Source: Acinetobacter sp. NIPH 298
GTDB taxonomy: Bacteria; Pseudomonadota; Gammaproteobacteria; Pseudomonadales; Moraxellaceae
Length of the DNA: 64,000 bases
Direction: 5' to 3'
NCBI RefSeq assembly: GCF_000369505.1
Contig: NZ_KB850055.1
Span: forward strand, 124,001 to 188,000
The notes under the pieces: generated by a model
Database searches by the model: none
What the model saw: only the letters and a program-made list of their open reading frames with translations
What the model was told of the DNA's origin: nothing
Translations under genes and position numbers: made by a program
Shown here: piece after piece, positions 1 through 64,000 of the stretch
Layout of the letters: every line of letters begins with the position of its first letter
Position numbering within the stretch: position 1 is the first letter of the stretch

Positions 1-191
1 TTAAATCGGTGTAACTTAAATGCAAATTTGCTACATTAACGCTCTTTGGTTGTGTGATGTCAGAATCGTAGGGCAGATTTTTTTACCTGTTTGAATGTAA
101 AGCCCTTGTAGTTCTTATTTCTGACTCCATAATAACAGCTAAGAAAAAATTACCTATTTAAACTTAAACAAACAGGATTAGAGAGTTCTTC
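1..191. other. Intergenic sequence upstream of secA
   Basis: This AT-rich stretch precedes secA and holds its 5' untranslated region. I see no open reading frame worth calling and no convincing hairpin or paired promoter boxes. A purine-rich GGATTAGAGAG just before the secA start probably supplies the ribosome binding site. The neighbouring gene to the left lies outside the window. Confidence 0.5.
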
Positions 192-2921
192 ATGTTGGCA
201 AGTCTGATCGGAGGTATCTTCGGTACTAAAAATGAGCGTGAGCTCAAACGTATGCGTAAAATCGTCGAACGAATTAACGCGCTCGAACCGACGGTATCTG
301 TTCTTAACGATGCAGACCTATCTGCAAAAACTCAAGAATTCAAACAACGTTATAAAGACGGTGAAAGTTTAGATCAATTATTGCCTGAAGCATTTGCGGT
401 CTGCCGTGAAGCTGCAAAGCGTGTCATGGGCATGCGTCATTATGATGTGCAGTTGATTGGTGGTATTACCTTGCACGAAGGTAAAATTGCTGAGATGCGT
501 ACAGGTGAAGGTAAAACCCTCATGGGTACCTTGGCATGTTACCTCAATACATTGAGTGGACAAGGCGTGCATGTGATCACCGTAAATGATTACTTAGCGC
601 AACGTGATGCTGAGCTTAACCGCCCATTATTTGAGTTTTTAGGTTTAAGCATTGGCGTGATTTATTCCATGCAAATGCCAGATGAAAAAGCGCAAGCCTA
701 TATTGCCGACATTACTTACGGAACCAATAACGAATTTGGTTTTGATTATTTGCGTGACAACATGGTGTTTTCTCTACAAGAGAAAAAACAACGTGGTTTA
801 AGTTATGCGATTATCGATGAAGTTGACTCCATCCTGATCGATGAAGCACGTACACCATTGATTATTTCTGGGCAAAGTGAAGATTCATCGCATCTTTACC
901 AGTTAATCAATAGTATTCCACCAACCTTACGCCCGCAGAAAGAAGAAAAAGTGGCTGACGGTGGACACTTTTGGGTGGATGAAAAACAACGTTCAGTTGA
1001 AATGACTGAAATCGGTTATGAAACAGTTGAAGATGAACTGATTCGTATGGGTTTATTGGCTGAAGGCGAGAGCTTATATTCAGCAACCAATTTGAACTTG
1101 GTTCATCATGTTACGGCTGCGATTCGTGCGCATTATCTGTATCAAAAAAATGTGCACTATATCATCGGTGTAAATCCACAGACTCAAAAAGAAGAAGTCA
1201 TTATTGTGGATGAAAGCACAGGTCGTACCATGCCTGGTCGCCGTTGGTCAGAAGGTCTGCATCAAGCGGTTGAAGCCAAAGAAGGTATGGAAATTCAACC
1301 TGAGAATCAAACGCTTGCTACAACAACCTTCCAGAACTATTTCCGTCTCTATAAAAAACTTTCAGGTATGACTGGTACTGCTGATACAGAAGCAGCAGAA
1401 ATGAAAGAGATTTATGGTTTGGATGTGATCATTATTCCAACGCATCGTCCGATGGTGCGTAAAGATCATAATGACTTAATTTATTTAAATCGTAATGGCA
1501 AATATAGTGCCATTATTGAAGAAATTGCCAATATTCGTCAGCAGGGTGTTGCACCGATTCTGATCGGTACGGCAACGATTGAAGCCAGTGAAATCTTATC
1601 TTCTAAGTTATTACAGGCGGGTATTCAGCATGAAGTTTTGAATGCAAAACAACATGAGCGCGAAGCCGATATTATTGCCCAAGCAGGTAGCCCAAATGCA
1701 GTCACGATCGCCACCAACATGGCAGGTCGTGGTACAGATATTTTGCTAGGTGGTAACTGGAAAGCAAAACTGGCGAAAATTGAAAATCCAACAGCAGAAG
1801 ATGAAGCACGTTTACAAGCGCAATGGGAAAAAGACCATGAGGATGTTCTAAGTTCTGGTGGTTTGCATATCATTGGTTCTGAGCGTCATGAGTCTCGTCG
1901 TATTGATAACCAGTTGCGTGGTCGTGCTGGTCGTCAAGGTGACCCAGGTGTATCTCGTTTCTATTTATCGCTTGAAGATGACTTGATGCGTATCTTCGCC
2001 GGTGATCGTGTTGTCGCGATGATGCGTGCAATGGGCTTGCAAGAAAATGAAGCCATTGAACACAAGATGGTCAGTCGTTCGATCGAAAATGCGCAGCGTA
2101 AAGTTGAAGCACGTAACTTTGATATTCGTAAGAATCTATTGAAGTACGATGATGTCAATAATGAGCAACGTAAGATTATTTATGCTCAGCGTGATGAAGT
2201 CCTCACTGAAAGCACTTTACAAGACTACATTGAAGAAATGCACCGAGATGTGATTAAGGGTGTGATTGCAAACTTTATTCCACCAGAATCGGTACATGAT
2301 CAGTGGGATGTTGAAGGCTTAGAAACTGCTTTACGTACCGATTTGGGCGTTGAATTGCCAGTGCAACAGTGGTTAGACCAAGATCGTCGTTTAGATGAAG
2401 AAGGTTTAGTTGCGCGTATTTCTGATGAAATTGTGAACCGCTATCTTCAGCGTCGCGAGCAAATGGGTGCTGAGTCAGCAGTTATGCTTGAGCGTCACTT
2501 TATGTTGAATTCACTTGATCGTCACTGGAAAGAGCATTTGGCTGCGATGGATTACTTGCGTCAAGGGATTCATTTACGTGGTTATGCGCAAAAAAATCCT
2601 GAGCAAGAATATAAAAAAGAAGCATTCAATTTATTCGTGAATATGTTGGGTGTGATCAAATCTGATGTGGTGACTGATCTATCTCGTGTACATGTTCCGA
2701 CGGCTGAAGAACTTGCAGAAATGGAAGCACAGCAGCAACGTCAAGCTGAATCGATGCGTCTTTCTTTTGAGCATGATGAGGTCGATGGTTTAACGGGTGA
2801 AGTGACTGCTTCTGAAGAAACAGAACAGCAAAATGCAGTATTCCCAGTGCCTGAGAGTCGCAATGCACCTTGTCCTTGTGGTTCTGGTTTAAAATACAAG
2901 CAGTGTCACGGTAAAATCTAA
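192..2921 (+). CDS. secA: Preprotein translocase ATPase SecA
   Basis: SecA is the motor ATPase that drives unfolded preproteins through the SecYEG channel of the inner membrane. The 909-residue length is typical of gammaproteobacterial SecA. Visible landmarks are the Walker A motif MRTGEGKT near residues 102-109, a DEVD Walker B-type motif ([16 protein letters not shown]) near residue 210, the second motor domain with [10 protein letters not shown] and the arginine-rich RGRAGRQGD, and a C-terminal zinc-binding SEC-C motif [14 protein letters not shown] that contacts SecB and lipid. The start follows a purine-rich GGATTAGAGAG. A strong terminator follows the gene, so it is probably the last or only gene of its transcript. 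The open reading frame is intact. Confidence 0.98.
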
Positions 2922-2948
2922 GCTTAGGTTTTATTTGGTCATGATAGA

Positions 2949-2977
2949 AAAGCAGAGCATAGACTCTGCTTTTTTTA
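2949..2977 (+). terminator. Rho-independent terminator after secA
   Basis: GCAGAG and CTCTGC pair around a six-base loop, the stem is extended by A:T pairs, and a run of seven T follows. It lies about 30 bases past the secA stop codon. Confidence 0.85.
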
Positions 2978-3066
2978 CGATAAACTACTTGAGTGGAATC
3001 AAGCTTTGTAGTTTTATTAGCAGACTTACAGTTCTTCGTTGAATTGATATTAGAAGCGGGAAGACA

Positions 3067-3495
3067 ATGAAAAAAGCATTACAACTTTTAATTTTAGCAA
3101 GTGCGACGACATCAGGTTTTGCACTTGCGGCAGATGTTCCACAAACTACGACAGTGGATAAAGTGCAGGCTGCAAAAGGAGAGACTTCTGCTCAAGCACA
3201 GGTTAAGCATGATGTCACAACGGTCATTAGTCCACGTACGGGCATTCGCTATACTTTAGGCGATACGGGTAACCGTCCAATCGTGTTGCAAACCGCTGCG
3301 ATTGCACCAGCAAATTCTGCCAATATCAATCGTATCGTGGCATCAAATCCTGCACTCTCTGAAAAGAGCCAAGAAAAAGCCAAGATTGCTTTAATTGGTG
3401 AAGCAGCGGTACAAGCTGCGAATGCAGCAGCTGCACAAACTGCGAGTGCACAAGCACCACAGACAGCAAGCACTCAAACAGCGAAAACAAATTAA
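3067..3495 (+). CDS. Exported Ala/Gln-rich protein of unknown function
   Basis: I do not recognise a named family. The 142-residue product begins MKKALQLLILASATTSGFALA, a clear Sec signal peptide with probable cleavage after the ALA near residue 21, so it should be periplasmic or surface-exposed. The middle (PRTGIRYTLGDTGNRPIVLQ) looks folded. The last 35 residues are low complexity, almost entirely Ala, Gln, Thr and Ser, and probably disordered. It stands alone between the secA terminator and a shared convergent terminator. No catalytic motif is visible, so no function is proposed. Confidence 0.75.
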   Translation: MKKALQLLILASATTSGFALAADVPQTTTVDKVQAAKGETSAQAQVKHDVTTVISPRTGIRYTLGDTGNRPIVLQTAAIAPANSANINRIVASNPALSEKSQEKAKIALIGEAAVQAANAAAAQTASAQAPQTASTQTAKTN

Positions 3496-3511
3496 TTGAT
3501 CATTTTTCAAT

Positions 3512-3541
3512 AAAAAAGAGATGCTAAGGCATCTCTTTTTT
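3512..3541. terminator. Bidirectional terminator between convergent genes
   Basis: AAAAAAGAGATGC pairs with GCATCTCTTTTTT around a TAAG loop. A- and T-runs on both sides let it serve both the exported protein gene (plus strand) and the lpxO-like gene (minus strand). Confidence 0.88.
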
Positions 3542-3557
3542 ATTTTAATACAAACCT

Positions 3558-4475
3558 TTATAAGAGGCTTGGTAATAAAATCAAACCAATAATGATCGCA
3601 AACATTAACCATTTTAAAGCATAGTACAGTGGGCGATTGCGCTGTTTTAAGCCACGACCATAGTGGTGAACGGCATAACCATATTTGAAAATACGGTTAA
3701 TAAAACCAGTCTTATCTTGATCATCATTTGGTGAGCTTGCTGCCGACATAATATTGCGACCAAACCAGTGATTAAATCTTTGCGCCCAGCCCCATTTCAT
3801 TGGACGTTCAATATCACAGAACAAGATGATCCGAGTTTGATCGGTTTTATTATGTGCCCAGTGTACATAGGTTTCATCAAATACAGTGGCTTCGCCATCT
3901 CTCCAGCTATACCGTTCCTGATCGACTTCGATAAAGCAATCATCACTATTGGGCGTCACTAAACCCAAGTGATAACGAACTGAACCTGCATAAGGATCAC
4001 GGTGTTTACCCAAATAGCTTCCAGATGGAAGTTCAGTAAACATAGCGGCTTTGACTGATGGGATGCTTTCTAGTAATGCCACAGTTTTTGGGCAAAGTTG
4101 TTGTGCGGAAGGGTGGCTATCCCGATACCATTTCAAATAAAAACGCTTCCAACCACGTTTAAAGAACGTGTTGAAACCTGCATCATTATTTTTTTCAGCA
4201 GCTTTGATTTGATTTTGTAGTTGAATCGCTTCTTCCCGAATCACTTGCCAATTATCTTGTAGTGGTTTGAGTTCAGGGAATTGCGCCACATCAAAAAATG
4301 GCTGGTTCGGTAACTTCGAGAAACCAGTCATAAACATATTGATAGGCGCTAAGAAGGTCGAATGATCGAATAATTGTCGAGATGCTTTTAATCGCTCTTT
4401 GCCACGATAATATGTATATAAAAAACTGACTAAAAATACGGCAACGATAATCACTGCGTACATAAGTGCAATCAT
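3558..4475 (-). CDS. lpxO: LpxO-like aspartyl/asparaginyl beta-hydroxylase (lipid A)
   Basis: This 305-residue protein belongs to the Fe(II)/2-oxoglutarate aspartyl/asparaginyl beta-hydroxylase family. LpxO members 2-hydroxylate secondary acyl chains of lipid A at the inner membrane. A first membrane segment covers roughly residues 2-20 and a second lies at the C terminus (LKWLMFAIIIGLILLPSL), fitting LpxO topology. The iron-binding HxD...H set is visible as GKHRDPYAGS and later VHWAHN, followed by the 2-oxoglutarate-binding arginine in TRIILFCDIERP. Assignment to LpxO rather than a general hydroxylase rests on the membrane anchors and on the family being common in Acinetobacter. The substrate is not proven by sequence. 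Confidence 0.82.
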   Translation of the reverse strand: MIALMYAVIIVAVFLVSFLYTYYRGKERLKASRQLFDHSTFLAPINMFMTGFSKLPNQPFFDVAQFPELKPLQDNWQVIREEAIQLQNQIKAAEKNNDAGFNTFFKRGWKRFYLKWYRDSHPSAQQLCPKTVALLESIPSVKAAMFTELPSGSYLGKHRDPYAGSVRYHLGLVTPNSDDCFIEVDQERYSWRDGEATVFDETYVHWAHNKTDQTRIILFCDIERPMKWGWAQRFNHWFGRNIMSAASSPNDDQDKTGFINRIFKYGYAVHHYGRGLKQRNRPLYYALKWLMFAIIIGLILLPSLL

Positions 4476-4607
4476 CTAGAAAATGGGAGGCGGCCATTTT
4501 AGCATAAAAAATATTGTGTAGAATGTTGCGATAAAATCAATTTTATTGATTGCCGCGCCATGCGATGAATGGATGCCAATTCGGTGATTTTTTGTATATT
4601 TATTTAA

Positions 4608-4629
4608 ACCTCCCTTGTGTAAGGGAGGT
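4608..4629. terminator. Hairpin after MFS gene, repeat-like arms
   Basis: ACCTCCCTT pairs with AAGGGAGGT around GTGT, just past the stop of the minus-strand transporter. The T-run on the minus side is poor (TTTAAAT). The CCTCCCTT/AAGGGAGG arms match one hairpin of the repeat found after gcd at 21683-21753, so it may be a remnant of the same repeat family. Confidence 0.55.
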
Positions 4630-4651
4630 GTGTTTTCGACGAAAGACGTGA

Positions 4652-5962
4652 TTAAACTTGGTTATTTACATCGTCATGTTTAGTCTCACGCATCATTAAA
4701 AATGCGATCAACGATAAAATTGAAGCCAAGCTGAGATACAAACCCACCGCACCAAGTCCATAACTTTCAGCCAGTTTGGTTGCAATATAAGGTGCAAATG
4801 AAGCACCAAAAATGCCAGCCAAGTTAAAGGTCAACGCTGAGCCCGTGTAGCGGACTGAAGTTGGGAAAAGTTCAGATAAAATCGTACCGATTGGACCGTA
4901 GGTGAGTCCCATGATCGAAAGACCAATACATAAGAATAAAAAGACCAGTATTGGATTACCTGAATCGAGTAGCGGCGCAAAACACAATCCAAATAAAGCA
5001 GAAAGTATGCAGACTGCGATGGAGGTTTTTCTACGACCAAATTTCTCTGCGAGAATAGCTGCTATTGGAATAAATGCAGCAAAACATAAGGTGGCAACCA
5101 GTTGTAGCTGAAGAAAATCTCCACGTGCATAACCCAGTTTGGTGGTTCCCCAGTTCAGCGCAAATACCGTTGTCAGGTAGAACACCACAAAAGTACAAAT
5201 CGCAGCAACTGTGCCGAGTACCAACATTTTGAAGTGTTTAGTCATGACTTCTTTGAAGGGTACATTCACTTCTTTTTGCTTATCTAAGACCTTTTGGAAA
5301 GCAGGCGTTTCATGCAGTTTTAAACGGATATATAAACCGACTAACACCAGTACTGCACTGGCGATGAACGGAATACGCCAGCCCCATTGCATAAAGGCTT
5401 GTTCCGACATAAATGCATTCAGTAATAGAAATGAACCTGTTGCAAGGATAAAGCCAATCGGTGCACCCAATTGTGGGAACATTCCATACCAAGCGCGTTT
5501 TCCTTCAGGCGCATTTTCAGTGGCGAGTAAAACCGCACCACTCCACTCACCACCTAAACCTAAACCTTGTCCTAAACGACATAAGGCGAGCAGTAGTGGT
5601 GCTGCAATACCAATTTGTACATAGGTTGGCAGTAAGCCGATGCAGACGGTTGAAATCCCCATGGTGAGCAAGGCGGCAACCAAGGTTGCCTTACGTCCGA
5701 TTCGATCACCCAAATGTCCAAAAACTGCAGCACCAATCGGGCGGGCAATAAAGGCAAGTGCGAAAGTTGCAAGGGATTGTAATACGGCTGCGCCATCGCT
5801 ACTTTCAGGGAAAAAGAGATGGGGGAAAACCAGTACTGCGGCTGTGGCGTAGATATAAAAGTCAAAAAACTCAATCGTAGTACCAACCAGACTGGCAAAT
5901 AATACCCGTACTTTTGAATTGCTTGCCACTTCAGGGGTGGCAGCCGTAGCGTTTGACGACAT
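4652..5962 (-). CDS. MFS transporter, metabolite:H+ symporter (MHS) type
   Basis: This 436-residue, 12-helix inner-membrane carrier belongs to the metabolite:H+ symporter branch of the major facilitator superfamily, which includes ShiA and ProP. The start region VGTTIEFFDFYIYATAA and the loop motif GHLGDRIGRKATL between helices 2 and 3 are typical, as is RLGQGLGLGGEWSGA in helix 5. Family members import small organic acids or osmolytes with protons. The substrate cannot be read from the sequence and the neighbours give no pathway clue. The length is normal and the frame intact. Transcription is probably monocistronic, with a hairpin downstream. Confidence 0.88.
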   Translation of the reverse strand: MSSNATAATPEVASNSKVRVLFASLVGTTIEFFDFYIYATAAVLVFPHLFFPESSDGAAVLQSLATFALAFIARPIGAAVFGHLGDRIGRKATLVAALLTMGISTVCIGLLPTYVQIGIAAPLLLALCRLGQGLGLGGEWSGAVLLATENAPEGKRAWYGMFPQLGAPIGFILATGSFLLLNAFMSEQAFMQWGWRIPFIASAVLVLVGLYIRLKLHETPAFQKVLDKQKEVNVPFKEVMTKHFKMLVLGTVAAICTFVVFYLTTVFALNWGTTKLGYARGDFLQLQLVATLCFAAFIPIAAILAEKFGRRKTSIAVCILSALFGLCFAPLLDSGNPILVFLFLCIGLSIMGLTYGPIGTILSELFPTSVRYTGSALTFNLAGIFGASFAPYIATKLAESYGLGAVGLYLSLASILSLIAFLMMRETKHDDVNNQV

Positions 5963-6082
5963 ACAAGACCTTAATTCTCATTATCCAAAACATAGATAGA
6001 TGTATTGTTTGGATATTCCTTTTTTAATGCGGAGTTTACTCAGGAAACCTGATGTTATGGAGCGCGTATTTATTGGTGCTCA

Positions 6083-6724
6083 TCATAGGACATAACAGTA
6101 GATCGCTAAAAAATGTAACCCTGCTCCTAGCAGCACAAAAACATGCCAAATTGCGTGGCTATATCTTACCTTTTTTAAGGCATAAAACAATGTACCGACG
6201 GTATAGGCAAGCCCACCTGCGATTAATAGCTGTAGCGCCTCTCGAGAGAGATAGAGTTGCATATCATCCATCAGTAGAACAGCGAGCCAACCCATGACCA
6301 AATACGCTGCCAGTGAAAGCTTTTGGAAACGGTGAATGAACACTAATTTAAACAGTGTTCCGATCATTGCGATGACCCAAAGTGCAATGAGTAGGTAATG
6401 TGCTTTTGCCGTTGGAATCGCGATACTTAAAAAGGGGGTGTATGTCCCTGCGATGAGATAATAAATCGCGGTATGATCTAGTTTTTTATACCAGTATCGT
6501 TTGTTTTCATCTTGGGCGAAGTGGTAGAGCGTTGAGCTAAGCAGTAATAGCACCAGACTAAAACCATAAATCCATAAACTCATCCATTGAGCTAAAGGGA
6601 GATAGTAACCTTTGATAATGAGAAAAATTGAGGCAATTAAAGCGAATATTGCGCCAATAGCATGACTATAAGCGTTTAGTCGTTCTTCTTTTGGATCATA
6701 ATCCAACAGTGAGTTCATGTTCAT
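6083..6724 (-). CDS. Hemolysin III / PAQR-family membrane protein
   Basis: The 213-residue product has seven predicted membrane helices and the family pattern of the hemolysin III (YqfA/PAQR) group: an N-terminal EERLNAYSHAIGA segment, SSTLYHFAQDENKRYWYKKLDHTAIYYLIAGTY split over the second and third conserved blocks, and the C-terminal SHAIWHVFVLLGAGLHFLA histidine cluster. The conserved Ser, His and Asp residues bind zinc in characterised PAQR proteins. The physiological role in bacteria is poorly known, and 'hemolysin' is a historic name. A second ATG two codons in (MNSLL) is an equally possible start. The gene diverges from the methyltransferase at 6825. Confidence 0.9.
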   Translation of the reverse strand: MNMNSLLDYDPKEERLNAYSHAIGAIFALIASIFLIIKGYYLPLAQWMSLWIYGFSLVLLLLSSTLYHFAQDENKRYWYKKLDHTAIYYLIAGTYTPFLSIAIPTAKAHYLLIALWVIAMIGTLFKLVFIHRFQKLSLAAYLVMGWLAVLLMDDMQLYLSREALQLLIAGGLAYTVGTLFYALKKVRYSHAIWHVFVLLGAGLHFLAIYCYVL

Positions 6725-6824
6725 GGCAATACGCTTTGCATAAAAATACGACTGTATCGTAATGCAATTTCCCTTTTAAAGTAAGACGCTTTAAAATTTA
6801 GTTTCTATTTGTTAGGTTTTCATT

Positions 6825-8099
6825 ATGTTTGCGCCGATTTTTTCTTTTGAACAAGAACAGCAGTTTTTTCTAGAAGTACAGCAAGCTATTGAAAATAGAA
6901 GTTTTGATCGCCTGATTCTCAGTCAATATAAAGGTGAATTGGCAGATTTAGAGAAAATGACGTTTCGGATTATTGAGCTGCAAGGGCAGGCGGTTTTGTC
7001 CTGTTTATATCACCATAAGACGCAAGACATCACCAAGAACTATACTATGGACGAGGGTGTAGAGAGAATTGCAGCATTATTAGCTCAGTCTAAGCAGGCG
7101 AATTTATTTAGCGCAACACAAGAGATTCAACTCAAGAAAAATAAAAAGAAAGCCATGTTAAATGCACAGAAAAAACAGGCAACAGGCATCGTTGAACAAC
7201 AGCACAATCGTGAAAAGCAACGTTATATTCAACAGCAAAGTCCGTTCTTAACGCATTTAGGTATTACCGATGCCAATGGTCAAATTATTCCAAGCATGGC
7301 GCGTAAATGGAAACAGATTAATAAGTTTATCGAGATCTTTTCCAATGCCTATGAGCAAATTGATGCCTCACAACAAGCATTGAAGATCGTTGATTTTGGT
7401 TCAGGCAAAGGCTATTTAACGTTTGCCTTATATGATTATTTGCAAGCACAAGGCAAGACACCATTGATCACTGGGGTTGAGTTACGCTCAAATTTAGTCG
7501 AGTTTTGTCAGAAAGTGGCTGATGAGGTAGGATTTAATCACCTCGATTTCTTTGAGGGGGACGTCCGTAGTTATCAACCTGATGATGAGCGAGGATTAAA
7601 TGAAGCATCGCTTCATCCGAGCGCAAGGCGAGAACCTCGTTCGAGTGACTTAGATGTGATGATCGCACTGCATGCCTGTGATGTGGCTACGGATTTTGCG
7701 ATTCATACAGGGATCCGTCTCAATGCTTCGATGATCATGTGTGCACCGTGCTGTCATAAAGAATTAAGACCACAACTCAAGAGTCCAGAAGTGTTGCAAC
7801 CGATGTTGCAATTTGGGATTCATGCAGGGCAACAGGCAGAAATGCTTACAGATACTTTACGTGCTTTGTTGCTTAAGGCGTATGGTTATGAAACCAAAGT
7901 GTTTGAGTTCGTGTCTTTGGAACATACCAGTAAAAACAAGATGATCTTGGCGACCAAGCGTAAAAATGTTCAACAACCCGACCCTAAGATCATGCAACAA
8001 ATTCAAGCCTTGAAAACCATGTATGGCATTGAAAAACAAAGTTTGGAATTGTTGTTGCAAGATCAAATGCCAATCGAGAACTTGGGTTGTAAATGTTAA
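6825..8099 (+). CDS. SAM-dependent methyltransferase with in-frame palindromic insert
   Basis: This 424-residue protein has a central Rossmann methyltransferase domain: the SAM-binding motif IVDFGSGKGYLTFAL near residues 188-202, then TGVELRSNLVEFC, and a later ALHACDVATD block. A CAPCCHKELRP motif follows; in this family (COG0500-type, PF13679 Methyltransf_32) the ALHACD and cysteine segments are characteristic. The substrate is unknown. Residues 255-275 are encoded by a palindromic 63-base segment (7587-7649) that keeps the frame and seems to interrupt the normal run from DVRSYQPDD to LDVMIALHACD. The stop overlaps the start of the GNAT gene by seven bases, so the two are probably translationally coupled. 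Confidence 0.85.
   Translation: MFAPIFSFEQEQQFFLEVQQAIENRSFDRLILSQYKGELADLEKMTFRIIELQGQAVLSCLYHHKTQDITKNYTMDEGVERIAALLAQSKQANLFSATQEIQLKKNKKKAMLNAQKKQATGIVEQQHNREKQRYIQQQSPFLTHLGITDANGQIIPSMARKWKQINKFIEIFSNAYEQIDASQQALKIVDFGSGKGYLTFALYDYLQAQGKTPLITGVELRSNLVEFCQKVADEVGFNHLDFFEGDVRSYQPDDERGLNEASLHPSARREPRSSDLDVMIALHACDVATDFAIHTGIRLNASMIMCAPCCHKELRPQLKSPEVLQPMLQFGIHAGQQAEMLTDTLRALLLKAYGYETKVFEFVSLEHTSKNKMILATKRKNVQQPDPKIMQQIQALKTMYGIEKQSLELLLQDQMPIENLGCKC
7587..7649 (+). repeat. In-frame palindromic element inside methyltransferase gene
   Basis: GAGCGAGG at 7587-7594 pairs with CCTCGTTC at 7635-7642 (one mismatch). Inside, TGAAGC and GCTTCA form a perfect hairpin around ATC at 7601-7615. The segment is a multiple of three and adds 21 residues rich in Arg, Ser, Pro and Glu between two conserved methyltransferase blocks. 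That it is an inserted repeat is inferred from the palindrome and its position. Other genomic copies would have to be found to confirm it. Confidence 0.6.
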
Positions 8100-8545
8100 A
8101 TCAAGCTGAGAAAGATATGTTTAAAGTTGAAAATGGGCAATGGAGTCAATTGCAGCTGCAGCAAGATGCTAAATTGATTCGAGAATTGGTCTTTATTCAG
8201 GAACAGAATATTCCTGAACAAGATGAATGGGATGATCAAGATCCAGTGTCACAACATTTTGTGGTTTATGAGCAAGATCGAGCGATTGCGACGGCACGAT
8301 TATTGCCAGATCATCATCTAGGACGTGTTGCGGTACTACCAGAATACCGAGGGCAGGGCATTGGGCGATTGATCATGCTTGATATGATTGCTTATGCCAA
8401 ATCCCAAAATCGACCATTGTTACATCTTTCTGCACAAACGCATGCGACTTCATTTTATGAAAAGCTTGGATTTACGGTGCAAGGTGATGAATATGATGAG
8501 TGTGGTATTCCGCATATTGAAATGATGATGCCAATCATCAAATAA
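8093..8545 (+). CDS. GNAT-family N-acetyltransferase (ElaA/YjcF-like)
   Basis: This 150-residue acetyltransferase shows the acetyl-CoA-binding signature VAVLPEYRGQGIGRLIM (R/Q-x-x-G-x-G/A) near residues 82-98 and the late SFYEKLGFTVQGDEYDE motif typical of the YjcF-like branch of the GNAT superfamily. Such enzymes transfer an acetyl group from acetyl-CoA to a small molecule or protein amine; the substrate is unknown. The start ATG overlaps the stop of the preceding methyltransferase (ATGTTAA), so both are likely made from one mRNA. A second in-frame ATG (MFKVENG) lies nine codons downstream and cannot be ruled out. Confidence 0.88.
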   Translation: MLNQAEKDMFKVENGQWSQLQLQQDAKLIRELVFIQEQNIPEQDEWDDQDPVSQHFVVYEQDRAIATARLLPDHHLGRVAVLPEYRGQGIGRLIMLDMIAYAKSQNRPLLHLSAQTHATSFYEKLGFTVQGDEYDECGIPHIEMMMPIIK

Positions 8546-8605
8546 GTCGAGTCAGCAGGTGAACTCATCACTTATTTGATTGCTTGGTTTAGCTTTGAAT
8601 GGGTA

Positions 8606-8836
8606 TTAAGGATGTTGATGTTGTTCCGCAACTTCTGAGGCTGCGGAATGGCTATGGTTCAGCTCTTTTTCTTGTTGAATTTTACGTTGAGCGCCGGGCA
8701 TATAGTCAGGCTCTTGGGTCATCGCCAAATAGAAAAAGCTTAAAAAGATCGTGCTTAATATCCCAACAATGATGACAAACTTCCATCCTAATACCGTTTC
8801 ATTTGAATCTTTTTGTGGGGATGGTTGATTGCTCAT
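8606..8836 (-). CDS. Small single-pass membrane protein, paralogue A
   Basis: This 76-residue protein has one membrane helix (WKFVIIVGILSTIFLSFFYLA) followed by the motif TQEPDYMPG and a hydrophilic, His-rich tail. I chose the ATG at 8836 because the upstream in-frame codon at 8848 is TTG. It is clearly related to the protein at 9983-10243: both have G-W-K before the helix, FYLA-T at its end, then EPDYMP. The two paralogues flank the patatin-like lipase gene on the same strand. I know no function for this family. The tail probably faces the periplasm if the N terminus is cytoplasmic. Confidence 0.72.
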   Translation of the reverse strand: MSNQPSPQKDSNETVLGWKFVIIVGILSTIFLSFFYLAMTQEPDYMPGAQRKIQQEKELNHSHSAASEVAEQHQHP

Positions 8837-9061
8837 AAGAGATTCCAAATATAAAAATGTGATTTTGCGCCTTTTTTATATCCGTTGACAAGGGGGAGAC
8901 TTGCAGAGGTTTATGCTTTGTTGTGCAATACCTTAAATAGACTTTTTACACGATTCCTTGTGCTCCTCCCGATAGAAGAAACACAAAGAGGGTGTGATTA
9001 ATGATGGAAGCGATCTAATCGTTTCTTTTGTTTAGCTTATAAACTCGGAAGATTATCAGGT
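8837..9061. other. Intergenic stretch before small membrane protein gene
   Basis: About 225 bases between the patatin gene and paralogue A. I see no open reading frame with a ribosome site and no strong terminator. The promoter of paralogue A (minus strand) should lie here but no convincing pair of boxes stands out. Confidence 0.35.
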
Positions 9062-9916
9062 CTAAAGAGAATGCCAGTCTTCAATGGCTTTTAGACCTGT
9101 TTCTACGCCGACATCATAACTATAGCGAATCTTCGCTTTATTTTTGGAAAGTCGACTTGCCATGTTTTTTAAATCAGGTGGGCAGATTTCTAGGATTTTT
9201 TGTTCCGATGAAGAACGTACGAAATTGACTGCATCATTATAACGTTGGGTTCTTGCTAGTAGACTTTGAGCAAAACCACGTTGTTGTTTAAATAAATATT
9301 TAGCCAAAAACTGATCGCCTTTACTGCTGGCTTTATAATAATTTTTAGGGCGCGTTCGTAATACCATCAGTTTGGAAACATGATCTTGTTTGGCTGCCCA
9401 ATGCACAGGCAATGCATCTGCAACACCACCGTCAAAGTAAGGTTCACCAAAGACCTCAACGGCCTGACGTGTCAGCACAGGAATAGAACTAGATGCTCTT
9501 AACCCATCAAGAATATTGTCTCTAGATGCTCTGATATAGGTTGCTTCACCTGAAATGGCATGAGTCAGCACCATATAAAACTCTGGATGATTAGAAAATA
9601 GATGGCTTTGATTCAGTGGATGCTCTTTTTCCACCACATCCCACATCCATTTTAAATCGAGTAAGTCACCGCCTTTGAAAAAGCGACCATAATGGATGAA
9701 TTCAGAACGAAGGGAGTGATCTAGACAAATTTCTAGCGTGCGACCGTGTTGGGCTGCAAGATAATTTGCAACATTGGTTGAGCCTGAGGAAACGCCAATA
9801 CAAAGATCGAAAGGATTAAAGTGTTGCTGTAAAAATGCATCTAAGACACCGCTGGTAAATGCACCACGCATTCCGCCACCTTCAACGACGAGTGCCTGAC
9901 GATTTTGTTGAAGCAT
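9062..9916 (-). CDS. Patatin-like phospholipase
   Basis: This is a patatin-family serine lipase/acyl hydrolase of about 284 residues from the ATG at 9916. The oxyanion motif VVEGGGMRGAF comes at the N terminus, the nucleophile elbow GVSSGS (G-x-S-x-G) follows, and the catalytic Asp lies in YFDGGVADALPV; these form the Ser-Asp dyad. Its C-terminal layout resembles the YjjU-type cytosolic patatins, and there is no signal peptide. A longer frame reaches a GTG at 9955, but that codon sits in the loop of a 14-bp inverted repeat, so I prefer the internal ATG. Neighbouring paralogous membrane proteins on both sides suggest a link to the envelope, which is inference only. Confidence 0.88.
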   Translation of the reverse strand: MLQQNRQALVVEGGGMRGAFTSGVLDAFLQQHFNPFDLCIGVSSGSTNVANYLAAQHGRTLEICLDHSLRSEFIHYGRFFKGGDLLDLKWMWDVVEKEHPLNQSHLFSNHPEFYMVLTHAISGEATYIRASRDNILDGLRASSSIPVLTRQAVEVFGEPYFDGGVADALPVHWAAKQDHVSKLMVLRTRPKNYYKASSKGDQFLAKYLFKQQRGFAQSLLARTQRYNDAVNFVRSSSEQKILEICPPDLKNMASRLSKNKAKIRYSYDVGVETGLKAIEDWHSL

Positions 9917-9930
9917 TGAAAATCTCGAAT

Positions 9931-9969
9931 AACATGATAAATCCCTGTTTAACACGGATTTATCATGTT
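9931..9969. promoter_or_regulatory. 14-bp perfect inverted repeat upstream of patatin gene
   Basis: AACATGATAAATCC and GGATTTATCATGTT are separated by 11 bases. There is no T-run on either side, so a standard terminator is unlikely. It lies between the stop of paralogue B and the patatin start on the same strand. It could be an operator, an RNA hairpin that uncouples the two genes, or a repeat. Confidence 0.55.
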
Positions 9970-9982
9970 CGACAATAGCACT

Positions 9983-10243
9983 TTAGTGCTGATGATGCTC
10001 TGATTCAGGGGCAACTGTTGCTGCCGCATTTTTTTTAGCCGCTTCTAAGGCTTCAGGAGACATTGCTGGTGCTGTTTTCAATGCATGTTGTTGGCTACTG
10101 GTTTGTTTGTGACTTGGCATATAGTCAGGTTCGTTAGTAATCGCTAAGTAAAAAATAACCATAAAAACAAAGCTTAGAATGATCGTGATAATCAGCGCTT
10201 TCCACCCCCAAGGTGAAGTTTCTGGGCACAATTTCTCAGACAT
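9983..10243 (-). CDS. Small single-pass membrane protein, paralogue B
   Basis: This 86-residue protein has an N-terminal PWGWKALIITIILSFVFM membrane segment ending in FYLAITNEPDYMPS, then a polar Ala/Glu-rich tail ending in EHHQH. It is paralogous to the protein at 8606-8836: the same WGWK or GWK, FYLA-T and EPDYMP positions and a His-containing end. The gene lies just upstream of the patatin gene on the minus strand with 66 bases between them, so co-transcription is plausible. The function is unknown. The FixH or cytochrome-oxidase-associated small proteins have a broadly similar layout, but I cannot support that link from the sequence. Confidence 0.75.
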   Translation of the reverse strand: MSEKLCPETSPWGWKALIITIILSFVFMVIFYLAITNEPDYMPSHKQTSSQQHALKTAPAMSPEALEAAKKNAAATVAPESEHHQH

Positions 10244-10348
10244 AAGACAAAATTTCCAAAGGACAAAAAATAAGGCAGAATTAGGAGAATTTATAGCATA
10301 TTTTGTGATGTATTAGGCAGAAGTTTTGCAGTGATTTTGTCGAATAGT

Positions 10349-10390
10349 AAAAAGCCCATATCGATCATGACGATCGATATGGGCTTTAAC
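10349..10390 (-). terminator. Terminator after fadB-like gene
   Basis: AAAGCCCATATCGATC and GATCGATATGGGCTTT form a perfect 16-bp stem with a five-base loop, just past the minus-strand stop at 10409. The T-tail on the minus strand is short (TTTACTA), but stem strength makes termination likely. Confidence 0.75.
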
Positions 10391-10408
10391 TTATTATAAA
10401 GAAATCAA

Positions 10409-12544
10409 TTATTGGATGATTTCTTTCTTTTGTGCTTTGTCTTTCAACAATTGTGGTGGATTGAAACGTTCACCATATTGAGCAGCCAATTGTTCAGCAC
10501 GTTGCAATGATTTTTCAATACCATTCTGATTTAAGAACTGAATCGCGCCGCCAGTCCACGGTGCAAAACCAATTCCAAAAATCGAGCCGACATTGGCATC
10601 AATCACAGATTCCAAAACGCCTTCTTCATAACAACGCAAAGTATCAAGTGCTTGAACAAACAAGAAGCGATCAATCATTTCTTGTTCAGAAATGTCATTT
10701 TCTTTGCTCCAACGGCTGAGTCCATCCCATAGATGCTTTTTACCACTTTCAGGATATTCATAGAAACCTGCACCCGCAGCTTTACCTTTACGGTCTAACT
10801 CGTGAACCATGCTGTGTACCACATCATCCACAGGTGTTTTGGGTAAGTCTTTGCCTTCAGCTTGCAGTGCTTTACGAGTTTCATTGGTAATGTGTTCAGT
10901 CAAAGTGAGTGACACTTCATCCTGAATGGCGAGTGGGCCAACGGGCATACCTGCTTTCAGTGCCGCCATTTCAATTTTGGCAGGGTGTACACCTTCAGCC
11001 AGTAAGCGCATACCTTCTTGAATAAACGTACCAAACACGCGACTGGTAAAGAAGCCACGACTGTCATTGACTACAATTGGGATTTTTCCAATTTGTTGAA
11101 CGAAGTCATAGGCTTTCGCTAAAGTCTCAGCAGATGTGTTTTTGCCTTTGATGATTTCAACCAATTGCATTTTGTCGACTGGGCTAAAGAAGTGTAAGCC
11201 AATAAATGCTTTGTCATCTTTGCTAGCTTGTGCTAAACCCGTGATAGGTAATGTCGAGGTATTTGATGCAAAAATACTACCTTCTGCCAAATACTGTTCA
11301 GCTTCTTGGGTGACTTTGGCTTTGAGTGCTTGATTCTCAAACACTGCTTCAATAATCAAATCACAGCCTTGTAGGTCTGCTGCATCTGCTGTGGCGGTAA
11401 TCAATGCTAAAACCTGATCACGTTTTTCCGCAGTCATACGACCTTGTGAAACGCGTTTATCCAACAGTTTCTGCGAATAAGCTTTGCCTTTTTCTGCATT
11501 TTCGACTGATACGTCTTTGAGTACCACAGGCGTGCCTTTGATCGCGGTTGAATAGGCAATACCTGCCCCCATCATACCTGCACCAAGTACACCGACTTTG
11601 CTCGCTTGCCATTTTGCGACATCGGCAGGACGACTTGCGCCTGACTTGATCGCATTCAGACCATGCCAAAAAGTACCAATCATATTCTTGGCGACATTAC
11701 TAATTGTTAATTGGGCAAAATAGCGAGACTCGATGCGTAAAGCGGTATCCACATCAACTTGTGCACCTTCAACTGCCGCTGCCATGATGGCTTCAGGTGC
11801 AGGGTAGCAGCCTTTGGTTTTATCACGCAGCATGGCTGGTGCAATCGCAAGCACTTGAGCGACTGCTGGGGTTTTTGGATCACCACCCGGGATTTTGTAG
11901 CCTTTCACATCAAAGGGTTGTTGCGATTTAGGGTTGGCTTTGACCCAAGCAATAGCTTTATCTAACAGCTCTTGTTCATTCTCAGCCGTGTCATGTATTA
12001 AACCGAGAGATTTTGCTTTATCTACACCAAATTGCTTACCTTCCATGAGGAATGGAAAGGCATTTTGTAAGCCAAGCAGGCGTACCATACGTACAATACC
12101 ACCACCGCCTGGAAGTAAGCCTAAAGTCACTTCAGGTAAACCAAACTTGCTTTTCGGGTCATTGATAGCAATACGATAGTGACAGCCTAAAGCAATCTCC
12201 CAACCACCACCGAGGGCAGTGCCGTTTAAAGCAGCAACGACAGGCACACCTAACGTTTCAATGCTGCGTAAGTCACCTTTGAGCTTTTCAATCATATTGA
12301 AAAATTCAGTGGCATGTTCAGGTTGAACTTGAATCAGTTCATCAAGATCGCCGCCAGCAAAGAAGGTTTTCTTGGCTGAACGGAAAATCACACCTTTGAG
12401 ATCAGTTTCAGCTTTGAGCTTTTGACTCACTTCATCTAAAGCATCACGGAACTCTGCATTCATGGTATTGGCAGATTGACCAGATGAATCAAGGGTAAGA
12501 ATTACAATATTGTCAGCGTTTTTTTCGTATTTAATAGCGCTCAT
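10409..12544 (-). CDS. FadB/FadJ-like enoyl-CoA hydratase / 3-hydroxyacyl-CoA dehydrogenase
   Basis: This 711-residue two-domain beta-oxidation enzyme hydrates trans-2-enoyl-CoA and oxidises the 3-hydroxyacyl-CoA product with NAD+. The N-terminal crotonase domain shows the oxyanion segments AKKTFFAGGDLDEL and ALNGTALGGGWEIALGC. The Rossmann motif GVLGAGMMGAGIAYSTA begins the dehydrogenase domain near residue 320. The catalytic-histidine region is FIGLHFFSPVDKMQLVEII, with the FFTSRVFG helix after it. The thiolase that would cleave its product is the next gene upstream on the same strand (12888-14093), so they resemble a split fadAB set in which a structured repeat separates the two. Membership of FadB or FadJ cannot be fixed here. 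Confidence 0.93.
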   Translation of the reverse strand: MSAIKYEKNADNIVILTLDSSGQSANTMNAEFRDALDEVSQKLKAETDLKGVIFRSAKKTFFAGGDLDELIQVQPEHATEFFNMIEKLKGDLRSIETLGVPVVAALNGTALGGGWEIALGCHYRIAINDPKSKFGLPEVTLGLLPGGGGIVRMVRLLGLQNAFPFLMEGKQFGVDKAKSLGLIHDTAENEQELLDKAIAWVKANPKSQQPFDVKGYKIPGGDPKTPAVAQVLAIAPAMLRDKTKGCYPAPEAIMAAAVEGAQVDVDTALRIESRYFAQLTISNVAKNMIGTFWHGLNAIKSGASRPADVAKWQASKVGVLGAGMMGAGIAYSTAIKGTPVVLKDVSVENAEKGKAYSQKLLDKRVSQGRMTAEKRDQVLALITATADAADLQGCDLIIEAVFENQALKAKVTQEAEQYLAEGSIFASNTSTLPITGLAQASKDDKAFIGLHFFSPVDKMQLVEIIKGKNTSAETLAKAYDFVQQIGKIPIVVNDSRGFFTSRVFGTFIQEGMRLLAEGVHPAKIEMAALKAGMPVGPLAIQDEVSLTLTEHITNETRKALQAEGKDLPKTPVDDVVHSMVHELDRKGKAAGAGFYEYPESGKKHLWDGLSRWSKENDISEQEMIDRFLFVQALDTLRCYEEGVLESVIDANVGSIFGIGFAPWTGGAIQFLNQNGIEKSLQRAEQLAAQYGERFNPPQLLKDKAQKKEIIQ

Positions 12545-12887
12545 ACATCATCGTCCAATATTTTATGAGCTTAATCGTAAGTGACCTGCATAAGTAAATA
12601 TAAGCATCGCAGCGTCTTGTTAAGCTCTTATCTAATTTTAGGATAAACCTTCGGTTCGACCTACTTTTGTTTCGTCAAAAGTAGGCAAAACCATTGTCAT
12701 TCGCAAAACCTGAGGTACGAATAGCAAAGATTAATAATCTTTGCCGTACCGCAAGGCGAAAGCTATGCTTGAGCATAAACTACGCACTTTGTTTGTCTTG
12801 CGCTGAGCCAAAGCTTTAGCCGCTTTGGCTTGCTCAGGTTGCGAATGACGTTTCCGAGTCTCATATTTCAGGGAGGTTTTGAGTGAT
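12545..12887. repeat. Nested-hairpin repeat element between thiolase and fadB-like genes
   Basis: This 343-base gap holds no gene. From 12660 to 12849 it is almost wholly palindromic. CCTACTTTTG pairs with CAAAAGTAGG at 12660-12685. An outer inverted repeat runs from GTCATTCGCAA plus CCTGAG (12696-12714) to CTCAGGTTGCGAATGAC (12833-12849). Inside lie GCAAAGATT/AATCTTTGC (12724-12744), flanked by GGTACG/CGTACC, then TATGC/GCATA (12764-12777) and AGCCAAAG/CTTTGGCT (12806-12830). The layout resembles a MITE-like or REP/BIME-type element with its own folded interior. Its location between two co-oriented genes of one pathway suggests insertion into an operon. The first 100 bases show nothing else recognisable. 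Confidence 0.75.
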
Positions 12888-14093
12888 TTACACCAACTCA
12901 ATAATGGTAGCGATGCCCATACCACCACCAACACATAAAGTTGCCAGACCACGTTTTTTGCCTTGACGCTCTAATTCATCAAGTAAAGTGCCTAAGATCA
13001 TTGCACCAGTTGCACCCAATGGATGGCCCATTGCGATTGCACCACCATTGACGTTAACTTTCTCAGCAGGAACTTTAAGTTCAGTGATAAAACGCATAAC
13101 CACTGCGGCAAAAGCTTCATTTACTTCAAATAAGTCAATGTCATCAATGGTTAAACCAGCTTTGGCTAATGCTTTACGTGCAGCAGGTGCAGGACCAGTC
13201 AACATAATGGTTGGATCTGTACCCACCAATGCGGTTGCAAGTACTTTGGCACGAGGTTTTAAGCCTTGTTCTTTAACTGCTTTTTCAGAAGCAAGCAATA
13301 CAACTGCTGCACCATCCACGATACCTGATGAGTTACCTGCGTGATGCACATGGTTAATTTTTTGCGCTTCTGGATATTTCTGTAGTGCAACTGCATCGAA
13401 ACCCATTTGTCCCATCATTTCAAAGCTGGCATTCAGTTTTGCCAAACCTTCAACGGTGGTGTTGCCTCGAATGAACTCGTCTTTGTCTAAGATCATTACG
13501 CCTGAATGATCTTTGATAGGGACTACAGATTTATCAAAATAGCCATTGGCTTGTGCCGCTGCTGCTTTTTGTTGTGAAGCCACAGCAAAAGCATCGACAT
13601 CTTCGCGGCTATAACCATCAAGCGTTGCGATCAGGTCAGCGCCAACACCTTGAGGAACAAAAGATGATTTTAAGTTGGTTTCAGGATCAAGCGCCCATGG
13701 ACCACCATCTGAACCCATTGGGATACGTGACATTGATTCAACACCACCAGCAACCACAATATCTTCCCAACCTGAGCGTACTTTTTGTGCTGCCATATTT
13801 ACGGCTTCTAAACCAGACGCACAGAAACGGTTGATTTGGACACCTGCAACATCATCATTCCAACCTGCTGCAATCGCTGCGGTTTTGGCAATATCACCGC
13901 CTTGGTCAGCAACAGGGGTTACACAACCTAAAACGATATCATCGACTTTTGAGGTATCGAGTTGATGACGTTGTTGTAATTCATTGAGTAATGTTGTGAG
14001 TAAAGTAATAGGTTTGACTTCATGCAGTGAGCCGTCTTTTTTTCCTTTTCCGCGTGGTGTGCGAATGGCATCAATAATATAGGCCTCGCTCAT
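12888..14093 (-). CDS. Acetyl-CoA C-acyltransferase (thiolase, FadA-type)
   Basis: This 401-residue type II thiolase cleaves 3-ketoacyl-CoA with CoA. The acyl-accepting cysteine is in [13 protein letters not shown], the second conserved block is [13 protein letters not shown], the C-terminal histidine block is [16 protein letters not shown], and the second active-site cysteine is in [11 protein letters not shown] placed the start at 14093 because AAGGAAAAGCT sits ideally in front of that ATG; the frame extends six codons upstream to 14111. The gene precedes the fadB-like gene on the same strand, which suggests joint fatty-acid degradation, though a 343-base hairpin-rich element separates them. 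A dyad at 14128-14143 may be the operator. Confidence 0.94.
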
Positions 14094-14127
14094 AGCTTTT
14101 CCTTGTGTCACCTTAAAATTGTTGTGT

Positions 14128-14143
14128 ATTGAGTGTACTCAAT
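14128..14143. promoter_or_regulatory. Putative operator dyad upstream of thiolase gene
   Basis: ATTGAGT and ACTCAAT are a 7-bp perfect inverted repeat around GT, 35 bases upstream of the thiolase start. Fatty-acid degradation genes are commonly controlled by TetR/GntR-type repressors that bind such dyads near the start. No regulator gene adjoins, so the assignment is inference. Confidence 0.45.
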
Positions 14144-14266
14144 TTAAATGTCAGTGCAATGATGATAAACATTGGCAAATCTGATGTTTTTCGCCAATTT
14201 ATTGGATTGTCTAGCAAGTGAATTGTTCAGTAAAATAGACAGCCATAATTCAACCCAATTATCTTG

Positions 14267-14815
14267 ATGAAATTCATTAATGTTGTAGGAACAACTGCTT
14301 CTGGCAAAACAACGTTTTCCCGTCAGTTAGCACAAAAACGAGGATTCATGCTTATCGAAATGGATGACTTATTTTGGTTGGATGATTGGCAAGAAACATC
14401 AGATGATGAATTTTTTTCTAAATTGCAAAAGCAAATGGACCAAGCAAAAGATGGATGGGTTTTGGATGGTAACTATTCACGGACTCAAGATATAAAATTA
14501 AAGTATATTGATACGATTATTTGGTTGGATTATTCATTTTCTTTAAATCTTTATCGTTCAGTAAAACGAGCAATCATCCGAGCTGCTACGCAAAAAAGAT
14601 TATGGGCTAATTCTAACAATCGAGAAAGTTTTAGGAAAAGTTTTCTATCTAAAGATTCCATCATCTTATGGATGATGAATCATCATGCCAAAAATCGAAA
14701 GAAATATTTAGAAATGATGCAAAATCCCAAATATCAGCATATTCGATTTATTCGTTTAACTTCACCTAAGCAGGCGGCAGTATTTTTACAGCAGATTATG
14801 GATATGTCGGAATGA
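14267..14815 (+). CDS. P-loop small-molecule kinase-like protein
   Basis: This 182-residue protein carries a P-loop VVGTTASGKTTFSRQLA at its N terminus and resembles the adenylate-kinase-like/FlaR-type proteins often annotated as topology-modulation or P-loop kinases. After the P-loop come IEMDDLFWLDDW and WVLDGNYSRTQDI, a layout typical of that group, in which Asp and Trp residues bind the acceptor. The substrate is unknown. The start at ATG 14267 is preferred; the codon just before is TTG. The gene stands alone, between the divergent thiolase gene and a convergent GNAT gene. Confidence 0.78.
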   Translation: MKFINVVGTTASGKTTFSRQLAQKRGFMLIEMDDLFWLDDWQETSDDEFFSKLQKQMDQAKDGWVLDGNYSRTQDIKLKYIDTIIWLDYSFSLNLYRSVKRAIIRAATQKRLWANSNNRESFRKSFLSKDSIILWMMNHHAKNRKKYLEMMQNPKYQHIRFIRLTSPKQAAVFLQQIMDMSE

Positions 14816-14874
14816 CATCTTATTTATCCCAAAGGAATAGAGCAGTGGCTATTTACAGAATAGATATACTGCTT

Positions 14875-15339
14875 TCATTTATTTGATAAATCTAAATGAA
14901 AAAATTGGCTGTACTCAGATTCTGTGTATTCAGCAAAAGCCTCCCCTTGTATAAAACCAAACTTTTTATACAGATGGATTGCGGCATCAAAGTTTGAATC
15001 TTTTCCAGTTTCTAAACTGATTTTTTGATATTGACGTTGTTTTGCTATTCTTAATAAATAATCTAGAATTTGCGTGGCTACCCCATTGCGCAAATAATGA
15101 GGATGAGTTCGCATTGATTTGAGTTCAGCATGTTGATGTGTCAATTCTTGAATAGCGCCGCAACCTAATAATTTGTCTTCATTCCAAAGAGTATAAAAAC
15201 TAATACTGTCCTTTTGTAGACTGTCTAGATTTAATGCAAAACTATTTTCAATCGGAGTGTTTTGATGCATACCATATAAATGGATACGAATTAATTCCTG
15301 AACTTGAGGGTGTGAAAAATCACCTTTTTTTAAAATCAT
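14875..15339 (-). CDS. GNAT-family N-acetyltransferase
   Basis: The 154-residue product shows the GNAT acetyl-CoA fold. MRTHPHYLRNGVATQILDYL near residues 75-94 is the motif A signature (R/Q-x-x-G-x-G/A, here with Asn-Gly-Val-Ala), and a later ISLETGKDSNFDAAIHLYKKFGF is motif B. It resembles the PhnO/YafP-like small acetyltransferases, but the substrate cannot be deduced. The start codon is ATG. It converges on the kinase-like gene; I see no clear terminator between them. Its AT content is slightly higher than that of the neighbouring fad genes. Confidence 0.85.
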   Translation of the reverse strand: MILKKGDFSHPQVQELIRIHLYGMHQNTPIENSFALNLDSLQKDSISFYTLWNEDKLLGCGAIQELTHQHAELKSMRTHPHYLRNGVATQILDYLLRIAKQRQYQKISLETGKDSNFDAAIHLYKKFGFIQGEAFAEYTESEYSQFFHLDLSNK

Positions 15340-15392
15340 TATTCATTTTGATTGTTGATAACTATGGTAGATAAATACCATAATTTTTAATA

Positions 15393-15420
15393 AGTGTTCA
15401 ACTTTGATAAGTTGAACACT
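15393..15420. terminator. Strong hairpin after AraC-type regulator gene
   Basis: AGTGTTCAACTT and AAGTTGAACACT form a perfect 12-bp stem with a TGAT loop, 13 bases past the regulator's stop codon (minus strand). The T-tail is weak on both strands, so it may also stabilise the mRNA 3' end. Confidence 0.6.
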
Positions 15421-15432
15421 ATATCGAATTAA

Positions 15433-16446
15433 TTAATTATGATGTCCATGCAACTGGCGATATAAACCCGGAGTGACACCAGTCCATTTCTTGAAAGCAC
15501 GATGGAAAGTACTGGTTTCACTAAAGCCGACCTGTTGAGCAACATCTTCAAGGGTGAGATTCGGCGTCAACAATAAGTGAATCGCAGCATCACGACGTAA
15601 TGCATCTTTCACACCTTGATAGCTCTTACCTTCGGCTGCTAAACGACGACGCAAGGTTTGTGGGGATAAATACAACATTGACGCAACATCATTGAGTGTT
15701 GGCATTTCCTCGCCAATTTGGCTTTTTAGCACATCACGAATACGTGACGTCAGCGAGTTGGTATTTTTGAATTTCACCAATAACTGAGCTGGCGCAGCTT
15801 TCAAGAATTCTTCTAAACTTTTGTCATCTTGACGAATGGGTAAATCAAGATAATCTGCAGCAAAAGTAATTTCGGTACGTGGCGCATCAAACTGCATCAC
15901 AGGCGCAAAAAACAGCGCATCATATTCATCGGCATGATTTGGACGCTCATAACCAAAATGAACACGTTCTAAGGGTAAACGACGTTCAATCAACCATGAG
16001 GCAAGTCCATGCCAAATCATCAGCATACTTTCAGTGATAAAATGATCTGGGTCTAATGCTTTAGGAATATGTGGAACCAAACGCGCTTCATGTTTATCGC
16101 GTTCTAAGCTTACTGACCATTCATCACCAAATAGTTTGTAGAATTGGGATGACAGCTCAAGTGCTTGTCCAAGTGTCTTCGAGTGAATTATTAATTGGCA
16201 CATGATGGCAAATGTACCTAAACGACGCGGTTGGACATCGAAACCAACATGCTCGTCTTGGGTCACCATCCATAACATTTTGACAAAGCGAGTGTACTGC
16301 TCTGGGGAGATCCGCGCTTTGGGTTGTCGCAGCAGCTCAGCTTCTATACCGACATGTGAAAGTAATGTTTCAACGTCCATGCCTAGGCGTTTTACACCTG
16401 TTAAAGCCGCATTCACGAAGTGGATGCTGATCGTATCACGGCTCAT
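15433..16446 (-). CDS. AraC-family transcriptional regulator (OruR/ArgR-like)
   Basis: This 337-residue regulator has an N-terminal ligand-binding domain of the Arabinose_bd type (PF12625 style) and a C-terminal AraC DNA-binding domain with two helix-turn-helices: MPTLNDVASMLYLSPQTLRRRLAAEG and LEDVAQQVGFSETSTFHRAFKKWTGVTPGLYR. The latter is the family signature. I chose the ATG at 16446, which AAGGATTCAAT precedes; a GTG at 16476 is possible. The gene diverges from the CaiB/BaiF gene at 16660, so it may control that gene and the fatty-acid or branched-chain catabolism genes nearby. This is inference from position. Confidence 0.88.
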   Translation of the reverse strand: MSRDTISIHFVNAALTGVKRLGMDVETLLSHVGIEAELLRQPKARISPEQYTRFVKMLWMVTQDEHVGFDVQPRRLGTFAIMCQLIIHSKTLGQALELSSQFYKLFGDEWSVSLERDKHEARLVPHIPKALDPDHFITESMLMIWHGLASWLIERRLPLERVHFGYERPNHADEYDALFFAPVMQFDAPRTEITFAADYLDLPIRQDDKSLEEFLKAAPAQLLVKFKNTNSLTSRIRDVLKSQIGEEMPTLNDVASMLYLSPQTLRRRLAAEGKSYQGVKDALRRDAAIHLLLTPNLTLEDVAQQVGFSETSTFHRAFKKWTGVTPGLYRQLHGHHN

Positions 16447-16659
16447 ATTGAATCCTTCAGTTTCTTTACTATTCACGATAATTGACCTAAATAACCGTCT
16501 AAAATATCAAATTGGGCAATTGACAATAAAAATAATTGCCCAATGCGTACATGTTAAATTGCCGAAACTATCAAGGTAAATGGCTGAACATGACATTGTT
16601 TTTGTGTTTATCCACACCTAGTATAAAAGAAAATTTGAACAAATTGAGTAAAAATTATT

Positions 16660-17778
16660 ATGCCATCTGCACTAAAGGGATTGAAAGTCCTAGATTTTTC
16701 CACATTATTACCAGGTCCATTTGCCAGTATGTATCTAGCAGACATGGGTGCAGAAGTGATCCATGTTGAATCTCCAACGCGTCCAGATCTTGTAAGGATT
16801 ATGCCACCCTATGCCAATGGTCAAGCCACTGCACACAGTTATCTCAACCGAAATAAGCAGTCGATTGCATTGGATCTGAAAGATGCGGCAAATATTGAAC
16901 TGATCAAAAATAAAATTTCTGAGTTTGATATTGTGCTTGAGCAGTTCCGTCCTGATGTAATGCGCCGTCTAGGGTTGGATTATGAAACCTTGGCAGAGAT
17001 AAATCCACGTTTAATTTATTGTTCGATTACGGGCTATGGTCAAACGGGAGGATATAAGGATCGAGCGGGGCATGATATTAACTATTTAGCTCTGGCTGGT
17101 ATTTCAGGTCATAGTGGGCGTCAAGACAGTGGACCACCGCCACTGGGGATTCAAATTGCTGATGTTGCAGGTGGTTCTTTACATGCTGTGATTGGAATCT
17201 TAGCCGCAGTTGTAGAGCGCCAACGCAGTGGTATGGGACAATATATTGATATTTCCATGACCGATTGTGTGGCGAGTCTAAATAGTATGGCTGCTTCAGC
17301 CAGTCTTGCTGGGAAAACACCACAAGCACCTGAAGCTGGAATGTTAAACGGCGCGAGTTTCTATGACTATTATGAAACCAAAGATGGTCGCTATTTCTCA
17401 GTTGGGAGTTTAGAACCTCAATTCATGGCTGGTTTAGCTGCTGCTTTAGAGTTGCCATTACTTTTGGCAAAAGGCACATCATTCGATCCAGACGATCGCA
17501 ACGCGGTTAAACAAGCGTTGCAGCAAAAGTTTAAAACTCAAGATTTTGCAGATTGGCAGTCTTTATTCCAAGCGTTAGATATTTGCGTAGAACCTGTATT
17601 AACGCTGGATGAGGCATTGGTTTCGCCGATTGCTCAACAACGCGGTTGGGTCGTGGATGTTCCGGTATCTGAGAATGCTGAACAGACCGAACCTCAATTG
17701 GGTTGTCCGATTCAATTTTCTCGCTCCAAAATGAAATATACTTTTATTGGTCAGGGCTTGGGAGAGGGTAAATGGTAG
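16660..17778 (+). CDS. CaiB/BaiF CoA-transferase, alpha-methylacyl-CoA racemase-like
   Basis: This 372-residue protein belongs to family III CoA-transferases. The sequence closely follows alpha-methylacyl-CoA racemase: an N-terminal LKGLKVLDFSTLLPGPFASM, then GYGQTGGYKDRAGHDINYLALAG, where the His-Asp pair matches the catalytic residues of the racemase, and GQYIDISMTDC later. The racemase epimerises 2-methylacyl-CoA thioesters so that branched fatty acids can enter beta-oxidation. The nearby thiolase and FadB-like genes fit such a role. A CoA-transferase function cannot be excluded from sequence alone. The neighbouring AraC-type regulator is divergent. The frame is intact. Confidence 0.87.
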   Translation: MPSALKGLKVLDFSTLLPGPFASMYLADMGAEVIHVESPTRPDLVRIMPPYANGQATAHSYLNRNKQSIALDLKDAANIELIKNKISEFDIVLEQFRPDVMRRLGLDYETLAEINPRLIYCSITGYGQTGGYKDRAGHDINYLALAGISGHSGRQDSGPPPLGIQIADVAGGSLHAVIGILAAVVERQRSGMGQYIDISMTDCVASLNSMAASASLAGKTPQAPEAGMLNGASFYDYYETKDGRYFSVGSLEPQFMAGLAAALELPLLLAKGTSFDPDDRNAVKQALQQKFKTQDFADWQSLFQALDICVEPVLTLDEALVSPIAQQRGWVVDVPVSENAEQTEPQLGCPIQFSRSKMKYTFIGQGLGEGKW

Positions 17779-17861
17779 AAAATATGTGCATATAATCACT
17801 GATTGTTAAAATATTGTACAGATCGTTAACATTTTGAATAAATTGTTATTTAAAAATCGGA

Positions 17862-17895
17862 GTAACCTTTTATAGACAATAACATAAAAGGTTAC
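17862..17895 (+). promoter_or_regulatory. 5'-UTR hairpin covering oprB ribosome binding site
   Basis: GTAACCTTTTAT and ATAAAAGGTTAC form a perfect 12-bp inverted repeat around a 10-base loop. The AAGG in the 3' arm is the only Shine-Dalgarno-like sequence for the porin start at 17902, with about 10 bases between them. If it folds in the mRNA it would hide the ribosome site. Alternatively it is an operator dyad. Confidence 0.6.
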
Positions 17896-17901
17896 GTAAA
17901 C

Positions 17902-19143
17902 ATGACAATCTCTAAATCTATGATTGTTTCTTGTTTATCCGTTCTATCATTGAGTCTTTTTTCACATCATACTCAAGCAGCCGCAGCATTTGATCCAAAT
18001 GGTCAGTGGATGTTTGGTGATTGGAACGGTCAACGCACTGCGTTACAGGAACAGGGTTATCAGTTTTCTGCAGGTTACACGGGTGAATTCGCAGGAGTTT
18101 TAGACTCCAAACAGCATTCTAGTCATGGCAGTGAATATACTGGACAGTTGGCTTTAGGCACGCATCTCGACCTAAATAAAATTTTAGGTTGGCAAGACAC
18201 CGAAGCACAACTCACTTTAACTTATCGTGATGGTCAGTCATTGTCGCAAACTGCAGATGGCTTGCAAGGACACTTAAGTTCTGCACAAGAAGTCTGGGGG
18301 CGTGGTCAAACTTGGCGCTTATCTGAATTGTGGATCAAAAAGAAATTTTTAGATCAAGCGCTCGATATTAAAGTCGGGCGTTTTGGTGAAGGTGCAGATT
18401 TCAACAGTTTTGATTGTGATTTCCAAAACTTAGCACTATGTGGTTCACAAGTCGGTAACTGGGTGGGTGACCAATGGTACAACTGGCCTGTGAGCCAGTG
18501 GGCATTACGTGTCAAATATAACCTACAACCAGATCTTTATGCGCAAATCGGGGCATATGAATATAACCCTGAAAATTTGCAGCGCGGCAAAGGTTTTAAC
18601 TTAAGTACTGATGGCTCTCATGGTGCGATTATTCCAGCAGAAGTGGTTTGGACACCAAAATTAGGCTCGCTAGCTTTAGCTGGTGAATATCGTTTTGGCT
18701 ATTACTACAGTACAGCGGATGCTGAAGAAATTGCGAATCCAGCGAAAACTTCACATAAGCAGGGTGGTTGGTTTACTGCCAAGCAACAGTTAACCCGTCA
18801 TGATGGTCAATCTGATCGTGGTCTAACAGGTTTCGTCAATGTCACGGTGCATGATTCTAAAACCAACTCAGTCAAAGACATGCAAAATGTCGGTTTGATT
18901 TATAAAGGCTTACTTGATCAACGTCCCCAAGACGAACTTGCTTTGGGTGTTGCGCGTATTCATGCCAATGACAAAAACAACAGTTTATTGAATGAAGAAT
19001 ACAACACTGAATTGTATTACGGCATTCATGCGACTAACTGGCTAACCATTCGACCAAATATTCAATATGTACACCATGTGGGTGCATTGAAGAATGGCGA
19101 TAAAACGTGGGTTGGCGGCATTAAGTTCCAAACTATTTTCTAA
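17902..19143 (+). CDS. OprB-family carbohydrate-selective porin
   Basis: This 413-residue outer-membrane porin has a signal peptide ending near AAA at residue 28, and then FDPNGQWMFGDWNGQRTALQEQGYQFSAGYTGEFAG, the N-terminal hallmark of the OprB family. Beta-strand-rich segments with alternating aromatic residues continue to a C-terminal phenylalanine, as in most outer-membrane barrels. OprB proteins let glucose and related sugars cross the outer membrane. The next gene, Gcd, oxidises glucose in the periplasm, so the pair forms a small glucose-oxidation unit, about 144 bases apart on the same strand. A strong hairpin overlaps its ribosome binding site (17862-17895). Confidence 0.9.
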   Translation: MTISKSMIVSCLSVLSLSLFSHHTQAAAAFDPNGQWMFGDWNGQRTALQEQGYQFSAGYTGEFAGVLDSKQHSSHGSEYTGQLALGTHLDLNKILGWQDTEAQLTLTYRDGQSLSQTADGLQGHLSSAQEVWGRGQTWRLSELWIKKKFLDQALDIKVGRFGEGADFNSFDCDFQNLALCGSQVGNWVGDQWYNWPVSQWALRVKYNLQPDLYAQIGAYEYNPENLQRGKGFNLSTDGSHGAIIPAEVVWTPKLGSLALAGEYRFGYYYSTADAEEIANPAKTSHKQGGWFTAKQQLTRHDGQSDRGLTGFVNVTVHDSKTNSVKDMQNVGLIYKGLLDQRPQDELALGVARIHANDKNNSLLNEEYNTELYYGIHATNWLTIRPNIQYVHHVGALKNGDKTWVGGIKFQTIF

Positions 19144-19287
19144 TTCTACATTCGAAAAATTTTGCAGATTTGATTCATCTATTGGGTGAGATCTGCAAGG
19201 TTTTTCGTTGTGATTTGAACTCGACCATTTACAAGATTGATCGTCTTGTTGATGGACCTCAAAATACAAAAGATGCAAGGTGATCGT

Positions 19288-21684
19288 ATGAATCAATCTG
19301 CTTCAAAATCGGGGCTTAGAACATTGACGGTAATAATTCTTGCCCTCATTGCATTGTTCTTGCTCGTTGGCGGTATCTGGCTCGCAGCAATCGGCGGGTC
19401 TTTTTATTATGTAATTGCTGGTGTGTTGTTGCTTATCGTAGCAGTGCAACTGTATAAGCGCGCATCTGGACCTTTATGGGTTTATGCAGCTTTGATGTTA
19501 GGCAGTGTGGTGTGGGGTGTTTGGGAAGTTGGTACTGACTTTTGGGCACTAGCACCACGTCTAGATATATTAGGTATATTAGGCTTGTGGCTTTTAGTTC
19601 CTGCGGTAACGCGAGGAATTGATAATCTGACCTCAAGTAAAGTTGCATTATCCTCTACTTTGGCGATTGCTATCGTGGTAATGGTGTATTCGATCTTTAA
19701 TGATCCACAAGAGATTAATGGTGTGATTGAAACACCGCAACCTGAACAAGCAAAAGCGCTTGAAGGGATTGCACCTGAGGATTGGCCAGCTTATGGTCGT
19801 AGCCAAGGTGGCGAGCGTTATTCTCCACTTGCACAGATTAATGACCAAAATGTCAAAGATTTGAAAGTTGCTTGGACTTTCCGTACTGGTGATTTTAGAA
19901 CCGAAAATGATTCAGGTGAAACCACCAATCAGGTTACACCGATCAAAATTGGTAATAATCTGTTTATGTGTACGCCACATCAGCATTTAATTGCGATTGA
20001 TCCTGCAACAGGTCAAGAAAAATGGCGCTTTGATCCAAAACTGAAAACGGATAAAACCTTCCAACACTTAACCTGTCGTGGTGTGATGTACTACGATGCG
20101 GATAATACCACCAAGTTTGCAACAAGCTTACAGGCTAAAAAATCAAGTTCGACAGAATGTCCGCGTAAAGTCTTTGTTCCTGTCAATGATGGTCGTTTGG
20201 TTGCGGTCAATGCAGATACGGGTAAAGCATGCTCTGACTTTGGTGACAATGGTGAAGTCGATTTACAAGCCTTTATGCCTTTTGCCTATCCGGGTGGCTA
20301 TAACCCGACTTCACCGGGAGTGGTATCAGGTACAACTGTAGTGATTGCAGGCTCTGTGACAGATAACCACTCGAATAAAGAACCATCTGGTGTCATTCGT
20401 GGTTATGACGTAAATACAGGTAAATTGCTGTGGGCATTTGATACGGGTGCTGAAAATCCAAATGCATTGCCAGGTGAGGGTGGAACTTTTGTTCACAACT
20501 CTCCGAATGCATGGGCGCCACTTGCCTATGACGCAAAACTTGATATTGTCTACGTGCCGACAGGTGTGGGTACCCCTGATATTTGGGGCGGAGATCGTAC
20601 TGAGTTAAAAGAGCGTTATGCCAACTCAATGCTCGCAATTAACGCAACCACAGGTAAGTTGGTCTGGCATTTCCAAACCACACATCATGATTTGTGGGAT
20701 ATGGATGTACCATCGCAACCTTCGCTCGCTGATATTCAAGATAAATCTGGTCAAACCATTCCTGCGATTTATGTATTAACAAAAACAGGTAATGTATTTG
20801 TGTTAGATCGCCGTACTGGTGAGACGGTTGTACCGATTAATGAGAAACCAGTACCGCAAACAGTGAAATGGGGACCACAAACCAAAGGTGAGTTTTACGC
20901 AAAAACTCAGCCGTTCTCTGACTTTAATTTAGCACCGAAAGATAAGTTAACTGATAAAGACATGTGGGGTGCCACGATGTTTGATCAGCTCATGTGTCGT
21001 GTGAAATTTAAACGTCTGAACTACGATGGTATTTATACGCCACCATCTGAAAATGGTACTTTAGTTTTCCCGGGTAACTTAGGTGTGTTTGAGTGGGGCG
21101 GCATGTCAGTCAATGCGGATCGTCAAGTTGCAGTCATGAATCCAATTGGCTTACCGTTTGTAAGTCGTTTAATACCAGCAGACCCAAATCGTCAAGCGGT
21201 TGCGCGTGGTGCGGGTACTGAACACGGTATGCAGCCAATGTATGGTACGCCTTATGGTGTTGATATTAGCCCGTTCCTCTCACCATTTGGCTTGCCATGT
21301 AAGCAACCAGCTTGGGGCTTTGTTGCTGGTGTCGACCTGAAGACCCATGATGTGGTTTGGAAGAAACGTATCGGTACGATTCGTGATAGTTTGCCAACAT
21401 TATTCCAATTACCACCTGTAAAAATTGGTGTGCCAGGACTAGGCGGTCCAATGTCGACTGCGGGTAATGTGATGTTCGTAGCAGCGACACAAGATAATTA
21501 TATTCGCGCATTTAATGTCAGTAATGGTGATAAGTTATGGGAAGCGCGTTTACCTGCGGGTGGACAAGCAACACCAATGACTTATGAAATTAATGGCAAA
21601 CAATACGTGGTGATTATGGCTGGTGGACATGGTTCATTTGGTACAAAAATGGGTGATTATCTCGTTGCGTATGCATTGCCTTAA
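19288..21684 (+). CDS. gcd: Membrane-bound PQQ-dependent glucose dehydrogenase
   Basis: Gcd oxidises glucose to gluconolactone in the periplasm with PQQ as cofactor and passes electrons to ubiquinone. The N-terminal part (about 140 residues) has five membrane helices. A long beta-propeller PQQ domain follows, with repeated W-motifs and IAIDPATGQEKWRFDP, and the conserved DLWDMDVPSQPSL and HGMQPMYGTPYG segments. From the ATG at 19288 the protein has 798 residues, close to the roughly 800 expected; the frame extends to a TTG at 19237, but AAGGTGATCGT precedes the chosen ATG. No pqq biosynthesis genes are in the window. The gene ends in a repeat and a terminator. Confidence 0.95.
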   Translation: MNQSASKSGLRTLTVIILALIALFLLVGGIWLAAIGGSFYYVIAGVLLLIVAVQLYKRASGPLWVYAALMLGSVVWGVWEVGTDFWALAPRLDILGILGLWLLVPAVTRGIDNLTSSKVALSSTLAIAIVVMVYSIFNDPQEINGVIETPQPEQAKALEGIAPEDWPAYGRSQGGERYSPLAQINDQNVKDLKVAWTFRTGDFRTENDSGETTNQVTPIKIGNNLFMCTPHQHLIAIDPATGQEKWRFDPKLKTDKTFQHLTCRGVMYYDADNTTKFATSLQAKKSSSTECPRKVFVPVNDGRLVAVNADTGKACSDFGDNGEVDLQAFMPFAYPGGYNPTSPGVVSGTTVVIAGSVTDNHSNKEPSGVIRGYDVNTGKLLWAFDTGAENPNALPGEGGTFVHNSPNAWAPLAYDAKLDIVYVPTGVGTPDIWGGDRTELKERYANSMLAINATTGKLVWHFQTTHHDLWDMDVPSQPSLADIQDKSGQTIPAIYVLTKTGNVFVLDRRTGETVVPINEKPVPQTVKWGPQTKGEFYAKTQPFSDFNLAPKDKLTDKDMWGATMFDQLMCRVKFKRLNYDGIYTPPSENGTLVFPGNLGVFEWGGMSVNADRQVAVMNPIGLPFVSRLIPADPNRQAVARGAGTEHGMQPMYGTPYGVDISPFLSPFGLPCKQPAWGFVAGVDLKTHDVVWKKRIGTIRDSLPTLFQLPPVKIGVPGLGGPMSTAGNVMFVAATQDNYIRAFNVSNGDKLWEARLPAGGQATPMTYEINGKQYVVIMAGGHGSFGTKMGDYLVAYALP

Positions 21685-21753
21685 ATCCCTCCCAGCCTCC
21701 CTTTCATAAAGGGAGGAGTTCCCCTCTTTATAAAAGAGGGGCTAGGGGAGATT
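21683..21753. repeat. Intergenic clover-like repeat after gcd
   Basis: Two perfect hairpins lie side by side: CCTCCCTTT/AAAGGGAGG at 21696-21716 and CCCCTCTTT/AAAGAGGGG at 21721-21741. An imperfect outer pair (AATCCCTCCCAGC with GCTAGGGGAGATT) encloses both. The element begins at the gcd stop codon. Its first hairpin resembles the one at 4608-4629, which suggests a dispersed family. Confidence 0.7.
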
Positions 21754-21754
21754 G

Positions 21755-21783
21755 AAAGCCCAGATTCATCTGGGCTTTTTTTT
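21755..21783 (+). terminator. Rho-independent terminator of gcd
   Basis: AAGCCCAGA and TCTGGGCTT pair around TTCA and a run of T follows (eight with the stem's own). It is directly downstream of the repeat at 21683-21753. Confidence 0.85.
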
Positions 21784-21902
21784 GAGTCGTGATATAGGCT
21801 TATCAATAAAACAGTTATTAAATATGCAAAAAAAGCATTTTGTTGATGAAGGAAAGCTGGTTATGCTAGTCGCCTTTATCATGAATTTACTAGCCGTACG
21901 CC

Positions 21903-23546
21903 ATGTATTTATATACTGATTTCGATCAACAATTGATTAATCAACGTGTTGCTCAGTTCCGTGATCAAACAGAACGCTATTTAGCGGGAAAATTGACTGA
22001 AGATGAGTACCGTCCATTACGTTTGCAAAATGGTTTATATGTGCAACGCTATGCGCCAATGCTGCGTATCGCTGTGCCGTATGGCTTAATGAATTCTAAA
22101 CAGTTACGTAAAATTGCAGAAATTGCGACTGAATATGATCGTGGTTATGCTCACGTATCAACCCGTCAAAATATTCAATTGAACTGGCCTGCATTAGAAA
22201 ATGTGCCTGATATTCTTGCTGAACTTGCAACTGTTCAAATGCATGCCGTTCAAACCTCTGGTAACTGTATCCGTAATACCACAACTGACCAATTTGCAGG
22301 TGTGGTTGCAGGTGAAGTTGCAGATCCACGACCGACCTGTGAGTTGATTCGCCAGTGGAGTACTTTCCATCCTGAGTTTGCCTTTTTACCTCGTAAATTC
22401 AAGATCGCTGTTTCTGCTTTAGAAGAAAAAGATCGCGCGGCAACTGCATTCCACGATATTGGTATTTATTTGGTACGTAATGAAGCGGGCGAAATGGGTT
22501 ATAAAATCATGGTTGGTGGTGGCTTAGGTCGTACACCGATTATTGGTAATGTCATTCGTGAGTTTTTACCACGCGAAGATTTGATTGCTTATTTGGAAGC
22601 GACTTTACGTGTCTACAATTTACATGGTCGTCGTGATAACAAATACAAAGCGCGTATCAAAATTTTAGTAAAGGCATTAACGCCTGAAGTATTTGCACAA
22701 AAAGTTGAAGCTGAATTTGAACACACCCGTGAATCATTAAAGATTCAACCTGAAATCTTGAAAAAACTAGATCAAGAATTTACGCCATTTGATTATCAAG
22801 CTTTAGAAGACCAAGATTTTACTGCATTGTTTGCTGAGTATCCAAAATTCAAACAATGGTTTAACGTCAACACCAATGCCCATAAAGTCAAAGGCTATCG
22901 TATCGTGACGATTTCTTTGAAACGGGCAGGTATTGCACCAGGTGATGTAACTTCTGAAGAAATGAACTTAATCGCAGATTTAGCGGATAAGTATACTTTT
23001 GGTGAGTTCCGTACCACACACGAACAGAATATTTCACTGGTTGATGTTCCACAAAAAGATTTGTTCGAATTGTGGCAAACACTTGACCAAAACGATATGG
23101 CGCGTGCGCATATTGGTTTTATTACGGACATCATTTGCTGTCCGGGTGGTGATTTCTGTTCATTGGCAAATGCCAAATCGATTCCAATTTCAGAAGCCAT
23201 TACACGTCGTTTTGATGACTTAGATACTGTTTACAATCTAGGCGAACTTGATCTGAATATCTCTGGTTGTATGAATGCCTGTGGTCATCACCATGTCGGT
23301 AATATCGGAATCCTCGGTGTCGATAAAAAAGGTGCAGAGTTCTATCAAATCACTTTAGGCGGTCATGCAGATCATGATGCATCGATTGGTGATATTTTAG
23401 GGCCATCTTTTGCTGCGGACGTTGTCCCTGATGTGATTGAAGAGATTTTGAATACTTATCTTGATTTACGTACAGAAGGTGAGCGTTTTATCGATACCTA
23501 TCGTCGTGTGGGGATTCAACCATTTAAGGAGCGTGCTTATGCTTAA
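21903..23546 (+). CDS. cysI: Sulfite (nitrite) reductase, siroheme subunit
   Basis: This 547-residue siroheme/4Fe-4S reductase carries the ligand motif C-x5-C (CCPGGDFC near residues 413-420) and C-x3-C (CMNAC near residue 456) that binds the cluster and siroheme. The early SGNCIRNTTTDQFAG and HVSTRQNIQLNWP segments bind substrate. This form is the short, ferredoxin-type enzyme without a flavoprotein domain, used for assimilatory sulfite reduction in Acinetobacter and Pseudomonas; the annotation 'nitrite/sulfite reductase' is common. The DUF934 gene that follows overlaps its stop codon, an arrangement often found with this enzyme. A nitrite role cannot be excluded by sequence. Confidence 0.88.
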   Translation: MYLYTDFDQQLINQRVAQFRDQTERYLAGKLTEDEYRPLRLQNGLYVQRYAPMLRIAVPYGLMNSKQLRKIAEIATEYDRGYAHVSTRQNIQLNWPALENVPDILAELATVQMHAVQTSGNCIRNTTTDQFAGVVAGEVADPRPTCELIRQWSTFHPEFAFLPRKFKIAVSALEEKDRAATAFHDIGIYLVRNEAGEMGYKIMVGGGLGRTPIIGNVIREFLPREDLIAYLEATLRVYNLHGRRDNKYKARIKILVKALTPEVFAQKVEAEFEHTRESLKIQPEILKKLDQEFTPFDYQALEDQDFTALFAEYPKFKQWFNVNTNAHKVKGYRIVTISLKRAGIAPGDVTSEEMNLIADLADKYTFGEFRTTHEQNISLVDVPQKDLFELWQTLDQNDMARAHIGFITDIICCPGGDFCSLANAKSIPISEAITRRFDDLDTVYNLGELDLNISGCMNACGHHHVGNIGILGVDKKGAEFYQITLGGHADHDASIGDILGPSFAADVVPDVIEEILNTYLDLRTEGERFIDTYRRVGIQPFKERAYA

Positions 23547-24024
23547 TACAACGCTACAAGTGCTTTCTAAAGATGGCACCATTGCCGACAATACTTATCA
23601 AGCCATCGCTGAAGATGGTGTGATTCCTCAAGGTGATGTGGTTGTAACAACTGCGCAAATCGATCAATTGGAAAATGTGCAAGGTAAAAAAGCACTTTAT
23701 TTGACCGTGAATGATTCTCCTGAAACGCATCAATTTCCATTAAATGATTTTGATGCCATTTTCATTGAGTTTGCGGGTTTTAACGATGGTCGTGGTTATT
23801 CATTTGCTGCGTTATTGCGTCGTCAAGGTTACCAAGGTGAGTTACGTGCGGTGGGCGATATCTTTAAGGATGTTTTAAATTATTTAAAACGCTCTGGATT
23901 TGATACCTTTGTGGTGAAAGAGGGTAAAGATATTCATGAAGCAGCAGCTGGGCTTCAAGATTTTACCAATCCTTATCAAGCTTCAACAGCTGTACCACAA
24001 GCAAGTTATCAGACTGGTGCATAA
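23539..24024 (+). CDS. DUF934 protein linked to sulfite reductase
   Basis: This 161-residue DUF934 protein starts at ATG 23539, which overlaps the sulfite reductase stop by eight bases. The pattern FNDGRGYSFAALLRRQGYQGELRAVGDIFKDVLNYLKRSGFD is characteristic of the family. The family is almost always next to sulfite reductase genes and is thought to help assimilatory sulfite reduction, but no biochemical activity is established as far as I know. Tight coupling here supports the same role. A Rho-independent terminator follows, closing a two-gene operon. Confidence 0.9.
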   Translation: MLNTTLQVLSKDGTIADNTYQAIAEDGVIPQGDVVVTTAQIDQLENVQGKKALYLTVNDSPETHQFPLNDFDAIFIEFAGFNDGRGYSFAALLRRQGYQGELRAVGDIFKDVLNYLKRSGFDTFVVKEGKDIHEAAAGLQDFTNPYQASTAVPQASYQTGA

Positions 24025-24040
24025 GTCGTCTGAAAATGAA

Positions 24041-24068
24041 AAAAGCTGAACTACGGTTCAGCTTTTTT
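24041..24068 (+). terminator. Terminator after DUF934 gene
   Basis: GCTGAAC and GTTCAGC pair around TACG, preceded by A and followed by a run of seven T. Confidence 0.85.
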
Positions 24069-24219
24069 TATGGATGGGGATTTTCCATATAGCAATTATT
24101 GATTTGACTGGGTTGAATAGGAGTTATTCAATATTTAAATGTGAGTTTTTATGCAAGCAAGGGGTGACAGCGATTTTAGAGTTTGTTATAAAAAATATAA
24201 CACTTGAATCAGAACGAAA

Positions 24220-25635
24220 ATGTTTAAATTCCTTAAAAAGATATTTGGGTATCCTGAACCTTATCGAGATACAGCAGAAATATTGGCAGAACGCCAAGCA
24301 TTTGATGAGCAAATACGCATAGCAAGTATGCCTACACCAAAAATTGTACAAATTCCATTTATAACAATGAGTTTAGATGAGTTGCTATGCTCATTGAGAT
24401 CTTATGATGGTTACACACGACAACGTACATTAGAGCATTTAAAGGATTGCTATGACCAAGCATTATTTCCTGCTTTACTCTTTCGTTTAAGTGATTACGT
24501 GGAAATCAATCGAAACTTAGCGGCTAAACATATTCAGCGTTGGAGTCAACATCCTGAATTTGCTCAACTGTGTCTCGATTATTTTTTAGAGATTGTAGCA
24601 GTACAACAACGGGTACGCACTGTTCCTGAAATTGAAAATTTGTTACTTAATGAAGTCGCAAAAAATCAAGAGTATTTACAGCGCATATTAATTTCTGAAC
24701 AAGGTCAGTTGCCTAGAGTGTTGTTGACTTATATTGAACGATATCAATGGATTGAATCAAAACAGTTACTTGAGTTATGCAAAAATGCCAAAGATCAACT
24801 GGTGCGTAAATTTTGGTTAGCTCATATTATTAAAAATGAATCGGAGCAAACGTTAGTTTTTGAATTAAAACACAGCAAATTTAGAGAGGTGAAATATCAT
24901 TTATTTGATGTTCTATATCAACGACAAATTCTGAATCCCGAAGATGTGATTGAACTATGGCATAGTCGTTTTTTATCCGTGATGGATTATGCTTATTTTG
25001 TACTTAGACAACAGAAATTTGATTTTCAAGAATATTTTAATCAACATCCAATTGAGTTGCTTAACTCGCAACAGGCAAAAATTCGAGCCTATCAATGGAT
25101 ATTATTTAAAGGGGATCAAGCCCAATTTTTTAAGATCATTGAAAAAATTGAAACTCAGCAAATTAGCAATGCTTTGGTTTTATATGCAGTTAAACAGAAG
25201 TTTATTCAGTTTGATCAATATCTATCCTATTTACAATCAACTCAACAAAAGTTATTGCCCCATCAGTTTTTTAAAGCAAAAACGTATAGTGGAATGCAAC
25301 CCACTTTAGATGAGTTAGTGCAATATATTCAATTGCTTAAAGAGAGTATATCACTTGAGCAAAGATTAAATTTGACCCAAGATTATGATTTATGGGATCA
25401 GGTTTACTGGTTTGTGACACAAGAACCATACATACAAAGTGAACGAGAACAGCAGAACTTTGATTATGAAGTCAGATGCCGTTTACAGTTTTTGCACTAT
25501 AAAACCTATCCGCCAAGATGGACAGTGGGACAGAAAGTTGAGATGAAACAACATCTGCCGATCTTTGTGCAAAAGTATCCTGAAATTTTTGAAGAAAAGG
25601 GTGTAAAGAAAGTACTAGAGAAATATTTAAGTTGA
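24220..25635 (+). CDS. Helical repeat-like protein of unknown function
   Basis: I do not recognise this 471-residue protein. It has no signal peptide or membrane helix. The sequence is almost entirely alpha-helical in character, rich in Leu, Gln, Tyr and Phe, with HEAT/TPR-like spacing (for example LLCSLRSYDGYTRQRTLEHL, then FPALLFRLSDYVEINRNLAAKHIQRW). This suggests an extended solenoid that binds another macromolecule. The start ATG lies after weak purine sequence. It stands alone between the sulfite reductase operon and a convergent VOC gene. Its coding sequence is AT-rich relative to the neighbours. The most likely class is a lineage-specific Acinetobacter protein. Confidence 0.65.
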   Translation: MFKFLKKIFGYPEPYRDTAEILAERQAFDEQIRIASMPTPKIVQIPFITMSLDELLCSLRSYDGYTRQRTLEHLKDCYDQALFPALLFRLSDYVEINRNLAAKHIQRWSQHPEFAQLCLDYFLEIVAVQQRVRTVPEIENLLLNEVAKNQEYLQRILISEQGQLPRVLLTYIERYQWIESKQLLELCKNAKDQLVRKFWLAHIIKNESEQTLVFELKHSKFREVKYHLFDVLYQRQILNPEDVIELWHSRFLSVMDYAYFVLRQQKFDFQEYFNQHPIELLNSQQAKIRAYQWILFKGDQAQFFKIIEKIETQQISNALVLYAVKQKFIQFDQYLSYLQSTQQKLLPHQFFKAKTYSGMQPTLDELVQYIQLLKESISLEQRLNLTQDYDLWDQVYWFVTQEPYIQSEREQQNFDYEVRCRLQFLHYKTYPPRWTVGQKVEMKQHLPIFVQKYPEIFEEKGVKKVLEKYLS

Positions 25636-25646
25636 TCAAAGAAAAA

Positions 25647-25673
25647 TGATGCAATATGGGGCATATTGCATCA
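25647..25673. terminator. Hairpin between convergent genes
   Basis: TGATGCAATATG and CATATTGCATCA form a perfect 12-bp stem with a GGG loop, 12 bases past the helical protein's stop and ahead of the convergent VOC gene. Flanking T-runs are weak. Confidence 0.6.
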
Positions 25674-25688
25674 AAAGTTTGGGAAGCC

Positions 25689-26138
25689 TTAAATGGTTGA
25701 GTCAAGTTGACAGTTCACCATCCATTTCACTCCAAATTGATCGGTAAAAGCACCATACAGTGCGCCCCAAAAGGTCTGTTCTAGCGGCATTTCGATTTGG
25801 CCATTGACAGAAAGGGAATCAAATAAACGTTTAGCTTCATCCATTTCATCTGCATCTAAATTGATGGATATATAGTGATTATTCCCTTGCGTGAATATGC
25901 TGTTTGGGGCACAAAATTGATTATTGACGTCTGAAGCCATCAGTACCGTGAAGTCATTGATTGGTAAAGAGACATGGAGAATGGAATTTTTCTCCTCCTC
26001 AGTCAATGTCACACCTTCTTCAGGCGGTAAGTCACCATAGCGGCTGATCATTGCAAACTCACCACCAAAAACTGATTTGTAAAAATTAAATGCCTGCTCA
26101 GTTTGTCCTTGAAAATTTAAATAATGATTCAGTTGCAT
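25689..26138 (-). CDS. VOC-family (PhnB/glyoxalase-like) protein
   Basis: This 149-residue protein is of the vicinal-oxygen-chelate fold and resembles the PhnB-type '3-demethylubiquinone-9 3-methyltransferase domain' proteins. The start MQLNHYLNFQGQTEQAFNFYKSVFGGEF is the family's characteristic opening, and QTFWGALYGAFTDQFGVKWMVN closes it. I placed the start at 26138; the frame continues upstream to 26174. Such proteins are usually metal-binding and of unknown substrate. A convergent hairpin separates it from the helical protein. Confidence 0.88.
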   Translation of the reverse strand: MQLNHYLNFQGQTEQAFNFYKSVFGGEFAMISRYGDLPPEEGVTLTEEEKNSILHVSLPINDFTVLMASDVNNQFCAPNSIFTQGNNHYISINLDADEMDEAKRLFDSLSVNGQIEMPLEQTFWGALYGAFTDQFGVKWMVNCQLDSTI

Positions 26139-26225
26139 AAGATAGCTCCATTGTTGTTTTTTTATACAATGCATAACATAGCGGGAATTTAACGATTGGT
26201 TGATTATTATTTTGTAATTCTGAAA

Positions 26226-26258
26226 ATAAAAGATCCTGCATGAAGCAAGATCTTTTAT
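26226..26258 (-). terminator. Possible terminator after second thiolase
   Basis: AAAAGATC and GATCTTTT, with inner TGC and GCA, pair imperfectly around ATGAA. The stem ends in a short T-run on the minus strand, 16 bases past the thiolase stop at 26274. Confidence 0.5.
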
Positions 26259-26273
26259 GAGATCGGTTAGAAC

Positions 26274-27449
26274 TTAGATCAATTCGATCGCAACCGCCGT
26301 TGCTTCACCACCACCGATACAAAGTGCCGCAACACCTTTCTTACCACCAGTGCGTTTAAGCGCATGGATCAGTGTCAAGATGATACGCGAACCTGTAGAA
26401 CCCACAGGGTGACCAAGTGCACATGCACCACCATTGATATTGACTTTTTCTGCATCGAGTTTGAAATCATCGATTGGACACATGGTGACCATCGCAAACG
26501 CTTCATTGATTTCCCATAGATCAACGTCTTGTGCATCCCAACCTGCCTTTTTCAAGGCTTTTTCGATTGCACCAACTGGCGCAATGGTAAATTCAGATGG
26601 ATGTTGAGAGTTTGAAGCCGTTGCTACGATTTTTGCTAAAGGTTGTAACCCACGCTGAGCAGCAACATCACTTGATGTTAATACTAAAGCAGATGCGCCA
26701 TCAGAAATTGAGCTGGCATTTGCTGCTGTGATCGTTCCATCTTTTGCAAAAGCAGGTTTTAAACTTGGAATTTTATCAATTTTTGCATTTAATGGTTGTT
26801 CATCTTGATCAACCACAACATCGCCTTTGCGGCTCGATACGGTGACTGCAACGATTTCGTCTTTGAAATAGCCTTCAGTAATGGCTTTTTGTGCACGCTT
26901 CAATGAACGGATGGCAAAGTCATCCATTTGCTCACGTGTATAACTGCGTTTGTTTGCCATATCTTGCGCAAATGAACCCATTAAACGACCAGTTTCAGCA
27001 TCTTCTAAACCATCAAAGAACATGTGATCTTTAATTTCACCATGACCCATGCGATAACCCGCACGCGCTTTTGGTAAAACATAAGGTGCATTGGTCATTG
27101 ACTCCATACCGCCAGCAACAACGATTTCTGCACTGCCAGCTTTAATCATATCGGCTGCTTGCATGACGGCTTTCATGCCTGAACCACACAGTTTATTGAT
27201 GGTCACGGCACCTGTAGAGTCTGGCAGACCTGCTTTACGCATTGCTTGGCGAGCAGGACCTTGTTTTAAGCCTGCTGGTAAAACGCAACCCATGATGACT
27301 TCTTCTACATCAGTGGGTTGTAGGCCTGAGCGAGCAATTGCTTCTTTAATTGTGATTGCACCTAATTCAGGTGCAGTTGCGCTTGATAATGCACCTTGGA
27401 AGCCGCCCATTGCTGTACGAGCGCCGTTGACAATTACGATGTCAGTCAT
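26274..27449 (-). CDS. Acetyl-CoA C-acetyltransferase (thiolase)
   Basis: This 391-residue type II thiolase condenses two acetyl-CoA or cleaves acetoacetyl-CoA. The active-site Cys is in INKLCGSGMKAVMQA near residue 88. The NEAFAMVTM block, the His in GGACALGHPVGSTG, and the second Cys in ALCIGGGEATA are all present. It is shorter and different from the thiolase at 12888, so it probably serves another substrate, such as acetoacetyl-CoA. No CoA-transferase or hydroxybutyrate gene adjoins. It seems to be transcribed alone. Confidence 0.92.
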   Translation of the reverse strand: MTDIVIVNGARTAMGGFQGALSSATAPELGAITIKEAIARSGLQPTDVEEVIMGCVLPAGLKQGPARQAMRKAGLPDSTGAVTINKLCGSGMKAVMQAADMIKAGSAEIVVAGGMESMTNAPYVLPKARAGYRMGHGEIKDHMFFDGLEDAETGRLMGSFAQDMANKRSYTREQMDDFAIRSLKRAQKAITEGYFKDEIVAVTVSSRKGDVVVDQDEQPLNAKIDKIPSLKPAFAKDGTITAANASSISDGASALVLTSSDVAAQRGLQPLAKIVATASNSQHPSEFTIAPVGAIEKALKKAGWDAQDVDLWEINEAFAMVTMCPIDDFKLDAEKVNINGGACALGHPVGSTGSRIILTLIHALKRTGGKKGVAALCIGGGEATAVAIELI

Positions 27450-27579
27450 TATGTGTCTCCAGACTTTATAGTTTGTAGCAAATAATTCGTTTGCAGAGAA
27501 TGTTCAAAACCTATGCAGTATAGTAAAAAAAAGCAATGAAGAAAGTGTTTTACATCGCTTAAGCTAGACTGAACAGTTC

Positions 27580-28092
27580 TTAGCAAGTGGCTAGAGGTTC
27601 AGGGGTAATTTGACCCATTTGGCTTAATTTTATTCGCGTATGATATTTGGGGGAATTTGCACAATAAAAGAAACTACCATTTGAACCTCTCGGTAACCCA
27701 CTATCGCCTTGGAAAGTAATCGAATTGATTCTTAGTGTACCTCTCCAGTCTAAGCTTCCATATTTATAGTTAAGTGGTGTGGCATAGAGGAGGGTCTCAC
27801 TGGGATCACGTTGTCGATTGTTATTTGTATCAATGAAGCTTATAAATCCTTTATTCCAATCCCGATCACAGGTCAATAAATCTTGACTTGCGCACAGCGT
27901 CACATTTCTTCGATAGGTTTGTGCATCAGCTTTTGATTTTTGTATATGAATTGTGAGTGTTCTTTTGAGTTGAATGGCTTCATTTGACATCATTAAGTCA
28001 TTAAAATGGGGTAGACTGAGACACACTAAAATTGCAAAAATTGCGATACACGTGATTAATTCACTGATTGTGAGACCTAAAATTTTAAACAT
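27580..28092 (-). CDS. Type IV pilin-like minor pseudopilin (FimT/GspH family)
   Basis: This protein of about 170 residues is a minor pilin-like protein. The N terminus MFKILGLTISELITCIAIFAILV has the prepilin pattern: Gly before a hydrophobic residue, Glu at +5 (cleavage after ILG, ahead of LTISE), then a membrane helix. The C-terminal region shows FimT-like features (YRRNVTLCASQD and SFYCANSPKYHTRIKLSQMGQI) with Cys pairs. Prepilin peptidase (PilD, not in window) would process it. FimT-type pilins of Acinetobacter bind DNA in natural transformation, as shown for related species. The start at 28092 was chosen by the short leader; ATGs upstream extend the leader. Confidence 0.82.
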   Translation of the reverse strand: MFKILGLTISELITCIAIFAILVCLSLPHFNDLMMSNEAIQLKRTLTIHIQKSKADAQTYRRNVTLCASQDLLTCDRDWNKGFISFIDTNNNRQRDPSETLLYATPLNYKYGSLDWRGTLRINSITFQGDSGLPRGSNGSFFYCANSPKYHTRIKLSQMGQITPEPLATC

Positions 28093-28482
28093 TGTTTGAC
28101 CCATATAATATTTCTGTAATTTTTTTATTAACAAAGTGTTAAGTAACGGCTGTATTTATTCTGTTAAGTTTAGTATTTAGACAAACTAATGATTACTTCG
28201 TACTACAAAGACTGCTAAAATCAAAGACAGTGAACAATAAGCTATTCTCTCTATCGCTTTGAATTAAAAATTACTGAACTACAACGGAAATTGTAAGAAA
28301 ATTTGTCAATAATTTACGAGGTTAAGGTTATCAAGCACTTGGAAAATTCATCAAGTGTTTGTATGATTCAAAGTGAAGTGAATAGCTTAAAAAAAATACT
28401 GTGGAACATACCTTGTTCTCAGGGGCCAAAAATCATAGGCTGAGCTTGAACAACAAACAATTGTTATCTCTGGAGGATATCC
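28093..28482. other. Long 5' region of ompA
   Basis: About 390 bases separate the divergent pseudopilin and ompA genes. I see no gene. A partial inverted repeat (GCACTTG with CAAGTGT, about 28334-28361) and the RBS GGAGGATATCC ahead of ompA are visible. The region must contain the ompA promoter and a long untranslated leader. Many outer-membrane protein mRNAs have such leaders and are regulated by sRNA, but I cannot show this here. Confidence 0.5.
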
Positions 28483-29532
28483 ATGAAATTGAGTCGTATC
28501 GCACTTGCTATGCTTGTTGCTGCTCCCTTAGCTGCTGCTAATGCGGGCGTAACAATTACTCCATTATTGCTTGGTTACACATTCCAAGACACTAAGCACA
28601 ACAATGGTTCTGAAAATTTAACTAGTAGCGGTGAATTACAAGACGATTTATTCGTTGGTGCTGCTATTGGTGTGGAATTAACACCTTGGTTAGGTTTTGA
28701 AGTTGAATATAACCAAGTTAAAGGCGACGTTGATAGCGCTGCTGCTAACTCTGAATATAAGCAACAACAAATCAACGGTAACTTCTATGTTACTTCTGAT
28801 TTGATCACTAAAAACTATGACAGCAAAATCAAACCTTATGTTTTATTAGGTGCTGGTCACTATAAATACTCGTTCACCGATGCAACTGATACTCAGTTAG
28901 GTCGTGCTGGTCGTGGTTTGAAAGAAGAAGGTACTTTGGGTAATGCTGGTATCGGTGCTTTCTGGCGCTTGAACGATGCTTTATCTCTTCGTACTGAAGC
29001 TCGTGGTACTTATAACATCGATGAAGACTTCTGGAACTATACAGCACTTGCTGGTTTAAACGTAGTTCTTGGTGGTCACTTGAAGCCTGCTGCGCCAGTC
29101 GTAGAAGTTGCTCCAGTTGAACCAACTCCAGTTGCTCCACAGCCACAAGAGTTGACCGAAGATCTTAACATGGAACTTCGCGTATTCTTTGATACAAATA
29201 AATCAGACATCAAGCCACAATACAAGTCTGAGATTGCGAAAGTAGCAGAGAAGTTAGCTGAGTACCCGAATGCGACTGCTCGTATTGAAGGTCATACAGA
29301 TAACACTGGTCCACGTGCATTAAACGAACGTTTATCATTGGCTCGTGCTAACTCAGTTAAATCATCACTTGTAAATGAATACAATGTTGATGCATCTCGT
29401 TTGTCTACTCAAGGTTTCGCTTGGGATCAACCGATTGCTGACAACAAAACTAAAGAAGGTCGTGCTATGAACCGTCGCGTATTCGCTGCGATTTCTGGTA
29501 GCCGTACTGTTTTAGTTCAACCAGGTCAATAA
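28483..29532 (+). CDS. ompA: Outer membrane protein OmpA (Omp38-type)
   Basis: OmpA is the main slow porin and envelope anchor of Acinetobacter. The 349-residue precursor has a signal peptide ending ANA near residue 22, an eight-strand barrel, a Pro-rich linker [16 protein letters not shown], and a C-terminal OmpA domain that binds peptidoglycan. The binding residues appear in [19 protein letters not shown] and [24 protein letters not shown] (Asp and Arg). The C terminus stops at VQPGQ, lacking the short Ala-rich tail I recall from A. baumannii OmpA. It has a strong GGAGG and a strong terminator, fitting high expression. The gene is intact. Confidence 0.97.
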
Positions 29533-29550
29533 TTTCAAGTCATTGATAAT

Positions 29551-29582
29551 AAAAAAAGCGACTCATTTGAGTCGCTTTTTTT
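29551..29582 (+). terminator. Rho-independent terminator of ompA
   Basis: GCGACTCA and TGAGTCGC form the stem, with flanking A- and T-runs of seven bases. The structure lies 19 bases past the ompA stop. Confidence 0.88.
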
Positions 29583-29650
29583 ATTGTCGATACGCTGTAA
29601 ATATTCATTTTATTTCTCCTCAGTTTTACTCATTTTATCAAAAAATGTGT

Positions 29651-29809
29651 CTACCAAACACCTTTATTCAATTGTTGTTTGGCTTGTTGACGATCGCGAC
29701 GGTGTTGTGCGCGTGGCTTTTCTGTTTCGTGAATCCCTCCTTTCTTTAGTAAAGGGGACAAAGCTACAGGATTGCGAACTTTGATTTTTGGCATCTCTTT
29801 CAGTTTCAT
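29651..29809 (-). CDS. Small basic protein downstream of rtcB
   Basis: A 52-residue frame begins at ATG 29809, four bases after the rtcB stop, and ends at 29651. The product starts MKLKEMPKIKVRNPVALSPL and is strongly basic, with KKGGIHE in the middle and RAQHRRDRQQAKQQL near the end, then NKGVW. The basic helical tail suggests RNA or ribosome contact, which is inference. The tight spacing suggests a shared mRNA with rtcB. I do not recall a named family. Two overlapping plus-strand frames here are less likely to be genes. Confidence 0.68.
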   Translation of the reverse strand: MKLKEMPKIKVRNPVALSPLLKKGGIHETEKPRAQHRRDRQQAKQQLNKGVW

Positions 29810-29813
29810 TTGA

Positions 29814-31019
29814 TTATCCTTTGATACATAAAATTTGTTTAAGTGTATGAACGACTTCGATCAGTTCTGATTGGTTTGCCATCACTTGATCAATATCTTT
29901 GTATGCGCTTGGGATTTCATCAATCACCCCCGCATCTTTACGGCATTCAATGCCTTGGGTTTGTTGAATAAGATCCTCTTGGCTAAACAGTAACTTCGCT
30001 TTATTGCGACTCATTTTCCGTCCAGCACCATGTGAACATGAGCAGAACGATTCAGGATTGGCCTTGCCTTTGACAATATAAGAGCGTGCTCCCATTGAAC
30101 CGGGGATAATGCCTAATTCGTCTAAACCTGCTCGAATAGCACCTTTTCGAGTAATGAATAGATCTTCACCAAAGTGATTTTCCCGACTGACGTAGTTGTG
30201 GTGGCAATTAATCGCTTCCTTGGTCATTTGAAAGGGTGGTAGAAGCGGACGGATCGCTTCTAGGATTAACCGCATCATTTCGCGACGATTTTCATAAGCG
30301 TATTCTTGCGCCCATTGCACAGCTTCTACATAGTCATCAAAGCTGTTCGAACCTTCGGCAAAGTAACTTAAATCTTTTTCTGGAACATGACCAAAACGAT
30401 GCTGAGCTTCTTTCTTCGCCAGTTCAATAAAGTATGTGCCAATCACATTACCTAAACCTCGGCTTCCAGAATGTAACATTACCCAGACGTCCTGATTTTC
30501 ATCTAAGCACAGTTCAATAAAGTGATTACCTCCACCCAACGTACCGAGTTGTTTCTGCCAAGTCGCGTCAAACTTTCTTAACATCCGCACCAAGCCTGGA
30601 TGCTTTTTGATAATAGGCTGTAAGCGTTTTTCCAAAGGGATAATGCTCGAAGCTTTGGCTTTGATCTGTTTATGCAGTTCAAAACCCACAGGAACTTTGC
30701 GTTCGATTGCATGTCGCAATGGTGCAAGGTGATCTGGCAATTGTGATGCTTTTAGATTGAGTCGAATCGCATTCATTCCACAGCCGATATCCACCCCGAC
30801 TGCCGCAGGAATAATGGCGTGCTTGGTGGGAATTACACTACCAACAGTTGCGCCTTTACCGACATGTACATCAGGCATCACTGCAATATGTGAATATATA
30901 AATTGCAGTTGTGCCATTTTTTTGAGTTGTTCAATGCTTTCACTATCAATGTCGTTGGTGAAGATTTTCACTGGAACGCCATATAGAGCATCAGCATTCA
31001 GTATTTTTTGTATGCCCAT
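29814..31019 (-). CDS. rtcB: RNA-splicing ligase RtcB
   Basis: RtcB joins 2',3'-cyclic phosphate (or 3'-phosphate) ends to 5'-OH RNA ends with GTP and Mn2+, for tRNA and rRNA repair. The 401-residue protein shows the metal-binding GVDIGCGMNAIRL near residue 75, LGGGNHFIEL, HSGSRG, and the C-terminal SCSHGAGRKMSR containing the histidine that is guanylylated. No RtcA cyclase or RtcR regulator gene is next to it, unlike in E. coli. A leader with its own promoter, a nine-codon frame, hairpins and a terminator lies upstream (31047-31256), and a small basic protein gene follows at four bases. Regulation therefore differs from the sigma-54/RtcR scheme. Confidence 0.95.
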   Translation of the reverse strand: MGIQKILNADALYGVPVKIFTNDIDSESIEQLKKMAQLQFIYSHIAVMPDVHVGKGATVGSVIPTKHAIIPAAVGVDIGCGMNAIRLNLKASQLPDHLAPLRHAIERKVPVGFELHKQIKAKASSIIPLEKRLQPIIKKHPGLVRMLRKFDATWQKQLGTLGGGNHFIELCLDENQDVWVMLHSGSRGLGNVIGTYFIELAKKEAQHRFGHVPEKDLSYFAEGSNSFDDYVEAVQWAQEYAYENRREMMRLILEAIRPLLPPFQMTKEAINCHHNYVSRENHFGEDLFITRKGAIRAGLDELGIIPGSMGARSYIVKGKANPESFCSCSHGAGRKMSRNKAKLLFSQEDLIQQTQGIECRKDAGVIDEIPSAYKDIDQVMANQSELIEVVHTLKQILCIKG

Positions 31020-31046
31020 TTTCTTATCTCGGTCATTTTATTTTTT

Positions 31047-31104
31047 TGTCCGAATAGGCATAAAAAAACCTAGCGAATGCTAGGTTTAAATAGACATTCG
31101 GACA
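31047..31104 (-). promoter_or_regulatory. Long-range inverted repeat enclosing leader terminator
   Basis: TTGTCCGAAT at 31047-31056 pairs with ATTCGGACAA at 31095-31104. The pairing encloses the terminator hairpin. Its outer arm overlaps the 3' arm of the upstream hairpin GGACAAGTG/CACTTGTCC (31100-31132), so these two pairings compete. This gives an RNA switch-like layout. Confidence 0.6.
31062..31087 (-). terminator. Terminator in rtcB leader
   Basis: On the minus strand AAACCTAGC and GCTAGGTTT pair around ATTC and a run of T follows. It lies between the permease gene and rtcB and about 45 bases ahead of the rtcB start, so it would truncate the leader transcript before rtcB. Confidence 0.8.
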
Positions 31105-31132
31105 AGTGATCATGAAGATTCACCACTTGTCC
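31100..31132 (-). ncRNA. Hairpin of rtcB leader transcript
   Basis: GGACAAGTG and CACTTGTCC form a perfect 9-bp stem with a 15-base loop, between the nine-codon frame and the terminator. Together with the promoter and terminator it could define a short stable RNA of about 150 bases, or the 5' leader of rtcB. Confidence 0.5.
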
Positions 31133-31153
31133 GTGAGGTGACAGTGCCAAATC

Positions 31154-31183
31154 TTACAATGTGTTTCCTAGTTGTAATGGCAT
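31154..31183 (-). CDS. Nine-codon leader peptide frame upstream of rtcB
   Basis: The frame MPLQLGNTL begins at ATG 31183 with a near-perfect ribosome site AGGAGG (31191-31196) spaced seven bases away, and ends with TAA. It is far too short for a normal gene but the ribosome site is among the best in the window. It sits downstream of a promoter-like pair and upstream of hairpins and a terminator, as in leader-peptide attenuators. The peptide has no run of a single amino acid of the kind seen in biosynthetic attenuators, so translation itself or the peptide may be sensed. Confidence 0.5.
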   Translation of the reverse strand: MPLQLGNTL

Positions 31184-31213
31184 ATGTCGTCCTCCTATAT
31201 AATAGTGCCGTTG

Positions 31214-31256
31214 AAAATATGAGCAGAGATTCTACTCATATTTTGTGTTCAGTCAA
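31214..31256 (-). promoter_or_regulatory. Promoter with overlapping 10-bp dyad, rtcB leader
   Basis: On the minus strand TTGACT (31256-31251) and TAGAAT (31234-31229) are 16 bases apart, a good sigma-70 promoter. AAAATATGAG and CTCATATTTT form a perfect 10-bp inverted repeat over 31214-31244, covering the -10 box. It could be an operator. Alternatively the stem and following T's terminate the permease transcript just upstream. Confidence 0.6.
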
Positions 31257-31271
31257 GTATAAATCAATGAT

Positions 31272-32729
31272 TTATTCACCTGCTTTCACATTCATATCTT
31301 TATAAGCGATTAACTTGCTTTTATGTTTCCACTTATAACCGAGCCAGATTGCCAAAAATAGAGGAATACTGATATAGGTGGATAAAACTCCAAGCCAATC
31401 AATTTTTCCACCGAGCACGGCCTCATAGTTTTGACCAAGGATGATGATTGAGCAAAGAATAAATGCAAACCACGGTGCAAATGGGAAGAACTTGGCGCGA
31501 TAGGCGAGGTCTTCCAGCTTGTAGCCTTGTAAAATATATCCTTTACGGAAACGATAGTGTGAAATCGCAATCCCTAACCAGACAATAAAGCCACACATGC
31601 CTGACATATTGAGCAACCAGTTAAAAACCTGCTTTTCGCCCATAAAGGTTGTCAAAAAACATAATGCAGCAACGGCAGTTGTCGCATAGAGTGCATTCAT
31701 CGGTACGCCACGACGATCAAGTTTGGAGAAGAGTTTAGGCGCTCTTCCTTCACGTGCCATATTCCATAACATACGAGTCGAAGAATACATGCCTGAGTTG
31801 CCAGCAGACAAAATCGCACTGAGAATGACCGCATTCATCAAACTGGCTGCAAAAGCAAAGCCTGCTTTTTCATACAGTAAGGTGAAAGGTGACAACGCAA
31901 TATCTTCACTTGCAGCAGCTTTTAATAGCATTGGATCATCGTAACTGACCAGTGTACCAATGATGAAAATACATAGAATATAGAATAAGAGGATACGCCA
32001 AAAAATCTGTTTGATTGCCAAAGGAATTGTTTTCTTCGGATCTTTTGATTCACCCGCAGCGACCCCGACCATTTCTGTACCTTGGAAAGAGAATCCCGCA
32101 ATCATTGCTACACCAATCATGGCTTGCAGACCACCTACAAAGGGCGCGTCTTGATAGGTCCAATTGGAAAAAGCAGCAACATTTGGCGTGAGCATGATTT
32201 TAACAATCATGGCAATACCAATGATAATAAAGACGATGATTGCAATCACTTTGATCATGGAGAACCAGAACTCGCTCTCACCAAAGCCTTTAACTGTTAA
32301 CGAGTTGATCCCAAAAATAATCGCAAGGAAAATCGCACTCCAGTAAAAACCAGGAAGATCTGGGAACCAAAATTTCATGATGAATTGTACAGCGACAAGT
32401 TCAAAAGCAACGGTAATGGCCCAGTTATACCAATAATTCCAACCTAAGGCGAAACCAAAGCCATGCTCAACATAACGACTACCATAAGTGAAAAATGCAC
32501 CTGATGTTGGGGTGTGTGTTGCCAATTCGCCTAAACTGGTCATCAAGAAATAAATCATCAGACCAATCAATGCATAGGCCAGCAATGCACCACCAGGGCC
32601 AGCATTTGCAATGGTAGAGCCTGAAGCAAGGAATAAGCCAGTACCAATTGATCCACCAATGGCAATCATATTGAGGTGGCGAGCGCCGAGCTTACGCTGA
32701 AGGTGTTGGGGAGCAGATGTATCGCTCAT
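31272..32729 (-). CDS. LysP-like basic amino acid permease (APC family)
   Basis: This 485-residue, 12-helix inner-membrane permease begins with the AAT-family signature ARHLNMIAIGGSIGTGLFLA and LGELATHTPTSGAF. The run GFALGWNYWYNWAITVAFELVA and FGESEFWFSMIKVIAIIVF follows E. coli LysP closely, so lysine or a related amino acid is the likely substrate; this is by similarity from memory. Transport is proton-driven. It precedes rtcB on the same strand but the leader promoter and terminator lie between, so the genes are likely separate units. The start is ATG, with GGAATTTTT before it. The upstream gene rsmC ends nine bases away, so it may be transcribed from rsmC. Confidence 0.9.
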   Translation of the reverse strand: MSDTSAPQHLQRKLGARHLNMIAIGGSIGTGLFLASGSTIANAGPGGALLAYALIGLMIYFLMTSLGELATHTPTSGAFFTYGSRYVEHGFGFALGWNYWYNWAITVAFELVAVQFIMKFWFPDLPGFYWSAIFLAIIFGINSLTVKGFGESEFWFSMIKVIAIIVFIIIGIAMIVKIMLTPNVAAFSNWTYQDAPFVGGLQAMIGVAMIAGFSFQGTEMVGVAAGESKDPKKTIPLAIKQIFWRILLFYILCIFIIGTLVSYDDPMLLKAAASEDIALSPFTLLYEKAGFAFAASLMNAVILSAILSAGNSGMYSSTRMLWNMAREGRAPKLFSKLDRRGVPMNALYATTAVAALCFLTTFMGEKQVFNWLLNMSGMCGFIVWLGIAISHYRFRKGYILQGYKLEDLAYRAKFFPFAPWFAFILCSIIILGQNYEAVLGGKIDWLGVLSTYISIPLFLAIWLGYKWKHKSKLIAYKDMNVKAGE

Positions 32730-32738
32730 AAAAATTCC

Positions 32739-33764
32739 TTAAACTTTATATTTCGCACTGGCATATAGAACCTTGAACCCTTGTTGGTCAGTTTTGATGA
32801 CACATTGACCAAAGCTTTGTTCAATAAGTGGCTGATAATTCAAAAAACGATTTGCGACGATCCATAATTCACCTGAACGTTTTAGGTGTGATTTTGCAAG
32901 CTTGCATAGCGCTTCACTGGCATCGTAATCGGTATAGATTCCCTGATGGAAAGGCGGATTGCTGACAATCGCAGCCAAATCTTTGGGTGCATCACCAAAG
33001 CCTGTTACAGGTTGAAGGTGTAACTGATCTAAATTTAGCCCATTTCGCTGAAACGTCATTTCAGTTGACCGTAATGCAAATGCATCAATATCAAGCGCAA
33101 AAATTTGTTGCTGTGGATTTAGTTTGGCCAAATATGCACTAATAATCCCAGCACCGCAGCCAAAGTCGGCAATCTTACCCGATTTTACTTGATCAAGGTA
33201 AGGAACTAATACGGCCGTTCCAATATCCAAATGATCTTGGCTAAATACACCGGGCAGTGCGCAAACTTCTAAACGATCTTGATTCACTTGTACGGTATAG
33301 GTTTTTAACCAGTAATCTAGTGGTTTCAATTGTTCAGTTTTTTCAATTTTCATGTGCCAAAGTTGACAGTGACGCGCACTATCTAATTTCTGTGTTTGAC
33401 CATACTGCTGTAATTGTTTTGCTGCACGTTCAACCCCACCTTTTTTCTCACCAACGAGAAAAACGTGCTGACCTTGCTGTAAATGGCTCACCACCACATG
33501 CAGAATATAGTTCAACAATTCCTTTGATTTAGGCACAAAAATAATGACTTGTTCAAAGACAGCTTGAGGAAATTCAACTGAGAAATGTGATGAAATTCCA
33601 GCATTTAAAAAGCCTTGATGCTCAGCAAAGTTCCAAGTCCATACAGATGCTTGTGCTTGGCTGGGTAGTTCTTTGGCGAGTTGATCATTCGGGGCATTAA
33701 TCAATAAGATATGCCCATTTAAATAATCTTGTTGACGTAAGACGACTTCACTACGTGGATCCAT
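32739..33764 (-). CDS. rsmC: 16S rRNA (guanine-1207-N2)-methyltransferase RsmC
   Basis: RsmC methylates G1207 of 16S rRNA in the 30S subunit. The 341-residue protein has the two-domain layout of RsmC: a degenerate N-terminal methyltransferase-like domain and a C-terminal catalytic one with [21 protein letters not shown] and the N-P-P-F motif in [17 protein letters not shown]. The length matches the E. coli enzyme (about 343). The stop codon lies nine bases ahead of the LysP-like permease, suggesting an operon on the minus strand. The frame is intact. Confidence 0.92.
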
Positions 33765-33825
33765 ATTGATCTCTCATCAAAACAAAACCCAGTCGTGAAA
33801 CTGGGTAAGTGTCGAGGTTGGATGA

Positions 33826-35184
33826 TTATTTATGCGTTTCAGGTAAAACTATATTTAAAATCAAAGCGGCAATACCGCCTGTTGCGACACCAGAGCTAAA
33901 AATATTTTTAAATAATTCGGGTAGGTGTTCAAGAATCTGTGGAACTTGTGCAACCCCTAGACCTAAAGCTAGAGAAATTGAAATGATTAACAAGGCACGA
34001 CGATCCAAATGAATCCCTGACAGGATGTTGATGCCAGAAGCTGCAACAGCACCGAACATAACCATTACCGCGCCACCTAAAACAGCTTGAGGGACCGCTT
34101 GGATCACAGCTGAAACAGCAGGGAATAGCCCTAAAATGACCAGCAGAGCAGCAATCCAAAGACCCACATATCGACTCGCGACACCTGTGAGCTGAATCAC
34201 CCCATTATTTTGGGCAAAAACTGAACTCGGGAAAGTATTGAAGATACCTGCTAAGAATGAATTTGCACCATTGACCAGTACGCCACCTTTAATTCGCTGC
34301 ATCCAAATCGGACCATCAACGGGTTGATTTGAAATTTTACTGGTTGCAGTGACATCGCCAATCGCTTCAAGTGAAGTGACTAAATAAATAAATGCCATTG
34401 GAATAAATAAGCTCCAAGAAAAACTTAAACCAAAATGCATCGGGGTAGGAACTTGCACAAGCGGTGCATCATTTAAAACAGAAAAATCTAAATGCCCCAT
34501 AAATCCTGCAAGAATATAACCGATCACCAAGGCGATCAAAATTGCTGAACTTTTCACCCAAATAATACGAATACGATTCAGCAAAATAATGATGCCAAGT
34601 ACGGTACATGACATGATTAAATTATCAGCATTGGCGAATGTTTGATTCTGCATCGCGGTATAACCACCACCCATGCTAATCAAACCTTCTTTAATCAAGG
34701 TCAAACCAATCAGCAGAACCACGATACCCGTAACCAAAGGCGTAATCAGTTTTTTGACCCAAGGTAAAATGCGTGAAACACCCATTTCGATAAATGAACC
34801 TGCAATCACAACCCCGAAAATGGCAGCCATCACTTGTTCAACAGGCGTGCCAGCAGCCACCATTGCACTACCAATACCAATGATTGGACCAATAAAATTA
34901 AAACTTGTCCCCTGAACAATTAATAATCCCGCACCGAAAGGCCCTACTTTTTTACACTGTAAAAAAGTAGCAATGCCTGAAATGATGAGAGACATCGATA
35001 AAATCATATTGGTGTCTTCACGAGAGACACCAAGTGCGAGACAAATCAGTAATCCGGGGGTAATAATCGGGACTAAAATGGCTAAAAGATGTTGCAAAGC
35101 GGCTAAAAATGCAACAAAAGGTTTCGGGCGATCATTCAGCCCGTAAACAAGATCGAGCTGTTGCTGAGGTAGGGGTTTCGACAT
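33826..35184 (-). CDS. NCS2-family xanthine/uric acid-type permease
   Basis: This 452-residue, 14-helix nucleobase:cation symporter-2 transporter has the family signature QNNGVIQLTGVASRYVG in helix 10 and the TM8 ... LEAIGDVTATS region, where the Glu and Asp residues coordinate the purine. The sequence is closer to XanQ/UacT than to UraA, so xanthine or uric acid is the likely substrate, though base specificity is not settled. It lies 61 bases upstream of rsmC on the same strand, and diverges from typA. No purine catabolism genes adjoin. Confidence 0.88.
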   Translation of the reverse strand: MSKPLPQQQLDLVYGLNDRPKPFVAFLAALQHLLAILVPIITPGLLICLALGVSREDTNMILSMSLIISGIATFLQCKKVGPFGAGLLIVQGTSFNFIGPIIGIGSAMVAAGTPVEQVMAAIFGVVIAGSFIEMGVSRILPWVKKLITPLVTGIVVLLIGLTLIKEGLISMGGGYTAMQNQTFANADNLIMSCTVLGIIILLNRIRIIWVKSSAILIALVIGYILAGFMGHLDFSVLNDAPLVQVPTPMHFGLSFSWSLFIPMAFIYLVTSLEAIGDVTATSKISNQPVDGPIWMQRIKGGVLVNGANSFLAGIFNTFPSSVFAQNNGVIQLTGVASRYVGLWIAALLVILGLFPAVSAVIQAVPQAVLGGAVMVMFGAVAASGINILSGIHLDRRALLIISISLALGLGVAQVPQILEHLPELFKNIFSSGVATGGIAALILNIVLPETHK

Positions 35185-35361
35185 GGGAGCATAAAAAAGC
35201 GATAAGCATTAGTGGAATATTCTAATAGAGTTGGACTATTTTACCAACGATTCGATTGCAATTCGTCAGAAAAAAAGTTGTCTGTCAATAAACTGTCACT
35301 ACTAAAGCGTAATATTTTTCTGTATAATTTGCCCTCAAATTTAAAGCGTATTGAATTATAC

Positions 35362-37197
35362 ATGTCAGATATTAAAACTCTCCGTAACATTGCCATTATT
35401 GCGCACGTCGATCATGGTAAAACGACTCTTGTAGACAAACTTTTACAACAATCAGGTGCTCTTGGTGATCGCGCAGGCGAGATTGAACGTGTTATGGATT
35501 CTAACGCGCTTGAGTCTGAACGTGGTATTACCATTCTTGCAAAAAATACTGCAATCAAATGGTTAGATGCACGCACAAACACTGAGTATCGCATCAACAT
35601 CGTTGACACCCCGGGACACGCCGATTTCGGTGGTGAAGTAGAACGTGTCTTGTCGATGGTCGATTGCGTATTACTTTTGGTTGATGCACAAGAAGGTCCA
35701 ATGCCACAAACTCGTTTTGTGACACAAAAAGCCTTTGCGCGTGGTTTGAAGCCAATCGTGATTATCAACAAAGTTGACAAGCCAAGCGCACGTTGTGACT
35801 GGGTTATCGATCAAGTATTTGATTTATTTGATAACCTTGGTGGTTCTGACGAACAGTTAGACTTCCCAATCGTTTATGCATCAGGTCTTCGTGGTGTTGC
35901 TGGTCCTTCACCTGAAGAACTTGCTGACGATATGACGCCATTGTTCCAAACCGTTGTAGATATCGTTGAGCCACCAGCAGTAGATGTTGATGGTCCATTC
36001 CAAATGCAGATTTCTTCACTTGACTATAACAGTTTTGTTGGTGTAATCGGTGTTGGTCGTATTCAACGTGGTTCAGTTAAATTGAACACACAAGTAACTG
36101 TAATCGATAAAGAAGGTAAGACGCGTAATGGTCGTATCTTAAAAATTATGGGTTACCATGGTTTAGAACGTGTTGATATTACCGAAGCAAACGCTGGTGA
36201 CATCGTTTGTGTAACTGGTATCGATGCACTTAACATTTCTGACACCATTTGTGATCCGAAAGCGGTTGAAGCTTTACCACCATTGTCTGTCGATGAACCA
36301 ACTGTTTCGATGACATTCCAAGTAAACAATTCACCGTTTGCTGGTAAAGAAGGTAAGTTTGTAACATCACGTAACATTCGTGAACGTCTTGATCGTGAAT
36401 TGATTCATAACGTTGCACTTCGTGTAGAAGATACTGACAGTCCAGACCGTTTCAAAGTGTCTGGTCGTGGTGAGCTTCATCTTTCTGTATTGATCGAAAA
36501 CATGCGTCGTGAAGGCTTTGAAATGGGCGTATCACGTCCACAAGTGATCATGAAAGAAATCGATGGTGTGAAACACGAGCCATTCGAAAACGTGACTTTT
36601 GACGTTGAAGAACAGCATCAAGGTTTCGTTATGGAACAAATGGGTTTCCGTAAAGGCGAAATGACCAATATGGAAGTTGACGGCAAAGGTCGTATGCGTA
36701 TTGAGGCAACTGTTCCTTCACGCGGTTTGATTGGTTTCCGTTCAGAATACCTAACCATGACTTCTGGTACGGGTATCATGACGTCAAGCTTCTCGCATTA
36801 TGGTCCTGCAAAACAAGGTACTGTCGCACAACGTCAAAACGGTGTTCTAGTTTCTATGGTTCAAGGCGTATGCTTGGGCTATGCATTGTTCACATTGCAA
36901 GACCGTGGTCGTTTATTTGCTAAACCACAGTTAGAAGTTTATGAAGGTATGATCGTAGGTATTAACTCACGTTCTGACGACATGGCTGTTAACCCGACTA
37001 AAGCGAAACAGTTAACCAACGTACGTGCATCTGGTACAGACGAAGCGTTAACCTTAGTTCCTGCAATTGAATTCACGCTTGAACAGGCACTTGAATTCAT
37101 TGAAGATGATGAATTAGTTGAAGTAACACCTAAATCTATTCGTATTCGTAAACGTTATCTTACTGAAGGCGAACGTAAGCGTAACCGTGGTAAATAA
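35362..37197 (+). CDS. typA: Ribosome-associated GTPase TypA/BipA
   Basis: TypA (BipA) is an EF-G-like GTPase that binds the 70S ribosome and aids 50S assembly and low-temperature growth. From the ATG at 35362 it has 611 residues, close to the usual size. GTPase motifs are visible: the P-loop AHVDHGKTTLVDKL, DTPGHADF, and NKVD. The C-terminal domain PRQ...FRSEYLTMTSGTGIM is the BipA-specific segment. The frame extends upstream by 50 codons to 35212, but that segment is AT-rich with no family similarity, so I reject it. A clear terminator follows. Confidence 0.96.
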   Translation: MSDIKTLRNIAIIAHVDHGKTTLVDKLLQQSGALGDRAGEIERVMDSNALESERGITILAKNTAIKWLDARTNTEYRINIVDTPGHADFGGEVERVLSMVDCVLLLVDAQEGPMPQTRFVTQKAFARGLKPIVIINKVDKPSARCDWVIDQVFDLFDNLGGSDEQLDFPIVYASGLRGVAGPSPEELADDMTPLFQTVVDIVEPPAVDVDGPFQMQISSLDYNSFVGVIGVGRIQRGSVKLNTQVTVIDKEGKTRNGRILKIMGYHGLERVDITEANAGDIVCVTGIDALNISDTICDPKAVEALPPLSVDEPTVSMTFQVNNSPFAGKEGKFVTSRNIRERLDRELIHNVALRVEDTDSPDRFKVSGRGELHLSVLIENMRREGFEMGVSRPQVIMKEIDGVKHEPFENVTFDVEEQHQGFVMEQMGFRKGEMTNMEVDGKGRMRIEATVPSRGLIGFRSEYLTMTSGTGIMTSSFSHYGPAKQGTVAQRQNGVLVSMVQGVCLGYALFTLQDRGRLFAKPQLEVYEGMIVGINSRSDDMAVNPTKAKQLTNVRASGTDEALTLVPAIEFTLEQALEFIEDDELVEVTPKSIRIRKRYLTEGERKRNRGK

Positions 37198-37216
37198 TTT
37201 TTTTAACAGAAAAGTG

Positions 37217-37247
37217 AAAAACCGCTAAATTTATTTAGCGGTTTTTT
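37217..37247 (+). terminator. Rho-independent terminator of typA
   Basis: ACCGCTAAA and TTTAGCGGT form the stem with a four-base loop, flanked by A- and T-runs. Confidence 0.85.
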
Positions 37248-37422
37248 ATTGCAAAACATAAAACAACGAGCGTGCTTAAATTCATCTTTTTATTAAAATA
37301 AAATATGTTGTTAAAGTGTGAAATAACTTTCATTTTTTTGAAAAAATATTAAATTATCAACTATATGGCTGGTCGCTGTGCCTGTGTAATAAACAATGCA
37401 AAAACAGGGCACGACAAAATTC

Positions 37423-37437
37423 AACTCTGGAGAGTTA
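37423..37437 (+). promoter_or_regulatory. Small hairpin around mscL ribosome binding site
   Basis: AACTC and GAGTT pair around TGGA so the GGAG of the ribosome site lies in the loop and 3' arm, immediately before the mscL start at 37440. The stem is only five base pairs, so the effect, if any, is mild. Confidence 0.35.
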
Positions 37438-37439
37438 AG

Positions 37440-37874
37440 ATGAGTATTATTCAAGAATTTAAAGAATTTGCTGTAAAAGGCAATGTAATGGATCTCGCCA
37501 TTGGTGTGATCATCGGTGGGGCTTTTGGTAAAATCATTGATTCAATGGTCAAAGATCTTTTGATGCCAATTATCTCATGGATATTGGGTGGCGATGTCGA
37601 CTACACCAACTGGTTTGTCGTATTGGGAGATAACCCGAATAGTATTAGTAATCTTGCAGCAGCCCAAGAAGCCGGTTTAAATGTGTTTGCGTATGGTAAT
37701 TTCATTACAGTATTGATTAACTTCTTATTATTGGCATGGGTGGTTTTCTTATTAGTTAAGGTGATGAACCGTCTACGCAAACAAGAAGAAGCTGCACCAG
37801 CAGAACCAGCGCCAACACCAGAAGATGTTCAATTGTTACGTGAAATTCGTGATGAGCTAAAAAAACAGGGCTAA
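37440..37874 (+). CDS. mscL: Large-conductance mechanosensitive channel MscL
   Basis: MscL forms a pentameric inner-membrane channel that opens under high membrane tension after osmotic downshock. The 144-residue product shows the signature [29 protein letters not shown] of the first helix, a second helix [20 protein letters not shown], and a cytoplasmic helix at the C terminus ([15 protein letters not shown]). I placed the start at 37440 after GGAGAG; the frame extends 25 codons upstream to 37365 without family similarity. A terminator follows. Confidence 0.96.
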
Positions 37875-37887
37875 ATTAGCTTTAAAC

Positions 37888-37916
37888 AAAAAACGGCACT
37901 TAAGATGCCGTTTTTT
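37888..37916 (+). terminator. Rho-independent terminator of mscL
   Basis: ACGGCA and TGCCGT pair around CTTAAGA, with six A before and six T after. Confidence 0.85.
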
Positions 37917-38034
37917 ATGGCTATTCGTTTCGGGGAGAGCTGGCGATATAGATTTGATGGTCATTTAAGCATCTAGGAAAATAGCCAACTTCATTCTAAG
38001 ATGCTATGCAAATATGAGGGAGAAAGAGACAAAA

Positions 38035-38367
38035 ATGAATCGATTGTTCGTCTACGGTACTTTATGTCCAAATCGAGAAAATGCGCATATTCTCGGTGGA
38101 ATTGGGGGAGACTGGCAGCAAGCCTTTGTGCATGGCACAGTACATATTTTAGATTGGGGACCAGATAAAGGCTTACCTGCAATTGTATTAAACCAAAAAG
38201 ATGCTTTGGTAGCAGGCTACTTATTTAGCACTGAAAAATTACAAGAAAATTGGCAAATGCTGGACGATTTTGAAGGAATGCAATACCAACGGGTACAGAC
38301 TGAAGTATATCTAATTTCGGGTGAAAGAATACTGGCATGGACCTATGTGATGAAAGCGCAAGACTGA
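38035..38367 (+). CDS. Gamma-glutamylcyclotransferase-like protein
   Basis: This 110-residue protein has the AIG2/GGCT (gamma-glutamylcyclotransferase) fold signature: the opening MNRLFVYGTLCPN, with the Y-G-T-L motif, and MLDDFEGMQYQRV near the middle, where the Glu is the catalytic acid of family members. Such enzymes release 5-oxoproline from gamma-glutamyl amines, but bacterial members often have other roles, so I give no pathway. The start ATG at 38035 replaces an upstream ATG at 38014. The ppiC relic follows at 68 bases. Confidence 0.86.
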   Translation: MNRLFVYGTLCPNRENAHILGGIGGDWQQAFVHGTVHILDWGPDKGLPAIVLNQKDALVAGYLFSTEKLQENWQMLDDFEGMQYQRVQTEVYLISGERILAWTYVMKAQD

Positions 38368-38434
38368 AAATTATTTCAGTTTCTGGGTGCTTAAATTTAA
38401 GCCCAATTCTGATTACCTCACCCCATCCATACGG

Positions 38435-38698
38435 AATTTGATTTCGATCAAGTGGAAACCAAACTGACTTTTAATCGGACCATGTAAGACGCGTTCAGCA
38501 GCACTGAAAACCAGTTTATCTATAACAGGAACAAGCTTCCTTTTTTGACTTCGCCTAACTCGCCACCACGTTTGGCTGAATTACAGGTTGAATATTTATT
38601 GTTTGGTAACTTTTGAAAAATCAGCACCCGAATGAATGCGTTTTTTCAATTGCTTAGCCATATCTTTATCTTTGACTAAAATATGTCAAATAATAGTT
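38435..38698 (-). pseudogene. Decayed copy of ppiC (parvulin)
   Basis: This segment is a degenerate copy of the intact ppiC at 40993-41271, aligned at an offset of 2568 bases. The two match closely from GAATTTGATTTCGATCAAGT through ATATGTC. Read on the minus strand it carries at least two in-frame stops: TGA in place of the Arg codon before HILVKDKDMA, and TAA in place of Tyr after SKVTKQ. A one-base deletion at CAAGCTTCC (CAAGCTGTCC in the intact gene) also breaks the frame. It has no start codon in frame. It marks the left side of a duplicated ppiC locus. Confidence 0.9.
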
Positions 38699-39013
38699 GT
38701 TGGTATGAGGTTGAGAGTGCGCCAATATACTTGAAAAATCATCTAGTTTGCCGACCTGCTTATTATAAAAATTTTTCTAAGAAAAATGGGCTATTTTTTA
38801 CGTTATAACATTTCAAATTTAAAAATAAATTTTTTTTGTAATTTTGATTAATTTAAATCAAAGAAAGAAAATCTTTTGTGAGGGCATTCACATTAATAAT
38901 TTATGTCATATCTAGACAATAAATGGCAGTCGCTGTTTAATTTTTAACTATTGATTGCGTACGGATTGTAAACGCAATTTAATTCAAGCAAATAAATAGA
39001 AGTGAACAGAGCT
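38699..39013. other. AT-rich region before membrane/protease module
   Basis: About 315 bases, strikingly AT-rich with poly-A and poly-T runs. I see no gene. ATTGCGT and ACGCAAT (38954-38978) form a small inverted repeat 36 bases upstream of the small membrane protein gene and may be an operator. Promoter boxes cannot be chosen with confidence in such biased sequence. Confidence 0.45.
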
Positions 39014-39328
39014 ATGAATAATAAGATGAAAGTTATCTTAAGTATTGTCATTATGTTTGGTTTGGTGATTGCACTGGTTGTTTATTTTAAACCAACTAAC
39101 GAAACGTCAGTTTCGGTCAATATGTATCCAATAGATACAACATCACAAAGTGCTCCAAACGATCAAAATGCCTTCGCAAGTCATCCAACTCAGTTAGCTT
39201 CTAATGTTGAACAGGCTGCCACTAGTACTTCGGGTGACAATGAGTTGGTTGATACTAAAAGTGATATGAGCATTCAACCGATTGATCCAGAAACCGATGT
39301 AGGCAACCAAATTATTGAACCAAATTGA
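39014..39328 (+). CDS. Membrane-anchored small protein next to protease
   Basis: I do not recognise this 104-residue protein. It has an uncleaved-looking N-terminal membrane helix (KVILSIVIMFGLVIALVVYF) after a short basic start MNNKMK, followed by about 75 polar residues rich in Ser, Thr, Asn, Asp, Gln and Pro, probably in the periplasm. The start at 39014 is preferred over a GTG at 39002. The subtilisin-like protease starts 45 bases downstream on the same strand, so they probably share a transcript. It could be a protease partner, inhibitor or substrate, but no motif decides this. Confidence 0.7.
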   Translation: MNNKMKVILSIVIMFGLVIALVVYFKPTNETSVSVNMYPIDTTSQSAPNDQNAFASHPTQLASNVEQAATSTSGDNELVDTKSDMSIQPIDPETDVGNQIIEPN

Positions 39329-39372
39329 TCAACATAATTTGTTAAAACAAGCAAAAAAAAAGGAAAATGTTT

Positions 39373-40788
39373 ATGATTTACAAAAAGATTCTGTTAGCGC
39401 TATGCATGGGGTTATCGTTTGGGGCTAGTAATGTACAAGCGCAAATTTCACCGCAGGCTGCAAATGCGCAATTGAGTAATGCTGCTAAACAAAAAATTCA
39501 ACAGGGTAAAATTGACATCAATGCATTATTACAAAATGCATCGAATGACCTGATTATTGAATATTATAACGATGCAGACCAAAATTTGACTGCGGCACAG
39601 TTAAGGAAGTATTTCCAACAACAAAAACAAATGATATCTAATCAATTTGCACAACAAAACTCGGGTGTTCAGTTGTTGCGTGATTACAATGCCTTACCTA
39701 TTAGTTTTTATCGTATACAAAATCGTAATGCGTTGGTGAATTTATTAAATAATCCAAATGTCAAAGCGGTCTATCCGAACCGTGTATCCAAAGCCACATT
39801 GTCACAGAGTTTAAACCAAATTGGTCAACCTGTAGCCAAAAATAAAGGCTTTACAGGTGCGGGTACAACAGTTGCAGTTTTAGATACAGGTGCAAATTAT
39901 AGACATCCCGATCTAGGAAGTTGTACTGCACCTGGCACGCCAGCTAGTTGTCGAGTCAGCTATGCACTTGATTTTGCACCAGAAGATAACTCATTGGATG
40001 ACAATGGTCATGGTTCAAATGTATCTTCAATTGTTGCTGGTGTTGCATCTGAGGCTAAAATTGTTGCTCTTGATGTATTTCGTGGCGGAAGTGCCTATGA
40101 TAGCGATATTATTTCGGCTTTAAACTGGGTGACGAATCAAGCGGAAACTCTCAATATCAAGTCGGCTAACTTGAGTTTGGGTAATTCAACAAGATATTCA
40201 TCAACTTGTACTTCTTCATCGTTGACTAATTCATTCCAAAAATTACGTAATGCGGGCGTAATCCCTGTGGTTGCTTCTGGTAATGATGCTTATACCAATG
40301 GTATCTCATATCCAGCATGCACAGCTGGTGCAGTCAGTGTTGGCGCTGTTTATGATGCAAATGTTGGAGGACGGGGTTATCAAAATTGCTCAGATCAGTC
40401 GACCTATATGGATAAAGTAACTTGCTTCAGTAATAGTGCATCAAATTTAACTTTATTGGCGCCAGGAGCACCGATTACGGCAGGGGGGTATACCCAAAGT
40501 GGTACATCCATGGCAGCTCCACATGTTGCGGGCGCAGTTGCTGTGTTGCTTGCAAATAATGCCTTACCAAATGCTAGCTTAGATGACATTGTAAACCGTT
40601 TGAAGAATACAGGAACATTGGTGACCGATCATCGTACGAATCAACGTTTTCCACGTCTGAACTTGAGTGCAGCAGTTGATGGTTTAACATCTTCAACACC
40701 AACACCAACACCAACACCAACACCAACACCAGCACCAAAGCAGGTGTGTACTAACTATTTCTTCTTTACAATCTGCCAGTATGTATAA
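39373..40788 (+). CDS. Secreted subtilisin-like serine protease (S8 family)
   Basis: This 471-residue product is a secreted subtilase. The signal peptide ends near NVQA (residue 23). An inhibitor-I9-type propeptide follows, with VKAVYPNRVSKATLSQS at its end. The catalytic triad is Asp171 in VAVLDTGANYRHPD, His213 in DDNGHGSNVSS and Ser379 in GTSMAAPHVAGAVA; the oxyanion Asn is in VVASGNDAYTNG. The C terminus has a (TP) repeat linker and ends KQVCTNYFFFTICQYV, with a possible disulfide. The start ATG at 39373 has AGGA eight bases upstream; the ATG at 39367 is too close. It lies between two ppiC copies, so its locus arose by duplication or insertion. Confidence 0.88.
   Translation: MIYKKILLALCMGLSFGASNVQAQISPQAANAQLSNAAKQKIQQGKIDINALLQNASNDLIIEYYNDADQNLTAAQLRKYFQQQKQMISNQFAQQNSGVQLLRDYNALPISFYRIQNRNALVNLLNNPNVKAVYPNRVSKATLSQSLNQIGQPVAKNKGFTGAGTTVAVLDTGANYRHPDLGSCTAPGTPASCRVSYALDFAPEDNSLDDNGHGSNVSSIVAGVASEAKIVALDVFRGGSAYDSDIISALNWVTNQAETLNIKSANLSLGNSTRYSSTCTSSSLTNSFQKLRNAGVIPVVASGNDAYTNGISYPACTAGAVSVGAVYDANVGGRGYQNCSDQSTYMDKVTCFSNSASNLTLLAPGAPITAGGYTQSGTSMAAPHVAGAVAVLLANNALPNASLDDIVNRLKNTGTLVTDHRTNQRFPRLNLSAAVDGLTSSTPTPTPTPTPTPAPKQVCTNYFFFTICQYV
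40694..40737 (+). repeat. ACACCA hexamer repeat in protease gene
   Basis: About seven tandem hexamers based on AACACC, the last degraded, encode a Thr-Pro linker. Because the unit is six bases, slippage changes linker length without breaking the frame. Confidence 0.8.
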
Positions 40789-40816
40789 ATTGAACGAAGT
40801 GAAATAGTTGAATGAG

Positions 40817-40849
40817 TGGCAACTGATATTTTATAAGTTGCCATTTTTT
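40817..40849 (+). terminator. Terminator after protease gene
   Basis: TGGCAACT and AGTTGCCA pair around an 11-base loop, followed by six T. It lies 28 bases past the protease stop. Confidence 0.78.
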
Positions 40850-40992
40850 ATGGATTCTTTTGCCAAACTTTACAAGTTCTTTAAACTTGCTTTGAATCGA
40901 TTGCTTATGGCGATACTACTGCAATTGTTCTTTCGGTTAGCCGAGAGTAAAGCATTACACAAGCCTTTGTGTTTTTAGAATTGGTTATTGAT

Positions 40993-41271
40993 TCACATTC
41001 TAAATTTGATTTCGATCAAGTGGAAACCAAACTGACTTTTAATCGGACCATGTAAGACGCGTTCAGCAGCGCTGAAAACCAGTTTATCTATAACAGGAAC
41101 AAGCTGTCCTTTTTTGACTTCGCCTAACTCGCCACCACGTTTGGCTGAATTACAGGTTGAATATTGCTTCGCAATTTTTGAAAAATCAGCACCAGAATGG
41201 ATACGTTTTTTCAATTGTTCAGCCATGTCTTTATCTTTGACTAAGATATGTCGAACAATAGCAGTTTTCAT
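40993..41271 (-). CDS. ppiC: Parvulin-type peptidyl-prolyl isomerase
   Basis: This 92-residue single-domain parvulin catalyses cis-trans isomerisation of prolyl bonds in folding proteins, in the cytoplasm. It has the family opening VRHILVKDKDMAEQLKKRI, the active-site CNSAKRGGELGEVKKGQLV and the closing GPIKSQFGFHLIEI; the length equals E. coli PpiC (about 93). A degraded copy lies 2.6 kb to the left at 38435-38698. It ends next to mutM: the mutM gene starts upstream on the same strand, with the ppiC start 22 bases past the mutM stop, so the two may be co-transcribed. Confidence 0.92.
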   Translation of the reverse strand: MKTAIVRHILVKDKDMAEQLKKRIHSGADFSKIAKQYSTCNSAKRGGELGEVKKGQLVPVIDKLVFSAAERVLHGPIKSQFGFHLIEIKFRM

Positions 41272-41293
41272 GCGCTGTTCTCCTTTAAAAAAA

Positions 41294-42115
41294 CTATGCT
41301 TTTTTCAGTTTCAATGGTTGGCATTGTGGGCAAAAAACACTTGCACGTTGTCCCAGTTTTAGGTTCTCTAAGGTCGTCTCACAGTTAACACACATCTCGC
41401 CAGCTCGACCATATGCCAAAAGGGTTTGTTGAAAATAACCATTTTCACCCATCGCATTGCTATAGTCACGTAAAGTCGAACCACCTAAATCAATGGCTTG
41501 TTGCAAGATTCGTTTGACTTCAATCACCAACTTTTCCACTTGAACTTTGGTTAAGGTTGACGCAGGTTGTGCTGGATGAACGCCGATATTAAATAGGCTT
41601 TCAGTCGCATAAATATTGCCTACACCGACCACGATATGATTATCCATTAAAGCAATTTTAATGCCGACATTTTTTTTGCTTAGTTTTTCTAAAAGATATG
41701 ACGAATTAAAATCATCACTTAACGGCTCGGGGCCAAGTGTGTCAATGAGCTTAGTTTGATTGTTTTGATCTAACCAAAGAATACAGCCAAAGCGACGAGG
41801 ATCATGATAGCGGAGCTGAAAATCTTCAAAATCAATCACCAGATGGTCGTGTTTTCTTAGTTCATCGCTCGGCTGACACAAACGAAAACTTCCAGACATA
41901 CCCAGATGCCAAAGCATTTGATCATGTTCAAACTCAGCTAAAATATACTTGGAGCGCCGTAAAAGGTGTATTAGGCGTTGGCCAACCAGCTTATCAATAT
42001 CATCAGGTATCGCCCAACGTAAACTGGCATTCCAGACTTTCACGGCTTGGACGCGCTGTTCCAATAAAGGTAACAGGCTGGTTTTGGTGGTTTCAACTTC
42101 AGGAAGTTCGGGCAT
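41294..42115 (-). CDS. mutM: Formamidopyrimidine-DNA glycosylase
   Basis: MutM (Fpg) removes 8-oxoguanine and other oxidised purines from DNA and nicks the abasic site. Its N-terminal proline is the nucleophile, so I place the start at ATG 42115 giving MPELPEVETT; the frame upstream to 42142 is not native. From there the 273-residue protein shows the catalytic P-E, ILAEFEHDQMLWHLGMSGSFR and the C-terminal zinc finger CVNCETTLENLKLGQRASVFCPQC. The ppiC gene follows at 22 bases. Both are oriented away from the TonB receptor. Confidence 0.95.
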   Translation of the reverse strand: MPELPEVETTKTSLLPLLEQRVQAVKVWNASLRWAIPDDIDKLVGQRLIHLLRRSKYILAEFEHDQMLWHLGMSGSFRLCQPSDELRKHDHLVIDFEDFQLRYHDPRRFGCILWLDQNNQTKLIDTLGPEPLSDDFNSSYLLEKLSKKNVGIKIALMDNHIVVGVGNIYATESLFNIGVHPAQPASTLTKVQVEKLVIEVKRILQQAIDLGGSTLRDYSNAMGENGYFQQTLLAYGRAGEMCVNCETTLENLKLGQRASVFCPQCQPLKLKKA

Positions 42116-42229
42116 AATAAGATCAAGTTGTTTCAACAACAATACAATGAGGGTAAATGTTTAACTTACAATTATGTCGATATTTAATTTTATTTGCCAA
42201 TATAGATCAGTAACAGCTTTGACTGATTT

Positions 42230-42262
42230 AGCTAAAATTAATGATATTCAGATAATTATAAA
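42230..42262. promoter_or_regulatory. Possible Fur box upstream of TonB receptor
   Basis: The sequence TAATGATATTCAGATAATTAT resembles a Fur-binding inverted repeat (consensus GATAATGATAATCATTATC) without matching it fully. It lies about 70-90 bases upstream of the receptor start. The region is AT-rich, so chance is a fair alternative. Confidence 0.4.
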
Positions 42263-42323
42263 ATAAATAGCGGCTTACTTTTAAAAATCATCGTTTCAAT
42301 TTTTTGAGAAATAAGGAATCTTC

Positions 42324-44456
42324 ATGCCTTTCTGGAAAATTAATCTGTTATACGGTTGTGTCGCAATGAGTATGGGGCTAAACAGTTCCTTACTATGGGC
42401 AGTCGAGCCTGATACTCAGAAGCCTGTGCAACTTCCAACGATTAAAGTCGAAGCTACACGTACAGATACAAGCTATCTACAGACACCCGCTTCGGTATTT
42501 CGCGTTGATGCACCTGAGCAAATACGGTCTGCACAGGTCAATCTAACTGAACTTGTGAAAGGAATTCCAAGCTTACAACTCAATAACCGTGAGAACTATG
42601 CGCAAGATTTACAGCTATCAATGCGTGGATTTGGTGCACGTTCTACTTTTGGTGTGCGAGGAATTCGTCTTTATGCCGATGGTATTCCTGCAACGATGCC
42701 TGATGGACAGGGGCAAACCTCGAATATTGATTTGAGTAGTTTAGATCACCTTGAAGTTTTGACGGGACCATTTTCCTCCCTTTATGGGAACTCCTCTGGT
42801 GGGACGATCTTGACAACGACCAAAGAGGGACAGGGTAAAGATTCAATCGAAATGAGCTATGCGGGTGGTAGTCACAATAAAAATCGTGCAGGTTTAGTTC
42901 TCCAAGGCGGTTCAAAACATGCCAATGAACCGAGTTATGTGATTAGCTCATCATATTTTGATACTGATGGCTATCGTGATCATAGTGATGCACGTAAGGT
43001 GCTCAACAATGCCAAGCTGACATGGGATCTTGACGATGGTTCGAAGATTAATTGGATCACCAATTACGTCAAAATTCATGCAAACGACCCTCAAGGATTG
43101 AATAAAACTCAGTGGCAGCAAAATCCTCGTCAAGTTAATGATGCCAATAATACCTATGATGTACGCAAAGATATTGAACAAACTCAAACTGGGGTGACAT
43201 GGTCGAAGCCAATTAATGATCAGCATGAGTTATATGTGATGGGGTATTGGGGCAATCGTCAGGTAACACAATATCAGTCTATACCTGCATCAGCTCAAGC
43301 CAATCCACGTCATGCCGGTGGGGTGATTGATTTCGATCGTAATTATTATGGTGCTGATTTCCGTTGGACTGGAAAAGAGTTGCTACCAAATACGAGCATC
43401 AGTCTTGGAGTTGCACTTGATAGCATGGATGAAGATCGTAAAGGCTATGAAAACTTTGTCTTAATGAGTAATCAGCCAAGTTATGGTGTGAAAGGTAATT
43501 TACATCGTAACGAAGACAATAGCTTATGGAATATCGATCCTTATTTACAAGCATCGTGGCAGTTTTTACCGACATGGCGAGTCGATACGGGCCTTCGTTA
43601 TAGTAATGTACATTACAAATCTAAAGACCATTACATTTCTGGTGTAAACGGTGATGATAGTGGCAAACATGATTATTCTAAGCTACTTCCATCCATTGCA
43701 TTAAGTTGGCAAGTTATTCCTGAACTTTTGGCTTATGTCAGTTATGCCAAAGGTTTTGAAACACCTACATTTACTGAAATGGCTTATCGCCCTGATGGTG
43801 TAGGCGGTTTTAATTTTGATCTTGATGCATCGAGCAGTGATACCTATGAGCTTGGCTTAAAATCACAAAATCAACTTGGTGATTTTACTTTGGCTGTTTT
43901 CCAAACCAAGACCAAAGACGACATTGTCTCCGCAGGCGCAAGCAATGGACGCACGACCTTTCGTAACGCTGATAAGACCTTGCGTGAAGGGATTGAGTTG
44001 ACATGGAACAAAGCACTTTGGCGTGATTTGGTGGCTAATGCCAGTTATGGTTATTTAGATGCAACTTTTGATTCAACGGTTCCTGCTGTTGGCTCTGTAG
44101 CAGAAATTGCCTCAGGAAATCTGATTCCTGGTATTGCGAAGCAACGTGCTTATGCAGCGGTGGCATGGAAACCAAACACTGGTTTTTATGGTGGGGTCGA
44201 TGCGCAGTATAATGACAAAATTTATGTGAATGATACCAACACTGAAGCAGCGCCAAGTTATACCACTGTTTCAGCCTACACAGGCTATCTCTGGACATTG
44301 AATGATTGGAACGTCAATGCGTATGCGCGAGTCGATAATATGTTGGATAAAAATTACGTCGGTTCAGTGATTGTAAATGATGGCAATGGACGCTTCTATG
44401 AACCTGCGGATGGGCGCAATTGGGGTGCTGGGATTAAAGTCACTAAACAGTTTTAA
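42324..44456 (+). CDS. TonB-dependent outer membrane receptor
   Basis: This 710-residue receptor has a signal peptide (cleavage near LLWA), then a TonB-box/plug region: VQLPTIKVEATR, TPASVFRVDAPEQI and LSMRGFGARSTFGVRGIRLYADGIPATMPDGQGQTS. The plug and barrel segments end in a C-terminal Phe after GIKVTKQF. The plug YADGIPATMPDGQGQ is found in the FecA/PupB-like group that imports ferric complexes, but the ligand is not identifiable. A Fur-like site is upstream, which would fit iron control. No siderophore synthesis gene adjoins. Confidence 0.9.
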   Translation: MPFWKINLLYGCVAMSMGLNSSLLWAVEPDTQKPVQLPTIKVEATRTDTSYLQTPASVFRVDAPEQIRSAQVNLTELVKGIPSLQLNNRENYAQDLQLSMRGFGARSTFGVRGIRLYADGIPATMPDGQGQTSNIDLSSLDHLEVLTGPFSSLYGNSSGGTILTTTKEGQGKDSIEMSYAGGSHNKNRAGLVLQGGSKHANEPSYVISSSYFDTDGYRDHSDARKVLNNAKLTWDLDDGSKINWITNYVKIHANDPQGLNKTQWQQNPRQVNDANNTYDVRKDIEQTQTGVTWSKPINDQHELYVMGYWGNRQVTQYQSIPASAQANPRHAGGVIDFDRNYYGADFRWTGKELLPNTSISLGVALDSMDEDRKGYENFVLMSNQPSYGVKGNLHRNEDNSLWNIDPYLQASWQFLPTWRVDTGLRYSNVHYKSKDHYISGVNGDDSGKHDYSKLLPSIALSWQVIPELLAYVSYAKGFETPTFTEMAYRPDGVGGFNFDLDASSSDTYELGLKSQNQLGDFTLAVFQTKTKDDIVSAGASNGRTTFRNADKTLREGIELTWNKALWRDLVANASYGYLDATFDSTVPAVGSVAEIASGNLIPGIAKQRAYAAVAWKPNTGFYGGVDAQYNDKIYVNDTNTEAAPSYTTVSAYTGYLWTLNDWNVNAYARVDNMLDKNYVGSVIVNDGNGRFYEPADGRNWGAGIKVTKQF

Positions 44457-44466
44457 TCTGTTGACC

Positions 44467-44505
44467 ACCACCAAATATCTGCTAGAAAAGTCGATATTTG
44501 GTGGT
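44467..44505. terminator. Strong hairpin between convergent genes
   Basis: ACCACCAAATATC and GATATTTGGTGGT form a perfect 13-bp stem with a 13-base loop, 10 bases past the receptor stop. T-tails are weak on both strands, so termination is likely but not certain. It also serves the convergent Sel1 gene. Confidence 0.6.
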
Positions 44506-44523
44506 TACGGGTAAAATAAAATA

Positions 44524-45327
44524 CTACGGTTTTGAAGCTTTGGCTTGTTGTTCTTTGGCTTTTATAATCTGTTCTACTTTTGCCAAAGATTCTTTGGCTT
44601 GAGGGATGTCCTGTCTCGCCAGTTCTGTAAAAATCTTTTTCGCCTCTGGTAAGTTTTGTTGAAGAATATCGCCATTCGCCAGCATATTACCTAGTGCCAT
44701 TAATGATGGTGCATAGCCTTTTTCGGCAAGGGATTGAATCATTTTGATTGCTTGTTGACGCATCGCAGGATTCTTGTTTTTATCACTTTGCGCTAAATCA
44801 TATAAAGCCCTAATGTGTATAGCAGGATAGTAGTTTTTTTGAATCAATGGTCTGAGTTGGCGAATCGCAATTTGGTCTATTTCTGGTTTGCCTTGGGCAA
44901 ATAATAGTGTTGCGATTTCCACGATTGCTTCGTCAGAACCTTGTTTTGATGCTCTATCTAAATACTCTTTGAATTTTGGCGTATTCGGTGTAATACCCAA
45001 TCCACCATGACGATAAAGTTGCGCTAAGGTGAAACTAGCTTTGCCGTAGCCTTTATTTGAAGCATCTTGGTAATATTGCAAAGCTCTTTTTTCATCTTTA
45101 GTCGTTCCTTGTCCATTCTGGGTCATGTAGCCAAGATTGTAGATGGCTTGAGCATTGCCTGACTCTGCGAGACGTTGCATTTCTGCGAATGCAGCAGGGT
45201 AGTTTTTTGCTTCATACAGTTGGGTTGCTTTTGCAAAAACATCTGTTTTGGCTGAAGCTTTGCTGTCTGCTGCTAGTGTGGCGTGGCTTGCAACAATCAT
45301 TAAACTGGCTATAAGCAACTTTTTCAT
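44524..45327 (-). CDS. Exported Sel1-repeat protein
   Basis: The product, about 267 residues from ATG 45327, has a signal peptide (MKKLLIASLMIVASHATLA) and at least four Sel1-like tetratricopeptide repeats, such as GNAQAIYNLGYMTQNGQGT followed by GYGKASFTLAQLYRHGG and the late YAPSLMALGNMLANGD. Sel1 repeats form helical scaffolds that bind other proteins, usually in the periplasm. The function is unknown. The start at 45327 was chosen because the longer frame to 45345 lacks a hydrophobic start. It converges on the TonB receptor. Confidence 0.82.
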   Translation of the reverse strand: MKKLLIASLMIVASHATLAADSKASAKTDVFAKATQLYEAKNYPAAFAEMQRLAESGNAQAIYNLGYMTQNGQGTTKDEKRALQYYQDASNKGYGKASFTLAQLYRHGGLGITPNTPKFKEYLDRASKQGSDEAIVEIATLLFAQGKPEIDQIAIRQLRPLIQKNYYPAIHIRALYDLAQSDKNKNPAMRQQAIKMIQSLAEKGYAPSLMALGNMLANGDILQQNLPEAKKIFTELARQDIPQAKESLAKVEQIIKAKEQQAKASKP

Positions 45328-45575
45328 TTTTCTTTCCCTTCGCATCGATCTGCTTTAATCCGTTGTATAGCAGAATATTTTGTTGATGTGCACATCATAA
45401 AAGTTTGGTAAAAAATGTAAATGATGATTTTGTATATATCATGCCCGAATAATACCTTTAATTTTTGACTGTTTTTAAATAAAAGTTTATGGAAACAATG
45501 GGATATATTTTTATTTTGCAGAATTCTTGTGGAGGATTTATGGAGAGAAAATGAATGAGGAAATAAACGCTAACG
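45328..45575. other. AT-rich intergenic stretch
   Basis: About 250 bases with no convincing gene. I see no paired repeat. It should hold the promoter of the Sel1-repeat gene on the minus strand. Confidence 0.35.
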
Positions 45576-45896
45576 TTATGCTATATAAGGCTGCATCGTG
45601 AGTTGTAGCAATTCAATTAGATCAGAATCCATATATTGATAATTATCAGGGATATCTAAAACAAACACTTTCTTATTCATGAGCTGTTTAGAGAATTTCA
45701 CTTTAATTTGTTGCTTATGTCGTATTTCCATCACAAAGATTTGATCAGCCCAAAGTATATCTTTGAGCGAAATTGTATGTTTAGCGTGGCGGCTGGTACC
45801 AGCTGATCGGGTATGGAGACCATACCCTTGTGCAAAGATGCGTTCAGCAGTTGGACTACGCGATTGATTACGACTACAGATGAATAAAACGTCCGA
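45576..45896 (-). pseudogene. Low-molecular-weight protein tyrosine phosphatase frame lacking a start
   Basis: Reading the minus strand from 45890 gives an uninterrupted run beginning VLFICSRNQSRSPTAERIF, then GLHTRSAGTSRHAKHTIS and ILWADQIFVMEIRHK, ending near MQPYIA. It is a COG4551-type low-molecular-weight tyrosine phosphatase-like protein, with the C-x3-N-x-S-R-S loop in the right place. Immediately before the conserved start, however, is TGA, then TCG GAC with no ATG, GTG or TTG. The start has been lost. The adjacent dsbC-like gene ends 18 bases away. The body of about 104 codons is otherwise intact, so loss seems recent, or a nonstandard start is used. Confidence 0.72.
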
Positions 45897-45914
45897 TCAA
45901 ATAGTAAATCAATT

Positions 45915-46631
45915 CTAATACTCATTCATAAATTCTTCTAAATCTTCTAGTTCAGGGATACCTACAGCTCTATGACCTTTGGAATTAAATAAAGTTGGTG
46001 TATGTTTAATTTGATAGTTTTTAGTAATTTCCATATTTTTATCGATAGGTTGATTACAGGAATTTTCTCTTTTGTTCGGTTTTATATTATTGAGTAAATA
46101 AAGTTTCCAGGTCTTAACTGGATCCTTTGAACACCAAATATTTTTAGAGGTTTCTACCGCCGTTGGATGTAAATGAGTTAATCCCATAGGGAATGTATAG
46201 ATTGTTACATTGTCAACTTTTTCAAGTTCACTCTGTAGGACTCTGCATGCGGGACAGTCTGGGTCAGCAAAAACATATAGAATTCTTTTACCATTCCCCT
46301 TAACTTCTTTTAATGCGTTTGCAAGAGGTAGTTGTTTAGGGTTGATAGCATAATGTTTTTGATAGTTAATTGGGGCGATATTCTGCATATTTTCAAGATC
46401 ATAAATATTACCATGAATCAGATATCGACCTGAAGCATCAATGAATGTTGACCCTCTGGGGTTTGAAAGACTATATAAGTTAGAAATAGGTGTTTTATCG
46501 ATATAGTCTGGCTTTAATTCACTAGGAAGTTGTTTTACACGTTGATTAATTTGCTCTGTATTAGCAAAAATTACTTGCGAATTTAATGAGGTCAATAAAG
46601 TAATAATTAAGAGGTATTTGAGTGTATACAC
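45915..46631 (-). CDS. DsbC/DsbG-like periplasmic thiol:disulfide protein
   Basis: This 238-residue protein starts at a GTG (AGGAAAC is seven bases before it) and has a signal peptide ending near IFA. The thioredoxin-like active site is FADPDCPACRVLQSELEKV, a C-P-A-C motif, and the cis-Pro loop KHTPTLFNSKGHRAVG follows near the C terminus. The N-terminal part is of the DsbC/DsbG dimerisation type with GRYLIHGNIYDL. It probably isomerises or reduces disulfides in the periplasm. AT-rich composition and the broken phosphatase frame next to it suggest recent arrival, though I cannot prove it. Confidence 0.82.
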   Translation of the reverse strand: MYTLKYLLIITLLTSLNSQVIFANTEQINQRVKQLPSELKPDYIDKTPISNLYSLSNPRGSTFIDASGRYLIHGNIYDLENMQNIAPINYQKHYAINPKQLPLANALKEVKGNGKRILYVFADPDCPACRVLQSELEKVDNVTIYTFPMGLTHLHPTAVETSKNIWCSKDPVKTWKLYLLNNIKPNKRENSCNQPIDKNMEITKNYQIKHTPTLFNSKGHRAVGIPELEDLEEFMNEY

Positions 46632-46725
46632 AGAAGTTTCCTATAAAATAAAGTCAAAATATAATTAGTTCATTTTTTAATAAGTATAGTGCTAATTTAA
46701 TTTTTTAGGTTGTTTTATAAATAAT

Positions 46726-46753
46726 TAAAAAGCCCTACTAATAGGGCTTTTTA
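46726..46753 (-). terminator. Terminator after YgfZ gene
   Basis: AAAAAGCCCTA and TAGGGCTTTTT pair around CTAA, a few bases past the ygfZ stop (46761) on the minus strand. It also separates ygfZ from the dsbC-like gene. Confidence 0.8.
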
Positions 46754-46760
46754 AGCGCTC

Positions 46761-47483
46761 TTATTGTGGTCTCGCCACATCACCACTTAGTGCTTCTGGC
46801 AAGTCCAACACTGTCAAATCAAACTCTTCTAGAGCAGCTGGTTTTGCCACCACAAGTGCTAAATAACCATCTTCAATGGCAACACTATTAACCACTTCTA
46901 TATCTTTAGTGATTTGAGCCGCAGAAGAGGGAGCTTCACCTTTTCCTTGAATTAAATGTAACCAGTGTTTAGGTTTTGCTTTAAACCAAAGGCGCGCCAC
47001 AATTTCCTGTCCCAAGTAACATCCCTTATCAAAATGTACGCCGTCACGTTGATGTAGGCGTAATTCTTGTGGTTGAAACACATGTTCTGTTGTCTGAGTA
47101 ATCCAAGCTTGTCCAGACTGAATAGCCTGTAATTGCCAAGTCTTTACATCGGTTTCTGTCTGAGAGAACTCAGTTTGATGTCCAACAATATTTGGAAAAA
47201 CTTGACCAATTTCTTCTAATTTCATTTTTGAAAAAGCACCAAACTTTTTGATATGTTTGGAAAACTCTTCTGCTTGATCTTGTGTGATGACAAGTTCAAA
47301 ACTTTCTGGATTTAATTTTTTAATCCATAAACCAAAATGAATACGCCCTTTTAAATCACAAATAGCAGTGTATCGACTTTCATTCTCTGGTAAACGTTCA
47401 GTGTGAACAGTTACCTGACCCTGTAAAAATTTTTGTGCATCTATACCATTTAAGCTAAAAGCAGTAAAAGCAAGCTGACTCAT
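46761..47483 (-). CDS. ygfZ: Folate-binding YgfZ (GcvT-like) protein
   Basis: YgfZ is a folate-dependent protein that helps maintain iron-sulfur clusters, for instance in MiaB. The 240-residue product has GcvT fold features: LNGIDAQKFLQGQVTVH and the diagnostic block GVHFDKGCYLGQEIVARLWFK, the K-G-C-Y-x-G-Q-E signature of YgfZ. The length is shorter than in E. coli (about 326), as in many Acinetobacter homologues. It starts at ATG 47483 and is divergent from the AHSA1 gene. A terminator lies downstream. Confidence 0.9.
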   Translation of the reverse strand: MSQLAFTAFSLNGIDAQKFLQGQVTVHTERLPENESRYTAICDLKGRIHFGLWIKKLNPESFELVITQDQAEEFSKHIKKFGAFSKMKLEEIGQVFPNIVGHQTEFSQTETDVKTWQLQAIQSGQAWITQTTEHVFQPQELRLHQRDGVHFDKGCYLGQEIVARLWFKAKPKHWLHLIQGKGEAPSSAAQITKDIEVVNSVAIEDGYLALVVAKPAALEEFDLTVLDLPEALSGDVARPQ

Positions 47484-47670
47484 AGATCGATCCTAAAGCT
47501 GCGTTTTGGTCACTAAAATATGGACTGTTATTTTGCGCCATTTTTCACAAAAAAGCAGCTTTTGATTGTTGATATTCATGTTGAAATAAGAGATTAGAAA
47601 TATCGCAATGACGATATAGATTGCGATACTCAACCTGCAAGTAAAATAATAGCCACAATGGAGAATAACG

Positions 47671-48117
47671 ATGCCAGGCACAGTACGATTACATCGCGTA
47701 TTTAATGCGCCCCCTGAACGTGTTTTTAAAGCCTTCTTAGATCCAGATGCGTTAGTCAAATGGATGGCACCTCATGGATTTACCGCTAAAGTGCATCACT
47801 TAGATCCACAAGTTGGCGGTACTTATAAAATGTCGTTTACGAATTTTTCTACAGGGAGCATGCACTCATTTAGTGGAAAGTATATCGAAATTGTTCAAAA
47901 TGAACTGCTTCGCTATACGGATCAGTTCGATGATCCTCATCTGACAGGTGAGATCCAAATGACCATTCAACTCAAACCTGTGCTTGTGGGTACAGAGGTG
48001 AATATTACCCAAGAGGGACTACCAGATGTTATCCCTGTTGAAGCTTGTTATTTGGGGTGGCAAGAGTCACTTCATTTGTTGGGTTTGTTGATTCAAGCTG
48101 AAATCCCAGATCAATAA
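47671..48117 (+). CDS. SRPBCC/AHSA1-domain protein
   Basis: This 148-residue protein belongs to the AHSA1 (activator of Hsp90 ATPase homologue) branch of the START-like SRPBCC superfamily. The opening [32 protein letters not shown] and the GGTYKMSF and GKYIEI blocks fit the family; the end [17 protein letters not shown] is its C-terminal helix. Family members bind hydrophobic ligands in a deep pocket; no substrate can be assigned. It starts at ATG 47671 after GGAGAATAACG and is divergent from ygfZ. Confidence 0.88.
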
Positions 48118-48175
48118 GCGGTTTAATTTTGAAAAATGGCCTCTATCGCTCATAATAAGACTTTTGAGATTTTTT

Positions 48176-48520
48176 ATGTCTTTTCCAAATTGCCCACAAT
48201 GCCAATCAGAATATACTTACCAAGATGGCGAACTCCTTATTTGTCCTGAATGTTCACATGAATGGAAAGAAGGTGATAGTCTAGCTTCAGAAGCACAAGA
48301 AATTATTAAAGATGCCAACGGTAATGTTTTGGTTGACGGTGATAGCGTTACGGTCATTAAAGATTTAAAAATTAAAGGTTCATCATCAGTTGTTAAAGTT
48401 GGTACAAAGGTTAAATCAATTCGCCTGGTCGCTGATGCGAGTGATGGCCATAATATTGATTGTAAAATTGATGGTGTTGGTGCAATGAAGCTTAAATCTG
48501 AGTTTGTTAAAAAGGTTTAA
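48176..48520 (+). CDS. yjdM: YjdM/PhnA-type zinc ribbon protein
   Basis: This 114-residue protein matches YjdM (formerly PhnA): an N-terminal zinc ribbon with [25 protein letters not shown] (two C-x2-C pairs), then VKDANG-like [28 protein letters not shown] and a C-terminal LKSEFVKK. Despite the older name it does not hydrolyse phosphonoacetate, as far as known, and its role is unclear. The start is at ATG 48176, after which MSFPNCPQC follows; an upstream TTG at 48164 is not convincing. A good terminator follows. Confidence 0.9.
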
Positions 48521-48537
48521 TTCCAACCATCTTATCT

Positions 48538-48562
48538 AGGAGCATGCAAATGCTCCTTTTTT
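48538..48562 (+). terminator. Rho-independent terminator of yjdM
   Basis: AGGAGCAT and ATGCTCCT pair around GCAA and five or more T follow. Confidence 0.85.
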
Positions 48563-48683
48563 ATGTCAAAAGTGAATTTTAAGCTACCAAAATTGAACAA
48601 AAAACAATCTACTTAAACCGTTGTGACTGATTTATATTATGGAAGAAACAAAACAATATGAATTCCAATAATAGAGGTTATTT

Positions 48684-49019
48684 ATGGCTGGATGGTTTGA
48701 GGTGAGTCGGGCAAGCGATGGGCAATATCGTTTTGTCTTGAAAGCGGGAAATGGTGAAGTCATTTTAAATAGTGAATTATACAAGACCAAGGCATCGGCA
48801 TTGAATGGGATTGCATCAGTGCAAAAGAATAGCCCAGATGATGCTCATTATGAGCGATTAACGTCAAAAAATGATAAAGCTTATTTTAATTTAAAGGCTG
48901 CAAATCATCAGGTGATTGGAACCAGTCAGCTTTATGCCAGTGAGCAATCTCGAGATAAAGGAATCGATTCAGTCAAAAATAATGGTCCGTCGGAAAAACT
49001 TAAAGACTTAACGGTTTAA
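48684..49019 (+). CDS. YegP-family (DUF1508) protein, two tandem repeats
   Basis: This 111-residue protein consists of two DUF1508 (YegP) units. Unit one is GWFEVSRASDGQYRFVLKAG with SELYKTKASALNGIASVQKN; unit two is SKNDKAYFNLKAANHQVIG with SQLYASEQSRDKGIDSVKNN. YegP-like proteins are small beta-alpha folds of unknown function. A duplicated unit is normal for the family. It has its own upstream region, and shares a bidirectional terminator with proS. Confidence 0.9.
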   Translation: MAGWFEVSRASDGQYRFVLKAGNGEVILNSELYKTKASALNGIASVQKNSPDDAHYERLTSKNDKAYFNLKAANHQVIGTSQLYASEQSRDKGIDSVKNNGPSEKLKDLTV

Positions 49020-49036
49020 ATTTCCCAATCCCCAAT

Positions 49037-49067
49037 AAAGAAGCCGTTTCATTGAAACGGCTTCTTT
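49037..49067. terminator. Bidirectional terminator, yegP/proS
   Basis: AAAGAAGCCGTTTC and GAAACGGCTTCTTT form a perfect 14-bp stem with an ATT loop between convergent genes. Confidence 0.82.
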
Positions 49068-49085
49068 GATTTCTATGGACTAATA

Positions 49086-50801
49086 TTAGCGGGTCAGTTT
49101 TGCCAATAAATCATCTTTACTAAGGTTGCTTGCTTCTGCATCACGACGGCCTTTGTACTCGAAGATACCCGCATCTAAGCCTTTTTCACCAATCACAATA
49201 CGATGAGGGATACCCATCAATTCAAGATCAGAGAATTTAACCCCTGGGCGTTCATTACGATCATCAAGGAGTACATCATAACCTTGTGCTTGTAACTCTG
49301 CATAAAGTGCTTCAGCAGCTTCTACGGTGCGCGGTGATTTATGTGCATTCATTGGAACGATTGCGATGTCAAAAGGTGCAATCGCTTGAGGCCAAATGAT
49401 GCCTTTGTCATCGTAATTCTGCTCAATGGCAGCAGCAATCACACGTGTAACCCCTATGCCATAACAACCCATGGTGACGGTAAATGGTTTGCCATCTTCA
49501 CCAAGCACTTTGCAGCCTAAAGCTTCTGAATATTTTGTACCGAGTTGGAAGATATGACCGACTTCAATACCGCGTTTGATTTGCAGTGTGCCTTTACCAT
49601 CTGGAGATGGATCACCCTCTACGACATTACGAAGGTCAAATACTTCAGTGAATTCCGCGTCACGATCCCAGTTCACGCCAGTGGCATGTTTATCCACTTC
49701 ATTTGCACCAGCAACAAAGTCAGCCAGTATTGATGCAGCACGATCTACAATCACCGTTAAACCTTTTTCAACTAAGCCTTGAGGACCACAGAAACCTGCG
49801 ATTAAACCGTGTTGCTGTAGTTGTTCGTCAGTTGCAAATGTCAAAGGTGCAGCAATAAGTGGATGTTTTTCAGCCTTGATATCATTTAGTTCGTGATCGC
49901 CACGTAAGAATAAGGCAACAACAGGTATATTGCCTTTCTCATCTGCAATCCCTTGTACCAGCAATGCTTTTACCGATTGTTTCGCATCAGCATTTAAGAA
50001 TGCACAAACATCTGCAATGGTTTTTTGATCTGGTGTATCGACCAATGCAAAAGCTTGCGTAGCAGGTGCGCGTTCACCAACTAAAACAGCTTCAGCCATT
50101 TCTACGTTAGCTGCATAGTCTGACTCAGTTGAGAATGCAATATCGTCTTCACCACTGGCTGCAAGTACATGGAACTCATGAGAGGCTGAGCCACCAATCG
50201 AACCAGTATCCGCTTGTACTGGACGGAAGTCCAAACCAAGACGAGTGAAGATGCGACTATAAGTGTCATACATCACGTCATACGTTTCTTGCAAAGATGC
50301 TTGATTCGCATGGAAAGAGTAAGCATCTTTCATGATGAATTCACGTGAACGCATCACACCGAAACGTGGACGAATTTCATCACGGAATTTGGTTTGAATT
50401 TGATAAAAATTCAATGGTAGTTGCTTATAGCTTTTTAATTCATTTCGCGCTAAATCGGTGATGACTTCTTCATGCGTAGGGCCTAAAACAAAATCATTGT
50501 TATGACGATCTTTGAAACGCAATAATTCTGGGCCGTATTGTTCAAAGCGACCTGATTCTTCCCAAAGCGCGGCAGGTTGCGTCACAGGCATATAAACTTC
50601 TAATGCGCCTGAACGGTTCATTTCTTCACGAACAATCGCATCGACTTTCTTTAGTACACGCGTTCCCATGGGCAACCAAGAGTATAAACCAGAAGCTAAT
50701 TTACGAATCATCCCCGCACGTAACATGAGCTGGTGTGAAATGACTTCAGCATCATTTGGGGTTTCTCTTAACGTTGCAAATAAAAAGCGGCTTGCGCGCA
50801 T
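49086..50801 (-). CDS. proS: Prolyl-tRNA synthetase
   Basis: ProRS charges tRNA-Pro with proline. From ATG 50801 it has 571 residues, the bacterial length with an inserted editing domain. Class II motifs are visible: motif 2 in [25 protein letters not shown], motif 3 in [17 protein letters not shown], and the editing domain between, with FCGPQGL and VNWDRDAEF. An anticodon-binding domain ends the chain. The frame extends upstream to 50867, but [20 protein letters not shown] is the family's natural N terminus. It shares a terminator with yegP. Confidence 0.96.
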
Positions 50802-51014
50802 GGAAACTGTCCTAAAGTTAAGTGTTATAAAAAAAGCCAATAAGAATGGATGAAATAATACACCCACTTTTCAGCCGTTTGGCATTATGACATGAATCAT
50901 TCAATTTGGCGCAGTATAACCTATTGTAGAAGGCTTAAATATTGAAGAAATATAAAAGTTAGCCTGCAGTTTTATCGAGATATAGTACTGCTTAAATAAT
51001 TTTTTACATTGATT

Positions 51015-51662
51015 TTATTCAAGTTTTTTTAGGCGTTGAATGATATCCGTATATTCAGTTTCAGTTTTTTGATAAGCGTTGCGTAGACTTTCAACCGTTC
51101 TTTTGACGTTATCAATATTTTGGGTATTGTTTGTAAGATTGCTTTTGAGTTGTGCTGGAATCGCTTGTCCTTTGCGATGATATTCCATTTCTTGGCGTTT
51201 AAATCTGATTTTATCCGTTTGTAATTGTTGTAATTGTTCCTGTTGATAGCTGAGTTGTTTTTTTAGATTTGCTAAAATTTGATCTCTTTTTACGGTTGCA
51301 ATCTGAACACTGCCATAAGCGCGTTTCAAGCGCAAATCTTGTTCACGTTGACGTGCAAGCGATTCTCGTTGTGAAGATTGTTGAGCATCTGCTAGAGCGT
51401 TGAAAGGTCGATTCCGTTTAATGACTTGCATATTTCGATCAAGCGCTTCATAACCGTAACGGATATGGTCAGGAGACACAGAGGTACTGACGTTGGCAAT
51501 CCCATTTTTATCATAATAGCGATACCAGACAGCCTTTGCTTGATCGGCTGCTGCGAAAGATGAAGCGTAAGGGGATAACAATAAAAAAAATGAGCAAATG
51601 TAAATGCGTGCAATCGTTTTAAAGTGTCTAACGCGGAAACCGCACTTTAACGAATCAGTCAT
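51015..51662 (-). CDS. Exported DUF4124-like coiled-coil protein
   Basis: The 215-residue product has a hydrophobic signal segment (IYICSFFLLLSPYASSFA), then a short domain AVWYRYYDKNGIANVSTSVSP that resembles DUF4124, the exported domain found before coiled coils in many proteobacteria. The rest is a long charged coiled coil (QLQTDKIRFKRQEMEYHRK). It probably lies in the periplasm. Function unknown. The start ATG is preceded by GGGAGATGTA. It diverges from the pilG cluster and has no other gene with it. Confidence 0.75.
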   Translation of the reverse strand: MTDSLKCGFRVRHFKTIARIYICSFFLLLSPYASSFAAADQAKAVWYRYYDKNGIANVSTSVSPDHIRYGYEALDRNMQVIKRNRPFNALADAQQSSQRESLARQREQDLRLKRAYGSVQIATVKRDQILANLKKQLSYQQEQLQQLQTDKIRFKRQEMEYHRKGQAIPAQLKSNLTNNTQNIDNVKRTVESLRNAYQKTETEYTDIIQRLKKLE

Positions 51663-51940
51663 TACATCTCCCGTAAAAAGTCAACTAAATCACTTATTTT
51701 TAAATAATAATCAATTGTATATTAGTGGTTATTTATACAATTAAAAATAGTGAGCATGCAAAAAAAATATGAATTTAATTAAAAGTGTGAGCTAATAGCG
51801 GTTGTTTGGAAAAACTGATAGATCGGTTCAAAAAACTTCATTGATAATGCAAGTAAAGATATGTTAAAAATATCAAACTGTATAAAATAAATTAAACCAA
51901 CCATATAGTGTGTATTGAGTGAATGGGGCGGAACAATTAA
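51663..51940. other. Promoter region of pilGHIJ
   Basis: The 278-base gap between the divergent coiled-coil protein and pilG is AT-rich. A GGGGCGGAAC ribosome site precedes pilG. Promoters of both transcription directions must be here, but I could not choose boxes with confidence. Confidence 0.4.
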
Positions 51941-52324
51941 ATGGAAGATAAATTTCAAAACTTAAAGGTGATGGTGATTGACGATTCAAAAACAATTCGT
52001 CGTACAGCAGAGACCTTATTGCAACGGGAAGGTTGTGAGGTAATTACTGCGGTTGACGGTTTTGAGGCATTATCAAAAATTGCTGAAGCCAATCCTGATA
52101 TCGTTTTTGTTGACATTATGATGCCACGTTTAGACGGTTATCAAACCTGTGCATTGATCAAGAATTCATTAAATTATCAAAATATTCCTGTGATTATGCT
52201 TTCAAGTAAAGATGGTTTGTTTGATCAGGCGAAAGGGCGTGTTGTGGGGTCTGACGAATATTTGACTAAGCCGTTTAGTAAGGATGAGCTGTTAAGTGCG
52301 ATCCGTAACCATGTTAGCGCATAA
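51941..52324 (+). CDS. pilG: Twitching motility response regulator PilG
   Basis: PilG is a single-domain CheY-like receiver that accepts phosphate from the ChpA histidine kinase and signals to type IV pilus extension. The 127 residues show the acidic pocket at VIDDSKTIR (Asp14/Asp15), the phosphoacceptor Asp58 in IVFVDIMMPRLDG, and the conserved Lys in YLTKPFSKDEL. It is first in the pilG-pilH-pilI-pilJ order, which matches Pseudomonas and Acinetobacter. The pilH start lies 22 bases after the stop. The fold and order make the call firm. Confidence 0.96.
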   Translation: MEDKFQNLKVMVIDDSKTIRRTAETLLQREGCEVITAVDGFEALSKIAEANPDIVFVDIMMPRLDGYQTCALIKNSLNYQNIPVIMLSSKDGLFDQAKGRVVGSDEYLTKPFSKDELLSAIRNHVSA

Positions 52325-52345
52325 AATTTAAAAATTGAGGACAAA

Positions 52346-52708
52346 ATGGCTCGTATACTTATTGTAGATGATTCACCGACTGAAACATTTCGCTTTAGAG
52401 AAATTTTAACGAAGCACGGTTATGATGTATTAGAAGCAACCAATGGTGCGGATGGGGTTACGATGGCACAAGCAGAATTGCCTGACTTGGTGCTTATGGA
52501 CGTTGTTATGCCAGGGATGAATGGCTTTCAAGCAACACGCCAGATTAGCAAAGCGAAAGAAACACAGCATATTCCTGTTGTGATTGTCAGCACCAAAGAT
52601 CAAGCAACAGATCGAGTGTGGGGAAAGCGTCAAGGTGCAAGCGATTATTTGACGAAGCCAGTTGATGAACAACAACTTATAGACGTAATCAAAGAATTAT
52701 TAAGTTAA
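52346..52708 (+). CDS. pilH: Twitching motility response regulator PilH
   Basis: PilH is the second CheY-like receiver of the system, thought to act as phosphate sink or retraction regulator. Its 120 residues carry the acidic pair in ILIVDDSPTE, the phosphoacceptor Asp52 in LVLMDVVMPGMNG and the Lys in YLTKPVDEQQL. It follows pilG at 22 bases and precedes pilI at 64 bases. No output domain is present, as expected. Confidence 0.96.
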   Translation: MARILIVDDSPTETFRFREILTKHGYDVLEATNGADGVTMAQAELPDLVLMDVVMPGMNGFQATRQISKAKETQHIPVVIVSTKDQATDRVWGKRQGASDYLTKPVDEQQLIDVIKELLS

Positions 52709-52772
52709 TTGATTGTTGTTCAATATGGTCTTCGCATTACTCCGCTTTTCATGACTCAATATGGGATAGAGT

Positions 52773-53309
52773 ATGGCAGCAAATGGATTTATCGAGTTGC
52801 TTCGCTTATCCAAGCGAGGCAATAAACAATATACTTCAAGTCAAAATGAAGTCAGCCGTTGGTCTGGTATCGCATTTGAAATGTTCGGGCAATATTTTGT
52901 TGCACCATTGGGGGAAATTTCTGAGGTGATATATCCTCCGAAATATACGCCGGTACCAAATACTCAAGCATGGGTGCGTGGCCTAGCAAATATCCGCGGA
53001 CGCTTGCTTTCAGTTTCTGATTTAACTCATTTTATTTCGGGGCAACGAAGTCAATTCTCTCCAATGCAAAAAGTGATTTGTATTAGTCATCAAGACCATT
53101 ATGTGGGGTTGGTCGTAGATCAGGTCTTGGGAATTCAGCACTTCAATAAAAAGAGTTTTTTCTCTCAAACGGATGAGCTAGACAATAAATTAAAAGACTA
53201 TTGTCAGGGGTATTTCCACCAACATAATCAGCAATGGCATGTGTTCTTACTGAGTCGATTATTAAAAAATCCGCAGTACATGAATGCATCAATAAAGTTT
53301 ATAAACTAA
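52773..53309 (+). CDS. pilI: CheW-like adaptor PilI
   Basis: PilI is the CheW-like coupling protein that links PilJ to the ChpA kinase. The 178-residue product has a CheW domain: FEMFGQYFVAPLGEISEVI, then VRGLANIRGRLLSVSDLTHF (the typical RGR) and YVGLVVDQVLGIQHF. The start ATG is the first in frame. pilJ starts 47 bases past its stop. The position in the cluster confirms the call. Confidence 0.94.
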   Translation: MAANGFIELLRLSKRGNKQYTSSQNEVSRWSGIAFEMFGQYFVAPLGEISEVIYPPKYTPVPNTQAWVRGLANIRGRLLSVSDLTHFISGQRSQFSPMQKVICISHQDHYVGLVVDQVLGIQHFNKKSFFSQTDELDNKLKDYCQGYFHQHNQQWHVFLLSRLLKNPQYMNASIKFIN

Positions 53310-53356
53310 TTTAATACGCTGTGGAAAATTAACAGGTATTTCGGGGAGAAGCTGGT

Positions 53357-55438
53357 ATGGGCTTTAAACTTAAAAAGAAGAATGGTAGTGATAGTGCGGG
53401 ATTGAAACGGGGCGGAACTTTTGTAGAAAAAATTCGGACTCAAGTGGATCAGTTTTCTCGTTTATTTGGTGAGACTGAGAAATCAAAACCAATTATCTAT
53501 CGCTCCTTAATTGCTTTGGTCCTTGCAGTTATCCTCTTAATCTATTTATTCGTGAGTCTGCCGCGTTCTAATCAGTTGACTCGAAGTTTAGGTGAATTAC
53601 GCTTGTTGTCGCAGATGATTTCGCGTCAAGCAACTGAGGCAACCGCATCAGGCACATCAGAATCAATGAAAAGTTTGGTTGAGTCGGAAAAGCGATTCGC
53701 TGAAAATCTTGAAATTGTGGGCAATCGCTATAATACCAATTCGGAAGAATATAAAAAGGTTGATGCGCTTTGGGGGACTGTTGCAAAGCATATTGATTTG
53801 ATTGTGTCTCAAGAAGAAGTCATTAATCAACTCTATGAAACCAACATTTCAATCAGTGAAACGATTCCTGAGATTCAGGCTGAATATAACCTGATGGTTG
53901 ACCAAATGGTTCGTGAAAATATGCCAAGTAGTCAGGTAATTATCACTAAAAACCAAGTGTTCATTGCCGAGCGTATTTTACGTTCTATTAACTCCGTGTT
54001 AGTGGGTACAGACAACTCAAATGCTTCTGCCAATGACTTTGGTGCAGATATTGATACCTTTGGTATTTACTTAAATGCACAATTAAATGGTAGCTCTGAG
54101 CTTGGTGTAGATCGTATTGGTTCATCTGACTTGCGTGAGTCAGTCGATAGCATCAAATCAGACTATGATTCAGTTTTAAGATTAGCTGCAGATACAGTCT
54201 TGAAAAATGCCAATCAGATCGTGCATGTACGTCAAGCATCTTCTGAAATTTTCACTCAATCTGATGCACTCCTTTCATCTTTAACGACTTTGTCAGATAA
54301 AGCTGAAGGTGGTTGGGGCAACGTGCTTGCAGGTATTGCCTTGATTTTGGCTTTAGCTGTCTTGGTTTTCTCTGCATTACAGCTACTTGCTTTGCGTAGT
54401 AATACCGATAAAGAACGTGTGACACGCTTACAAGATGAGTATGACCGTAACCAAAATGCGATTTTGCGTTTACTCGATGAAATTGCTGATTTGGCGGACG
54501 GTGACTTACGCTCTTATGCGACGGTATCTGAAGACTTTACAGGGGCAATTGCGGACTCGATTAACTTTGCGATCGATCAGTTACGTGACCTCGTTTCTCG
54601 AATTACCGACACCTCGCAAGAAGTTGCACGATATACACAGAATACGCAAAATATTACCAACCAGTTGGCTGAGGCATCTGAGCATCAAGCACAAGAGATC
54701 GCGGGTGCATCAGCTGCGATGAACGAAATGGCATTGTCGATCGACCAAGTATCGGCCAATGCATCTGAATCAGCTGAGGTTGCACACCGTTCTGTAAAAA
54801 TTGCGACCAATGGTGCACATGTTGTAAACCGTTCGATTCAAGGTATGGATCATATCCGTGAGCAGATTCAGGAAACCTCAAAACGTATTAAACGTTTGGG
54901 TGAATCATCTCAGGAGATCGGTAACATCGTCTCGTTGATTAATGATATTGCCGATCAAACCAACATTTTGGCATTGAATGCTGCGATTCAAGCATCGATG
55001 GCAGGAGAGGCAGGTCGTGGTTTCGCCGTTGTAGCAGATGAGGTACAACGTCTTGCAGAACGTTCTGCATCAGCAACCAAGCAGATTGAAAGCTTAGTAA
55101 AAACCATTCAAACAGATACCAACGAAGCCGTGATTTCAATGGAACAAACGACTTCTGAGGTTGTGCGTGGTGCGAACTTGGCCAAAGATGCAGGGATTGC
55201 ACTGGATGAAATTCAGACCGTATCTGGTGATTTGGCGAAACTGATTGCGAGCATTTCTGATGCTGCGAAGCTTCAGTCTGCTTCAGCAAGTCATATTGCG
55301 ACGACGATGAATGTTGTACAGGAAATTACGTCACAAACAACAACAGCAACGTTTGATACAGCGCGTTCAGTTTCTGAATTGGCAAACATGGCTGAATCTT
55401 TACGTGAATCGGTAACTGACTTTAAGTTGCCGGATTAA
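53357..55438 (+). CDS. pilJ: Methyl-accepting chemotaxis protein PilJ
   Basis: PilJ is the sensor of the Chp system and is thought to respond to pilin or surface signals. The 693-residue product has two membrane helices ([17 protein letters not shown] near residue 57 and [17 protein letters not shown] near residue 330) with a periplasmic sensory region between them, a HAMP-like linker and a long methyl-accepting domain. The MCP hairpin tip is visible as [45 protein letters not shown], split by the usual register. A strong terminator follows, ahead of chpA. Confidence 0.95.
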
Positions 55439-55445
55439 GCCGGAT

Positions 55446-55484
55446 TGGAAAGACAGATGGGGGTGTCTGTCTTTCCATTTTTTT
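55446..55484 (+). terminator. Strong terminator between pilJ and chpA
   Basis: TGGAAAGACAGA and TCTGTCTTTCCA form a perfect 12-bp stem with an eight-base loop, followed by about seven T. It starts seven bases after the pilJ stop and precedes the chpA start by more than 100 bases, so chpA needs read-through or its own promoter. Confidence 0.87.
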
Positions 55485-55594
55485 AGAGATGTAGGATATC
55501 TCAACAAGGTGATGGCAAAATGGAACGACATCTTGTGTGATAGATACACGTATTTTTTAGCCACAACTGGTGGATAAAAACGAAAGAAGCCGCT

Positions 55595-58500
55595 ATGAAA
55601 CAAATATTAAAAACGTTAGTTGAAACGATGACGCTTCCTGAAGACAGTTATCTTGAACAAGATGCAGAAATTCTTGAGATTTTTATTGAAGAATTAGATG
55701 AAATCTTTGTTGAGTTAGAGCCATTATTAGTTCAATGGATTGAACAGTCGAGTCAACAGAATGTGCTCACGGATATTCGTCGACATTTCCATACCCTTAA
55801 AGGTTCTGGAAGAATGGTTGGGGCAAAATCTTCTGGGGAGTTAGGTTGGACAGTTGAAGACCTGCTCAATCGTGTCTTAGCTGGAACGATTCCGTTCGAT
55901 ACGGAAATCCAACGGTATGTACAGGCCATTTTTAATGTTTATCGCTTTAAGCTTATTCATGACTTTAAAGCGGTGAAAGCGCATATTATCGATTTAAGGC
56001 CACTGGTTTTACTCGGTCAACAATTGCAACAACAGAAAAAACCTGATTCTGTATTGACTGATTTATTGAATCTTGCCAATCAATTAAAGCATGATGATGA
56101 TCTGACAGGCCTAGAATTGCTTGATGATTCAGTGAGTGATAACGAACTGGCATTAGAACAGCGCGAATCAGATGCTGAGCTGGTATTCACCAAAGCTGAA
56201 ATGGAATCAGCCCAAGATGAGATGCTTGCTAAAGAGACATTAGCAATTTTCTTGGAAGAAGCAGAAGAGCATCTGGCAACCATTGATCATTTTTTACAGG
56301 ATGATCGCCAAACAAATGAACAATACAACACTTTGATTCGAGCTTTGCATACGCTTCGTGGTAGCTCTGCGATGGCGCATGTGGATCACATTTTTGAAGC
56401 AAGCTCTAAAGTTGAAAACCTATTTAAAACATTATTACAAGATGAGCTAGATTCAAGTTCAAATGAAACTGCTTTACTAACGCATTATGCTCAATTCGTT
56501 CGTGATTATTTGCATAGTTTAAGACAACAAGATACACCGCAGAAGTCTGATGAAATCTATGCCACATTCAATGCGGCATGGGATAGCTATGACTTCCAAT
56601 TAGAAGAACAACATAATGGTTCGGTGCGACCACAAGGTCTGGTTTCTCAGTTGTTGGAACTCAATATCCATGATTTGCTTGATGTGGAATCTGATTTTGA
56701 GAAACGAGCACGTGCAGAATTTCCTCAATATCTACAGTTGCTTAGTCAACAAGCTGAAATATTGTTGCAACATACCCATCATCACGCGACGATTGGGATG
56801 TATCAATATACAAGTTTGTTACGTTCAAGCTATCAAGATTTAATTTTTAAGCCAAACCTACTTCATCTAGATGCTGCATTTGAGTTATATCACCAAGTCC
56901 ATCAACAGTTTACTCAATTGTTTGATACCTTGGCGGCGGGGCAACGTGTCACTTTAACCAAAGTGCATGAACGTGTTTTAAATGAGCTTAGTTCATTTAC
57001 ACAACAAAATGTAGAGTCGTTAGATCAACTTGCGATTGACATAACCGCAGAATCAACACAACTAGATGCAACTGAAAATAACAATGCGCCTACACCGATG
57101 GCTGCAACTGATTTAACGGCTCAATTTGCTTTAGATAAACAGCAACTACAATCTGCTGAAGCAAATCGCGATTTTGATCCTGATCTTTTGGATATTTTCC
57201 TAGAAGAAGCGGATGAGTTATTGGCTGGGATTGATACAGATCTCAATACTTGGACAGTAGACGGTCAAAATCTCAATGCATTAAAAAATCTGATGCGTTA
57301 TTTGCACACCTTGAAAGGTGGCGCAAATATGATACAAGCCCCTCATATTGGTCTGATTGCACATGAGCTAGAAACCATTTATGAAAAGCTTATTAATCAG
57401 CAACTCCAAGTAACACCGACCTTAGTTGCGATGATTCGCTCAGTCCAAGACGATATTTCAGATCGTATTCAAACGATTCGAGATCAGCAAATAGATTATC
57501 CTTCGACTCATGTTGTCGGTGCTCTCGTACAGTTAACAGCATCGACAGCGAAGACTGATGCTGAAAGCAAGGTAGCTACGCAAATTGTTAGCGAACAGAG
57601 CGTCGATGAAGAAACAACAGTGTCTGCTACAGATGTTGCTGTTCAGACAGTAGCTAATCATGCTGCCGTAGATGTAACCGATCTCGCTGCTCAACTGGTA
57701 CTGGATAAACAACAATTACAATCCGCAGCATCCAATCGAAACTTTGATCCAGATTTGCTGGATATCTTCTTAGAAGAAGCCGATGAGTTATTGGTGGGGA
57801 TCGATGCTGATCTAAATACATGGACGGTTGATCATCAGAATCTAAATGCACTGAAAAATTTGATGCGCTATTTGCACACCTTAAAAGGGGGTTCAAATAT
57901 GATTCAAGCCCCTTATATTGGTTTGATTGCGCATGAATTAGAAACGATTTATGAAAAACTCATCAATCAACAACTACAAGCAACACCTCAGCTCATAGCA
58001 TTGATTCGTTTGGTACAAGATGATATTTCTGATCGTATTCAGACGATTCGTGATCAACACGTCGATTACCCATCAACGCATGTTGTGCAGTTACTCCAGC
58101 AAGCAGAGCAATCTGCTGATGACCTAAGCCATGCGCCAAGCGTTGACGCGGTTGAATTTGTCGATCAAGTTGAAGACAGTGAAGTCGAAATGCTGTCTGA
58201 TACACATGAGACGATTGAACAGCAGTCTGGGACAGACGACATTGAGCGAACAACTGAAGCGTTGAGTCCAGTTGAGACAGAAGTTGCTGTTGAAGCGGAG
58301 TTGCCTGATCAAATCGTAGCGTTGGTTGATGAAGAAACTGCCGAGGATGATGTTCGTTCACTGGTGGAACAGACCTTCCTTGAAGAAGCAGAAGAGTTGT
58401 TAGAACAGGCTCAACAGTTATTAAAACAATGGTTCGAGCAACGTAGTAATCGTAGTGTGTTATTACAGCTACAACGTAATGCCCATAGTTTAAAGGGCGG

Positions 58501-60676
58501 CGCGCGGATGGCCGAGTTGGATGCAGTTGCCGTCATTGCCTATCATTTAGAAAATGCGTTTGAACAATTTGGTGTGCATCATTTTAATTCCAATGTATAC
58601 GACAACTTACTCAATACCGCTCTTGCATGGCTCAATGATGCTGTCTTTAAACGTCAATATGCGAATTTTGATGGTTTAAAACATAATTTAGAAAAAATGG
58701 ACTTTGTTGACGTTTCAGCACAACTGCCACAAAAACTGTCTGCACGGGATATTTTTACGCCTGAATACACCATGGAGTTTGTTCAGGGTGATGGAACTGA
58801 GCCACCATCTATGCAAGGTGAGTGGGAAACAACTGAGCGCGTAGAACAGAACAATGAGATGATACGTGTTTCTGCTGATGTTATCGAGAAGATGATTGAT
58901 TTGTCAGGAGAAAATGCGATTAACCGTTCACGTATCGAGATGGACTTAGGTCAGTTGGGCGGTACGTTGACGGAAATGGAGCTTGCGATTAAGCGTTTGG
59001 CGGATCAATTGCGTCGAATGGAAGGTGAGTTAGAAAGTCAAATTATTGCACGACATGGTGGAGAAGATGCGCGTTATGCTGATTTTGACCCATTAGAGAT
59101 GGATCAATATTCATCTTTAAATCAGTTGTCAAAATCTCTTGCAGAGTCAGCATCTGACTTGGTTGACTTTAAAACGACACTCTCTGAGAAGATCCGTGAT
59201 ACTGAAGGTTTATTGTTACAACAGTCACGTATCCAAGCGGAAATTCAAGAAAGTTTGATGCGTACCCGTTTGGTGCCATTTTCTCGTCTGTTGCCACGTT
59301 TACAACGTATTGTCCGTCAAACGGCATCAACCTTGAACCGACCGACGGAACTGGTTGTGAACAATACCGAAGGTGAATTAGACCGTAGTATTTTGGAGCG
59401 TCTAGTTTCACCATTTGAGCATATGTTGCGAAATGCGATTGATCATGGTATCGAAGACCGTGAGCAACGCTTACAAGCGAAAAAGCCTGAAACAGGACAT
59501 ATTGTTTTAAATATCGGTCGTCAAGGGACAGATGTTGTCGTTAGCTTTAGTGATGATGGTAAAGGGATTGATGTAAATCGTATTAAAGATAAGGCGATTC
59601 AAACGGGGTTAATGACCAAAGAACAAAAACTTGATCAAGATGAGATTTTACAGTTTATCTTCCATCCTGGTTTTAGTACCGCGGCGCAAGTGACTCAGAT
59701 TTCTGGGCGTGGTGTTGGTTTAGATGTTGTTCAAAGTGATATTAAAGCTTTGGGTGGTCATGTCAGTGTGAGTTCTGTTTTTGGTAAAGGCACAACCTTT
59801 ACCATTCGAGTACCGACGACAGTGGCCGTCAGCGATGCACTTATGGTGAAAGCGGGCGACCAACAATTTGCTTTCCCACTGGCACAAATTGATCGTATTG
59901 TGCGTATTTCGCCGATGGCTTTAGAGCAATACTTTGATAGCCAAGAAGACTACTTCGATATTGATCAAGAGCGCTATCGTTTGCGTTATTTATCCGAGTT
60001 TGTGGCAGGGCAGCCGATCCCACGCTTAAGCGGTATTGTGCATTCTTTACCTGTATTGTTGATTAAAGGGGCACAAGGTCAAACAACCGCATTATTGATC
60101 GACCAGCTTATTGGTTCACGTGGTCAAATTGTTGTAAAACCAGTTGGGCAACAATTCTCCAGTATTGGCGTGATTGCTGGGGCAACCATTCTCGGTGATG
60201 GTCAGGTCTGCTTGATTTTAGATGGTCAAAATATTGCTCGCCAAGCTCAGTCAACGCCACGTGCGAAACAAGCAGATGAGACATACACCAAACAGCGTTA
60301 TGACGAACGTCGTTTGATTATGATTGTGGATGACTCAGTCACCGTACGTAAGGTTACGTCACGCTTGTTGGAACGTCAGGGCTATGATGTTGTGACAGCG
60401 AAAGACGGTGTAGATGCGATAGAGCAACTGGAAACCATTAAACCTGATTTAATGTTACTCGATATCGAAATGCCGCGAATGGATGGTTTTGAAGTCACGA
60501 ATCTGGTTCGACATCATGAAATCCATCGAAATCTACCGATCATAATGATTACTTCGCGGACAGGTGAGAAGCATCGTGAACGCGCCCTATCATTAGGGGT
60601 AAACCAATACATGGGTAAACCATTCCAAGAGGAAACACTTTTGGAAAATATAGATAGCTTACTTGTTGTGCGCTGA
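55595..60676 (+). CDS. chpA: Hybrid chemotaxis histidine kinase ChpA/PilL
   Basis: ChpA is the central kinase of type IV pilus control. The 1693-residue protein has five HPt-like domains with His at about 66, 252, 571, 761 and 964 (motifs such as HTLKGSG and HSLKGGA), a CheA dimerisation and ATPase core with N-box MLRNAIDHGIED (Asn near 1280) and GRGVGLDVV, a CheW domain, and a C-terminal receiver with phosphoacceptor Asp1623 in LLDIEMPRMDG. HPt3 and HPt4 are a direct duplication (57110-57517 and 57680-58087, offset 570 bp), which lengthens the protein beyond the roughly 1500 residues I recall for Acinetobacter. A strong terminator lies upstream. Confidence 0.93.
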   Translation: MKQILKTLVETMTLPEDSYLEQDAEILEIFIEELDEIFVELEPLLVQWIEQSSQQNVLTDIRRHFHTLKGSGRMVGAKSSGELGWTVEDLLNRVLAGTIPFDTEIQRYVQAIFNVYRFKLIHDFKAVKAHIIDLRPLVLLGQQLQQQKKPDSVLTDLLNLANQLKHDDDLTGLELLDDSVSDNELALEQRESDAELVFTKAEMESAQDEMLAKETLAIFLEEAEEHLATIDHFLQDDRQTNEQYNTLIRALHTLRGSSAMAHVDHIFEASSKVENLFKTLLQDELDSSSNETALLTHYAQFVRDYLHSLRQQDTPQKSDEIYATFNAAWDSYDFQLEEQHNGSVRPQGLVSQLLELNIHDLLDVESDFEKRARAEFPQYLQLLSQQAEILLQHTHHHATIGMYQYTSLLRSSYQDLIFKPNLLHLDAAFELYHQVHQQFTQLFDTLAAGQRVTLTKVHERVLNELSSFTQQNVESLDQLAIDITAESTQLDATENNNAPTPMAATDLTAQFALDKQQLQSAEANRDFDPDLLDIFLEEADELLAGIDTDLNTWTVDGQNLNALKNLMRYLHTLKGGANMIQAPHIGLIAHELETIYEKLINQQLQVTPTLVAMIRSVQDDISDRIQTIRDQQIDYPSTHVVGALVQLTASTAKTDAESKVATQIVSEQSVDEETTVSATDVAVQTVANHAAVDVTDLAAQLVLDKQQLQSAASNRNFDPDLLDIFLEEADELLVGIDADLNTWTVDHQNLNALKNLMRYLHTLKGGSNMIQAPYIGLIAHELETIYEKLINQQLQATPQLIALIRLVQDDISDRIQTIRDQHVDYPSTHVVQLLQQAEQSADDLSHAPSVDAVEFVDQVEDSEVEMLSDTHETIEQQSGTDDIERTTEALSPVETEVAVEAELPDQIVALVDEETAEDDVRSLVEQTFLEEAEELLEQAQQLLKQWFEQRSNRSVLLQLQRNAHSLKGGARMAELDAVAVIAYHLENAFEQFGVHHFNSNVYDNLLNTALAWLNDAVFKRQYANFDGLKHNLEKMDFVDVSAQLPQKLSARDIFTPEYTMEFVQGDGTEPPSMQGEWETTERVEQNNEMIRVSADVIEKMIDLSGENAINRSRIEMDLGQLGGTLTEMELAIKRLADQLRRMEGELESQIIARHGGEDARYADFDPLEMDQYSSLNQLSKSLAESASDLVDFKTTLSEKIRDTEGLLLQQSRIQAEIQESLMRTRLVPFSRLLPRLQRIVRQTASTLNRPTELVVNNTEGELDRSILERLVSPFEHMLRNAIDHGIEDREQRLQAKKPETGHIVLNIGRQGTDVVVSFSDDGKGIDVNRIKDKAIQTGLMTKEQKLDQDEILQFIFHPGFSTAAQVTQISGRGVGLDVVQSDIKALGGHVSVSSVFGKGTTFTIRVPTTVAVSDALMVKAGDQQFAFPLAQIDRIVRISPMALEQYFDSQEDYFDIDQERYRLRYLSEFVAGQPIPRLSGIVHSLPVLLIKGAQGQTTALLIDQLIGSRGQIVVKPVGQQFSSIGVIAGATILGDGQVCLILDGQNIARQAQSTPRAKQADETYTKQRYDERRLIMIVDDSVTVRKVTSRLLERQGYDVVTAKDGVDAIEQLETIKPDLMLLDIEMPRMDGFEVTNLVRHHEIHRNLPIIMITSRTGEKHRERALSLGVNQYMGKPFQEETLLENIDSLLVVR
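57110..58087 (+). repeat. 570-bp-period HPt domain duplication in chpA
   Basis: A 408-base unit at 57110-57517 recurs at 57680-58087. The encoded 136-residue units share about 85-90% of residues by eye, for example FDPDLLDIFLEEADELL and LMRYLHTLKGG in both. Many third-position differences separate them, so it is not a very recent event. Confidence 0.92.
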
Positions 60677-60689
60677 GGAGTGAATAATT

Positions 60690-61145
60690 ATGGTGAAAAA
60701 AGGCGCAAATGCGATATTGGGTCAAATTGACCAGCAAGAGTTGCAGCATTTAATTACGGTTTCAACTGGATTTATTGACGCATACATTATTGAATGTCAT
60801 CAAAAAGTTCCAATGCTGCTACCGCAAAATATCGTGTTATCTGCGATGGATACACAGACACAGGTTGATCATATTGAGTGGCATGATTTAAAACTGCCGA
60901 TTTATGCGGTAAATGATCCAACCCAGAAACAGGGTGTTGCCTTGGTGGTTGAAGGTGATGATGTTTCAGAACGCTTTGCTTTGATCTGTAATGAAATGCC
61001 TTCATCGATTCGTTTACGTATCTCAGAGATCGTTGATGATGAAGGTGAAATTGATGATGCCAATGTTTTTAAGTATGTGAAAATTGGTGGCAATACATTT
61101 TATGTTCCCAATTTGCAGAATATACAAACCCAATTGGGTTTATAA
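60690..61145 (+). CDS. ChpC-like/CheW-fold protein downstream of chpA
   Basis: This 151-residue protein follows chpA by 13 bases and probably shares its transcript. It has no strong motif, but the order (after the kinase) and the pattern of short beta-rich segments (WHDLKLPIYAVND, ALVVEGDDVSERFALICNEMP, RLRISEIVDDEGEI) are compatible with a CheW-like fold such as ChpC of Pseudomonas. The sequence alone does not prove it. If correct, it would be a second adaptor for the Chp array. The shared terminator with dapE follows. Confidence 0.65.
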   Translation: MVKKGANAILGQIDQQELQHLITVSTGFIDAYIIECHQKVPMLLPQNIVLSAMDTQTQVDHIEWHDLKLPIYAVNDPTQKQGVALVVEGDDVSERFALICNEMPSSIRLRISEIVDDEGEIDDANVFKYVKIGGNTFYVPNLQNIQTQLGL

Positions 61146-61153
61146 AGAACATA

Positions 61154-61192
61154 AAAAGGAGGAACTCAGCCGATGATTGAGTTCCTCCTTTT
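61154..61192. terminator. Bidirectional terminator, chp cluster/dapE
   Basis: AAAAGGAGGAACTCA and TGAGTTCCTCCTTTT form a perfect 15-bp stem around nine bases, between convergent genes. Confidence 0.88.
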
Positions 61193-61207
61193 TTGTCTAT
61201 GTTGTTA

Positions 61208-62448
<1,241 letters not shown>

Positions 62449-62468
62449 ATGGTCTATTTTTTTACAAA

Positions 62469-62609
62469 TTACATTTTATCTTGGGTTTTTTCAGCAGACT
62501 GCGTTACTTTTTCTCCAGCTTTAGATACATCTTTACCGAAACCTTTGAAGGTATTACAGCCAGTTAAAACAAAAGTGGCCATGATAGACGCAACTAAGAT
62601 TTTTTTCAT
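62469..62609 (-). CDS. Entericidin A/B-like small lipoprotein
   Basis: A 46-residue frame from ATG 62609 gives MKKILVASIMATFVLTGCN, a lipoprotein signal with lipobox LTGC, followed by a short mature part TFKGFGKDVSKAGEKVTQSA ending EKTQDKM. This matches the entericidin/Ecn family in size and in the G-x-G-K-D and A-G-E-x-V pattern. Entericidins are envelope-associated, sometimes toxic, stress-related lipoproteins. GGAGACAAG precedes the start and a hairpin follows, so it is probably a monocistronic stress gene. It is too short for standard gene listing. Confidence 0.85.
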   Translation of the reverse strand: MKKILVASIMATFVLTGCNTFKGFGKDVSKAGEKVTQSAEKTQDKM

Positions 62610-62731
62610 GCTTGTCTCCGACTCAATTTAATTATGGTGTATGTAAGAGGCTAAAGAAATAAGATGAAAATGAACATAATTGTTTGACGGTAGAAGTGTT
62701 ATAAAGTGTTACTTACTGAAATTTAATGAAA

Positions 62732-63592
62732 TCAGCGCCGCTTAAATAGCAGAGAAGGCTGACGAAACATATAGAAGAAGGGTTCGGCTGTTGTATTGTG
62801 GTAGAGGCCATCGGTCCACCAATTCGCTGTTGATGAAGATGCAAGTTGGTTTGGGCAAAGCCATTCTTGGCGCTGTAAACGATAATAAGAAAGTTGTGGA
62901 ATGTGAGTTCCCCATTGCCCTAAACGTCTAGAAGCATTCACCCATGTTGGGAGTGTTAATTCATCTTGAGAGCGAGGCAAAAAAAGCTGTCCTTTCATCA
63001 CTGCAAATTTACGCTGGATTTGAATATTATTCGCTTCTGAAAACTGAAATTGGCGTTCGGTAAAATGCTTTAATTTTCGATGTAAGGTATCTTCTCGATT
63101 CAGTCCGAACCATTGTGACAAACTTAATTCGCTCTCACCAAGATAATATTTGAGAGCAACTTCCCAATGTTCAACTTCCTGCGTTTGTTGATTGAGCACA
63201 AGAAAATCGATTTCGCCTAAAGTGATTGCCCCTGAAATTTTTTGGATACTATGTCCAAGCAATTGATAGGGATGGTAAGCATCATCCAACAGCCAAAACC
63301 ACAATAAATTTTCAAAACGTAAGCCTAAACGAGTGCTTTTAAGGCGTGCGAGAAAGTCAAGTAGAGGTTGTGGTTGTTGATCAAGTTGTTTCAAGCGTGG
63401 TTCATATTGCTGGTACAACGTTTGCCAAGTTTGGTCGTTGTGAACGCTGAATCTATTTTTCAGGTTTAGTTCATTTGGGATTTGAGCCAAAATATTGGGA
63501 CTGGCAATGGAAAAAGCCAACTGTCGTACAATAGGATGCTTAAACTGTAACCACGGTTCAAATAAAGCGGGGCAGGTCATTATTTTAAGCAT
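62732..63592 (-). CDS. DUF1853 protein of unknown function
   Basis: This 286-residue protein belongs to the DUF1853 family. It shows PALFEPWLQFKHPIVRQLAFSIASP near the start, RLGLRFENLLWFWLLDDA in the middle and EIDFLVLNQQTQEVEHWEVALKYYLG, which looks like a nuclease-like (E-x-D...E-x-K) core typical of the PD-(D/E)xK superfamily. No activity is proven for the family as far as I know. The ATG four codons later is an alternative start. The YbaN-like gene is divergent and near. Confidence 0.82.
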   Translation of the reverse strand: MLKIMTCPALFEPWLQFKHPIVRQLAFSIASPNILAQIPNELNLKNRFSVHNDQTWQTLYQQYEPRLKQLDQQPQPLLDFLARLKSTRLGLRFENLLWFWLLDDAYHPYQLLGHSIQKISGAITLGEIDFLVLNQQTQEVEHWEVALKYYLGESELSLSQWFGLNREDTLHRKLKHFTERQFQFSEANNIQIQRKFAVMKGQLFLPRSQDELTLPTWVNASRRLGQWGTHIPQLSYYRLQRQEWLCPNQLASSSTANWWTDGLYHNTTAEPFFYMFRQPSLLFKRR

Positions 63593-63693
63593 GAAGCAAA
63601 CTCAATCATGGAAATAATACGCTAAGTTTAAGAAACGACAATGAAAACACTTTATACTAGCACGGTTGTTTTGACGCGTTGGTTAAATACGAA

Positions 63694-64000
63694 ATGAAAA
63701 TATTGTTTTGGCGTAGTTTAGTCATCATTTTTATTACCTTAGGGATAATTGGTGCGATTCTACCGGGTATGCCAACGACGGTATTTTTGATTATCGCGGC
63801 GTGGGCAGCATCGAAAGGATGGCCGCAAATGGATGCATGGTTACTCAATCATCCTAAATATGGCCCAACATTGCGTAACTGGCGTGAAAATGGCACGGTG
63901 CCGCGTAAAGCAAAATGGCTTGCCAGTATCATGATGTTGATTAGCGGTATCATCATGCTCTTTACCAATGCGCCGTTTTTAGTCAAAGTTTTTACCAATG
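63694..64000 (+). CDS. YbaN/DUF454 inner-membrane protein, 3' end outside window
   Basis: The frame from ATG 63694 runs without a stop to the window edge, giving about 102 residues. It starts MKILFWRSLVIIFITLGIIGAIL and continues with PGMPTTVFLIIAAWAASKGWP and WLLNHPKYGPTLRNWRENGT, then VPRKAKWLASIMML. These are the conserved blocks of the YbaN (DUF454) family, with two or more membrane helices. The function is unknown. The C terminus is not in view. Confidence 0.88.
   Translation, partial: MKILFWRSLVIIFITLGIIGAILPGMPTTVFLIIAAWAASKGWPQMDAWLLNHPKYGPTLRNWRENGTVPRKAKWLASIMMLISGIIMLFTNAPFLVKVFTN

Follow-up and report, generated by a model that had tools for sequence, protein, structure and literature searches.

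Introduction

Attenuation of an RtcB-family gene by stalled ribosomes has been described in Pseudomonas aeruginosa, where the leader peptide PA5471.1 controls armZ (PA5471), encoding an RtcB-like protein (PMC12057347, PMC3516279, PMC13041342). In these reports a constitutively transcribed leader ORF of 13 aa lies ~250 bp upstream of the gene, its full translation leads to a terminator and a stalled ribosome to read-through, competing RNA segments have been proposed, and induction by ribosome-targeting drugs is known. The target, ArmZ, is described as a MexZ anti-repressor encoded next to prfH. Another stress-responsive control of an rtcB gene is reported from enterobacteria, in which the activator RtcR and sigma-54 control rtcBA (PMC3224125).

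The RNA family considered here, AbsR28, was detected in A. baumannii by Northern blot and RACE as a species of ~180 nt, at a similar level through growth (PMC3976366), and is present in the RNA-seq annotation of AB5075 (PMC5320573). A 2024 study describes the same RNA, in the same place, as a trans-acting, Mn2+-dependent sRNA that binds Mn2+ (reported KD near 6 uM, with altered lead cleavage), uses nucleotides 27-55 to pair with the tssM mRNA, and acts as a repressor of type VI secretion (T6SS). Deletion of absR28 raised T6SS genes, the base pairing with tssM was tested by compensatory mutation, and the transcript of the downstream gene A1S_2839 was unchanged in the deletion (PMC11796373). The words rtcB, open reading frame (ORF), peptide and terminator are absent from the main text of this mBio paper, and a mention of rtcB was not found in the main texts across part of the AbsR28 literature. 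Titles and abstract starts of the open-licence papers retrieved on rtcB leaders and attenuation likewise yielded no description of an rtcB leader.

Comparative evidence now makes it probable that the AbsR28 RNA standing before rtcB is a ribosome-sensing transcription attenuator. Judged by description and not by sequence, the closest known system is PA5471.1-armZ, with which the locus shares a short leader ORF ahead of an RtcB-family gene and the same proposed logic of termination and read-through. What is new here is the linkage to rtcB, the conservation of the mini-ORF, the competing arms and the presence of leaders of the same plan in other genera; AbsR28 itself and attenuation of the PA5471.1 type were known.

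The leader of rtcB is the AbsR28 RNA

The window, a stretch of 64,000 nucleotides from Acinetobacter sp. NIPH 298, carries an element that matches AbsR28 (RF02606) over its full length, 1-180, with 110.8 bits against a gathering cut-off of 50 (Rfam). The leader had thus already been catalogued as an Acinetobacter sRNA located between an amino-acid permease gene and rtcB. All features named by the first-pass annotation (promoter, dyad, AGGAGG, nine-codon frame, hairpin, T-run terminator and long-range pair) were located on the minus strand (Table 1), although the hairpin CGGACAAGTG/CACTTGTCCG proved longer than the 9 bp given, and the long-range pair TTGTCCGAAT/ATTCGGACAA, while present, does not hold as a switch. 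Its ATTCGGACAA arm is 3' of the terminator and for that reason is unable itself to decide termination. The most informative pairing, which that annotation had missed, is that of arm 2 with either the Shine-Dalgarno (SD) and start region or the following hairpin, at its 5' arm and loop. The leader strand folded at -58.9 kcal/mol, where shuffles gave -37.3 +/- 3.9 (z -5.5), and the terminator scan found one terminator with 0.1 expected. The promoter scan found one site against 2.2 expected, and by itself the promoter is therefore within chance.

Table 1. Positions of the rtcB leader and its neighbouring genes in the window
Feature	Position	Strand	Evidence or remark
Sigma-70-type promoter of leader, TTGACT-16-TAGAAT	31229..31256	minus	Sequence and promoter scan
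Perfect 10-bp dyad AAAATATGAG/CTCATATTTT around -10	31244-31235 and 31223-31214		Possible operator
AbsR28 RNA, Rfam RF02606	31045..31220	minus	110.8 bits
Shine-Dalgarno AGGAGG of mini-ORF	31196-31191	minus	Equivalent of published AbsR28 'seed' A27-A30
Arm 1 (SD and start codon), partner of arm 2 (1:2, P1)	31178..31194	minus	Swap test, duplex energy
Mini-ORF MPLQLGNTL, nine codons and stop	31183-31154	minus	Sequence; frame and length conservation
Arm 2, starting at stop codon; partner arm 1 or arm 3	31135..31156	minus	Swap tests
Arm 3 (5' arm and loop side of hairpin P2)	31115..31133	minus	2:3 and 3:4 swap tests
Hairpin CGGACAAGTG/CACTTGTCCG	31133-31124 with 31108-31099	minus	Sequence
Arm 4 (CACTTGTCCG) and tail GAATG, complementary to terminator loop	31095..31108	minus	Antiterminator candidate
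Intrinsic terminator; with T run (seven T)	31087-31066; 31062..31087	minus	Terminator scan
Long-range pair TTGTCCGAAT/ATTCGGACAA	31105-31096 with 31055-31046	minus	Sequence
Arm C (ATTCGGACAA), second partner of arm 4, in rtcB 5' UTR	31046..31055	minus	Watson-Crick run, shuffles
rtcB, RNA ligase, 401 aa	29814..31019	minus	Pfam PF01139, 424 bits
Gene of 52-aa basic protein, second in operon	29651..29809	minus	Sequence; homologues
Amino-acid permease gene, other flank of leader	31272-32729		PF00324

Three features of a PA5471.1-type attenuator can be found in the AbsR28 leader: an ORF with an SD in the sequence, a terminator (69/69 loci) and, according to swap tests, mutually exclusive arms. It differs in that the ORF usually has nine codons, the peptide is unconstrained, the terminated RNA has been catalogued as an sRNA, and the target is an RtcB ligase followed by a 52-aa gene. 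Against the prfH-coupled family TIGR03073 the window RtcB scored 155.1 bits, below the cut-off of 271.8; ArmZ is presumably a member of that family. The proposal of an attenuator or discrete short RNA in the first-pass annotation is well supported for the former by comparative evidence, and the latter holds through the ~180-nt RNA of A. baumannii (PMC3976366). Its description as a new mode of RtcB control was too strong, as attenuation is known from PA5471.1-armZ and the RNA was already in Rfam.

The leader is linked to the rtcB operon across Acinetobacter

To place the locus among its relatives, 149 Acinetobacter genomes were searched, the window's own included. An rtcB of the window type (81-100% identity) is encoded in 69 of them, and the leader lies directly upstream in 69/69, genome counts that ignore phylogeny; the loss of conservation among relatives that had been named beforehand as grounds for rejection was thus not seen. 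A match to AbsR28 at E <= 0.001 occurred in 85/149 genomes. Those taken as leader-bearing were 70 genomes with at least 41.9 bits together with G093 (32.9 bits, full length, adjoining rtcB) and G077 (no Rfam match, leader seen by eye at L072), giving 72 Acinetobacter loci with a leader of the AbsR28 kind, that of the window among them; 14 other weak matches (26-33 bits) were left out uninspected.

Three genomes hold the leader without an intact rtcB (G076, with a remnant containing stops, G095 and G121), and in all three the second gene, for a protein of 52-54 aa, still follows the leader. This small basic gene lies behind the rtcB remnant in L044, is also present in L046, and is found at 6997-7158 in L053. 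The link between leader and rtcB is also kept in six loci where no permease was found in the fetched stretch (L048, L052, L058, L059, L064 and L072), three of which (L048, L052 and L072) have inserts between terminator and gene. The leader thus stays with the operon and not with the permease. By eye the inserts are MITE-like, both those in the terminator-rtcB gap of L048, L052 and L072 and those between arm C and rtcB in L022 and L041.

In the 110 nt before the SD, 71/72 leaders have a promoter with at least 9/12 matches, where shuffles predict 15.8. The dyad ATATGAG-N-CTCATAT, which spans the -10 (window 31214-31244), is kept in 18/72 leaders and may be an operator for some regulator. Between terminator and rtcB, a promoter-like site occurs in 7/69 loci, and the promoter scan found none there in the window. 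Whereas the enterobacterial genes depend on an activator and sigma-54, the Acinetobacter leader has a sigma-70-type promoter and an RNA leader. A sigma-54-like -24/-12 site was absent from 69/69 upstream regions of leader-linked rtcB by a simple pattern that finds just 1/20 at the second rtcB copy. Sigma-54 control of the latter was thus unconfirmed with this pattern, and it is therefore called just 'second rtcB copy'.

The mini-ORF retains its frame while its peptide varies

Parsing succeeded for 73 of 74 leaders (the 72 from Acinetobacter and L117), the exception being L118, which has an 18-codon ORF with longer spacing. The mini-ORF has exactly nine codons in 61/73 leaders and 7-17 in the others, starts with ATG in 71 and GTG in two, and ends in TAA (64), TGA (6) or TAG (3). 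The distance from the stop codon to arm 3 had a standard deviation of 1.7 nt in frame, whereas the two remaining frames gave 9.5 and 10.8 nt. The encoded peptides comprise 53 different sequences among the 73 leaders, and nearest pairs differ by 25 synonymous and 58 non-synonymous changes, that is 30% synonymous against 26% expected without selection. On this comparison the start, stop and frame of the mini-ORF are conserved and its peptide is unconstrained. The kept feature would therefore be a ribosome starting and ending there, not the peptide.

This bears directly on the suggestion, also made in the first-pass annotation, that the RNA is a small-peptide gene whose mini-ORF makes a functional peptide. 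Such a gene would account for an ORF that is intact in 73 of the 74 leaders parsed and mostly preceded by a strong SD, but it is length that is kept and not sequence, and with no constraint on the amino acids a functional peptide was rejected as scarcely credible.

In locus L001 the sequence AGGA is found only at the SD (positions 27 and 30). On the strength of this single occurrence, A27-A30, the published seed, is identified with the SD of the mini-ORF, and the published seed mutant therefore also loses the SD. The Mn2+-binding positions given in the same study (A76A77, U84U85, U89 and A91U94A95; PMC11796373) do not fit the L001 numbering that places AGGA at 27-30.

If AbsR28 were solely a trans-acting sRNA on tssM and type VI secretion, its place before rtcB would be neutral synteny. 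The discrete RNA seen by Northern blot and RACE, the rise of T6SS genes on deletion, the compensatory mutation in the tssM pairing and the unchanged downstream transcript, as far as these are described in the published reports, agree with a role confined to trans. Against it, TssM was not found in 24/72 leader-bearing genomes by one HMM search, in which misses are possible, and its presence is unlinked to that of the leader across genomes (Fisher p 0.40), whereas the leader accompanies every window-type rtcB. T6SS was thus discarded as the conserved reason for AbsR28. A role in trans also does not call for a seed that is the SD of a conserved mini-ORF, and leaves aside the conserved start, stop, frame and competing arms as well as the unrelated leaders of the same plan before rtcB in other genera. 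A solely trans-acting AbsR28 is accordingly considered unlikely.

RtcB is a manganese-dependent ligase, and the leader might conceivably sense manganese on behalf of rtcB instead of ribosomes. The reported affinity of AbsR28 for Mn2+ and its changed lead cleavage would suit such an element. It would, however, leave unexplained the conserved SD, mini-ORF and stop as well as the induction by tigecycline, and distant leaders share the ORF plan with a different sequence, making a manganese sensor highly improbable.

Swap tests point to two competing partners of arm 2

Pairing between arms was assessed by comparing the energy of each leader's own pair with that of arms swapped between species, relatedness being handled by removing identical pairs alone. 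Arm 2 paired with the SD and start region (1:2) at -17.53 kcal/mol in its own leader and -14.06 when swapped, and 0/2000 permutations were as good. For 2:3 the values were -14.33 own and -10.81 swapped (0/5000), a result that held with one leader per distinct arm 2 (31 cases; 0/5000), and a test restricted to the hairpin loop and the 12 nt at the start of arm 2 gave -6.63 own and -4.44 swapped (0/5000). The 3:4 pairing scored -16.80 kcal/mol own and -13.29 swapped (0/2000). The covariation of stems in other Acinetobacter, proposed earlier as a check, was thus seen for 1:2, 2:3 and 3:4. By these tests arm 2 covaries with two mutually exclusive partners, arms 1 and 3, as the logic of an attenuator would have it. 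In the window the three energies are near equal, at -17.0 (1:2), -16.4 (2:3) and -17.6 kcal/mol (3:4, hairpin P2).

The effect of a ribosome was modelled by holding single-stranded either the SD and start (start mask) or the stop region (stop mask), or by leaving the RNA free. In transcripts cut after the terminator loop, arm 2 formed 5.2 expected pairs with the arm 3/4 region under the start mask, against 0.06 when free and 0.02 under the stop mask. P2 was lost under the start mask in 27/69 leaders and in 0/69 in either other state, and it kept at least four pairs under the start mask in 42/69; the gain of 2:3 in the window's own leader with the start mask is small (0.8-1.9 pairs). Of free RNA, start mask and stop mask, the start mask alone, which stands for a ribosome at the start codon, is predicted to release 2:3 in these truncated transcripts. 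In 68/72 leaders the tail that follows arm 4 forms at least three expected pairs with the terminator loop (transcripts cut after the terminator loop); this pair is invariant and gave no covariation in the swap test. With the complete terminator, equilibrium folding retained the terminator under every mask in nearly all cases listed (18 leaders given). No switch was thus seen when the full leader was folded at equilibrium under the masks, only in truncated transcripts. This speaks against the attenuator model, which therefore needs folding during transcription. A terminator lies between mini-ORF and rtcB in 69/69 loci, 46-89 nt from the stop codon by the pairing of the detector described below and 54-70 nt in 65/69.

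Arm C offers arm 4 a second partner, with a Watson-Crick run of at least seven in 61/69 loci against a shuffle mean of 4.1. Control might thus be post-transcriptional, arm C and arm 4 pairing in the read-through mRNA or in trans to set the translation or stability of rtcB, with the drugs stabilising the mRNA. Arm C is kept next to rtcB after the inserts in L048, L052 and L072, and by eye arms 4 and C have changed jointly in L069, where arm 3 acquires a mismatch, both in keeping with such a pairing. However, the covariation of arm 4 with arm C is weak (98/2000 permutations) and arm C is downstream of the terminator, on which grounds TTGTCCGAAT/ATTCGGACAA was rejected as the switch, and the 252-fold induction considered below would be large for stabilisation alone. 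Post-transcriptional control in place of attenuation is thus very unlikely. A consistent loss of arm C along with rtcB was not cleanly borne out: the longest runs were 5 in L053, 7 in L046 and 6 in L044, a run as long as that of L046 occurs in 0.015 of shuffles, and L044 by eye also keeps a second copy.

Proposed attenuation and the induction of rtcB by tigecycline

In the attenuator proposed here, transcription would begin at the promoter preceding the mini-ORF and in most rounds end at the terminator, releasing AbsR28. With no ribosome present, 1:2 and 3:4 would form and transcription would terminate. A ribosome finishing at the stop codon would cover arm 2, with 3:4 forming and termination following as before. 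A ribosome arrested on or close to the start codon would instead cover arm 1 and let 2:3 form. Arm 4 with its tail could then pair with the 5' side of the terminator, and RNA polymerase would read into rtcB and the 52-aa gene. The position of the ribosome would be decisive and the peptide sequence irrelevant, and the released AbsR28 may also act in trans, as published for tssM.

Tetracycline-class drugs hold ribosomes where a short ORF begins. A hold at the start of the mini-ORF is the signal predicted by the modelled arms. In A. baumannii 6772166 the strongest induction after 30 min of tigecycline, 252-fold, was that of rtcB and of a hypothetical gene immediately behind it, which the authors of that report met with speculation on a toxin-antitoxin or tRNA-repair cause (PMC7652931). 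Induction is thus published for rtcB, and its dependence on the leader is predicted. The unchanged A1S_2839 transcript in the published absR28 deletion (PMC11796373) speaks against control by the leader. The RNA-seq reads were mapped to AB0057 (PMC7652931). In a table that gives three other ST1 strains a 1 for the rtcBA-rtcR island G51, in which rtcA follows rtcB, AB0057 has a score of 0 (PMC3224125). The A. baumannii-like genome G085 has a single rtcB match, with a 52-aa gene 4 nt behind it. Given the score of AB0057, a neighbouring gene that is hypothetical and not rtcA, and the single rtcB of G085, the copy induced 252-fold is likely the leader-linked one, although this is unproven because three other ST1 strains carry G51.

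Other responses are reported for rtcB copies left unspecified: an RtcB family gene rose 2.6-fold with minocycline in ATCC 19606 (PMC9741440), an RtcB family protein stood at 0.40 in a trmB mutant (PMC10653896), and rtcB_2 was up in severe desiccation (PMC13130816). The main text of a paper on eravacycline (PMC7014627) does not mention rtcB.

If the attenuator reading is correct, it would supply a cause for the published 252-fold induction, alter how a published sRNA is understood, its mapped seed being a Shine-Dalgarno site, and make RNA repair a directly testable output of ribosome stalling.

In A. baylyi, five of six LB-evolved clones of the deletion strain MGD6 are reported with base substitutions in or near AbsR28 (PMC11426457). 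On the attenuator reading, such substitutions may affect the operon downstream of AbsR28.

A small basic protein is encoded behind rtcB

The 52-aa gene of the window starts 4 nt behind rtcB, a gap from which the two genes are probably co-transcribed. A basic protein of 52-60 aa with the pattern RNPVALSPLLxKGGxHExEKPxAQHRR is encoded behind rtcB in the window and in several other genera, and a protein with the KGGxH pattern follows rtcB in 46/66 Acinetobacter loci with enough downstream sequence. The A. baumannii-like homologue (L203:3883-4041) had no match in Pfam or NCBIfam. A protein search returned 61 homologues, the named ones all hypothetical or uncharacterised. The locus thereby draws attention to a small, uncharacterised protein that is probably a product of the rtcB operon.

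Other genera have rtcB leaders built on the same plan

A detector was built that calls an SD, 7-20 codons, a stop and then an intrinsic terminator 40-100 nt on. It fired at 69/69 Acinetobacter rtcB loci and at 46/46 named Acinetobacter loci, which come largely from the same species as the 69. Outside the genus it fired at 19/63 rtcB loci (16/55 without near-duplicates) and found no leader at the remaining 44, including all nine of Psychrobacter. For control genes the count was 2/431, or 2/220 for those with an upstream gap of at least 200 nt; the 431 were taken from the window and the flanks of loci L073-L152, and many are orthologous among related genomes. Upstream of the second rtcB copy, which is 52-61% identical over aligned pieces, it fired at 0/13 parsed regions from 20 fetched (L202 from another genus), seven having been dropped as their gene piece was too short for tblastn.

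The leaders in other genera come from Competibacter relatives, Leucothrix, Thiotrichaceae, Kangiellaceae, Alloalcanivorax and others, with spacing and plan in common and unrelated sequence, and no Rfam family was found for the leader in the 17 non-Acinetobacter loci scanned. Inspection by eye gave a list of 22 leaders that includes ones with a weak SD missed by the detector; the latter picks an ORF other than the by-eye choice at L148, L149 and L180 and the wrong frame at L102. The pair of SD and post-stop sequence beats 95% of shuffles in 13/22 of the by-eye leaders. For 21 leaders of other genera together with that of the window, arm 2 had on average 7.7 pairs upstream and 3.6 downstream when free, the downstream mean changing to 6.0 under the start mask and 1.9 under the stop mask. 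A gain of more than two downstream pairs with the start mask was seen in 10/22 leaders, the window included.

A broader reading extends the attenuator beyond Acinetobacter. Ribosome-stall attenuators would be general in Gammaproteobacteria for RtcB and the small basic protein, having arisen or diverged in numerous lineages without common sequence, and the aborted Acinetobacter leader would double as AbsR28, reporting the stall in cis and silencing tssM in trans, hence the position of rtcB as the most tigecycline-induced gene. The chances for and against this broader reading appear about equal.

Locus L118, from Neisseriaceae bacterium ESL0693, holds a full leader and an rtcB whose product has 73% identity to RtcB, without an Rfam match to AbsR28. 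The occurrence of leader and gene together suggests transfer as a unit, and hence an apparent horizontal transfer of the leader with rtcB.

One of the two control-gene matches lies in the window itself, at 61207-62344 on the minus strand, where an SD, the short frame MYLKLEKK with its stop and a terminator 55 nt on occupy a gap of 387 nt. The region upstream of this gene is possibly another leader.
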